Part shown: in pieces, positions 1 through 39,721 of the stretch | Numbering within the stretch: position 1 is the stretch's first letter | Layout: every line of letters begins with the position of its first letter | NCBI GenBank assembly: GCA_913057685.1 | Contig: CAJXOA010000021.1 | Coordinates: 1-39,721 of the forward strand | Direction of reading: 5' to 3' | Length of the DNA: 39,721 nt | DNA from: an uncultured Trueperaceae bacterium | GTDB taxonomy: Bacteria; Deinococcota; Deinococci; Deinococcales; Trueperaceae | Made by a program: the position numbers and the translations under genes | The notes under the pieces: generated by a model | What the model was told of the DNA's origin: nothing | Databases searched by the model: none | The model's input: only the letters and a program-made list of their open reading frames with translations

Positions 1-3000
1 TCCGGCCCCTCCAACCCAAACGACACCTCATGCTCATCCACCACCACCACCGACCCCACCCCAGCCCGATTCTCAGGCATCCGCACGTCATCCGAATCCA
101 ACACCACATCCACACCACTCACCAACGACAACACCGGCGACGACGAATCCACCACCCACACCAACTCCCCCACAGGAAGCAACGGATTCACCGCCATCCC
201 ATTCCCCTGCACATCCGAAATCGACACCCCCTCCGCAAACCTCAACCCCAACGACCCATCGAACGACCCCACGTCCGACCCCGACACCCCCACCACGAAC
301 CGCTCGCTCGACACCCCCGACGGCGACACACTCACCACCTCCACCGCAACATCCGACGGCGTCACCGACACATCCACCGGCGACACATCCAACGCAAAGT
401 CCGACGCATCCACCCCCGACACCACCTCCCGGAACACCACCTCCCACGCCACCACATCCCCCAACCGCGGCGACGCAGGCCGACCCACCGCACCCCCAAA
501 CCGCACCACCGACGACACACTCGGACGCCGCTCATCCACCACAACCCCCGACTGCACCCCAAACGACGACACGTCGGGGACCAGCGCATTCCCGACGACG
601 TCCGTCGTACCGCCCGCATCCATCCCCTCGATCGACACGCCCGCCTCCGCATCCGCCTCACTCACGACGTACTCGAATGCCAACGACGTCACCGACACCC
701 CCGTCGGCCCCACGTAGGACGCAACGCGCAACCCACTCGCCGCATCCCCGAACCCGATCGTCACCGACGGCAGATCCGACGACGGCACCACCACCGCCTC
801 GCTCGGGGTCACCGTGACCCCGAGACCGCTCTGAATCGCGTAAACCCCCTCCGGAACGACGACGGCATCCACGACCGGCCGCATTCCATCCAGCACCAAC
901 GGCAAGGTCGTCACGTGGTTCGCCTCGTCCGTCCCCACGACCGTCACCTCGTACGACCCATCCCCGTTCGCGTCGACCGGCGCGCCCACGACCGGCGTGG
1001 CGTCCGTGAACGAAAGCGTCCGCCCCGAAAGCACGAACGAATCGGCATCGGGCCCCTGCAACGCCAAGGCGACCTCGTGCACGTCGTCGATCTCCACGAC
1101 CCCCGAGGGCGCCGTGCGCCCGAGGAGGATCGGTCGGTCCGTCGCAAGCGACGCGCTCGTCGATGCGTCGGACAACCCAAGAACGGGAGGGGTCGCATCG
1201 ATCGCCCACGTCGGCTGGCTCGCGCCCCCGACCGCACCCAACCCCGACACCAACGCATTCCCCCGCACGTCGATCACGTCCGCCGCACCATCGAACGCGA
1301 GCGTGAGCACACCATCGAACGTCGCCAGGTCCGCCCCCCCGATCGTCACGTCGTACGTGTCCACCACCGCATCCTGGGGCGACACCGCAACCGGCGACAC
1401 CGCCACGTCACTCGCGCTGACGTTCGGGTCGTTCGGCGTGATCTGCACGGCGAAGTCCGCCGCATCGACGCGCGACACCACCTCGCTGAACGTCACGCGC
1501 CACACGACCGCATCCCCCAAACTCGGTGCGGCGGGACGCCCCGCCGCCGCCGACGAAGGCGCGTGCACCACCGACGACAGGAACGGCCGGACCCCGTCCA
1601 GGAACACCCCACCCGGTCCTCCCCGCACCGAACGACTCCCATCCGGCACGTCCGGAACCAATGCGTTCCCCGCGACGTCCTCCACCGGCCCGAACAACGC
1701 CGGACCCACCTCCACCCCATCGGTATCCAGATTGTCTTCCACGACGACGTACTCGAACCGCCACACCGCCGTGCCCTCCCCCGACACGTACGCCGCCGTC
1801 GCCGGCTCCGACCCCACGTCATCGAACAACGGCACGCCCACGTCCCCCGGCGCGCCCGAGAACACCGGCTCGCGGAACGTCACGTCCACCACCACCGTCT
1901 CCCCGATCGCGAACGTCCCCACCCCCACGTCCACGCTCGACACGGTCGGCGCCACCCCGTCGACCGGCGCGCTCGACGTCACCGACGCGAACGTCGACGC
2001 GTCGACCGCGAGTGGCTCCCGGTTCCCCTGCGTCCCCTGCAACTCACCCGACCACGACAGCGAATCCGCCACGACCGACACCGGACCGACGTCCCCCTCC
2101 TCCACCGTGTACGAGAACACCAAGGCATCGCGCACGTCCTCCCCATCCACCAAGCCCGCCGACACCCGCTCCGACCCGACGTCCAATTCCACGGCGACAC
2201 CCGACGCATCCGTCACGCTCACCGGCATCGTCAACCCGAGCTCCACCAACACCGATTCCCCCGGCCCGTACACCCCGTCCGGCCCCGCCGCATCCGAGAC
2301 ACTCACGAACGACGCACCCGCCACACGCGGGGCGAGGTTGCGCGCCTCGAACGACGCCGACGCGCCCGCCTTGTTCGGCCACGTCGCCGACGACGCATCC
2401 GTGTAACTCACACGCTCGGCCGGCACCGACACGACGATCCCGTCGATCTCCTGCAGCGGAATCACGTCGACGGAAAACGCGTTGGAGCCCGCGACCGGTT
2501 CCACGCCCACCACGGTCGCCGCCCCCTCCGGCTGCACGACGAAGTCCGACGGCTCGAGGCCCACCACGGCCGCCGACGACGCCCCATCGAAGAACTCCAC
2601 CTCCATCGACATGGGCCCCTCGAACCAAACGTTTCCGCCCTCCTCCACACGGCTCCGTTCACCCAACCCGAACGTAGGGGTCGGCGAACGATCGAGGCCG
2701 TCGAACGTCGTCCGCATCGAACCCCGAACGTCGCCCGTGAAGGCGCCCGTATCGAAGGCAGGAACCCCGAGTTCGGGATTGCTGGCATTCCCATCGTCCA
2801 CCTCGCGCAGCGACTCCGCATCGACCCGGACACTGAACGGTCCGACCGTCGTCAACGTGCGCGGGGGCACCGTGATCGACAGGCGACGACGATCGTTCGG
2901 ATCGACGGCATACGTTTCGCCGCCCAGCGGGATTACCGTCTGTCCGTTCCCCCGATCGACGAGGGCGATCTCGGCATCATCGAGGAGTTCGACGTCTTTG

Positions 3001-3827
3001 TCGAACACCAACACGAGCTCGATCGGCTCCTGAATCGATGCCGGCGACGCCGGAAACTGCGTGTAGTCGAGCGTCGGGCCCATGTAGATGTTGGTCCGGT
3101 CGAAGTACATCTCGGAGGAATCCACCCCGTAAATGCCCCCCGTCCTACGCGTGAATTCGCTGGGATAGTAGAACCCGAACGACTCACGGTCGCTGCCGTA
3201 GGGCGCACCCTCGAATCGACTGGAGTAGGTGTACTCGGGTCGCACCTCGTACTCGATCCTGAACGCCGTCGCACGGTTCTCGTACTCGGTCTCCCCCTCC
3301 ACCCAGGACGCGTGAAAACCGGGTTGGATCTTGCCGCTGTCGGATCGATACAGGGGACGGGTGGCCGCAATACTGTCGAACGTCGGACCATAGGCCGTGA
3401 CGCGGAGCCGGTCGTCGCTCGACGCACCTTGGGCGGCAGGGTTCCGGGCGTAGAGGCTGGAGTTGACGTGCCGCCCTCCGATGAACACCGTCCCACGGCG
3501 AAGTTGGCTACTTCCCCATGCCCCGAAGCAGCTGTTGTAGTCGCCCCGGCTAAAACGCACGTAGAGCCCGATGTAGTCCCCGTCATCCCTCCAGTTCGAG
3601 CTGACGAGGTTCGGCGATCCGTTTTTGTACCAATACTTGTTGCCGGTGTAGACGTTGTACAAGCCCTCCCGCTGCGTCGAGCACGTAGCGTCCCCCCCCG
3701 CCCAAGCGAGGCCCGAAACGAGAAACGCCATCGCGAGCAGGAGGCCGCCGAGGACGCGCGTACAGCGCGGTTGGGGGCCGCTGGGCAGGAAGAGGCCAGG
3801 GAAGGAGGTGGAGCTGAGGCAGGCCAT
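1..3827 (-). CDS. Giant secreted/surface protein with duplicated Ig-like modules (C-terminus outside window)
   Basis: One uninterrupted frame of 1275 codons runs from 3827 off the left edge, so stop and C-terminus are missing. Residues 1-43 look like a signal peptide: a long n-region with Arg21 and Arg24, a hydrophobic core at about 25-40, and an AWA cleavage site. Residues 44-260 are Tyr/Asp-rich and unrecognised, with two early Cys. From about 260 the protein is beta-rich. From 622 three module types recur in the order A-B-C-A-B-C: A at 622-746 and 981-1100 (SwmB-like Ig fold, ending NALVPDV), B at 747-879 and 1101-1233 (opening LSSVV/VSSVV, then LGDxVxW and VDAxDFA), and C at 880-980 and from 1234. 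The repeat period is about 355 residues. ATG 3827 was chosen because TACCCT lies 7 nt upstream; in-frame ATG 3857 is the alternative. Codon use drifts strongly along the gene. The likely role is adhesin or cell-surface structure; function is not established. Confidence 0.8.
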   Translation of the reverse strand, partial: MACLSSTSFPGLFLPSGPQPRCTRVLGGLLLAMAFLVSGLAWAGGDATCSTQREGLYNVYTGNKYWYKNGSPNLVSSNWRDDGDYIGLYVRFSRGDYNSCFGAWGSSQLRRGTVFIGGRHVNSSLYARNPAAQGASSDDRLRVTAYGPTFDSIAATRPLYRSDSGKIQPGFHASWVEGETEYENRATAFRIEYEVRPEYTYSSRFEGAPYGSDRESFGFYYPSEFTRRTGGIYGVDSSEMYFDRTNIYMGPTLDYTQFPASPASIQEPIELVLVFDKDVELLDDAEIALVDRGNGQTVIPLGGETYAVDPNDRRRLSITVPPRTLTTVGPFSVRVDAESLREVDDGNASNPELGVPAFDTGAFTGDVRGSMRTTFDGLDRSPTPTFGLGERSRVEEGGNVWFEGPMSMEVEFFDGASSAAVVGLEPSDFVVQPEGAATVVGVEPVAGSNAFSVDVIPLQEIDGIVVSVPAERVSYTDASSATWPNKAGASASFEARNLAPRVAGASFVSVSDAAGPDGVYGPGESVLVELGLTMPVSVTDASGVAVELDVGSERVSAGLVDGEDVRDALVFSYTVEEGDVGPVSVVADSLSWSGELQGTQGNREPLAVDASTFASVTSSAPVDGVAPTVSSVDVGVGTFAIGETVVVDVTFREPVFSGAPGDVGVPLFDDVGSEPATAAYVSGEGTAVWRFEYVVVEDNLDTDGVEVGPALFGPVEDVAGNALVPDVPDGSRSVRGGPGGVFLDGVRPFLSSVVHAPSSAAAGRPAAPSLGDAVVWRVTFSEVVSRVDAADFAVQITPNDPNVSASDVAVSPVAVSPQDAVVDTYDVTIGGADLATFDGVLTLAFDGAADVIDVRGNALVSGLGAVGGASQPTWAIDATPPVLGLSDASTSASLATDRPILLGRTAPSGVVEIDDVHEVALALQGPDADSFVLSGRTLSFTDATPVVGAPVDANGDGSYEVTVVGTDEANHVTTLPLVLDGMRPVVDAVVVPEGVYAIQSGLGVTVTPSEAVVVPSSDLPSVTIGFGDAASGLRVASYVGPTGVSVTSLAFEYVVSEADAEAGVSIEGMDAGGTTDVVGNALVPDVSSFGVQSGVVVDERRPSVSSVVRFGGAVGRPASPRLGDVVAWEVVFREVVSGVDASDFALDVSPVDVSVTPSDVAVEVVSVSPSGVSSERFVVGVSGSDVGSFDGSLGLRFAEGVSISDVQGNGMAVNPLLPVGELVWVVDSSSPVLSLVSGVDVVLDSDDVRMPENRAGVGSVVVVDEHEVSFGLEGP

Positions 3828-3834
3828 GACGCGG

Positions 3835-3840
3835 AGGGTA
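3835..3840 (-). promoter_or_regulatory. TANNNT -10-like box of the surface protein
   Basis: TACCCT on the minus strand ends 7 nt before ATG 3827. This is the spacing expected if transcription begins at the start codon (leaderless mRNA). No -35 element is evident. Confidence 0.4.
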
Positions 3841-3857
3841 GGCAGCCTCCATTTCAT

Positions 3858-4087
3858 CTTCGTGTCACAGTGCCGTTGCGGCGTGGGTCGCCCTCCAGCC
3901 GCGTTCGATGCCCCCGACGCAGGGCATGCGCGACGCCCGAAACACACCGCCGACGTTCCGCTAGCGCGTCGGATTCCCTACGGCCGAACCCGGCCTCGAG
4001 AGACCCCATGGCCGCCGCCCGCCGCGACCGACGAGATCGTTCGAGCGAAGGAACCGCCGGCGGGCCCGAGCGGCGCGCGCCAGGCGC
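3858..4087. other. Intergenic region between MATE gene and surface-protein gene
   Basis: This 230-bp gap holds no credible gene. Its right end, just after the MATE stop, is G+C rich with short inverted repeats (for example CCGCCGGCGG near 4053), but I see no convincing terminator. The left end could contribute promoter sequence for the surface-protein gene. Confidence 0.4.
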
Positions 4088-5470
4088 CTACGCGGACGAC
4101 CCTCCATTCCCCACGCTCGCCCCCCGATCCGACGGACCTCCGTGCCCGTCCGCCCCGTCGGCCGCCCGCCGGAACGCACCCCCCGCCGGGCGATACCGCC
4201 ACCCCATCGTCACGATGCGGGCCGCCATGAGAGCGGTGATGCCCCACCACACCCCCATCAGGCCCGCCTGCAACGGCACGACCGTCGCCAGCACGACGCC
4301 CCCCGCGACCGCCGACACGACCATGGCGACCGCGAGGAACGAGAAGTCCTCGATCGCCATGAAGATCCCGTCCCACACGAACACCAGGGCGTTCACGGGC
4401 TGCATCGCGGCGACGAACGGGAAGACCGACAGGACCGCCGCGACCACCGCGGGGTCGTCGGTGAACGCGCCCGCCAGGGGGACGCGCACCGCCCAGAAGG
4501 CGACGCCCAACCCCACCCCGACGACGCCGCCCAACGCCAACAGGCGGTCCGACACCGCCCGCGCGTCCGCCGGGCGGCCCTCCCCCACGTAGCGCGCGAC
4601 GAGCGCCTGCGCCGCGATCGCCAGGGCGTCCACGACCAACGCCAGGAACATCCACAACTGCGCCGCCACCTGGTGGGCGGCGACCTCGACGACCCCGACC
4701 CGCGCCGCCACCGCCGTCGCGGCGGTCATCGTCCCGATCAACGCCGCAGTGCGGATCGTCATCGCCCACCCCACCCGCACGAACGGCGCCAACGCCCGCA
4801 GGGTCGGGAGGCGCAACGGCACCCGCCAGGCCCGCCGGTGCCGACCGAACGCCAGGGCGACGAACGCGCCCGCCCCCAGCCACTGCGCGACGACCGTCGC
4901 CCACGCCGCCCCCGCGAGGCCCCAACCGAACGCGAAGATGAAGAGCGGATCGAGCGCGAGGTTGACGAGCGCGACGCCGGTCGTCACGACGAGCGGCGTG
5001 CGGGTGTCCTGGAACCCGCGGAACGCCCCGTTCGCCGCGGTGATCAACAACAACGCCGGGCCCGCCGCCACCCGGATGCGCAGGTACGTCTCCGCCGGGC
5101 CCAGGAGCGCCCCCTCCGCCCCCATGAGGCGCAAAAGCGGGAGGGCGAACGCCTGCACGACCGTGAAGACGACGACCCCGAGGACGGCGGCGAGGACGAA
5201 GGCGTCGGTCACCGTCCGTCCCGCGGCGTCGAGGTCGCCCCGCCCGAACGCCTTACCGATGCGGGGGGTGGTGGCGTAGGCGAGGAAGTTGAACAGGACG
5301 AAGGCGACGTTGAACAGCGCCACGTTCACGCCGAGCGCCGCGAGCGGCACCGCCCCCAAGCGACCCACGAAGGCGGTATCGATCAGGCTGACGAGGGGGT
5401 CCGCGGCGAGCGCCCCGAGGGCGGGGATCGCCAGGTACAGGATTTCGCGGTCGTAGCGGCGCGCGAGCAC
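4088..5470 (-). CDS. MATE-family multidrug/solute efflux transporter
   Basis: A 460-residue polytopic membrane protein with about 12 hydrophobic segments, the usual length for MATE transporters, which export cationic drugs or metabolites using H+ or Na+ gradients. The first half contains ADPLVSLIDTAFVGRLG and the second half VEVAAHQVAAQLWMF, both typical of the DinF-like branch. GTG 5470 is the start: it lies 2 nt after the TGA of the upstream MFS gene and gives the expected N-terminus (LARRYDREILYLAIPALG). The C-terminal 25 or so residues are hydrophilic, rich in Gly and Asp. No separate promoter or Shine-Dalgarno site is obvious, so translation is probably coupled to the MFS gene. The family is clear; the substrate is not. 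Confidence 0.88.
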   Translation of the reverse strand: MLARRYDREILYLAIPALGALAADPLVSLIDTAFVGRLGAVPLAALGVNVALFNVAFVLFNFLAYATTPRIGKAFGRGDLDAAGRTVTDAFVLAAVLGVVVFTVVQAFALPLLRLMGAEGALLGPAETYLRIRVAAGPALLLITAANGAFRGFQDTRTPLVVTTGVALVNLALDPLFIFAFGWGLAGAAWATVVAQWLGAGAFVALAFGRHRRAWRVPLRLPTLRALAPFVRVGWAMTIRTAALIGTMTAATAVAARVGVVEVAAHQVAAQLWMFLALVVDALAIAAQALVARYVGEGRPADARAVSDRLLALGGVVGVGLGVAFWAVRVPLAGAFTDDPAVVAAVLSVFPFVAAMQPVNALVFVWDGIFMAIEDFSFLAVAMVVSAVAGGVVLATVVPLQAGLMGVWWGITALMAARIVTMGWRYRPAGGAFRRAADGADGHGGPSDRGASVGNGGSSA

Positions 5471-5472
5471 GT

Positions 5473-6762
5473 TCAGCCCGCCGGCGCGTCCGCCGGCACG
5501 TCCGGTGGACGGTCGGCCGGGACGTCGGGTCGCGCGGGCGGATGCGCCCGCCAGAAGGCGTAGGAGGCGGCCAGCCCGACGCCCGCCAGGATCGCGAACG
5601 GCGTGCGGTAGCCGCCGAGCAGGTCGGCGAGGGCGCCGGCGAACACCGGGCCGATCAACTGCCCCGCGAGGAACAGGGTCATCGAGGCCCCCATGATCGA
5701 CGCGAAGTGGGCGGGGCCGAAGTAGTCCGCGCGGAGGGTCGTCATCAACGGCCCCCGCATGCCCCACGCGAACCCGTGCAAGAGCGCAGCGACCGCCACG
5801 ACGGCGGGGTCGGCCCACACCGCGATGAGGAGGATGGCGACCGCGTGCCCGACCATGGCGAGGGTCGCGAGCGCACGCTTGTCGAAGCGGTCGCCGAGCG
5901 GCCCCCCGAGCAACTGCCCGACCCCGAGCGCGATCGTCACGAGCGTCACGAACGTCGCCGCCTCGGTCAGGGGGAACCCGCCCGCCGCCACCAGGTGCGG
6001 CACCAGGTGGACGTTGAGGGCGTTGACGATCAACAGCGCCGCGGCGTGCCCGCCGGCCAACAACCAGAACGCCCGGGTGCGGACCGCCTCGCGCAACGTG
6101 AACGAGTGGGGCGCGCGCTCCCCCGTCCCACCGGCGCGGAGGCCTTGGGGGCGTTGCCCGTACGCGTCCGGCGGCCGCCGCATCGTGACGACGATCGGGC
6201 CTGCGAAGACCGCGACGAAGACGGCGGACAGCCGCAACGTCACGCGCCACCCGAGCTCCTCGACCGACGTCGCGACGAGCGGCACGAGGAACCCCCCGGC
6301 GCTCAGCCCGAGCGACATGAGCGCCATCGCGGTGCTGCGGCGGGTCGTGAACCACGGCACGACGGCGGCGGTGACGGGCAGGAAGCCGGACATGGCGAGC
6401 CCCAACCCGACGAGCGCCATCGCGGCGTAGAAGTGCGTGAGGGTCGTCGCGACCGAGAGGGCGAGGAGGCCGGCGACGAGGGCGGCGAGGCCGGCGGCGA
6501 CGATGCGGCGGACGCCGACCGCCTCGAGGAGGCGCCCGAGCAGAATCGCGAAGCCGCCGCTGACGACCGTCATGGCGGCGAACCCGGTCGCGGTCGCCGT
6601 CCGCGTCCAGCCGAGGTCGACCTCCCAGGCGACGACGTACACGCCGAAGCTGGAGAAGAACAACGACATGTGCAGCAGCTGCAGCAGCGCGCCCCCCGCC
6701 ACGGGGTCCCAGCCGAGGAAGCGGCGGGCGCCGGGCGCGGGGGTGGGGGGTGCGGCGGGCAT
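5473..6762 (-). CDS. Major facilitator superfamily transporter
   Basis: A 429-residue protein with about 12 predicted membrane helices, hydrophilic ends and a central hydrophilic loop near residues 195-215 (PPDAYGQRPQGLR), as expected for two six-helix MFS halves. The motif-A signature appears as GDRFDKRALA in the loop between helices 8 and 9 and in a weaker form (GRLLEAVGVRR) between helices 2 and 3. Overall it resembles the oxalate/formate antiporter or monocarboxylate branch, but the substrate cannot be read from sequence. ATG 6762 is preceded by TACATT with a 6-nt gap, suggesting a leaderless start of its own rather than readthrough. The gene is followed after 2 nt by the MATE gene, so the two membrane transporters are probably co-expressed. 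Confidence 0.87.
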   Translation of the reverse strand: MPAAPPTPAPGARRFLGWDPVAGGALLQLLHMSLFFSSFGVYVVAWEVDLGWTRTATATGFAAMTVVSGGFAILLGRLLEAVGVRRIVAAGLAALVAGLLALSVATTLTHFYAAMALVGLGLAMSGFLPVTAAVVPWFTTRRSTAMALMSLGLSAGGFLVPLVATSVEELGWRVTLRLSAVFVAVFAGPIVVTMRRPPDAYGQRPQGLRAGGTGERAPHSFTLREAVRTRAFWLLAGGHAAALLIVNALNVHLVPHLVAAGGFPLTEAATFVTLVTIALGVGQLLGGPLGDRFDKRALATLAMVGHAVAILLIAVWADPAVVAVAALLHGFAWGMRGPLMTTLRADYFGPAHFASIMGASMTLFLAGQLIGPVFAGALADLLGGYRTPFAILAGVGLAASYAFWRAHPPARPDVPADRPPDVPADAPAG

Positions 6763-6768
6763 CCGGCG

Positions 6769-6774
6769 AATGTA
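6769..6774 (-). promoter_or_regulatory. TANNNT -10-like box of the MFS gene
   Basis: TACATT on the minus strand lies 6 nt before ATG 6762. There is no Shine-Dalgarno sequence in the gap, consistent with a leaderless transcript. Confidence 0.5.
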
Positions 6775-6808
6775 CCGCGCGCCGGAGGGGAACGCCCCGA
6801 CGCGGGGG

Positions 6809-8023
6809 TCAGACCTCGACGGTGTCGATGGTGGTGGGGCCCTCCAGGGAACGGTGGACGGGGCAACGGTCGGCGATCTCGATCGCGCGGGCGCGCTGGT
6901 CCGCGTCGAGGTCGCCGACGAGGGTGATGCGGCGCTCGTAGTGCGTGTGGACCTCGCCGTCCTTGCGTTCGCTGCGCGACGTGACGTCCACCTCGATGCG
7001 CTCCAGCGGCCAGCCCTTGCGGTCGGCGTACATGCGCAGCGTGATGCTGGTGCAGGCGGCGAGGGCGGTACGGACCAGGTCGACGGGCGTCCCGCCCGTA
7101 TCGGTCCCCCCGGACGTGAGGGGTTCGTCGGCGCGGATCGGATGCCCGCCCGCCCACGCGTCGGTGGCGTAGCCCGCGCCGGTCACGGCGCGCGAGACGC
7201 GTTCGGGGAGGCGCGGCGCGTCGGTCGCGGGGGCGTGCACGTCCAGCCGGTCGCCGGCCATCTCGACGAGGCTGGCCGCCCACGCGCCGAGCATGTGCCC
7301 CGCGAAGCGGGCGTCGCCGTCGCGGGCGAGGAGGTGGTCGGCCTGCCCGAGCGAGACGTAGGACTTGCGGGGGTCGTGCGCCGCTTCGAACAGCGCCTGC
7401 GCGTGGTGGACGCCGACGACCGTGTCGGTGACGGCGTGCAGGACGAGCAGGGGGACGCGCAGGTCGCGCAGCACCGCGAGCGGGTCGCGGGCGGCGAGGT
7501 CGTCGAAGAAGCGGCGGGGCAGCGTGAACGTCCGCCCTGCCAGGGTCGTCTCCGCACGCTCGTCGTCCCCGAGGGTCGCGGGGTCGACCGCGACGAGGCC
7601 GAGCACGTGCTCGGGCGTCGAGGGCGCCGCGATCGTCGCGAGCGCGCGGAGCGACGGCAGCTGCGGCGCGGCGAGGATCGCGGCGAGCCCCCCGAGCGAG
7701 TGCCCGACGAGGAGGGCGGGGGCGGCGATCTCGGTCTCGAGCCAGGCGGCGGCGTCGAGGAGGTCCTCGGCGTCCCCACCGAGGCCCGCCTCGCCGACGT
7801 CCCCGCCACTTTCCCCGAGGCCGGTGAAGTCGACGCGGAGGACGGCGAAGCCGTGGTCGACCAGCGTGCGGCTGAGCCGCACGAGGCCCTTCAGGTCCTT
7901 GCCGCACGTGAAGCAGTGCGCGAGGAGCGCCGTGGCGTGCGGGGCGCCGTCGTCGGGCGTCTCGAGCTTCGCAGCCAGGGTGCGGCCGCGCCGGTTCGTG
8001 ATGCGGGCGGGGGTGGTGGGCAT
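6809..8023 (-). CDS. Alpha/beta hydrolase fused to OsmC-type peroxiredoxin
   Basis: A 404-residue two-domain protein. Residues 1-255 form an alpha/beta hydrolase with the nucleophile elbow GHSLGG (Ser109) and probable triad partners Asp200 and His230 (GQADHL). Residues 275-404 are an OsmC/Ohr-like domain carrying both redox-active cysteines, Cys324 in LAACTS and Cys387 in DRCPVH, used to reduce organic hydroperoxides. The fusion (hydrolase first, OsmC second) is a known bacterial architecture and is complete here. A cytosolic oxidative-stress or acyl-hydroperoxide role is likely. ATG 8023 is preceded by TACCCT at a 6-nt gap and lies 29 nt after the aminotransferase stop, so it may be read both from its own leaderless promoter and from upstream. 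Confidence 0.92.
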   Translation of the reverse strand: MPTTPARITNRRGRTLAAKLETPDDGAPHATALLAHCFTCGKDLKGLVRLSRTLVDHGFAVLRVDFTGLGESGGDVGEAGLGGDAEDLLDAAAWLETEIAAPALLVGHSLGGLAAILAAPQLPSLRALATIAAPSTPEHVLGLVAVDPATLGDDERAETTLAGRTFTLPRRFFDDLAARDPLAVLRDLRVPLLVLHAVTDTVVGVHHAQALFEAAHDPRKSYVSLGQADHLLARDGDARFAGHMLGAWAASLVEMAGDRLDVHAPATDAPRLPERVSRAVTGAGYATDAWAGGHPIRADEPLTSGGTDTGGTPVDLVRTALAACTSITLRMYADRKGWPLERIEVDVTSRSERKDGEVHTHYERRITLVGDLDADQRARAIEIADRCPVHRSLEGPTTIDTVEV

Positions 8024-8029
8024 GCGCCC

Positions 8030-8035
8030 AGGGTA
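8030..8035 (-). promoter_or_regulatory. TANNNT -10-like box of the hydrolase/OsmC gene
   Basis: TACCCT on the minus strand is 6 nt from ATG 8023. The intervening bases contain no purine-rich ribosome-binding site. Confidence 0.4.
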
Positions 8036-8052
8036 GCCGACGGGCCCGCGCG

Positions 8053-9207
8053 TCAGGCCAGCAGGCGTTCGATGCGCGCGAGCGCCTCCTCGATCGTCTC
8101 GAGGGAGGTGGCGTAACTGAAGCGCGCGAAGCCGGGCGCTGCGAAGTCGGTGCCGGGCACCACGCCGACGTGCGCCTCCTCGAGGAGGCGGAGGGCGGCG
8201 GTGCCCTCGTCCGCGTCGATCGGCGTGAGGTCCGCCATGGCGTAGAAGGCGCCGTGCGGCATCGCGGTCGGCAACCCCAACCGGTTGAGGCCGTCGACGA
8301 GCACCTGGCGGCGCTCCACGTACGCGGCGCGGGTCTCGCGGAGGAACGCCTCGGTCTTCTCGACCTCGGTGAGGGCCGCGACGGTGGCGTGCTGCGCCAG
8401 GGCGTTCGCGCCGCTCGTGATCTGCCCCTGGAGGCGGGTCATGCCCTTGATCAGGGGCTGCGGGCCGACGCCCCAGCCGATCCGCCAGCCGGTGAGGGCG
8501 AAGCCCTTCGAGGCGCCGTGCACCGTGAGGGTGCCCTCGGGGTAGAGCGGCTGGACGGGCGTGAAGCTGCCCTCGTAGATCAGGTGTTCGTACAGGTCGT
8601 CGGCGATCAGCCACGCGCCCCACTCGCGCGCGGTGCGCGCGATCGCCTCGACGACGGCGCGGGGGTACACCGCACCGGTCGGGTTGCTGGGGCTGTTGAG
8701 GATCACGAGGCGGGTCTTGTCGGTGAACGCCGCAGCGACCGCGTCGGGGTCGGGCACGAAGCCGTCCTCGGCGCGGGCGTGGACCGGGACGACGACCCCG
8801 CCGGCGATCTCCACCTGCGCGGGGTACGACACCCAGTACGGCGCGATGAGGACGACCTCGTCGCCCGGGTCGATCATGGCCTGCACCGCCTCGTAGAGGA
8901 CCTGCTTGCCGCCGGTCCCCACGATCACCTGGCTGGGGTCCGCCTCCCAGCCGTTCTCGCGGGCGTGCTTCGCCACGATCGCTTCGCGCAGCGCGAAGGT
9001 GCCTTCGGCGGGGGTGTACTTCGTGAGCCCCCGGTCGACCGCCTCGCGCGCGGCGTCGAGAACGTGCGCGGGCGGCTGGAAGTCCGGTTCGCCCGCGGTC
9101 ATGGCGATCACGTCCACCCCTTGCCGCTTCATCTCCCCCGCCTTCGTGTTGAACGCGACGGTGGACGAGGCGCGGACGGCGTCGATGCGGCGGCTGGGGG
9201 ACGGCAT
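8053..9207 (-). CDS. Pyridoxal-phosphate aminotransferase, class I (aspartate aminotransferase type)
   Basis: A 384-residue class I aminotransferase, full length for the Thermus/Bacillus Iγ-type aspartate aminotransferases. Visible landmarks are the PLP Schiff-base Lys234 in GASKGFALTGWR, Asn175 in SPSNPTG, Asp203 and Tyr206 in IADDLYEHL, and Arg242. Lys234 falls at the same number as in the Thermus thermophilus enzyme. It should transfer amino groups between aspartate (or prephenate/glutamate) and 2-oxo acids in the cytosol; exact substrate choice is uncertain. ATG 9207 has a strong AGGAGGT at 9212-9218. It lies 47 nt after ndk, with a 20-bp perfect palindrome in the gap. Confidence 0.93.
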   Translation of the reverse strand: MPSPSRRIDAVRASSTVAFNTKAGEMKRQGVDVIAMTAGEPDFQPPAHVLDAAREAVDRGLTKYTPAEGTFALREAIVAKHARENGWEADPSQVIVGTGGKQVLYEAVQAMIDPGDEVVLIAPYWVSYPAQVEIAGGVVVPVHARAEDGFVPDPDAVAAAFTDKTRLVILNSPSNPTGAVYPRAVVEAIARTAREWGAWLIADDLYEHLIYEGSFTPVQPLYPEGTLTVHGASKGFALTGWRIGWGVGPQPLIKGMTRLQGQITSGANALAQHATVAALTEVEKTEAFLRETRAAYVERRQVLVDGLNRLGLPTAMPHGAFYAMADLTPIDADEGTAALRLLEEAHVGVVPGTDFAAPGFARFSYATSLETIEEALARIERLLA

Positions 9208-9223
9208 GCGGACCTCCTGGGGG

Positions 9224-9243
9224 GAGGGCCCGGCCGGGCCCTC
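9224..9243 (-). repeat. 20-bp perfect palindrome in the ndk-aminotransferase gap
   Basis: The arms GAGGGCCCGG and CCGGGCCCTC meet without a spacer; as RNA they would form an 8-bp stem with a GGCC loop. It sits 5 nt before the AGGAGGT site of the aminotransferase and 11 nt after the ndk stop. It could terminate or attenuate ndk transcription, influence translation of the downstream gene, or bind a dimeric regulator. Confidence 0.6.
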
Positions 9244-9254
9244 GGGGTGGGGCG

Positions 9255-9668
9255 TCAGCCCAGTTCGGGGAAGAACAGGTCGATCTCGCGGCGGGCGGTC
9301 TCGGGGGCGTCGGAGCCGTGCGCGACGTTCTCGTCGATCGTCGTCGCGAAGTCGCCGCGGATCGTGCCGGGGGCGGCGTCGGCGGGGTTCGTCGCGCCCA
9401 TCATGGTGCGCCACCCGGCGATGGCGTCCTCGCCCTCGAGGACCATGGCGACCACGGGACCGCTGGTGATGAAGTCGACGAGGCCGGAAAAGAACGGCTT
9501 GTCGCGGTGTTCGCCGTAGTGGGTTTCCGCCGTCTCGCGGGGGATCTCCATGCGCTTGAGGGCGACGACGTCGTAGCCCTTGGCTTCGATGCGGGCGATC
9601 AGCTCGCCGACGAGGCGACGGCGGACGCCGTCGGGTTTGATCATGGCGAAGGTGCGCTCGGTGCTCAT
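9255..9668 (-). CDS. ndk: Nucleoside diphosphate kinase
   Basis: A 137-residue protein of typical length for the family. It exchanges the terminal phosphate between nucleoside triphosphates and diphosphates through a phospho-histidine. The active-site His117 is in NVAHGSD, and the family signatures FAMIKPDGV at the N-terminus and [16 protein letters not shown] before the catalytic His are intact. It should be cytosolic and act as a hexamer or tetramer. ATG 9668 is preceded by TAGATT at exactly 7 nt with no Shine-Dalgarno site, so it is probably leaderless. The DinB-family gene lies upstream in the same direction. Confidence 0.97.
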
Positions 9669-9675
9669 GGAGCGA

Positions 9676-9681
9676 AATCTA
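9676..9681 (-). promoter_or_regulatory. TANNNT -10-like box of ndk
   Basis: TAGATT on the minus strand, close to the TATAAT consensus, lies 7 nt from ATG 9668. This is one of the clearest leaderless-type promoters in the window. Confidence 0.55.
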
Positions 9682-9697
9682 CCACGGGGTGGGCGCG

Positions 9698-9710
9698 CGC
9701 CGGTCCGGCG
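9698..9710. repeat. Short inverted repeat between the DinB-family gene and ndk
   Basis: CGCCGG and CCGGCG flank a single T. It lies 19 bases past the DinB-family stop and just upstream of the ndk -10 box. It could be a weak terminator or an operator; nothing decides between them. Confidence 0.25.
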
Positions 9711-9728
9711 GCCCGGCGGGGCGGCGCG

Positions 9729-10229
9729 TCAGGCGTCGAGGATCGCGCCGAGCTGCTCGAGGTGGTTCAGGTCGTGCCCGGCGAGGAACCGCACGAGGGC
9801 GTCGACCGTTTCGTCCGTGCCCCGTTCCGGCTGGTGGTACGTCGCGAGCCACCCGCGCAAGTCGAGGCGCGCGAGCCACGCCAGGTTCCACGCCCGCAGG
9901 CCGGAGAACGACGCGACCGCGAGGGCGGGGTCCATCCCGCCGTAGTCGTGCGCCCAGGCGTCCTGGTCGTAGGGCTGCGCGACGTGGTCCGGCACGCCGG
10001 TCCGCGCCGCGGCGACCGCCTGGCGCGCGCGGAAGGCGAAGCCGACCTCCTGGTCGGCGAGGTGCGCGAGGATGGCGCGGCCGTCCCACCCGCCGTCGCG
10101 CCAGGGGCGCGCGGGATCGAAGCGAGGGTCGTCGAGGACCGCCTGCAGGTGCGTCGGGGTGGCGCGGAGCACCTCGAGCGGGTCGCGGTCCCCGAGGAGG
10201 GTGTCGAGGCGGTGAAGGTAGGCGTCCAC
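9729..10229 (-). CDS. DinB-family (DinB/YfiT-like four-helix bundle) protein
   Basis: A 166-residue protein matching the DinB/YfiT superfamily, a four-helix bundle that usually binds a divalent metal through three histidines. The expected triad is visible: His56 in AILAHLADQE, and His152 and His156 in GHDLNHLEQL near the C-terminus. Members include thiol-dependent transferases (bacillithiol, mycothiol) and many proteins of unknown role; the family is expanded in Deinococcus. No more specific activity can be assigned. GTG 10229 is the start because TAGCCT lies 7 nt upstream, again without a Shine-Dalgarno site. Confidence 0.85.
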   Translation of the reverse strand: MDAYLHRLDTLLGDRDPLEVLRATPTHLQAVLDDPRFDPARPWRDGGWDGRAILAHLADQEVGFAFRARQAVAAARTGVPDHVAQPYDQDAWAHDYGGMDPALAVASFSGLRAWNLAWLARLDLRGWLATYHQPERGTDETVDALVRFLAGHDLNHLEQLGAILDA

Positions 10230-10236
10230 GTGCGGG

Positions 10237-10242
10237 AGGCTA
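10237..10242 (-). promoter_or_regulatory. TANNNT -10-like box of the DinB-family gene
   Basis: TAGCCT on the minus strand is 7 nt from GTG 10229, the same geometry as at ndk. Confidence 0.45.
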
Positions 10243-10300
10243 GCACCGTCGGGACGCGGCGTCCCGTCCGGAGGCGGGGCGCCGTCCGGGGAGGCCCCGT

Positions 10301-10326
10301 GCGGGGGCGTCGGTCGACGCCCCCGC
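10301..10326 (-). terminator. Hairpin terminator after nuoN
   Basis: A perfect 11-bp stem (GCGGGGGCGTC with GACGCCCCCGC) and 4-nt loop starts 9 nt past the nuoN stop. There is no T-tract after it. Its position at the end of the 14-gene operon argues for a termination or 3'-end stabilising role. Confidence 0.65.
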
Positions 10327-10334
10327 GGCGCGCC

Positions 10335-11798
10335 TCAGGGGACGAGCGCCAGCGCGGCGCCGGCCCCCTCGACGAGGGCGTACCAGACGTCGGGGAACAA
10401 CCCCATCGCGACGGTCCCGGCGGCGGCGAGGCCGACCGCCCAACGGGCGGCGTCGCTGGGCGCGACCTCGATGGCCCGGGGGGCGCGCGCGAACCACATG
10501 GCGAACACGAAGCGGGTGTAGTACACCACCGCGACGACCGCCGCGAGGAGCGCGAGGACGGCGAGCGACGACCAGCCGGCGTCGAACGCCGCACGGACCG
10601 CGAGCGCCTTGCCGAAGAACCCGGCGAGCGGGGGGAAGCCCGCGAGGCTGAACAGGAACAGGGTCATGGCGATCGCCAGGCCGGGCTTGCGCGCCCCGAG
10701 GCCCTGCCACGCCTCGATGCGGTCCCCCTGCGGGTCGTCGTGCATCACGAGGTGCGTCACGGCGAACGCCCCGAGGTTCATGAAGGTGTAGGCGAGGAGG
10801 TACCACACGACCGTCGTGGGCGAGGCGAGGCCCTGCCCCGCGGCGAGGACGGCGAGGCCCAGGTAGCCCGCGTGCGCGACGGCGGAGTAGCCCAGCATGC
10901 GCTTCGCGCCGCTCTGCAGGAGCGCCCCGAGGTTGCCGACCACGAGCGTGAGGGCGACGAGGATCGCGAGCATCAGGTCCAGGCTGGGCACCGTCGCCGG
11001 CCACGCTTCGCTCGCGACGCGCAGGAGCGCCCCGAAGGCGGCGACCTTCACGACGACGCTCATGAACGCCGTGACGGGGGTCGGCGCGCCGGTGTAGACG
11101 TCCGGCGCCCACTGGTGGAACGGCGCGAACGACACCTTGAAGCCGAGCCCGACGAGCACGAACGCCCCCCCGAGCAACGCCAGCGGGCCGGGCGCGCCGG
11201 CGGCGAGGGCGGCGCCGATCGACGCGAAGTCGAACGCGCCGGTCGCGCCGTACGTGAGGGCCACGCCGTAGATCAGGATCGCGGAGGCGAACGCACCGAG
11301 CAGGAAGTACTTCATGCCGGCCTCCTCGCCCTCCCGCACCCCCGTCCGCCAGGCGGAGAGGGCGTAGACGGAGAGGCTGAGGATCTCGAGGCCGAGGAGC
11401 AGCACGACGAAGTCGCCGGCGTGGACCATGGCGATGCCGCCGGTCGCGGCGAGCAGCAACAGCGGGTGGAACTCCGGGCGGTCGCCGACCCGCGCGACCG
11501 GCGCATCCCAACTGAGCAGCACCGCGAGGAACGTCCCCACCAGGATCGCGACGGCGAGGCCGGCGGACGCGCCGTCGACGACCCACTGCACCCCGAACGT
11601 CGCGCCGTGCGCGCCGGGGTCGACGAGGTTCCGTACGGCGAACACCGCGGCGGCGGCGAGGCCGAGGAGCGCGACGGCGCCCCCCTGCCGCGCGTCGGCG
11701 CGGACGGTGCCGAGGATCAGGGCGGTCGCCGCGGCGACCAGCAGGGTGAGGGCGGGCGCGATGCCGCCCAGCACGAGGCCGTCCGGGGGGACGATCAT
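10335..11798 (-). CDS. nuoN: NADH-quinone oxidoreductase subunit N
   Basis: A 487-residue antiporter-like membrane subunit of complex I, with about 14 hydrophobic helices. The proton-path residues of the family are present: Glu138 in LLLGLEILSLS, Lys221 in GLGFKVSFAPFHQW and Lys251 in MSVVVKVAAFG. It forms one of the proton-translocating modules in the membrane arm, between the J/K/A region and subunit M. Last gene of the operon; its ATG overlaps the nuoM stop by 4 nt and a strong hairpin follows. Length is close to that of other bacterial NuoN proteins. Confidence 0.96.
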   Translation of the reverse strand: MIVPPDGLVLGGIAPALTLLVAAATALILGTVRADARQGGAVALLGLAAAAVFAVRNLVDPGAHGATFGVQWVVDGASAGLAVAILVGTFLAVLLSWDAPVARVGDRPEFHPLLLLAATGGIAMVHAGDFVVLLLGLEILSLSVYALSAWRTGVREGEEAGMKYFLLGAFASAILIYGVALTYGATGAFDFASIGAALAAGAPGPLALLGGAFVLVGLGFKVSFAPFHQWAPDVYTGAPTPVTAFMSVVVKVAAFGALLRVASEAWPATVPSLDLMLAILVALTLVVGNLGALLQSGAKRMLGYSAVAHAGYLGLAVLAAGQGLASPTTVVWYLLAYTFMNLGAFAVTHLVMHDDPQGDRIEAWQGLGARKPGLAIAMTLFLFSLAGFPPLAGFFGKALAVRAAFDAGWSSLAVLALLAAVVAVVYYTRFVFAMWFARAPRAIEVAPSDAARWAVGLAAAGTVAMGLFPDVWYALVEGAGAALALVP

Positions 11799-13306
11799 CG
11801 TTCGCCTCCCTTCGCGGCGAGGGCCGTGGACGCGGGGCTCCGCTCCGGCCCCTCAGCGGCGTCCGCCGCGTGCGGGGGGACGGCGGTGGGGTCCACCGCC
11901 GCCGTCGTCGCGATCTGCGCCGAGGCGTCGATGCGCTCGAGCTGCGGCGCGGGCGCCAGCCCGAGCCACAGGATGCCGGCGATCAGGGGGGCGACGACCA
12001 AGACCTCGGACGCGCGGAGGTCGGCGCGGCGTTCGCCGGGCGGCCCCTGGTACAGCCGCTGGTAGGTGTTGACGCCGTACACGCCGGCGGCGACGACGCT
12101 GCCGAGCGCCGCGACGCCGCCCAGCCAGGGGGAGGCGGCGAACCCGCCGGCCAACGCCAGGAACTCCCCGGGGAAGTTCGAGAGGCCGGGGACGCCGATC
12201 GCGGCGAACAGGGCGAACAGCGTGACCGCCGCGAGGGCGGGGGCGCCCTTCGCGAGGCCGCCGTAGCGAGCGAAGTCGAACCCGCCGGTGCGCTCGTGCA
12301 GCATCCCGGCGATCAGGAACAGCGCGCCGGTGGAGAGCATCTGCGCGGCGAGGAGGAACATCGCGCCGCTCCCCCCGAGGGGCGTGAGGGAGAACACGCC
12401 GAGCGCGACGACGCCCATGTGCGACAGCGACATGTACGCCAGCATCGACTTGAGGTCCTCCTGCCGGGTCGCGGCGAGGCCGCCCCAGAGGGCGGTGGCG
12501 GCGGCGAGGGGGAGGAGGATCGGTTGGAACGCCGCGGCGCCGTCGGGCAGGAGCGGGATCGCCCACGCGAAGAACCCGAAGCCGCCGACCTTGTAGAGGG
12601 TGCCGGCGACGTCCGCGACGCCGGACGCCGGGTTCTCGCGGTGGAAGTCGATCAGCCAGGCGTGCAGGGGGAACAGCGGGAGCTTCACCGCGAACGCCGC
12701 GGCGAAGCCGGCGAACAACCAGGTCTGCACGACCGGGTCGAGGGCGCGGGCGGCGGGCAGGAGGTCGGCGAAGGCGTAGCTCGCCGCGCCGGAGAGCGGC
12801 ACGATCGCGAGGATCGAGGCGAGCATCAGGAACGACCCGGTGATGGCGTACACCAGGTACTTCGTGACCGCGCCGCGGCGCCCGCGGCCGCCGAACGTCC
12901 CGAGGAGGAACAGGCTGGGGAGCAGCGTCGCCTCCCAGAAGACGTACATCAGCACCAGGTCGGTGGCGAGGAACACCCCGTTGAGGGTGGTGTGCATCAG
13001 CAGCAACGCCGTCAGGTAGCGGCGGCGTTCGTCCACCGGCCGGCGGGCGGCGGTGAGGACGACGGGCACCATCGTCAACGCGGCGGTGGTCACCAGGACG
13101 CTGCGGACCCCGAACGGGTCCAGGGTGACGTCGATCCCGAGGGCGGGCAGCCAGGCGACCGACAGGGCGCCGGACCCGGCGAGGAACGCCGACGTCGCGA
13201 ACGTCGCGACGGCCGACGCGACGGCGCCGACGACCGCGAGGCGGCCGGGCGCGAAGGCGGCGGCGGCCGCCCCGAGGAGGGGGAGGACCAACATCCAGAG
13301 CGTCAT
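11795..13306 (-). CDS. nuoM: NADH-quinone oxidoreductase subunit M
   Basis: A 503-residue antiporter-like membrane subunit. The conserved charged residues are Glu125 in VFWEATLLPS, Lys208 in AFAVKLPLFPLHAWL and Lys239 in GTLYKVGGFG. It carries one proton channel in the membrane arm. The C-terminal 50 or so residues form an Ala/Pro-rich hydrophilic tail with no membrane segment, longer than usual. ATG 13306 overlaps the nuoL stop by 4 nt, and its own stop overlaps nuoN by 4 nt, indicating translational coupling on both sides. Confidence 0.96.
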   Translation of the reverse strand: MTLWMLVLPLLGAAAAAFAPGRLAVVGAVASAVATFATSAFLAGSGALSVAWLPALGIDVTLDPFGVRSVLVTTAALTMVPVVLTAARRPVDERRRYLTALLLMHTTLNGVFLATDLVLMYVFWEATLLPSLFLLGTFGGRGRRGAVTKYLVYAITGSFLMLASILAIVPLSGAASYAFADLLPAARALDPVVQTWLFAGFAAAFAVKLPLFPLHAWLIDFHRENPASGVADVAGTLYKVGGFGFFAWAIPLLPDGAAAFQPILLPLAAATALWGGLAATRQEDLKSMLAYMSLSHMGVVALGVFSLTPLGGSGAMFLLAAQMLSTGALFLIAGMLHERTGGFDFARYGGLAKGAPALAAVTLFALFAAIGVPGLSNFPGEFLALAGGFAASPWLGGVAALGSVVAAGVYGVNTYQRLYQGPPGERRADLRASEVLVVAPLIAGILWLGLAPAPQLERIDASAQIATTAAVDPTAVPPHAADAAEGPERSPASTALAAKGGER

Positions 13307-15240
13307 CCGCGCACCCCCGTCCAGGCCAGCACGAGGGCGAGGACCACCGCCCCGGCGAACATCGCGAAGGCGTACGTGCGGACGAAGCCGGTCTGCACCG
13401 CCGCAGCGAGGCGGGCGAACAGGGTGAGCGCCGAACCGAGGCCCAACAGGCCGCGGTCGACGACGTCGCGGTCGAGGACCGCCACGCCGTCCGCGGTGCC
13501 CTCGGAGCCGCCCACGACCACCGCGCGGTAGGCGCCGTCGACGCCCATCCCACCGCGCGCGAACGTCGCGAGGGGACCGTCGGCGAGGCGGCGCACGGGC
13601 GCGCCGGCGCGGCGGGCGTACACCCACGCGCCGACCGCGAGGCCGGCGAGGGCGGCGACTACCGAGACGGCGATCAACGTCCACTCGACCGCGGCGGAGG
13701 GGTGCGCGAACGGCACCTCGACGAGCCCGCGGAGGGTGGCGTCCTGCAGCCAGCCCTTGATGGCGTTCGGGAAGGCGAAGGCGGGCAGCCCGACGAAGCC
13801 GGCGACGGCGGAGAAGGCGGCCAGCACCACGAGGGGGGTCGTCATGACGGCGGGCGACTCGTGCACGCCGGCCTCGACCTTGGCGTCCATGCGCGACGCC
13901 CCGCCGAAGATCCCGTGGTACCAGCGGAACATGTAGAAGGCGGTCAGCGCCGCCGTCACGAGCAGCACGCCGTACAGCGCGGTCGTGCCGTAGCCCGCGA
14001 GGTGTTCGCTGGTGAGGGTGTAGACGAGGATGGCGTCCTTGCTGAAGAAGCCGGCGAGCGGCGGGAGGCCGGCGATCGCCAGCACCCCCAGCAGGCTGGT
14101 GGCGTGCGTGAGCGGCAGGAGGCGGCGCAGGCCCCCCATCCTGCGGAGGTCCTGTTCGCCGTGCAGAGCGTGGATGACCGAGCCCGCGCCGAGGAACAAC
14201 AGCGCCTTGAAGAAGGCGTGCGTCACGACGTGGAAGATGCCGACCCAGTAGGCGCCGGCGCCGACGGCGACGAACATGTAGCCGAGTTGGCTGATCGTCG
14301 ACCAGGCGAGGATCTTCTTGACGTCGGTCTGCGCGAGCGCCACGAGGGCGGCGACGAGGGCGGTGGCGGCCCCCACCCAGGCGACGACGGCGGAGGCGAA
14401 CGGCGTCATCGCGAACAGCGGGGCGCTGCGCGCGACGAGGTAGACGCCGGCGGTGACCATCGTCGCGGCGTGGATCAACGCCGAGACCGGCGTGGGGCCG
14501 GCCATCGCGTCGGGCAGCCACACGTGGAGGGGGATCTGCGCCGACTTGCCGGCCGCGCCGACGAGCAGCAGCACCCCGATCAGGCCCAGCAGCTCCGACC
14601 CGAACGCGCGCTCCACCGCGGCGGCGTTCACCTCCTGGATGGTGAGGGTGCCGAACGCACCGATCATCAGGAACATCGCGAGCAGCAGCCCGACGTCGCC
14701 GATGCGGTTGACGATGAACGCCTTGCGGCCGGCGTCGGCGTTGGCGGTGCGGTCGTACCAGAAACCGATCAGCAGGAACGAGGCGACGCCGACCCCCTCC
14801 CACCCGACGAACATCAGGGCGTAGGAGTCGGCCAGCACCAGTACCGACATCGCGGCGAGGAACAGGTTCAACAGCGCGAAGTAGCGGCTTTGCCCGGGGT
14901 CGTCGTGCATGTAGCCGATGCTGTAGACGTGGATGAGGCTCCCGACGCCGGTGATGATCAGCATCATCGTGACCGACAACGGGTCGATCATCACGCCGAG
15001 CGGGACCGCGAGGTCGCCGGCGCGGAGGTAGTCCCAGAGCGGCACCGCGACGCTGCGCGCCTCGCGCCCGAGGAGCGCGACGAACGCGACCAGCGACAGC
15101 GCGAACGCGCCGAGCGCGACGGCGCTGGCGAGGAGGCCGTGGAGGGGCGCGCGCAGCCACCGGCCGAAGACGCCGTTGACGATCGCGCCGGCCAACGCCA
15201 GCGCGGGCGCGAAGGTGAGCCAGGTGGCGGGGTCGCTCAC
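13303..15240 (-). CDS. nuoL: NADH-quinone oxidoreductase subunit L
   Basis: A 645-residue distal membrane subunit, the largest antiporter-like protein of complex I. Glu148 in FVGWEGVGVASFL and Lys232 in GAAGKSAQIPLHVWLPDAM mark the proton path, followed by the PTPVSALIHAATMVTAGVYL signature. The region after residue 530 should form the long lateral helix that runs along the membrane arm. Start is GTG 15240, overlapping the nuoK stop as GTGA. The family's usual length is 600-660 residues, so it appears complete. Confidence 0.96.
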   Translation of the reverse strand: MSDPATWLTFAPALALAGAIVNGVFGRWLRAPLHGLLASAVALGAFALSLVAFVALLGREARSVAVPLWDYLRAGDLAVPLGVMIDPLSVTMMLIITGVGSLIHVYSIGYMHDDPGQSRYFALLNLFLAAMSVLVLADSYALMFVGWEGVGVASFLLIGFWYDRTANADAGRKAFIVNRIGDVGLLLAMFLMIGAFGTLTIQEVNAAAVERAFGSELLGLIGVLLLVGAAGKSAQIPLHVWLPDAMAGPTPVSALIHAATMVTAGVYLVARSAPLFAMTPFASAVVAWVGAATALVAALVALAQTDVKKILAWSTISQLGYMFVAVGAGAYWVGIFHVVTHAFFKALLFLGAGSVIHALHGEQDLRRMGGLRRLLPLTHATSLLGVLAIAGLPPLAGFFSKDAILVYTLTSEHLAGYGTTALYGVLLVTAALTAFYMFRWYHGIFGGASRMDAKVEAGVHESPAVMTTPLVVLAAFSAVAGFVGLPAFAFPNAIKGWLQDATLRGLVEVPFAHPSAAVEWTLIAVSVVAALAGLAVGAWVYARRAGAPVRRLADGPLATFARGGMGVDGAYRAVVVGGSEGTADGVAVLDRDVVDRGLLGLGSALTLFARLAAAVQTGFVRTYAFAMFAGAVVLALVLAWTGVRG

Positions 15241-15566
15241 GAGCGCACCTCCGAAAGGACGTCGACGTCGGTGCTGGCCCGGTCACGGAAGATCGCGACG
15301 AGGATGCCGAGGCCGACCGCGACCTCCGCCGCGGCGATGGCGAGCACGACGAAGACGACGGTCTGGCCGGACATCGCGACGGCGGCGCCGGCGTCCGCCC
15401 AGCGGTTGGCGAAGGCGACGAGCGACAGGTTGGCGGCGTTCAGCATCAGTTCGACGCTGAGGAACACCAGGATGGCGCTGCGGCGGGTGAGGACCCCGAC
15501 GGCGCCGGCGGCGAACAGCGCGGCGGACAGCGCGACCCAGTAGCTGGGGGGGACGGGCTCGAACAC
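15237..15566 (-). CDS. nuoK: NADH-quinone oxidoreductase subunit K
   Basis: A 109-residue, three-helix membrane subunit with the family pattern SAILVFLSVELMLNAANLSLVAF; the acidic residue in helix 2 (SVELMLNAAN) takes part in proton movement. It starts at GTG 15566, 1 nt after the nuoJ stop, and its TGA overlaps nuoL by 4 nt. Length is normal for the family (about 100 residues). Confidence 0.95.
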   Translation of the reverse strand: MFEPVPPSYWVALSAALFAAGAVGVLTRRSAILVFLSVELMLNAANLSLVAFANRWADAGAAVAMSGQTVVFVVLAIAAAEVAVGLGILVAIFRDRASTDVDVLSEVRS

Positions 15567-15567
15567 G

Positions 15568-16158
15568 CTACACCTCCACCGGTTCGCGGCCGGGAAGGGG
15601 CGGCGCGTCGGGCGCGTCGGCGCCGGCGCGGCCGGCCCGCGCGCGGGCCTCCGCCGCCTGCCCGGCGCGGCGTTGCACCAGCCCGACGGCGGCGACGATG
15701 CCGGTCAACAACAGCACGCCGACCAGGTGGAACGACAACACCATCGGGCCGAACAGTTGGTCGGCGACGCCCTCCGCGCCGCTGCCGGCGAACACCTCGA
15801 GCAGCGCGGCGGGGCTGGCGGGCCCGATCGGGTCGCGCGCCAGGACCGCGAGGACGGCGACGAGGGCGAGGGCGCCGGCGCCCCAGGCGGCGGGCCGCAA
15901 CCACGTCAGGCTCGGGGCGGGCGCCTCCCCGTCGAGGGCGAGGAGCATGATGACGAACAGGAACAGCACCATGATCGCGCCGGCGTAGACGATCACCTGG
16001 ATGGCGGCCAGGAAGCCGGCGTTCAGCTGCACGTACGCGATCGCGAGCGCGAGGAGGGTCCCGACGAGCGACAGCGCGGCGTGCACCGGCTGCCGGAGCG
16101 TCACCACGCCGATCGCCCCGATCAGCATGACGGTGGCGATCGCGGCGAAGGCGAGCAT
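15568..16158 (-). CDS. nuoJ: NADH-quinone oxidoreductase subunit J
   Basis: A 196-residue membrane subunit with five hydrophobic segments. The family's characteristic third helix is visible as [19 protein letters not shown] (about residues 54-72), a flexible segment implicated in coupling. The last 40 residues form a hydrophilic Ala/Arg/Pro-rich tail. ATG 16158 shares one base with the nuoI TGA (TGATG), a classic coupling arrangement, and nuoK follows after 1 nt. Confidence 0.94.
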
Positions 16159-16685
16159 CAGTAGTCCACGCCCTCGAGCTCGGGCCGGTGGCTGGGGGCG
16201 AGGCCCAGCTCGACGTCGCGGCCGGCGCGCTCCGCTTCGCGGCGTTGCCACTTCGAGCCCTTGACCCCGACGAGCATGTCGTCCTTGCCGTAGACGAAGT
16301 TCTCGTAGCGGAAGTCGGCGAGTTCGAACTCGTGCCCGAGGACGATCGCGCCGGTCGGGCAGGCCTCCTCGCAGAAGCCGCAGAAGATGCAGCGCAGCAT
16401 GTTGATCTCGTAGATCGAGGCGTAGCGCTCCCCGGCGCTGGTGGGGTCGTCGGGGTCGTTCTCGGCCGCCTCGACGTAGATCGCGTAGGCGGGGCAGGCG
16501 GCGGCGCAGAGGCTGCAGCCGATGCACTTCTCGAGGCCCGTGTCGGGGTGGCGCAGCAGGTGGTGCCGTCCGCGGAAGCGGGCCTGGACGTCGACCTTCT
16601 CCTCCGGGTACTGCACCGTGACGGGCTTCTTGAACAGGTGGGACAGGGTGACGCCCATCCCTTTGGCGATGCCGAGTACGCTCAT
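16158..16685 (-). CDS. nuoI: NADH-quinone oxidoreductase subunit I (two [4Fe-4S] clusters)
   Basis: A 175-residue ferredoxin-like subunit. Two CxxCxxCxxxC(P) motifs are intact: Cys54, 57, 60, 64 and Cys99, 102, 105, 109. They bind clusters N6a and N6b, which pass electrons from the peripheral arm to N2 in NuoB. ATG 16685 has a clear GAGGGGGG site. Unlike the other nuo genes it is separated from its upstream neighbour by 66 nt, which hold a hairpin ending 2 nt before the ribosome-binding site. Confidence 0.97.
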
Positions 16686-16699
16686 GCTTCCCCCCTCGT

Positions 16700-16717
16700 G
16701 CGCGCCGCTCGGCGCGC
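16700..16717 (-). repeat. Intercistronic hairpin between nuoH and nuoI
   Basis: GCGCGCC and GGCGCGC form a 7-bp stem with a 4-nt loop in the only long gap of the nuo operon. The GAGGGG ribosome-binding site of nuoI begins 2 nt after the stem. It may be a processing or stability element, or may affect nuoI translation. Confidence 0.5.
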
Positions 16718-16751
16718 GGGCGTGGTCGGGCGTGGTGGTGCGGTTCTCTCG

Positions 16752-17765
16752 TCAAAGCACAAAGGCGATCACCGCTCCCGTCAACAGCGCCGCCCCGAGC
16801 GCGATCTCGAACAACCACACCCAGCCGAAACGCATGAGTTGGTCGTAGCGGAAGCGCATGAGGGACGCCTGCAACCAGATGAAGATCGTCAGCAGCACGA
16901 AGATCTTGAGGAACAGCCACACGAACGGCCATTCGCTCATGCCGGGCACGAGGGCGTCGACGAAGCCGGGGCCCTTCCACCCGCCGAGGAACAGCGTGCT
17001 GATGAACGCCGAAGCGGTGATCATGCCGACGTACTCGGCCATGAAGAACAACGCGAACTTGAGGCTGGAGTACTCGGTGATGTAGCCCGCGACGAGCTCC
17101 TGCTCCGCTTCGGGCAGGTCGAAGGGGACGTTGGAGACCTCGGCGGTGGCGCTGATCCAGAAGGCGAACAACGCCACCAGCAGGCCCGGCCACAACAGGG
17201 GGCTGACCGACCAGACGTTGATCTCGACGATCTCGCGGAGGTTCAGCGTGCCGGCGATCATGATGACGCTCAGGACCGACAGGCCGAGCCCGAGCTCGTA
17301 GCTGATGATCTGCGCGGAGCTGCGCAGCGAGCCGAGCAGGGAGTACTTGCTGTTCGCCGCCCACCCGCCGAGGAAGATGCCGTAGACGCCGATCGAGGTG
17401 GTGGCGAGGACGTACAGGAGGCCGATGTCGAGGTCGACGATCCAGGGGTCCATCCCGAAGAGCGAGTTGGCGGGGCCCGCCGGGATCGCGCCGAAGGCGA
17501 CGAGGGCGAACACGACGCTGATGCCGGGCGCGAGGATGAAGACGACCTTGTCGGCGTGCGTGGGGGTGACGTCCTGCTTGAAGATCATCTTGATCGCGTC
17601 GGCGATCGGTTGCAGGAGGCCCTCCCAGCCGGTGCGGTTGGGGCCGATGCGGTGCTGGAAGCGCGCCAGGAGGCGACGCTGCAGCCACGTCAGGTAGGCG
17701 AACCCCCCGAGCAGCAGGACGCTCATGACGAGCGCCTTGAGGAAGATCACCCAGTAGGGATCCAC
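16752..17765 (-). CDS. nuoH: NADH-quinone oxidoreductase subunit H
   Basis: A 337-residue polytopic subunit that forms most of the quinone chamber at the junction of the two arms. The signature [17 protein letters not shown] and following loop at about residues 50-70 are present, as are the acidic stretch [14 protein letters not shown] and the surrounding helices. GTG 17765 follows directly after the nuoG TAG with no gap. An ATG is absent at this position, and the GTG gives an N-terminus ([15 protein letters not shown]) matching the family. The length is slightly short of E. coli NuoH and close to other bacterial members. Confidence 0.95.
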
Positions 17766-20258
17766 CTACGCCACCTCCGCGGTCTCGCCTCGCTCGCGCC
17801 GCAGGGCGTCCAGGTCGAGGGGGTGCAGGCCGACCGGTTGGTCGGGGAGGGTCGGCACGAGCCAGGTGCCCTCCGGCACGCCGTCGTCGGGGGCGACGAC
17901 GAGGCGCCGCGGGATCCCGCCGACGGGGACGGTGACGACCTCGCCGCGGGTGAGGCCGTGCGCGTGCGCGTCGGACGGGTGCATGCGCAGCGTCGGGCCG
18001 CCGTGCTCGCGCAGGAGGGTGGGGTTGCGGTCCAGGTGCTCGATGCGCACCAGGCTCGGCACGACGAGGGCGGACCCGGTGGCCGCCCGCCGGGCGGGCA
18101 GGGCGCGCGCGCCGCGCGCCGCCGCCGGGGCGGGCGGCAGCAGCCGCCCGTCGTCGGGGAGCTCGGCGAGGTCGACGTCGAGGCGCTTCTTGAGGACCCG
18201 CCGGGCGCTGCGGACGCTGCGGCCCTCGAGCCGTTCGCCGGCCGCTTCGCCGTACGCCTTGACGACGCCGGTGAAGTCGGTCGCGGCGCCCGCCTCGACC
18301 GGTGCGGCGCGGACCGGCAGGAGGCGCCCTTCGGCGTTGAGGGTGCTGCCCTCCTTCTCGTAGCCGGTGACGGCGGGCAGGACGACGTCGGCGAGGGCGG
18401 TCGTGGCGTTCTCGAAGGCGGCGTGCACGATCAACGCGTCGAGGTCCGCGAAGCGCTTCGCGACGGTGGGATCCTGGGCGGGGTCGAGGTCGCCGAGGAT
18501 CCAGGCGCGCACCTCGCTCGAGGCGGGGTCGTAGGCGTAGCGTTCGTGGCTGGGGAGGACCCCGATCCGTTCGAGGCCGGCGGCGTTCGCCATGGGCCCG
18601 AGGATCAACGTCTTCGCGCCGACCGCCGTGGCGAGGGCGCGGGCGGCGGCGTCGGCGTCGGGGTCGGCGCTGACGAAGCCGCCCCAGATCAGGACGGGCG
18701 CCTCGGCGGCGGCGAGGGCGTCGAGGAGGGCGGCGGCGTCCGCGGCGGACATGCCGACCGCGTCGTCCCACCCCGCGAGCGCGGCGTCCGCCGCCTTGCC
18801 GGGGTCGCTCGCGCCCTGCGCTTCGGTGCGGGCGTGCGCGAGGGCGAGGAGGGCGCGCAGGAGCGCCCCCTCCCCGCCGGCGGGCGGGGTGACGGTCCGC
18901 CCGGCGTGCTTCATGAGGTCGGTGCGGTAGGGCGCGACGACGGTGAGGATCTCCGTCTTGCGCGGCATGCGTTCGGTGAGGCGCAGGTCGGCGATGGGGA
19001 CGCCGTGCGGCAGCAGGTCGGCGGGGGGTACGCCCTTGAGGGCGTCCTTGATGCGCAGGTCGACGATCGCCGCCTCGTGCGTCGGGTCGCCGAGCACCAG
19101 CAGGCCGTCGGACGTCGCGACGTCGCGCAGCGTCGCGGGGGCGCCGCCGGGGAGGACCGAGGCGGCGGGACGGGGGGCGTGATCGAGGCGGCCGGTGCCG
19201 AGGTGCGCGGCGAGCGCTTGCGCCGCGACGCCCTCCTCGAGGGTGGCGTCGGCGCGGATGGCGACGCCGACCTTCGTGCCGTCGACGCCGCCGAGCTTGT
19301 CGCGCACGACGCGCATCGCTTCGCTCCAGGCGACCGGTTCGAGGCGACCGTCCTTGCGCACCATCGGCAGGGTGATGCGGTCGGCGTGGTCGGCGTACTC
19401 GTGCCCGAAGCGGGTGCCGTCGTCGATCCAGGTCTTGTTGACCTCGTCGTTCAGGCCCGCCTTGATGCGTTCGATGCGGCCGGTGCGCGCGTCGATGCGG
19501 AGCGCCGCGCCGGACGGGTCGTCGAGGCTGGTGGTGTCGGTGTGGTGGTACTCCCAGTTGCGGCCGCGGAAGCGGCTGGTGGAGTCCAGCAGCGCCCCGA
19601 CGGGGCAGATGTCGGTGATGTTGCCGGAGAAGGGGCTGGGCAGGCCGTCCTCGAGGGTGCCGATGTAGGTGTGCCCGCCGCGCTCGATGAAGTCGAGGAC
19701 CTCGTCGCCGGGGACCTCCTCGAAGTAGCGCACGCAGCGCTTGCAGTGGATGCAGCGTTCGCGGTCGAGGGTGATCGCTTCGCTGAGCGCGTGGTGCTTC
19801 TCCTGGTGGCGTTTGTCGAAGACGAAGCGGCTTTCGCCGGTCCCGTACTCGTAGGCGCGATCCTGCAGTTCGCAGGCGCCGCCCTTGTCGCACGTCGGGC
19901 AGTCGAGCGGGTGGTTGACGAGGGTGAACTCGACCATCCCGTTCTGGGCGCGCTTGACCTCCTTGGAGAGGGTGTCGACGACCATGCCCTCCATCACCTG
20001 CGTCGTGCAGGTCGCCATGGGGTTCGGGAACCAGAAGATCTTCGCGTCGCCGGTGGCTTCGTCGAGGATCCACTCGCCGGTCGCGCGGTCCTTGCGGGGC
20101 GCGCCGACGCGGGCGAGGCACATGCGGCAGGCGCCGATGGGCGACATGTACTCCTGGCTGCAGAAGTACGGCACGTCGTACCCGGCGGCGAACACGGCGT
20201 CGATGACGCTGGTGCCGGGGGCGACGTCGAGCGGGACGTCGTTGACGTGGATCTTCAC
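17766..20258 (-). CDS. nuoG: NADH-quinone oxidoreductase subunit G, lacking the N7 cluster ligands
   Basis: An 830-residue subunit of the peripheral arm. Cluster ligands seen are Cys33, 44, 47, 84 for the [2Fe-2S] N1b; His116, Cys120, 123, 129 for the next [4Fe-4S] cluster; and Cys168, 171, 174, 217 for N4. The molybdopterin-oxidoreductase-like region follows. Where Thermus and E. coli NuoG carry four cysteines for the extra cluster N7, this protein has Ser243, Asp246, Ala250 and Asp278 at the same spacing, with the flanking residues (RNWE, WI.D..RFGHE) conserved. N7 is off the main electron path, so the enzyme should still work. GTG 20258 overlaps the nuoF stop (GTGA). A 30-residue Ala/Arg-rich linker lies at about 700-730. 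Confidence 0.95.
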
Positions 20259-21595
20259 GCCGACCACCGATCCTTCGCGGGGTACATGGGGGTGCCGTGG
20301 TGCGCGAGGTACTCGTACTCGTCGCGGAACAGCTCGAGGCTCTTCTGCACCGGCCACGCCGCGGCGTCGGCGAGGGGGCAGAAGGCGGTGCCGCGCAGGT
20401 TCTTCACCATGTCCTCGATGAGGTCGACGTCCTCGGGCGTGCCGAGCCCCGCGAGGAGCTTCTGGTACATCTTCGGCAGCCACGTCGCGACGCCCTCGCG
20501 GCAGGGGGTGCACTTGCCGCACGACTCGTGCGCGTAGAAGCGGACGACGTTGTACATCGCGTCGACGATGCACTGGTCCTGGGGGATGACGATGACGCCG
20601 CCCGTCCCCATCATCGTGCCGGCGTTCGCCATCGCGGCGTACTCCATGGGCAGGTCGAGGTGGGCGTCGTCGAACGGCAGCAACGGACAGCTGGTGCCGC
20701 CGGGGATGAACGCCTTCGCCGGCCCGACCGGCCCGCCGGCGAGGTCGTGGATGATCTCGCGGTAGGTGATGCCGAGCGGCACCTCGAACACGCCGGGGCG
20801 CGCCACCGCGCCGGACACCTGGGCGTGGTGGATGCCCTTGGAGTCGTCGGTGCCCATGGCGGCGAACCAGTCGGCGCCCTTGGCGACGACGTGCACGACG
20901 CTGGCGAGGGTGGTGACGTTGTTGATGGTGGTGGGGCGGCCGTAGACGCCGGCCTGCGCCGGGAACGGCGGCTTGAGGCGCGGGTTGGCGCGCAGCCCCT
21001 CGAACGAGTTCATCAGGGCGGTCTCCTCGCCGCAGATGTAGGCGCCGGCGCCGCGGTGCAGGATCAGGTCGAAGTCGACGTCGGTGCCGAGCACCCCCCG
21101 CCCGAGGATCCCGCGCGCGCGGGCCTCCTCCATCGCGGCGCGGAGGCGTTCGTAGGCGTGGTGGTACTCCCCGCGGACGTAGATCACGCCGGTGGTGGCC
21201 TGGATGGCGTGCCCGGCGATCATCATCCCCTCGATGAGTTGGTGGGGGTCGTCCTCCATGAGGTAGCGGTCCTTGCAGGAGCCGGGCTCGGACTCGTCGG
21301 CGTTGCAGACGACGTAGCGGTCGCGCCCGTCGGGGGGCGGCATGAACGACCACTTCACGCCGGCGGGGAAGCCCGCCCCGCCGCGCCCGCGGAGGCCGGA
21401 GGCCTTGACGAGGTCGACGACCTCGCCGGGCTCCATCGCCAGCGCCCGGCGGGCGGCGTCGTAGCCGCCGCGCTCCAGGTAGGCGTCGAGCGTGTGGGCG
21501 CCCTCCACCCCGACGTAGGCGTAGAGGGTCACCTCGAAGCGCGGGTCGCGGCGGCTGGTGATGCGGTCCACGGTGTCCGTGACGGCTCCGCTCAT
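20255..21595 (-). CDS. nuoF: NADH-quinone oxidoreductase subunit F (FMN and NADH binding)
   Basis: A 446-residue subunit that oxidises NADH. The FMN/NADH fold shows [16 protein letters not shown] at about residues 67-82 and [14 protein letters not shown] next, then [16 protein letters not shown]. Cluster N3 ligands are Cys359, 362, 365 in ESCGKCTPC and Cys406 in [12 protein letters not shown] 21595 overlaps the nuoE stop by 4 nt and the TGA overlaps nuoG by 4 nt. With NuoE and NuoG it forms the electron-input module. Confidence 0.97.
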
Positions 21596-22173
21596 GCGTC
21601 CTCCTCCCCGGCGGGGGCGGCCGGCCCGTACCGTTCGTTGTCGCCGGCGCGGACGCGCGCCGGTTCGGGCAGCACGTCCTCCTTCATCGCGGCGAGGAGG
21701 GCGTCGACGTCGGCGCGCCCCACCCGCTCGTAGTAGGTGTCGTTCACCTGCAGCACCGGGGCGGTGGTGCAGGACCCGAGGCACTCGACCTTCTGCAGGC
21801 TGAAGCGGCCCTCCGCGTCGGTTTCGCCGGGCACCAGCCCGAGGGTGTCCTCGAGGTAGTCGGTGAGTTGGTCGGCGCCGGCGAGCTTGCACGACAGGGT
21901 CGCGCACACCTGCAGGTGGTACCGGCCGACCGGTTCGCCGTGGTAGGTGCTGTAGAAGCTCATGACGCCCCGCACCTCGGTGGCGGTGAGGTCGAGGATG
22001 TCGGCGATCTCCGCGATGCGCGCTTCGCTGACGTAGCGTTCGGCGCGCTGCACCTCCCACAAGAGCGGCATGAGGGCGCTGCGGCGACCGTAGTCGGGGT
22101 AGCGGCCCAGGATCTCCTGGAGCAGCTCGGGTTTGTCCTCGAAGAACGGGCGGGCGGTCTGCAGTTCGATCAT
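21592..22173 (-). CDS. nuoE: NADH-quinone oxidoreductase subunit E ([2Fe-2S] N1a)
   Basis: A 193-residue thioredoxin-fold ferredoxin. The four ligands of N1a are Cys90 and Cys95 (CATLSC) and Cys131 and Cys135 (CLGSC). The N-terminal helical part (residues 1-80) contains the family motif [15 protein letters not shown] 22173 lies 7 nt after the nuoD stop; the nuoD TGA lies within a GAGG that can serve as its ribosome-binding site. The C-terminus extends about 25 residues beyond the compact fold. Confidence 0.96.
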
Positions 22174-22180
22174 GCGGGCC

Positions 22181-23407
22181 TCACTTGTCGACGTCCCCCA
22201 TCACCGGGTCCATCGTGGCGATGTTGACGACCATGTCGGCGAACGTCCCTCCGATCGAGGCGGGCTCGATCGCTTGGATGTTGGGGAGGCTGGGGGTGCG
22301 CACCTTGACGCGGTACGGCATGCTGCCGCCGTCGCTGACGAGGTAGTACCCGAGTTCGCCGCGCGCCGATTCGGTCCCGACGTACACCTCGCCCATCGGC
22401 GGGTGGAACCCTTCGGTCACGAGCTTGAAGTGGAAGATGACCGCCTCCATGCTCGTCTCGAGTTCGTGGCGTTCGGGCAGGCTGATGCGGCGGTCGGGAT
22501 CGCGGATCGGGCCGGGCTCGAGGCGGGTGAGGGCCTGCTGCACGATGCGTAGGCTCTGCTGCATCTCCTCGCCGCGCACCACGAAGCGTTGGTACGCGTC
22601 GCCCTCTTCGGCGACGGGGACGTCGAAGGTGTAGTCCTCGTAGCCGGAGTACGGCGCGTCGCGGCGCAGGTCGACGTCGAGGCCCGACGCCCGCGCGGAG
22701 GGGCCGGTCAGCCCGACCTCGAGGGCGGTCTCGCGGGAGAGGACCCCCACGCCGCGCGTCCGCGCGAGCCAGATCTCGTTCTCGAGGAACATCGCGAAGT
22801 ACTGCTCGAGGGCGGCGGGGAAGTCGTCGATGAACGCCTGCACCTTCGCCTCGAAGCCGTCGGGCAGGTCGCGGGAGAGGCCGCCGACGCGGAAGTAGCC
22901 GTAGTTCATGCGGACGCCGCTGACCATCTCGAGGAGGTCGAGGATCCGTTCGCGTTCGCGCATCGTGTAGAAGAACGGCGTGAGCGCCCCCATGTCCAGC
23001 AACCCCGTCCCGAGCCCGAGCAGGTGGCTGGCGATGCGGTTGAGCTCGGTCAGGAGCACCCGGATGCGCTGCGCGCGTTCGGGGACGCGGGCGTCGAGGA
23101 GCTTCTCGGCGGCGAGGACGTAGGCGAGGTCGTGCCCGAGCGCGTGGGCGTAATCCATGCGGTTCGTGTACGTCACGACCTGCTGCCACGTGCGGTGCTC
23201 CATCGTCTTCTCGAAGCCGGTGTGGAGGTAGCCGATGCGCGGCGTGGCGCCCATGACGGTTTCGCCGTCGAGGTCGACGACGAGGCGCAGCACGCCGTGC
23301 GTGGCCGGGTGGACCGGCCCGACGTTGATGCGCATGAGCTTCGTATCGAAGTCGCCGTGCCGCTCCTCGCGCAGGACGTCGGCGCGGCCGGGGGCGTCGG
23401 CGTTCAC
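22181..23407 (-). CDS. nuoD: NADH-quinone oxidoreductase subunit D (quinone site)
   Basis: A 408-residue 49-kDa-type subunit, related to [NiFe]-hydrogenase large subunits but without metal ligands. His37 (GPVHPATHG) and Tyr86 ([12 protein letters not shown]) correspond to the quinone-contacting His38 and Tyr87 of Thermus Nqo4, one residue offset, which supports GTG 23407 as the start. That GTG overlaps the nuoC TGA (GTGA). The protein accepts electrons from N2 in NuoB and hands them to quinone together with NuoH. Confidence 0.97.
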
Positions 23408-24027
23408 GGCGTCCCTCCGTCCCCGTCGCTCGGTGCCTCGTCGCGCCCCTGTTCGCTGACGACGCCCTTGCGGGCCCCGCCGACCCAGCCGGTGCGGCCG
23501 GCGTCGCGCCCGAGCATGCCGGCGCGGAAGCTGGCGGGGTCGAGGTAGCGCCCGTCGTTGAACAACGTCGGGCTCTCGCCGAGGTCGAAGTCCTTGCGCA
23601 GGGGGTGGCCGTCGAGGTCCTCGGGCGTCACCAGCTTGCGCAGGTCGGGGTGGCCGTCGAAGGGGATGCCGAACAGGTCGTACACCTCGCGTTCGAAGAC
23701 GTCCGCGCCGCGCCACTGCGGGGTGATGCTGGGGACCGCCTCGCCGTCGCCCACGGCGACGCGCAGGAACAGCCGCTCCATCGTGGTGGGCGAGAACAGG
23801 TGGTAGATCACCGTGAAGCGGGGGCCGTCGTGGCGGGGGTACTCCGACCAGTCGACGGCGAGGACGTCGGAGAGCTGTTCGAAGCCGCCGGCGCGGGCGC
23901 GCCGGACCGCTTCGCGGATCGCGTCGGCGGGGACGGCGACGTGCACGTCGCCGCCGCGGTCGGCGCGCTCGCCGCCCAGCTCGCCGAGGCGGGTGGCGAC
24001 GTCCTCGAGGATCGACGCGCCGCTCAC
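23404..24027 (-). CDS. nuoC: NADH-quinone oxidoreductase subunit C
   Basis: A 207-residue 30-kDa-type subunit of the peripheral arm. The family signature ERE.YDLFGI.F.GHP.LR is clear at about residues 122-142, followed by [10 protein letters not shown]. It lies separate from nuoD (not fused, as it is in E. coli). GTG 24027 overlaps the nuoB stop as GTGA; the stop overlaps nuoD in the same way. The last 45 residues are hydrophilic and poorly conserved. Confidence 0.95.
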
Positions 24028-24563
24028 GAGCGGGTCCACCCTTCGACCATCGGCAGTTCGACGCCGTTCTCGTCGAACGTCTCGCCGCGCACCTTCTTCT
24101 GCAGCTGCATCACGGCGTACACGAGCGCTTCGGGGCGCGGCGGGCAGCCGGGCACGAACACGTCGACGGGGACGACGGAGTCGACGTTCTGCACGATCGC
24201 GTAGTTGTTGAACATGCCGCCCGAACTGGCGCAGGCGCCCATGCTGATCACCCACTTCGGTTCGGGCATCTGCTCGTAGACGCGGCGCATGACCGGCGCC
24301 ATCTTCTTCGACAGGCGCCCGGCGACGATCATCACGTCCGCCTGCCGGGGGCTGGCGCGGAACACCTCGCTGCCCATGCGCGCCATGTCGTTGCGGGCGT
24401 TGGTGGACTGCATCATCTCCAGCGCGCAGCAGGCGAGCCCGAAGGTGACGGGGTAGATGCTGTTGCTGCGGCCCCAGGCGACGAGCTTGCCGAGGGTGGA
24501 GAACAGGATCCCGTCGCGCTCGAGTTCGGTGAAGTCCTTCTCGAAGAGGTCGCTTACCGCCAC
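24024..24563 (-). CDS. nuoB: NADH-quinone oxidoreductase subunit B (cluster N2)
   Basis: A 179-residue subunit that holds the terminal [4Fe-4S] cluster N2. Ligands are the adjacent Cys45 and Cys46 ([10 protein letters not shown]), Cys111 (GACASSGG) and Cys140 ([10 protein letters not shown]). These numbers equal those of Thermus Nqo6, which fixes GTG 24563 as the start. It follows the nuoA stop after 4 nt and its own stop overlaps nuoC by 4 nt. Confidence 0.97.
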
Positions 24564-24567
24564 CGCG

Positions 24568-24918
24568 TCACCGCCAATCCAGGACGCCGCGGCGCAGGAC
24601 GTAGACGTAGCCGACGCCGAGGATCGCGACGAAGACGAGGGCGTTCCAGAACAGGTACTGCGGCGCCTCCTGGAAGCGAATCGCGAGGGGGTAGAAGAAC
24701 GCCGTCTCGAGGTCGAAGATGATGAAGAGCATCGCGACCAGGTAGAAGTGGATCGGGAACCGCTCGCGGGCGTCGCCGGCGGCGGGGATCCCCGCCTCGT
24801 ACGCCTCCAGCGTCGCGGTCTGGGGGGTCTTCTTGGGGCCGGTGACGAACGTGATCGCCAGCGCCGCGACGCCGATGAAGCCGGCGGCCAGGAACAGCAT
24901 GAACAGGGCGGTGTACAA
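24568..24918 (-). CDS. nuoA: NADH-quinone oxidoreductase subunit A
   Basis: A 116-residue three-helix membrane subunit. The family pattern [21 protein letters not shown] is visible at about residues 46-66, including the acidic residues near the quinone channel. The start is TTG 24918, the only choice giving the usual length with a well-placed GAGAGG 8 nt upstream. Longer in-frame starts (GTG 25065, GTG 25026, TTG near 24945) would add sequence unlike the family. First gene of the 14-gene operon. Confidence 0.92.
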
Positions 24919-24926
24919 GACCGGTA

Positions 24927-24932
24927 CCTCTC
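24927..24932 (-). promoter_or_regulatory. Ribosome-binding site deciding the nuoA TTG start
   Basis: GAGAGG on the minus strand is 8 nt before TTG 24918. No other candidate start downstream of it would leave a complete first helix. Confidence 0.65.
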
Positions 24933-25000
24933 GTTTCCACAAGTCGTTCCCACGAGGGGGGCCGTTCGTGGGGGACGGTCCGCACGACACGGCACCGCGC

Positions 25001-25021
25001 GAAACGCTCGTGCAGCGTTTC
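25001..25021 (-). promoter_or_regulatory. Dyad/hairpin in the nuo leader
   Basis: GAAACGCT and AGCGTTTC form a perfect 8-bp inverted repeat around a 5-nt centre, about 85 nt before nuoA and some 10 nt past the predicted transcription start. It could be an operator for a dimeric regulator or a leader hairpin. Confidence 0.5.
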
Positions 25022-25037
25022 ACGTGTGTCGACCCCA

Positions 25038-25067
25038 AGGGTACCAGCGTTCGCGCGGCGCTCACAA
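25038..25067 (-). promoter_or_regulatory. Possible promoter of the nuo operon
   Basis: On the minus strand TTGTGA (25067-25062) and TACCCT (25043-25038) are separated by 18 nt. Both are partial matches to sigma-70 boxes. They lie in the 159-bp gap after the permease gene, which has no other gene in it. Confidence 0.4.
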
Positions 25068-25077
25068 GACGAGCGCC

Positions 25078-26355
25078 TCAGCGGCGCACGAGTGCGCGCA
25101 CGCCGAGCGCCCCCACCGCGACCGCGCCCGCCCACGCCCACGCGGTCGGCGCGACGAACGCCGCGAGCGCCAGGCACCCCAGCAGCCCCGCGACCGACGC
25201 GGCGCGCGGCACGAACCGGCCCTCGCGCACCCGCAACGCCGCCAGGTTCGTCGCGGCGTAGTACAGCAGCACCGTCACGGCGGAGAACGTCCACGTCGCC
25301 CGCACGTCGCCGCTCGCCACCAACGCCGCCACGATGAGTGCCACGACGACGACCGCGGCGGTCGGCGTCCGCCCCGACGCGTCGAGGCGCGCCAGCACCG
25401 CCGGCGCCTCCCCGTCGCGCGCCATCGCGAAGGCGACCCGCGACAACCCCAGGAGCAGGTTCAGCAGCACCCCCGCCATCGCCGTGACCGCCCCGACCGC
25501 CAGCAGGAGCGGCAGGCCCGCCGGCGCGGCGCCCGCCGCCCCCCACGCCCGGGCGACCTCGACGAGCGGCGCGGCGGCGCCCGCCGTCGTCGCCGCGAAC
25601 GCGTCCGCCCCGACCGTCGCGACCGCGACCCCCGCCACCGCCAGGTACGCCGCCGCGGACACCGCCAACGTCACGACCACCGCGCGGGGGATCGTCCGCC
25701 GCGGATCGACGACCTCCTCGCCGAGCGTCGCGACGCGGCCGTACCCGGTGTAGGCGACGAACATCAACGCCGCCGCACTGCCGACGCCGGCCAGGTCGAC
25801 CCCGCCCGCGGCCGGCGGGGCGCTCACGCCCCCCGCCCACGCGCCGACCCCCACCGCGACGAACGCCGCCAGCGCGGCGCCGGTGACCGCGAGGAGGACC
25901 AGGTTGACGGCGCTGCTGCGGCGCACGCCGGCCAGTACCGCGGCGGTGACGCCGGCGAGGGCGGCGAGCGCGAGCGGCACCTGCAGGACGGCCGGCGCCC
26001 CCGCCAGCTGCAGCAGGTACCCCGCCACGCCGAGCGCCGCCGTCGCGGCGGACGCCCCCTTCGCCGCCAGGAAGGCCACGCCGGCCAGGAACCCCACCCA
26101 CGGCGCCAGGAAGCGGCGCCCGTAGGCGTACGTGCCCCCCGCGACGGGGTGGACGGCGGCGAGCTGCGCGCTCGAGAGGCCGTTCAGGGTCGCGACGAGC
26201 GCGGCGACCGCCACCGCCGCCGGCAACGCCGGGCCGGCCGGCGCGGCGGCGAGCGCGACGGCGACGAACACGCCGGTCCCGAAGATCGACCCCAGCCCGA
26301 GCCCCACCGCGCCGAGGAGGCCCAGCTCGCGGCGCAGGACGCTCACGGGGCGCAC
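25078..26355 (-). CDS. APC-superfamily amino acid/polyamine permease
   Basis: A 425-residue protein with about 12 hydrophobic segments. Helix 1 carries the family's unwound substrate-binding motif (GLGLGSIFGTGVFV), and the loop after helix 6 reads GYGRVATLGEEVVDPRRTIPRAV, as in amino acid transporters of the APC superfamily. It probably imports an amino acid by H+ or Na+ symport; the substrate is unknown. GTG 26355 is used, but GTG 26346 in the same frame is equally possible; neither has a strong ribosome-binding site. It lies divergently from ppdK, about 300 bp away, and upstream of nuoA in the same direction. Very Ala/Val-rich, as is common at this G+C content. Confidence 0.85.
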   Translation of the reverse strand: MRPVSVLRRELGLLGAVGLGLGSIFGTGVFVAVALAAAPAGPALPAAVAVAALVATLNGLSSAQLAAVHPVAGGTYAYGRRFLAPWVGFLAGVAFLAAKGASAATAALGVAGYLLQLAGAPAVLQVPLALAALAGVTAAVLAGVRRSSAVNLVLLAVTGAALAAFVAVGVGAWAGGVSAPPAAGGVDLAGVGSAAALMFVAYTGYGRVATLGEEVVDPRRTIPRAVVVTLAVSAAAYLAVAGVAVATVGADAFAATTAGAAAPLVEVARAWGAAGAAPAGLPLLLAVGAVTAMAGVLLNLLLGLSRVAFAMARDGEAPAVLARLDASGRTPTAAVVVVALIVAALVASGDVRATWTFSAVTVLLYYAATNLAALRVREGRFVPRAASVAGLLGCLALAAFVAPTAWAWAGAVAVGALGVRALVRR

Positions 26356-26619
26356 CGCGCCGCAGCGGGCGGCCGGGGTCGGGGGCGGGACGGGCGCGGG
26401 CGTGACGAACGAGGCGGGGTGCGGCGCACGATGCGTGAGGATGCCACGGACGCCTCATGGCGTCGTCAGGGCCGCGCCCGCCACCGGGACGTCCGGCCCT
26501 GGGCGCGCCCCGTACGCGTGCGTCAGCGTCGGGATGCACCCCACGACCGGGGCGGCGTCCGCGCGTGCGCGACGCGGCACCGTCCCCGAACCCGGGCGCC
26601 GCCCGGTCGCCTCGCGCGA

Positions 26620-26640
26620 GCGGGACCCCGCCGGTCCCGC
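26620..26640 (+). promoter_or_regulatory. Hairpin abutting the ppdK ribosome-binding site
   Basis: GCGGGACC (26620-26627) pairs with GGTCCCGC (26633-26640) around a 5-nt loop. The GAGGGGAG ribosome-binding site starts at the next base, 26641. Extension of the stem could sequester the site, making it a candidate translational control element. Confidence 0.5.
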
Positions 26641-26648
26641 GAGGGGAG
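26641..26648 (+). promoter_or_regulatory. Ribosome-binding site of ppdK
   Basis: GAGGGGAG lies 8 nt before ATG 26657. This spacing favours the ATG over the in-frame GTG at 26648. Confidence 0.7.
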
Positions 26649-26656
26649 TGGCCAGC

Positions 26657-29410
26657 ATGGCTGAGCGTTGGGTCTACCTGTTCCGCGACGTCGGCGACGC
26701 CGAAGCGAAGGCCGGAAGTTGGGAGGCGACGCGCGCCCTGTTGGGCGGCAAGGGCGCCAACCTGGGCGACATGACGCGCCTCGGCGTGCCCGTCCCCCCC
26801 GGCTTCACCGTCACCACCGAGGCGTGCAACGCCTACCTGGAGGCGGGCGAGACCTTCCCGGACGGCCTTTGGGACCAGGAGCTCGAGGCGCTCGCGCAGG
26901 TCGAGGAGGCCACCGGGAAACGCTTCGGGGACCCCACCCAACCGCTGTTGATCTCCTGCCGGAGCGGCGCGAAGTTCAGCATGCCCGGCATGATGGACAC
27001 CATCCTCAACATCGGCCTGAACGACGAGGTCGCCGCCGGCCTCGAGGCGCTCACCGCCGACGAACGGTTCGTCTGGGACGCCTACCGGCGGCTGGTGCAG
27101 ATGTTCGGCGGGGTGGTCCTCGGGGTGCCCGACGAGGTGTTCGAGGCGGTCATCACCGCGAAGCGCAAGGCGGTCGGCGCGCGCGTCGACGCCGACCTTC
27201 GCGCCGACGATTGGCGCGAGGTCACCGCGAAGTTCAAGGAGATCGTCAAGACCTACACCGGCCGGCCCTTCCCCGACGACCCGCAGGAGCAGTTGCGCCT
27301 CGCGACCGAGGCGGTGTTCGCCTCCTGGAACGGCAAACGGGCGCGCGACTACCGCGACGCCGCCGGCATCGCGCACGACCTCGGCACCGCCGTCAACATC
27401 CAGACGATGGTGTTCGGCAACATGGGGCCGGACTGCGCGACCGGCGTCGCGATGAGCCGCGACGCGACGACCGGCGAACCGACCCTCGAGGGCGACTTCC
27501 TCGTCAACGCCCAGGGCGAGGACGTCGTCGCCGGCATCCGCGCGACGCAGAGCATCGACGACATGGAGCGCGACATGCCGGAGCTGTACGCGGCGTTCCG
27601 CGACATCGCCGCGTCGCTCGAGCGGCACTACCGCAACATGCAGGACATGGAGTTCACCATCGAGCACGGGACCCTGTGGATCCTGCAGACGCGCGACGGC
27701 AAACGCACCGCGCAGGCGGAGGTCCGCATCGCCGTCGACATGGCGGAGGAGGGCCTCATCACGCGCGGGGAGGCGGTCCGGCGCGTGTCGCCCGAACAGG
27801 TCGACGTGTTCCTGCACCCGCAGTTCACGAAGGACGGCATGGAGCACGCCGTGAAGCTCGCGACCGGCCTGAACGTCAGTCCCGGCGCGGCGGTCGGGGA
27901 CGTCGCCTTCGACGCCGACACCGCCGAACGCTGGGCGAACGAGGGCCGCGCGGTCGTCATGGTCCGCCCCGAAACGAAACCCGACGACGTGCACGGGATG
28001 CTCGCCGCGAACGGGATCCTCACCAGCCGCGGCGGCCGCACCAGCCACGCCGCGCTCGTCGCCCGGCAGTTCGGCAAGCCCGCCGTCGTCGGCGTCGCGG
28101 ACCTGGAGATCGACCTCGAGGCGCGCACGATGCGCGTCGGCGAGCACGAGCTCGCCGAGGGCGACCCCATCAGCCTCGACGGCACGCTCGGCGAGGTGTT
28201 CGAAGGCGCACTCGAGACGGTCGTGCCCGACCTCGACAACCCCCACCTGGCGACGCTGCTCGGCTGGGCGGACGAGGTCCGCACGCTCGGGGTGCGCGCG
28301 AACGCCGACTACCCGGCGGACGCCGCGAAGGCCCGCACGTACGGCGCGGAGGGCTTGGGGCTGGTCCGCACCGAACACATGTTCTTCGAAGCCGACCGGC
28401 TCGGGGTCGTGCAACGCATGATCCTCGCGCGCAGCGCCAGCGAACGCGCCGAAGCGCTCGACGCGCTGCTGCCCTACCAACGCGAGGACTTCGCCGGCGT
28501 CTTCCGCGCGATGGACGGCCTCCCGGTCGTCATCCGCCTGTTGGACCCGCCGCTGCACGAGTTCCTGCCCGACCGCACCGACCTGACCCGCGAGCTCGCC
28601 GACCTGAAGGTGCAGCTGCAGCACCAGACCGACCTCGCCGGCGTCGACGCGCTGCTCGAGGCGCTGCGCGCCAAACAGGACCAGCTGGTGCGCGTCGAGG
28701 AGCTGCACGAAGCGAACCCGATGCTGGGCACGCGCGGCGTGCGCCTCGGGATCCTCATGCCGGAGCTGGTGCGCATGCAGGTCCGCGCGATCTTCGAGGC
28801 CGCCATCGACGTCGCGGCGGAGGGCGGCAGCGTCGATCCGGAGATCATGATCCCGCTCACCAGCCACGCCCACGAACTCACGCGGCAGATGGCCACCCTC
28901 GAGGCGGAGGCCAAGGAGGTCATGAAGGAGCGGGAGCGCGAGGTGGCCTACCGCTTCGGCACCATGATCGAGGTGCCCCGCGCCGCCCTGACCGCCGCGG
29001 AGCTCGCCGAGGTCGCGGAGTTCTTCAGTTTCGGCACGAACGACCTCACCCAAACGACGTTCGGCATCAGCCGCGACGACGCCGAAAAGGGCTTCCTGCT
29101 GTCCTACCTCGAGCAGGGGATCCTCGAGGACAACCCGTTCACCACGATCGACGAGGCCGGGGTCGGCGCGCTCGTGCGGCACGCGACCGACGCCGGACGC
29201 CACGTCCGTCCCGACCTCGAGGTCGGCATCTGCGGCGAGCACGGCGGCGACCCCGCCACCGTCGCCTTCTGCCACCGGACGCGCCTCGACTACGTCAGTT
29301 GCAGCCCGTTCCGCGTCCCGATCGCCCGCCTCGCCGCGGCGCACGCCGCCCTCGACGAGGCGGCGTCGGCCCGCGCCGACGCGACGTCCGACGCACCGAC
29401 CGTCGCCTGA
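26657..29410 (+). CDS. ppdK: Pyruvate, phosphate dikinase
   Basis: A 917-residue enzyme that interconverts pyruvate, ATP and phosphate with phosphoenolpyruvate, AMP and pyrophosphate, in the cytosol. Domains in order: the N-terminal nucleotide-binding domain with LLGGKGANLGDMTRLG; the swivelling phospho-His domain with His464 in GGRTSHAALVARQFGKP; and the C-terminal TIM barrel with EANPMLGTRGVRLGI, FFSFGTNDLTQTTFG and catalytic Cys859 in GICGEHGGDP. Length is some 40 residues above the usual 875, partly from a short insertion after VYLFRD. Where most family members have GGMTSHAA and LTQMTFG, this one has GGRTSHAA and LTQTTFG; such changes are plausible in PPDK. It probably supplies PEP for gluconeogenesis. 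Followed by a strong hairpin shared with a convergent gene. Confidence 0.95.
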   Translation: MAERWVYLFRDVGDAEAKAGSWEATRALLGGKGANLGDMTRLGVPVPPGFTVTTEACNAYLEAGETFPDGLWDQELEALAQVEEATGKRFGDPTQPLLISCRSGAKFSMPGMMDTILNIGLNDEVAAGLEALTADERFVWDAYRRLVQMFGGVVLGVPDEVFEAVITAKRKAVGARVDADLRADDWREVTAKFKEIVKTYTGRPFPDDPQEQLRLATEAVFASWNGKRARDYRDAAGIAHDLGTAVNIQTMVFGNMGPDCATGVAMSRDATTGEPTLEGDFLVNAQGEDVVAGIRATQSIDDMERDMPELYAAFRDIAASLERHYRNMQDMEFTIEHGTLWILQTRDGKRTAQAEVRIAVDMAEEGLITRGEAVRRVSPEQVDVFLHPQFTKDGMEHAVKLATGLNVSPGAAVGDVAFDADTAERWANEGRAVVMVRPETKPDDVHGMLAANGILTSRGGRTSHAALVARQFGKPAVVGVADLEIDLEARTMRVGEHELAEGDPISLDGTLGEVFEGALETVVPDLDNPHLATLLGWADEVRTLGVRANADYPADAAKARTYGAEGLGLVRTEHMFFEADRLGVVQRMILARSASERAEALDALLPYQREDFAGVFRAMDGLPVVIRLLDPPLHEFLPDRTDLTRELADLKVQLQHQTDLAGVDALLEALRAKQDQLVRVEELHEANPMLGTRGVRLGILMPELVRMQVRAIFEAAIDVAAEGGSVDPEIMIPLTSHAHELTRQMATLEAEAKEVMKEREREVAYRFGTMIEVPRAALTAAELAEVAEFFSFGTNDLTQTTFGISRDDAEKGFLLSYLEQGILEDNPFTTIDEAGVGALVRHATDAGRHVRPDLEVGICGEHGGDPATVAFCHRTRLDYVSCSPFRVPIARLAAAHAALDEAASARADATSDAPTVA

Positions 29411-29429
29411 GGCGCACCCCGACCGGCCG

Positions 29430-29467
29430 CCCCCCGCCCCCACCGCGCTGCGGTCGGGGGCGGGGGG
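29430..29467. terminator. Bidirectional hairpin terminator
   Basis: A long stem between the convergent ppdK and ComZ-like genes: CCCCCCGCCCCC pairs with GGGGGCGGGGGG outside and ACCGC with GCGGT inside, with one bulged base and a 3-nt loop. There is no T-tract on either side. Confidence 0.7.
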
Positions 29468-29476
29468 TGTCCGCGT

Positions 29477-31405
29477 TCACTCCAGCTGTTCGCGTTGGGC
29501 GTAGGAGAACACCAGGATGCTGCGCACGCCGTCCTCGGTCGTCGTCGGGAAGTACGGCGGGGCGAGGCCCGCCTCCAGCCGCGGGTCGTAGACGAACGTC
29601 CGCGAGAAGCCGCTGCGCATGGCGCCCGAGCCCGCCCAGTACGTCCCGAAGGCGCCGTAGTACTCGCCGATGATGCCGCCCAGGAGCGTCACCGTGCCGC
29701 GCGGCGGGCCGTCGCGGAAGCGCTCGACCCGCACCGACCCCTCCGCACTCATCAAGGTGCCGTGCACCTCGAGGTTCTCCGGGGCGTTCCACGTCGGGTC
29801 CGCATTCTCGTTGCCGATGCGCACGTCCCCCCGTTGGCTGTAGATCCCCAGCAGGTTCGTCGCGTCCAGGTTCTCGCACGTCGACGGCGTGACGCTGCCG
29901 TCGGGATTGCGCGACGCCGCTTCGCTGCACGGCGGGTCCTCGTAGCGGAGGTCGCCGGTGATGCGCACGTCGTCGCGGGCCGCCAACGTCAGCGTGGAGA
30001 ACGCCGCGACGGCGGGCGGCGCGTCGGACGCGTCGTCGCTCTTGGGTGGCGTCCGCCCCGGCCCGGTCGCGCGCTCGACGTCGCCGTCGGCGTACAGCAC
30101 GCCGTTGAACGCCCCCTCCGACGACCAGTAGCAGCCGTTGGGGGTGCACACCTCGCGCTGCAGTTCGTCGTCGTCGGTCGCGCGCCAGCGCACCTCGCCC
30201 TGCAGCGTGCTGCAGCCGTTCTCGGTGCAGACCCGCGTCGGGCTCGCCAGCTCCACCTCGACGTACTGGTGCGTCGCGCCGGCGTCGACCGGCGTGCCGT
30301 CCGCGCTGCCGGCGTAGAGCGTCATCCCTTCGACGTCCCCCATGATCGCGAGGCCCGACGCCTCCGCCTCCGCCTGCTGCTGCTGCGCGTTCTCGGGCAG
30401 CGGCACGAACGACGCCTCCCAATCCACCCCCTCGGTCAGCTCCGGCCGCTGTAGGCCGTACCAGTACGAGTAGAAGGCGGGCGCGGTCGGGTCCGCCATC
30501 GTCGCGACCGACTGGAAGTACGGGAAGAAGAACGCCCCCGCCTCGCGGTCGGGACCGGGCACGGGCGCGCAGCCGTCCACCCCCGCCTCGAAGCAGCCGG
30601 CGCTCGTGACCTCCCCTCCGAACCACGGTTGGCGGTAGAAGTTGAAGTGCTCGTTGCTGTGGACCGGCCCGTCGAACAGCGTGTCGGACGTGAACCAGAT
30701 CTGCGCTCCGCCGCGCGTCTGTTGGTTGCCGGAGAACAACGCGTAGCGCGCGAACGACGCCCGCCCGACGAGGAACTGGTACTCGCCGTAACTGACGATC
30801 GAGCGGCGGAAACCGTCGACCTCCCCCACCGCGACGACCACGTACGGCAGGGCGTAGCGTTGCTCGGCGACGGCGCCCGACCCCTCGCGCGCCTCGCCGC
30901 TCACGAACCGGCCCTCCCCCAACGTCACGCCGGGCGGCAGCCCTTCGCCGCAGGCGACGTCGGTCAGGTGGATGCGCAGCGACACCGACGCGTCCTCGCC
31001 GACGTCCGGCAGCGCCGCGTCGCACACGAGCGCATCGACGTCGGCCTGCAGGCGGCTCGCCACCGACCCGGAGCCGCCCGTCAACGCCACCGCGACCGCG
31101 TCGGGGTCGGGCCGGTCGGCGCCGACCGCGCCGGACCCGAACGACCAGCGCGCACCCGACGACGAGTCGCCCTCGACGATGGCGTGCAGCGCCCCGCGGA
31201 CGGGGCCCTGCAGGAGCGCGCCCGCGAGGTTCGCCGTGCCGCGCGCCAACGCCAAACTGCGGACGATGCCGACGTCGTCGACGCTGGTCTCGACCTCCGT
31301 CAACGCCCGCGTCACCATCATCGTCCCCACCGCCGTCACGAGGCCCATCACCAGCAGCGCCGTCAACGCCGCGATGCCCTGCGTCCGGCGCGCCCTCACG
31401 CGCAT
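29477..31405 (-). CDS. ComZ/DUF4900-like large minor pilin
   Basis: A 642-residue protein beginning with a type IV pilin-like N-terminus: basic MRVRARRTQ, then Gly10/Ile11 at the probable prepilin-peptidase site and a hydrophobic helix to about residue 32. Position +5 is Thr15 instead of Glu, as in tip pilins of the GspK kind. The remainder is large and beta-rich; residues 480-600 contain short repeated strands (DVRITGD, GDVRIGN, NLEVHGTLMS, GSVRVE, GTVTLLGGIIG), suggesting a beta-solenoid. Position after GspH-, PilV- and PilW-like genes, and size, match Thermus ComZ, a DNA-binding minor pilin needed for transformation; this identity is inferred. ATG 31405 has GGAGG 10 nt upstream and overlaps the previous gene by 10 nt; GTG 31399 is an alternative. 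Last gene of the operon. Confidence 0.75.
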   Translation of the reverse strand: MRVRARRTQGIAALTALLVMGLVTAVGTMMVTRALTEVETSVDDVGIVRSLALARGTANLAGALLQGPVRGALHAIVEGDSSSGARWSFGSGAVGADRPDPDAVAVALTGGSGSVASRLQADVDALVCDAALPDVGEDASVSLRIHLTDVACGEGLPPGVTLGEGRFVSGEAREGSGAVAEQRYALPYVVVAVGEVDGFRRSIVSYGEYQFLVGRASFARYALFSGNQQTRGGAQIWFTSDTLFDGPVHSNEHFNFYRQPWFGGEVTSAGCFEAGVDGCAPVPGPDREAGAFFFPYFQSVATMADPTAPAFYSYWYGLQRPELTEGVDWEASFVPLPENAQQQQAEAEASGLAIMGDVEGMTLYAGSADGTPVDAGATHQYVEVELASPTRVCTENGCSTLQGEVRWRATDDDELQREVCTPNGCYWSSEGAFNGVLYADGDVERATGPGRTPPKSDDASDAPPAVAAFSTLTLAARDDVRITGDLRYEDPPCSEAASRNPDGSVTPSTCENLDATNLLGIYSQRGDVRIGNENADPTWNAPENLEVHGTLMSAEGSVRVERFRDGPPRGTVTLLGGIIGEYYGAFGTYWAGSGAMRSGFSRTFVYDPRLEAGLAPPYFPTTTEDGVRSILVFSYAQREQLE

Positions 31406-32316
31406 GGCACCACCGCCTCCGCGGTCTGGGGGCCTGGCTCGGGGAGCGGCGCGAGGGTCGTCAGCGTCCGTTGAATCGTCCCGAACGGTCCCTCCGCCTG
31501 CCCGACGAGGGTGACCCGGACGGCGTCGAGGTGGCGCTCCTCCCCCCCGACCCGCACGGTGCGGAGCGGCGCGCCGTCGGCGTTCTCGTACGGCGCGTCG
31601 CGCGTCTCGACGTCGCCGTCGGGGGCGACGTACAGGTAGCGCAGCGTCAGGGTGTCGACCGCGAAGGCGAGCGGTTCGCGGACGCCGTTGGCGGCGTAGC
31701 GCGACAGCTCCCCGGAGGTCGGGTCGACGCCGTAGCCGACCGCGGCGCTGCGCTGCAGGATCGTCGTCCCGTCGGTGTAGTCGATCGTGTTCGCGCAGGC
31801 GGGATGCACCAGGTTCCACGTCCGCGACGTCGCGCCGCCGCGGCGCGAGACGTTCGTGATGGGCAGGACCACCGCGATCCCCTGTCCGTTCTTCATGACG
31901 ACCTCGCGGCCGGCGACGTCGAGCGCGGCGGCGCTCGCGGCCGACGCGCCGATCTGGACGTTCGCGGCGTTCACGAAGCTGGCGTTGCGGCCCGAATCGT
32001 GCGGGTACACCGGCCACGCCGGTCCGTCGGGCAACAGCAACGCCACCGAGGTCGGGCCGGTCTCGACCGGCGTGTCCGCCAACGCCCCGAACGCCATCGA
32101 GCGCAGGTCCTGCGCGACGACCTCCGCGGACCGCCGGAGGCTGCCCTGCAGCTCCGTCGCGACCTCGTTGTGCCGGAACATCTTCAGGGCCTGCACGAGG
32201 ACGCCGCCGGCGACGGCGACGAGCACCGCGAACACCGCGAGCGCCACCAGCAGCTCGACGAGGCCGAACCCCCGCCGGTCGCTCCGACCGGCCGCCCCCC
32301 GGGTCGCGCGGCGCAT
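31396..32316 (-). CDS. PilW-like minor pilin
   Basis: A 306-residue prepilin. The N-terminus carries basic residues, cleavage site Gly16/Phe17 and then GLVELLVALAVFAVLVAVAGG with Glu21 at +5, a full class III type IV pilin signature. The C-terminal domain is beta-rich with PilW-like features (comparison by architecture and position). It should be processed by prepilin peptidase and inserted into or under the pilus. ATG 32316 shares a base with the TGA of the upstream gene (TGATG). The next gene overlaps its end. Confidence 0.8.
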   Translation of the reverse strand: MRRATRGAAGRSDRRGFGLVELLVALAVFAVLVAVAGGVLVQALKMFRHNEVATELQGSLRRSAEVVAQDLRSMAFGALADTPVETGPTSVALLLPDGPAWPVYPHDSGRNASFVNAANVQIGASAASAAALDVAGREVVMKNGQGIAVVLPITNVSRRGGATSRTWNLVHPACANTIDYTDGTTILQRSAAVGYGVDPTSGELSRYAANGVREPLAFAVDTLTLRYLYVAPDGDVETRDAPYENADGAPLRTVRVGGEERHLDAVRVTLVGQAEGPFGTIQRTLTTLAPLPEPGPQTAEAVVPCA

Positions 32317-32789
32317 CAGTTGATCCCCGGCAGCAACGACGAGCCGTCGCCCGTCGGGGTCGGGGCGGGCCCGAACGTCACGGCGTCGACGCACGATTCG
32401 GCGTCGTCGTCGCCGCCGAAGCACACCGCCACCCGGTAGCGCACCGCGGCGGCGCCCGCGACGTCCACCGCGCCGTCGTGCGCGACCTCCGCGCGGTAGC
32501 GGTCCGGATCGCCGACGCCCTCCTGCGTCCCGAGCTCCGGGAAGGCGCCGACCAGCTCGCCGTACCCCCACGCGGCGGTGGCGTCCTCGGCGGCCAGGAC
32601 CCGCGCGTCGCCCCCGACCACCTCGCGCGTGAGGAAGGCGAGGACCTGCCCGGCGTGCGTCCGCACGTCGCTCGCACCGACCGCGCGGAGGGTCCCGACC
32701 GCCACGCCGGTCAGCGCGGCGGTGGCGAGCGCCGTCACCGCGACGGCGATCATCACCTCGAGGACCGTCAGGCCGGCGCGGCGCCTCAC
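32316..32789 (-). CDS. PilV-like minor pilin
   Basis: A 157-residue prepilin with a very short leader: MRRRAG, cleavage after Gly6, then LTVLEVMIAVAVTALATAAL with Glu11 at +5. The globular part is small and contains two cysteines near the C-terminus (AVCFGG, ESCVDA) that could form a disulfide. GTG 32789 overlaps the preceding stop by 4 nt and its TGA overlaps the next ATG by 1 nt. The PilV assignment rests on size, leader type and gene order. Confidence 0.75.
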   Translation of the reverse strand: MRRRAGLTVLEVMIAVAVTALATAALTGVAVGTLRAVGASDVRTHAGQVLAFLTREVVGGDARVLAAEDATAAWGYGELVGAFPELGTQEGVGDPDRYRAEVAHDGAVDVAGAAAVRYRVAVCFGGDDDAESCVDAVTFGPAPTPTGDGSSLLPGIN

Positions 32790-33235
32790 GGCGTCCGCTC
32801 GCTCTCGCCGATCAGCGACACGCGCACCGTCACCGTCTCCCCCTCGACGTCGAACGTCAGCGGGTCGGGGAGGGGATCGAGGGAGGCCAGCCGGCCGGGT
32901 GGGGTCGCCTCGAGCAGCGGGCCCGGCGTCAGGGTGGTCGGGGTGTCGGCGGGGAACGGCCAGTCGCGCTGCACGACGCCCGCGTCGTCGCGCATCTCCA
33001 GGCGGTCGCCGGCCCACGCGAGGGTCAACGGCTCGCCCTGCGCCGCCGCGGCGGTCGCGGTGGCGCGGACCGCGACGCGGAACGTCGCGACCGGGCCTTC
33101 GGCGCCCTGGCGCGCGACGGCGTCGCGCAACGGCCCCGCCCCGAGCGCCAGCGCGACGCTCAGCACCGCGACCGCGAGGATCAACTCGACGACCGTCACG
33201 CCCGCCCGCCTTCGCTTCCGCCCACACGCGCTCAC
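32786..33235 (-). CDS. GspH/FimT-like pseudopilin
   Basis: A 149-residue prepilin, first of the four-gene cluster. Leader MSACGRKRRRAG with cleavage after Gly12, followed by VTVVELILAVAVLSVALALG and Glu17 at +5. The size and the ATATAAAAQGEPLTLAW segment fit GspH/FimT, pilins that start assembly or bind DNA. GTG 33235 is the start: TACCGT lies 7 nt upstream with no Shine-Dalgarno site, so this operon probably begins as a leaderless mRNA. Its TGA overlaps the next GTG by 4 nt. Confidence 0.77.
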   Translation of the reverse strand: MSACGRKRRRAGVTVVELILAVAVLSVALALGAGPLRDAVARQGAEGPVATFRVAVRATATAAAAQGEPLTLAWAGDRLEMRDDAGVVQRDWPFPADTPTTLTPGPLLEATPPGRLASLDPLPDPLTFDVEGETVTVRVSLIGESERTP

Positions 33236-33242
33236 GTCGTGA

Positions 33243-33248
33243 ACGGTA
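33243..33248 (-). promoter_or_regulatory. TANNNT -10-like box of the pilin operon
   Basis: TACCGT on the minus strand lies 7 nt before GTG 33235. It is in the 130-bp divergent region shared with the MgtC-like gene. Confidence 0.45.
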
Positions 33249-33321
33249 CCGCGCCGTGACGTGGGCCGTGCGCCGCGGCGGACGGTGGGCAGCCCGCACC
33301 GACGGCCGTCCACCGCGGACG

Positions 33322-33327
33322 TAGCGT
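33322..33327 (+). promoter_or_regulatory. Possible -10 box of the MgtC/DUF4010-like gene
   Basis: TAGCGT would start transcription near 33334, giving a leader of about 32 nt that carries a hairpin and a strong ribosome-binding site. Confidence 0.35.
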
Positions 33328-33331
33328 GGGG

Positions 33332-33361
33332 CGTGGGCGGGCGTCGCCCACGGGAGGGAGG
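33332..33361 (+). promoter_or_regulatory. Leader hairpin and ribosome-binding site of the MgtC/DUF4010-like gene
   Basis: CGTGGGCG (33332-33339) and CGCCCACG (33345-33352) form an 8-bp stem; GGAGGGAGG follows immediately at 33353-33361. The stem would sit right at the predicted 5' end of the transcript. Confidence 0.5.
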
Positions 33362-33365
33362 CGCG

Positions 33366-34625
33366 GTGGCCCCCGCCGACGCCATCTGGTCGCTGCTCGC
33401 CGCGACGCTGCTCGGCGCGATGATCGGCCTCGAGCGCGAACGCAAACGCGAGCGCGCCGAGGTCCTCTTCGCCGGCGTGCGCACCATCACCCTCATCGCC
33501 CTGTTCGGGGCGGTCGCCGGCCTCCTGCAGGCGCCGCTCGGGGCCGCACCGCTCCTCGCCGCGTTCGCCGCCGTCACCCTCCTCGTCGCGCTCGGCTACT
33601 GGCGCGAATCGTCCGGGAGTCGGGTGGGGGGCACGACCGAGGTCGCCGCCCTCCTCGCCTTCGTCCTGGGGATCCTGGCGGGCCTCGGGGAGCACGTTCC
33701 CGCCCTCGCGGGGGCGGTCATCGTGACCGGCACGCTGTCGTTACGCCAGGAACTGCACGGGTTCGCCGGCACCCTGACGCGGCGCGACCTGCTCGCCACC
33801 GTCCGCTTCGCGGTGCTGTCGCTGGTGTTGCTTCCGCTCGTCCCCGACGCGCCCTTCGGCCCGTGGGGGGTGTGGAACCCGCGCACCATCTGGACGTTCG
33901 TCGTGCTGATCAGCGGCGTGTCGTTCCTCGGCTACGTCGCCGTGAAGCTGGTCGGGACCCGCCGCGGCATCGCCGTGTCCGGCGTCCTGGGGGGCCTGAC
34001 GTCGTCGACGGCGGTGACGCTCGCGTTCGCGCGGCGCGCCCGCAGCGACCCGGCCCTCACCGGCACGCTCGCCACCGGCCTGCTCGCCGCCAGCGCGGTG
34101 GCGGGCCCCCGCCTGCTGCTGCTGGTGTGGGTCGTCGAGCCGTCGTTCGCACCGTGGGCGGCGCTGCCGCTCGCGGCGATGGTGGCGGTGTTGGGGGTCG
34201 GCGTGGCGGTCGCCGCCACCCGCGAGGGGGACGGCGCGCCCGACGTGACGCTGCGCAACCCGTTCGAGTTGCGCGCCGCCTTCGCCTTCGCCGCCGCGTA
34301 CGCCGTCGTCGTGCTGGTCGTGCGCGCCGCCCGGGAGGCGCTCGGTGCGGCGGGCCTGCTCGTCGCGGCCGGCCTCGCCGGCCTCACCGACCTCGACGCG
34401 ATCCTGCTCTCCCTCGCCGAACAGCACGCCGGTGGGCTGGGGCCCGGCGTCGCGGCGCTCGCGGTGGGGATCGCCGCGGCGGCGAACTGCGTCGTCAAGG
34501 GCGGCCTCGCCGCCACCCTGGGCGGGGGGCGCTTGGGCCGCGCGACGCTGCCGTGGTTGATCCTCGCCGCGGTCGCCGCGACCGCGGCGGGCGCCGCCGC
34601 GGGGGCGGGGTTCGGCGTCGGCTGA
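33366..34625 (+). CDS. MgtC/DUF4010-type membrane protein
   Basis: A 419-residue membrane protein with about 12 hydrophobic segments. The first 150 residues match the MgtC/SapB family (LLGAMIGLERERKRER, then VLFAGVRTITLIALFGAVAG), and the rest fits the DUF4010 extension, including VSGVLGGLTSSTAVTLAFARRAR. MgtC proteins are linked to growth at low magnesium and to regulation of membrane ATPase in some pathogens; the role of the long DUF4010 form is not known. GTG 33366 has GGAGGGAGG at its expected place. It lies 113 bp upstream of citrate synthase, which has its own promoter. Confidence 0.82.
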   Translation: MAPADAIWSLLAATLLGAMIGLERERKRERAEVLFAGVRTITLIALFGAVAGLLQAPLGAAPLLAAFAAVTLLVALGYWRESSGSRVGGTTEVAALLAFVLGILAGLGEHVPALAGAVIVTGTLSLRQELHGFAGTLTRRDLLATVRFAVLSLVLLPLVPDAPFGPWGVWNPRTIWTFVVLISGVSFLGYVAVKLVGTRRGIAVSGVLGGLTSSTAVTLAFARRARSDPALTGTLATGLLAASAVAGPRLLLLVWVVEPSFAPWAALPLAAMVAVLGVGVAVAATREGDGAPDVTLRNPFELRAAFAFAAAYAVVVLVVRAAREALGAAGLLVAAGLAGLTDLDAILLSLAEQHAGGLGPGVAALAVGIAAAANCVVKGGLAATLGGGRLGRATLPWLILAAVAATAAGAAAGAGFGVG

Positions 34626-34710
34626 CGCGCCCGACCGCCGCGAGGTGGGACACTACGGAGGGGGACGACCGGATGCAACGGGGCGAGGCGGGCGGGCGCG
34701 ACCCGACGTG

Positions 34711-34732
34711 TAGAATCACGGTCCACGAGGAG
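34711..34732 (+). promoter_or_regulatory. Promoter -10 box and ribosome-binding site of citrate synthase
   Basis: TAGAAT at 34711-34716 differs from TATAAT by one base; no -35 box is evident. With a start near 34723, the leader is about 16 nt and contains GAGGAGG (34726-34732) 6 nt before ATG 34739. Confidence 0.6.
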
Positions 34733-34738
34733 GCACCG

Positions 34739-35881
34739 ATGACCGAGATCCATCGCGGACTCGCCGGCGTCAACGTCGACACCAGCCAGATCTGCTCCAT
34801 CGACGGCGAGCGCGGCGAACTGATCTACCGCGGCTACGACATTCGCGAGCTCGCCGACCAGGCGTCGTTCGAGGAGGTCGTGCACCTCCTGTGGTTCGGG
34901 GAGCTCCCGACCCGCAGCGAACTGGACGCCCTGCGCGACGGGCTGCGTCCCGCCTTCGACCTGCCGGGCGAGGTCCTCGACCTGCTGGCGCGCACGCCGA
35001 AGGGCACCGCACCGATGCACGCCCTGCGGACCGCGGTGAGCGCCCTCGCGGCGTTCGACGACGACGCGGACGACACGAGCGAAGCGAACCTACGGCGGGT
35101 CGGGACGTCGCTGCTGGGCAAGATCCCGGCGATCGTGGCGGCGTACCAGCGGCTGCAGGCCGGCCAGGAACCGGTCGCGCCGGACCCGAACCTGGGCGTC
35201 GCGGCGAACTTTTTGCGGATGGTGAACGGCGAGGAGCCGAGCGACGCCGCGACCCGCGTGATGGACGTCGCGTTGGTGCTGCACGCCGAGCACGGCTCGA
35301 ACGCCAGCACGTTCGTCGCGCGCGCCACCGCCTCCAGCCTCACCGACCCGTATAGCGCGATCACCGCGGCGATCGGTTCGCTCAAGGGCCCGCTGCACGG
35401 CGGCGCGAACTACGGCGTGATGCAGGCGCTCGAGTCGATCGGCGACCTCGCCGGCGTCGAGCCGTACGTGCACGGCAAGCTCGCCGAGGAGGGCGGCCGC
35501 GTCATGGGCTTCGGGCACCGCGTCTACCGCGTCATGGACCCCCGCGCGACGATCCTCAAGGGGGTCAGCGAACGCCTCGCGCAGGAGTCGGGCGACGCGA
35601 AGTGGTTCGAGATGAGCCTCGAGATGGAGCGCGTCATGGACGCCGCGATGGAGGCGAAGGGCAAGCAGGTGAAGCCGAACGTCGACTTCTTCAGCGCGTC
35701 GGTCTACCGGATGCTGGGCTTCGCGAAGGAGACCTACACGCCGATCTTCGCGCTGTCGCGCACGGCCGGCTGGATGGCGCACCTCTTCGAGCAGTACGCC
35801 GACAACCGCCTGATGCGCCCCCGCCTCGTCTACGAAGGCGCGAAGGGCAAGACCTTCACGCCCGTCGACCAGCGCGGCTGA
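34739..35881 (+). CDS. gltA: Citrate synthase
   Basis: A 380-residue enzyme condensing oxaloacetate and acetyl-CoA, the entry step of the TCA cycle. It is of the shorter, dimeric type found in Thermus and other thermophile relatives. Active-site residues are His220 (LKGPLHGGANYG), His260 (GFGHRVYRVMDPRA) and Asp316 (KPNVDFFSASVY), with His185 also in place. ATG 34739 has a GAGGAGG site and its own TAGAAT box, so it is expressed separately from the upstream membrane gene. It ends in front of a 12-bp-stem hairpin. The symbol could equally be citZ. Confidence 0.96.
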   Translation: MTEIHRGLAGVNVDTSQICSIDGERGELIYRGYDIRELADQASFEEVVHLLWFGELPTRSELDALRDGLRPAFDLPGEVLDLLARTPKGTAPMHALRTAVSALAAFDDDADDTSEANLRRVGTSLLGKIPAIVAAYQRLQAGQEPVAPDPNLGVAANFLRMVNGEEPSDAATRVMDVALVLHAEHGSNASTFVARATASSLTDPYSAITAAIGSLKGPLHGGANYGVMQALESIGDLAGVEPYVHGKLAEEGGRVMGFGHRVYRVMDPRATILKGVSERLAQESGDAKWFEMSLEMERVMDAAMEAKGKQVKPNVDFFSASVYRMLGFAKETYTPIFALSRTAGWMAHLFEQYADNRLMRPRLVYEGAKGKTFTPVDQRG

Positions 35882-35894
35882 GCCCCGACCGCCG

Positions 35895-35926
35895 CCGTGC
35901 GGGGGGCGCCCCCGCCCCCCGCACGG
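35895..35926. terminator. Bidirectional terminator hairpin after citrate synthase
   Basis: CCGTGCGGGGGG and CCCCCCGCACGG form a perfect 12-bp stem with an 8-nt loop, 13 nt after the citrate synthase stop. It serves the convergent hydrolase gene as well. No T-tract. Confidence 0.75.
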
Positions 35927-35996
35927 TTCCGGACACGGGTCGAGGCGCCATTCCGGGCACGGTTCGGGGCACGGTTCGGGGCACGGCTCAGGGCCA
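35925..35996. repeat. Degenerate 12-bp tandem repeat, six units
   Basis: Units start at 35925, 35937, 35949, 35961, 35973 and 35985. Units 4 and 5 are identical (GGTTCGGGGCAC); others differ at 2-6 positions. The first unit overlaps the terminator arm and the last covers the stop codon of the hydrolase gene. Confidence 0.75.
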
Positions 35997-37163
35997 CACC
36001 GCCGCGAGGAACCGCGCGACGTCGCGCTCGTACCGCTCGGGACCGACGTTCCACGCCTCGACGTGCTCGACGCCGTCGAGGCGGACGTACGTCGGGGGGG
36101 TCGGGAGCGCCTCGGCGAAGGCGTCGATCATGGCGATCGGCGTCGTCGTGTCGCCGGTCCCCGCGAACAGCAACACCGGCACGTCGACGTCGGGCGCGGT
36201 GCGGCGGCGGTCCAACGCCGCGAAGTCGAGGCCGGAGCGGCGCTCCGCCACCCCGAGCGCGAGGCGCGTCACCAGCCCCGGGAGCGGCACCCCCAAGCGT
36301 TCCGCGCCCTGCAGGAAGGTCGGGAACGGATCGATCAACGGCGCATCGAGGACGACCCCCCGCACCGCGGGGGCGCCCTCCGGGAGCGCATCGAGCGCCC
36401 CCAACGCGACGCTGCCCCCCATCGAGAACCCCACCAGGACGACCTCGCGGACGCCGCGCGCCTCGAGCCACGCGAGGGCCGCGAGGGCGTCGGCGACCTC
36501 GCCGTCGCGCGCGCCGTAGCGGAAGAACCCGCTGGGGTCGTCCGGCGACGCGTCGTGGTTGCGGTAGCTGCTCACCAATACCGACGCACCCTGCGCCGCG
36601 CCGGCCGCCGCCAGGGTCGGGAGGATCCGCAGCGCCTCGCTGCGGTCGGCCCGCCGCCGGCCGTGCCACACGACGATCGCGCGGTCGGTCGGGGAGGGGG
36701 CGGGGATCCACCAGCCGGGGAGCGGCCCGAGGGGGCCGGGGAGGGTGACGTCCTCCACCGCGACGCCGCGCTCCTCGGGCGTGGCGAACAGCGTGACGTC
36801 CATGCGGGCGGGCAGGCCCGCCTCCGGCGGGGTGCCGCGGCGCACCTCGACGCGGCGCACGACGCCGTCCTCCCGCCGGTCCAACACCGGCCCCAGCGGG
36901 CCGCCGCCCCCCTCCCACAGCAGGCCGTAGCGGCCCTCGACGTCGGTGCGGGCCGCCTGCGGTGGGGCGGCGCCCTCCGGGAGGGGCAGCACCACCTCGT
37001 AGCGCCCGTCGCCCACCTCCCGCACCGGACCGAGCGCGAACTCGGGGAACAGTTGGTAGGGGGCGGGGATCAGGATGCGCGAACTGAACGTCCAGCCGAC
37101 GACGGTCGCGCCGACCACCGCCAGCGCGCCGGCGACCGCGAGGCCCCAGAGCACCGCCCGCAT
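35988..37163 (-). CDS. Membrane-anchored alpha/beta hydrolase
   Basis: A 391-residue protein. Residues 1-26 form an uncleaved signal anchor or signal peptide (basic start, hydrophobic to Trp24). A variable region follows to about residue 130. The alpha/beta-hydrolase fold begins near 135, with the nucleophile elbow GFSMGGS (Ser247), Asp338 in GTGDTTTP and His367 in VEHVEAWN as the probable triad. It resembles BEM46/YqkD-like extracytoplasmic hydrolases; substrate unknown. ATG 37163 lies 4 nt after the purA stop, so the gene is probably cotranscribed with purA, though no functional link is apparent. The 3' end runs into a 12-bp tandem repeat. Confidence 0.82.
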   Translation of the reverse strand: MRAVLWGLAVAGALAVVGATVVGWTFSSRILIPAPYQLFPEFALGPVREVGDGRYEVVLPLPEGAAPPQAARTDVEGRYGLLWEGGGGPLGPVLDRREDGVVRRVEVRRGTPPEAGLPARMDVTLFATPEERGVAVEDVTLPGPLGPLPGWWIPAPSPTDRAIVVWHGRRRADRSEALRILPTLAAAGAAQGASVLVSSYRNHDASPDDPSGFFRYGARDGEVADALAALAWLEARGVREVVLVGFSMGGSVALGALDALPEGAPAVRGVVLDAPLIDPFPTFLQGAERLGVPLPGLVTRLALGVAERRSGLDFAALDRRRTAPDVDVPVLLFAGTGDTTTPIAMIDAFAEALPTPPTYVRLDGVEHVEAWNVGPERYERDVARFLAAVWP

Positions 37164-37167
37164 CGCC

Positions 37168-38409
37168 CTACGACGCGACGGCGGCGGGTGCGTCGGGCCA
37201 CGCCACCTCGCCGTACGTGTCGCGGCGCTGCGGGCTCGTGGAGAACATCGCGACGGGCACGCCCACGTACGCTTCGATGCGCTCCAGGTAGGCGATCAAC
37301 GGCGCGGGGAGCGCCGCGCGGTCGGAGATGCCGGCGACCTCCCCCCAGCCGGGCAGCGTCTCGTAGACCGGGCTGCCGTCCGCGGCGTAGCCGACCCCCA
37401 CCTTCAGTTCGTCGAGGCCGGAGAGGACGTCGAGCTTCGTGACGACGAGGGCGTCGAGGCCGTTCAGCTCCGCGGCGTAGCGGAGCTGTTCGAGGTCCAG
37501 CCACCCGACCCGCCGCGCGCGCCCGGTCGTCGTCCCGAACTCGTCCCACGGGTTCGCACCGGTCCCGCGCAGCCGCGCGAGCGTCGCGTCGTCGTGCACC
37601 TCGGTGGGGAACGGTCCGTGCCCGACGCGGGTCGTGAACGCCTTGACGACGCCGACCACCCGCCCGAGGGCGCGGTGCGAGACCCCCGCGCCGGTCAGGA
37701 TCCCGCCGACCGTCGGGTGGCTGCTCGTGACGTAGGGGTAGGTGCCGTACGCGAGGTCCAGCATCGTGCCCTGCCCCCCCTCGAACATCACGCGTTCGCC
37801 GCGCGCGAGCGCCTCGCGGACGCGTGCGCCGCCGTCCCCGATCCACGGCGCGAGCCGCACGCGGACGTCCTCGAGGGCGCGCAGGGCGGCGTCGACGTCG
37901 GTCCAGCCGACGCGGGCGGTGGAGTTCGGTTTGCCGCGCAGCAGGCGTTCGAGCCGCTCGCGCAGCACCTCGTCGTCGAGCAGGTCGCCGGCCCGCACCC
38001 CGAGGCGGCGGGCCTTGTCGCTGTAGGCCGGGCCGATGCCCCGCCCGGTCGTCCCGACGAACCCGCCGCCCTCGTCGTTCTTCTTGTGGTGCGGGAGCAC
38101 CAGGTGCGCTTCGCTCGACAACAGCAACGTCCCCGGGTCGCGCCGGGCGGCGAAGGCGTCGACCTCCTCGATCAACGCCCACGGGTCGACCACCATGCCG
38201 GCCCCGAGGACGCTCACGGGCCGGTCGTGCAGCACCCCGCACGGCAGGTGGTGCAGCTTGAACGTCTCCTCGTCGACCGCCACCGTATGGCCGGCGTTCG
38301 CGCCGCCGGCGTAGCGCACGACGTAGTCCGCGTCGTGCGCCAAGGCGTCCACGACCTTGCCCTTGCCCTCGTCGCCCCACTGGGCCCCGATCACCGCGAT
38401 TCCTGGCAT
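37168..38409 (-). CDS. purA: Adenylosuccinate synthetase
   Basis: A 413-residue cytosolic enzyme that makes adenylosuccinate from IMP, aspartate and GTP, the first step from IMP to AMP. The GTP-binding loop GDEGKGK (residues 12-18) includes the catalytic Asp13; His41 in GANAGHT is the other key residue. VGTTGRGIGPAYSDKA near residue 118 and FEGGQGTMLDLAYGTYPYVTSS near 210 are family signatures. ATG 38409 is preceded by a purine-rich GAGAGGGCGTGAGG, and TATCAT lies about 30 nt upstream. A divergent upstream ORF and tyrA lie on the other strand. Confidence 0.97.
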   Translation of the reverse strand: MPGIAVIGAQWGDEGKGKVVDALAHDADYVVRYAGGANAGHTVAVDEETFKLHHLPCGVLHDRPVSVLGAGMVVDPWALIEEVDAFAARRDPGTLLLSSEAHLVLPHHKKNDEGGGFVGTTGRGIGPAYSDKARRLGVRAGDLLDDEVLRERLERLLRGKPNSTARVGWTDVDAALRALEDVRVRLAPWIGDGGARVREALARGERVMFEGGQGTMLDLAYGTYPYVTSSHPTVGGILTGAGVSHRALGRVVGVVKAFTTRVGHGPFPTEVHDDATLARLRGTGANPWDEFGTTTGRARRVGWLDLEQLRYAAELNGLDALVVTKLDVLSGLDELKVGVGYAADGSPVYETLPGWGEVAGISDRAALPAPLIAYLERIEAYVGVPVAMFSTSPQRRDTYGEVAWPDAPAAVAS

Positions 38410-38439
38410 GCCTCACGCCCTCTCGTTGGGGTTCGCGGC

Positions 38440-38445
38440 ATGATA
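38440..38445 (-). promoter_or_regulatory. Possible -10 box of purA
   Basis: TATCAT on the minus strand lies 30 nt before ATG 38409, leaving room for a short leader with the ribosome-binding site. No -35 match is evident. Confidence 0.45.
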
Positions 38446-38478
38446 CGCCGTCCCCGCGGCGGGGGCGCCACCCCGCGC

Positions 38479-38484
38479 TAGACT
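38479..38484 (+). promoter_or_regulatory. TANNNT -10-like box of the tyrA upstream ORF
   Basis: TAGACT lies 7 nt before the ATG at 38492, the same geometry as for ndk. It would start transcription at that ATG, not at tyrA. Confidence 0.5.
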
Positions 38485-38491
38485 CGGGCGC

Positions 38492-38590
38492 ATGCGCCCC
38501 GCCTCCCACCCCCCCACGCCGCGCACGCCGCGCAGGCTGCGCGCGGCGCGCGCGCCCCGCGTGGGGGCCTCCCTCCGGGCGGTCGCCTGA
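38492..38590 (+). CDS. Short Arg-rich upstream ORF coupled to tyrA
   Basis: A 32-codon frame, ATG to TGA, with a TANNNT box 7 nt in front. Its stop overlaps the tyrA start as TGATG. The product is dominated by Arg (9), Ala (7) and Pro (6), with no Tyr or Phe codons, so a classical aromatic attenuator is not indicated. The DNA can fold: CCCCCACGC at 38511-38519 pairs with GCGTGGGGG at 38559-38567, with an inner CGCGCA/TGCGCG stem. It may act as a leader whose translation opens this structure, or may be chance. Homologues were not recognised. Confidence 0.4.
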   Translation: MRPASHPPTPRTPRRLRAARAPRVGASLRAVA

Positions 38591-39690
38591 TGCGGCCCGC
38601 CCCCCTCGTCGGCACGATCGTCGTCGCGGGCGTCGGGCTGTTGGGCGGCTCGATCGCGCTGGGGGCGCGGCAGCGCTTCGTCGCCGACCGCGTCGTCGGC
38701 CTCGACCCGGACGGCGAAGCGCTCGAGGTCGCCAGCTTCCACGGCGTGATCGACGAGGCCCGCCTCGCGCCCGGCCCGTGGCTGGCCGACGCCGACCTCG
38801 TCGTCCTCGCCGCCCCCACGGGGTCGCTGACCCGCCTCGCGCGCGACCTCGCGCCGTTCCTCGGGCCCGACGCGATCGTGACCGACGTCGGGTCGGTGAA
38901 GGGCGACGTCGTCGCCGACCTCGCCGAGGTCCCCGGCCTCCGCTTCGTCGGGGGCCACCCGATGGCGGGCAGCGACCGGGCGGGCGTCGCGAACGCCGAC
39001 GCGGCGCTGCTCGAGAACGCCGTGTGGGTCCTCACCCCGACCGATGCGACCGACCCCGGCGCCCTGGAGCGCGTCCGCGCGTTCGTCGAGGCACTGGGCG
39101 CGCGCCCCCTGACGTTGGCGCCCGACCGGCACGACCGCCTCGTGGCCCGCGTTTCGCACGTGCCCTACCTGACCGCCCTGGCGCTCACCCGCCTCGCGGG
39201 CGACGACGGCGACCGCGACGCGGCGATGCTGCTGGCGGCCGGCGGCTTCCGGGACCTCACGCGCGTCGCGTCGGGCTCGCCGGTCATGAGTCGCGACATG
39301 GTGCGCGGCAACGCCGACGCGGTGCGGGCGGCGCTGGCCGACCTACGCGCCGAACTCGACGCGCTCGAGGCGGACCTCGACGACCGCGAGGCGCTCCTCG
39401 CGCACGCCGAGCACGCCAAACGGACGCGGGACGGCATCCCCGTCGTGCGGCGCGGGGTCCTCCCTCCCCGCCCGGAGGTGGTGCTGGCGGTCCGCGACCA
39501 ACCGGGCGAGCTGGCGCGCATCACCGCCGCGTGCGGCGAGGCGGGCGTCAACCTCAAGGAGATCGAGGTCCTCGCCATCCGCGAGGCGGGCGGGGCGGTG
39601 CGCCTGGCGTTCGAGGACGCCGCGGCGCTCGAGCGGGCGGTCGAGGCGTTGCGGGCGGTGGGGTACGAGGCCCGCCCGCGCGCGACCTGA
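38590..39690 (+). CDS. tyrA: Prephenate dehydrogenase with C-terminal ACT domain
   Basis: A 366-residue cytosolic enzyme that oxidatively decarboxylates prephenate to 4-hydroxyphenylpyruvate in tyrosine synthesis. The NAD(P)-binding motif GVGLLGGS lies at residues 14-21; TDVGSVKGD and GGHPMAGSDRAG (His123) follow, then SHVPYLTALAL in the helical domain. Residues 294-366 form an ACT domain (PEVVLAVRDQPGELARITAACGEAGVNLKEIE, shown in parts), usual for tyrosine feedback. ATG 38590 shares its A with the TGA of a 32-codon upstream ORF, so translation is probably coupled. No Shine-Dalgarno site is evident. Confidence 0.93.
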   Translation: MRPAPLVGTIVVAGVGLLGGSIALGARQRFVADRVVGLDPDGEALEVASFHGVIDEARLAPGPWLADADLVVLAAPTGSLTRLARDLAPFLGPDAIVTDVGSVKGDVVADLAEVPGLRFVGGHPMAGSDRAGVANADAALLENAVWVLTPTDATDPGALERVRAFVEALGARPLTLAPDRHDRLVARVSHVPYLTALALTRLAGDDGDRDAAMLLAAGGFRDLTRVASGSPVMSRDMVRGNADAVRAALADLRAELDALEADLDDREALLAHAEHAKRTRDGIPVVRRGVLPPRPEVVLAVRDQPGELARITAACGEAGVNLKEIEVLAIREAGGAVRLAFEDAAALERAVEALRAVGYEARPRAT

Positions 39691-39693
39691 CGG

Positions 39694-39721
39694 ATGGACG
39701 CCCTACCCCCCGACGAGGCCC
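39694..39721 (+). CDS. Start of a further gene (window edge)
   Basis: ATG 39694 lies 3 nt after the tyrA stop and opens a frame of nine codons (MDALPPDEA) to the window end. By position it could be an aromatic-pathway gene such as aroA, but nothing in the nine residues shows this. Confidence 0.3.

Follow-up and report, generated by a model that had tools for sequence, protein, structure and literature searches.

GspK, the K protein in the GspH-I-J-K tip of the type II secretion system (T2SS), has a prepilin-like leader that lacks Glu5. ComZ of Thermus thermophilus (PDB 6QVI), which binds DNA, also lacks Glu5, is encoded last, after H-, V-, and W-type prepilins, and has a pilin domain whose last strand is preceded by a large inserted β-domain. 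This insertion is a solenoid and separates the penultimate pilin strand from the last (PMC6561018), and the PilA-ComZ locus varies between Thermus species (PMC5529391). In Myxococcus xanthus, several minor-pilin sets are present per machine and are thought to give tips of differing properties (PMC8833165). Here, we describe a locus of a Trueperaceae bacterium that resembles each of these systems in part and bears on the general question of how a single type IV pilus can fulfill several tasks. Its largest product belongs to DUF4900 (PF16241), a conserved family with no assigned function in Pfam, for which we propose a predicted fold and a likely role. In the literature outside subscription journals, we found no mention of DUF4900 or PF16241 and no report connecting DUF4900 to the ComZ architecture or describing a parallel cassette.

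The window, meaning the whole stretch of DNA analyzed, was an entire contig (C21; 39,721 bases) of a 2.29-Mb genome comprising 74 contigs with 98% completeness. Its minus strand contained four overlapping genes between positions 33235 and 29477, designated H, V, W, and K (cassette A), whose coordinates and prepilin motifs confirmed an earlier note on this DNA describing three small prepilins followed by a 642-residue pilin-like protein. Gene H (32786..33235, minus strand, GTG start) encodes a FimT/GspH-like minor prepilin of 149 aa, gene V (32316..32789, minus strand, GTG start) a PilV/GspI-like minor prepilin of 157 aa, and gene W (31396..32316, minus strand, ATG start) a PilW/GspJ-like minor prepilin of 306 aa with a TIGR02532 match and a weak gspJ match. 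The class III prepilin motifs with Glu5 were G/VTVVE in H, G/LTVLE in V, and G/FGLVE in W, and all three proteins had N_methyl matches above the family cut-off in a whole-genome search. Gene K (29477..31405, minus strand, ATG start) encodes the DUF4900 protein of 642 aa, a putative tip pilin of predicted ComZ-like shape.

The genes, all on the minus strand, overlapped by 4 nt (H/V, 32786..32789, GTGA), 1 nt (V/W, 32316..32316, TGATG), and 10 nt (W/K, 31396..31405), and in most relatives the start of K likewise lies 10-13 nt inside W. These values agree with the overlaps of 1-10 nt claimed previously; the fixed stoichiometry that had been read from them does not follow, and the overlaps suggest translational coupling only. 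A convergent gene for pyruvate phosphate dikinase (PPDK) was located downstream of the cassette, and the other flank contained an unassigned plus-strand ORF and then a citrate synthase gene. A promoter scan found nothing, and the consensus for sigma-70 gives poor guidance here. The H-V-W-K gene set is far beyond chance, because, in Deinococcota records, nearly every DUF4900 gene with sufficient upstream sequence is preceded by H-V-W in the same order. We consider that H-V-W-K is probably a complete minor-pilin set, which provides a single type IV pilus machine with an alternative complex for priming and for the tip.

The N-terminus of K (RRTQG/IAALTALL) contains a prepilin-like leader with the motif TQG/IAALT, which, like those of GspK and ComZ, lacks Glu5. 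DUF4900 was the sole Pfam match above cut-off (residues 184-271, 30593..30856, minus strand; E 7.8e-30; 103.5 bits vs. a gathering score of 29.4). A phmmer search of K against PDB sequences gave no match, and no relatives of K were found among viral contigs. An AlphaFold model of K based on 21 sequences (pLDDT 76, pTM 0.71) comprised an N-terminal pilin helix (residues 4-66, 31208..31396), four predicted strands of the pilin sheet (139-217, 30755..30991), a beta-rich region predicted with high confidence (352-600, 29606..30352), and a last strand that follows the insertion and has a conserved QREQ motif at its end (621-641, 29483..29545), all encoded on the minus strand. DUF4900 spans the two strands immediately before the insertion, together with the linker leading to it; confidence was low in this linker (about 263-330) and at the N-terminus. 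In this model, as in that of the Thermus arciformis orthologue, a large beta-rich domain is inserted into a pilin domain ahead of its last strand.

Among 350,542 PDB chains searched by Foldseek, three ComZ chains alone matched the K model at E<=0.001 (best 2.0e-5), and the same three chains were the only significant matches of the T. arciformis model (best 9.5e-8), the two models having most of their alignment in common and thus not being fully independent. A BFVD fold search gave nothing significant. The strand pattern, together with the match to ComZ, indicates that the inserted domain is probably a β-solenoid, so that K is predicted to have a pilin fold whose last two strands are separated by a solenoid, as in ComZ, at low TM-scores. 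The combination of a pilin helix and a β-solenoid expected by the earlier note is therefore supported by both models and by ComZ as the sole significant PDB fold match. Superposition of the K models on ComZ was poor (TM-scores 0.22-0.33, rmsd 15-18 Å), so that the models do not reproduce how the domains lie relative to each other. We read the two proteins as sharing a predicted architecture with another domain arrangement or large loop differences, K being no close structural copy of ComZ.

It had been suggested that cassette A mirrors the pilA1-pilA2-pilW-comZ locus of Thermus; the cassette would then be a competence pilus locus, and K would be the ComZ and DNA receptor of this organism. Its gene order and predicted architecture are the same as those of ComZ, and competence genes are present in the genome. 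However, ComZ lacks DUF4900. The Thermus ComZ that we identified in genome G077 (557 aa; E 7.6e-266 vs. 6QVI) is encoded in an H-H-V-W-large cassette adjoining a thiolase gene, and ComZ showed a PilX_N match just below the cut-off. BLASTP of K against ComZ gave no significant match, and no similarity along the full length was found. When profiles of 24 DUF4900 proteins and about 30 ComZ relatives were compared, the N-terminal helix alone aligned (68-78 columns; E 4e-6 and 1e-7), residues 4-66 being the sole stretch of K with ComZ sequence similarity, and any pilin of such type could give this alignment. The profile comparison with ComZ also gave another local match, close to where the inserted domain begins, which we discarded (probability 1.4%). 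In addition, cassette A does not have the ComZ-type arrangement, pilA1-pilA2-pilA3-comZ-pilA4 beside a thiolase gene, its neighbors being PPDK and, past one ORF, citrate synthase.

On contig C5 (P0005, protein D, 563 aa), the same genome encodes a ComZ relative, accompanied by H, V, and W proteins belonging to that cassette. The first half of protein D matched the ComZ of genome G046 (27%; pairwise E 2e-10), and both proteins have the C-terminal motif F-x-I/V-x-S-x-ERR in common. The H and W proteins of this cassette matched those of ComZ cassettes (E 2e-9 and 2e-18, respectively) far better than those of cassette A. A far lower E-value for protein D (4.5e-218) is not independent, because D is itself one of the three rows of the profile used. 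Because the ComZ relative of this genome lies elsewhere, K is not ComZ itself, and cassette A is not the comZ locus.

Cassette A is the gene-for-gene orthologue of a separate cassette in Thermus, Meiothermus, Calidithermus, Marinithermaceae, and Trueperaceae, including T. arciformis, T. brockianus, T. parvatiensis, Meiothermus taiwanensis, M. rufus, M. luteus, Calidithermus chliarophilus, and several Trueperaceae among the named records. In a Thermus genome (G081), this separate cassette consists of H-V-W and a 645-aa protein 43% identical to K along its length. Orthologues of gene H were found in the cassettes of Thermus, Meiothermus, Marinithermaceae, and Trueperaceae, and H, V, and W were all much more similar to their counterparts from this cassette in other genera than to those from the other cassettes. 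In a maximum-likelihood tree of W, eight proteins of DUF4900 cassettes grouped together (support 93/98), apart from W of ComZ cassettes, with weak deep branches. Among 94 genomes of the phylum, in which types were assigned by hand from E-values and alignments, 16 had both types, 22 the DUF4900 type only, 17 ComZ only, and 39 neither. The K group is separate from the ComZ orthologous group and co-occurs with it; in G046, the two cassettes are even back to back, ComZ on the minus and DUF4900 on the plus strand. The absence of ComZ from many relatives with the cassette would fit a ComZ role for K, whereas this co-occurrence, together with the relative on C5, makes such a role unlikely. We do not claim mutual exclusion of the two types: in Thermus, one genome had both, seven DUF4900 only, ten ComZ only, and eight neither (Fisher p 0.08, phylogeny uncontrolled), and elsewhere the association was not significant. 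These results indicate that the order H-V-W-large pilin alone is insufficient to call comZ or competence in Deinococcota, and that the ComZ architecture, as predicted for K, would not be unique to the competence locus.

Clusters of N-methyl motifs revealed four cassettes of H-V-W plus a fourth protein in the genome: cassette A in the window (C21; 642 aa), B on C3 (about 160 aa), C on C35 (449 aa), and D on C5 (563 aa). The tip proteins of C and D had no phmmer match among PDB sequences. The genome has one secretin (PilQ, C3), whose gene adjoins those of PilM, PilN, and PilO and precedes aroC, one PilB-type ATPase (C9), two PilT-type ATPases (C9 and C8), and the prepilin peptidase PilD (C34). 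Since there is one secretin and one PilB-type ATPase, the four tip cassettes appear to be served by a single machine, and H, V, and W fit type IV pilus minor pilins by their class III leaders with Glu5 and by the presence of peptidase, assembly ATPase, and secretin. ComEA (HHH and SLBB) was also found, as was a ComEC gene interrupted by two contig ends. The genome thus contains the pilQ and comEA/comEC genes that the earlier note had proposed to look for, along with pilMNO, pilB, pilT, and the prepilin peptidase, whose absence together with that of pilQ the note would have counted against its reading. Natural transformability, which it had deduced from cassette A, cannot be derived from this cassette; competence may well exist in the organism, on the evidence of comEA, comEC, and the C5 cassette.

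The same inventory bears on whether cassette A represents the GspH-I-J-K pseudopilin tip of a T2SS. The four-protein order, the K protein without Glu5, and the weak GspJ and GspI matches of W and V are shared with that tip, and the pilin domain of ComZ is itself closest to GspK (PMC6561018). In contrast to a T2SS, cassette A has no secretin or ATPase of its own, the single secretin lies in the pilMNO..Q-aroC locus beside a single PilB-type ATPase in the genome, and no dedicated T2SS pair was found. Moreover, K scored 11.5 bits against the GspK model (cut-off 130), and the GspK insertion is helical and lies between strands 3 and 4 (PMC6561018), whereas that of K is predicted to be beta. Taken together, a T2SS pseudopilin tip is very unlikely. 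The arrangement also resembles the minor pilin/PilY1 clusters 1-3 of M. xanthus, in which several tip cassettes likewise belong to one pilus machine. Unlike those sets, cassette A has no PilY1 gene (a PilY1 search gave no match in the genome, and none in control genomes either), and an adhesin-like domain would be built into the K pilin.

In the proposed role of an alternative tip for the one pilus machine of the cell, H-V-W-K may act as follows. On the model of GspK and ComZ, assembly would begin with K, to which V, W, and H would then be added, and the fiber would thereby be primed. K would take the place of GspK or ComZ at the apex, its pilin domain capping the fiber, with H, V, and W as the small minor pilins of the tip complex. 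The inserted β-domain would project outwards, and we infer that it binds an extracellular ligand. This ligand is fairly likely to be a surface, a polysaccharide, or another substance; it is possibly DNA. The acidity of K in the window (pI 4.5, one Lys) argues against a ComZ-like DNA receptor, although the C5 ComZ relative is also acidic. Thermus orthologues of K have a pI of about 9; the charge of K tracks the organism and therefore does not decide the ligand. By our reading of the alignment, the DNA-contact lysines K98 and K233 of ComZ are absent even from the ComZ relatives of G046 and C5, and their mapping onto K is unreliable; a residue-level DNA-binding signature was not usable.

That cassette A is a decaying or purely structural remnant, which primes pili and binds nothing, is very unlikely, since frameshifted K genes and the patchy distribution of the cassette are set against an intact, well-conserved K gene in the window and an inserted domain retained in every full-length member. 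The K family showed a mean column identity of 45%, with many residues invariant across families. More tentatively, beyond the tip complex proposed for H-V-W-K, DUF4900 proteins might constitute a second, previously unrecognized lineage of ComZ-shaped tip receptors, so that one machine in a 2.3-Mb genome would have four interchangeable tips (about 160, 449, 563, and 642 aa), each binding a different ligand, and the cassettes would be gained, lost, and exchanged between related species. K may be dispensable, because frameshifts interrupt the K gene of T. parvatiensis, Thermus sp. 2.9, and G046. Additionally, genes for dihydrolipoyl dehydrogenase and related proteins adjoin the cassette in a Trueperaceae MAG, Calidithermus, and G046, which suggests that this neighborhood is an old location of the cassette.

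The thiolase-gene site in Thermus appears as if it were a fixed locus at which tip cassettes are swapped, because two genomes differ in the cassette beside the same thiolase gene. This gene is adjoined by an H-H-V-W-ComZ cassette (H, V, and W, small minor prepilins) in G077 (L073, G077:C3:672000-682000) and by an unrelated X-H-V-W cassette, ahead of a pilA4-like pilin, in G081 (L074, G081:C1:473000-480000). Meiothermus taiwanensis has, besides its DUF4900 cassette, a second cassette (L094 8650-12415), which is ordered X-H-V-W and comes after the DUF4900 one with a response-regulator-like gene in between; its X is 706 aa long.

The pairing of W with K, the DUF4900 protein, extends past Deinococcota, since a Zixibacteriota record contained a gene encoding a DUF4900-like PilX-type protein immediately after a PilW-like prepilin gene (L113 4562-7245).

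Frameshift-split DUF4900 genes were identified in T. parvatiensis (L105 5992-7832), Thermus sp. 2.9 (L108 5986-7922), and the genome G046 (L077 5795-7652). The frameshifts all lie close to the linker that joins the pilin portion to the inserted domain, and two occur at short G runs; the splits may reflect sequencing error, decay, or phase variation.

In the Trueperaceae genome itself, the fourth protein of cassette B (L040 6796-9247, G000:C3) has just ~160 aa and is a K-type pilin that lacks an inserted domain altogether.
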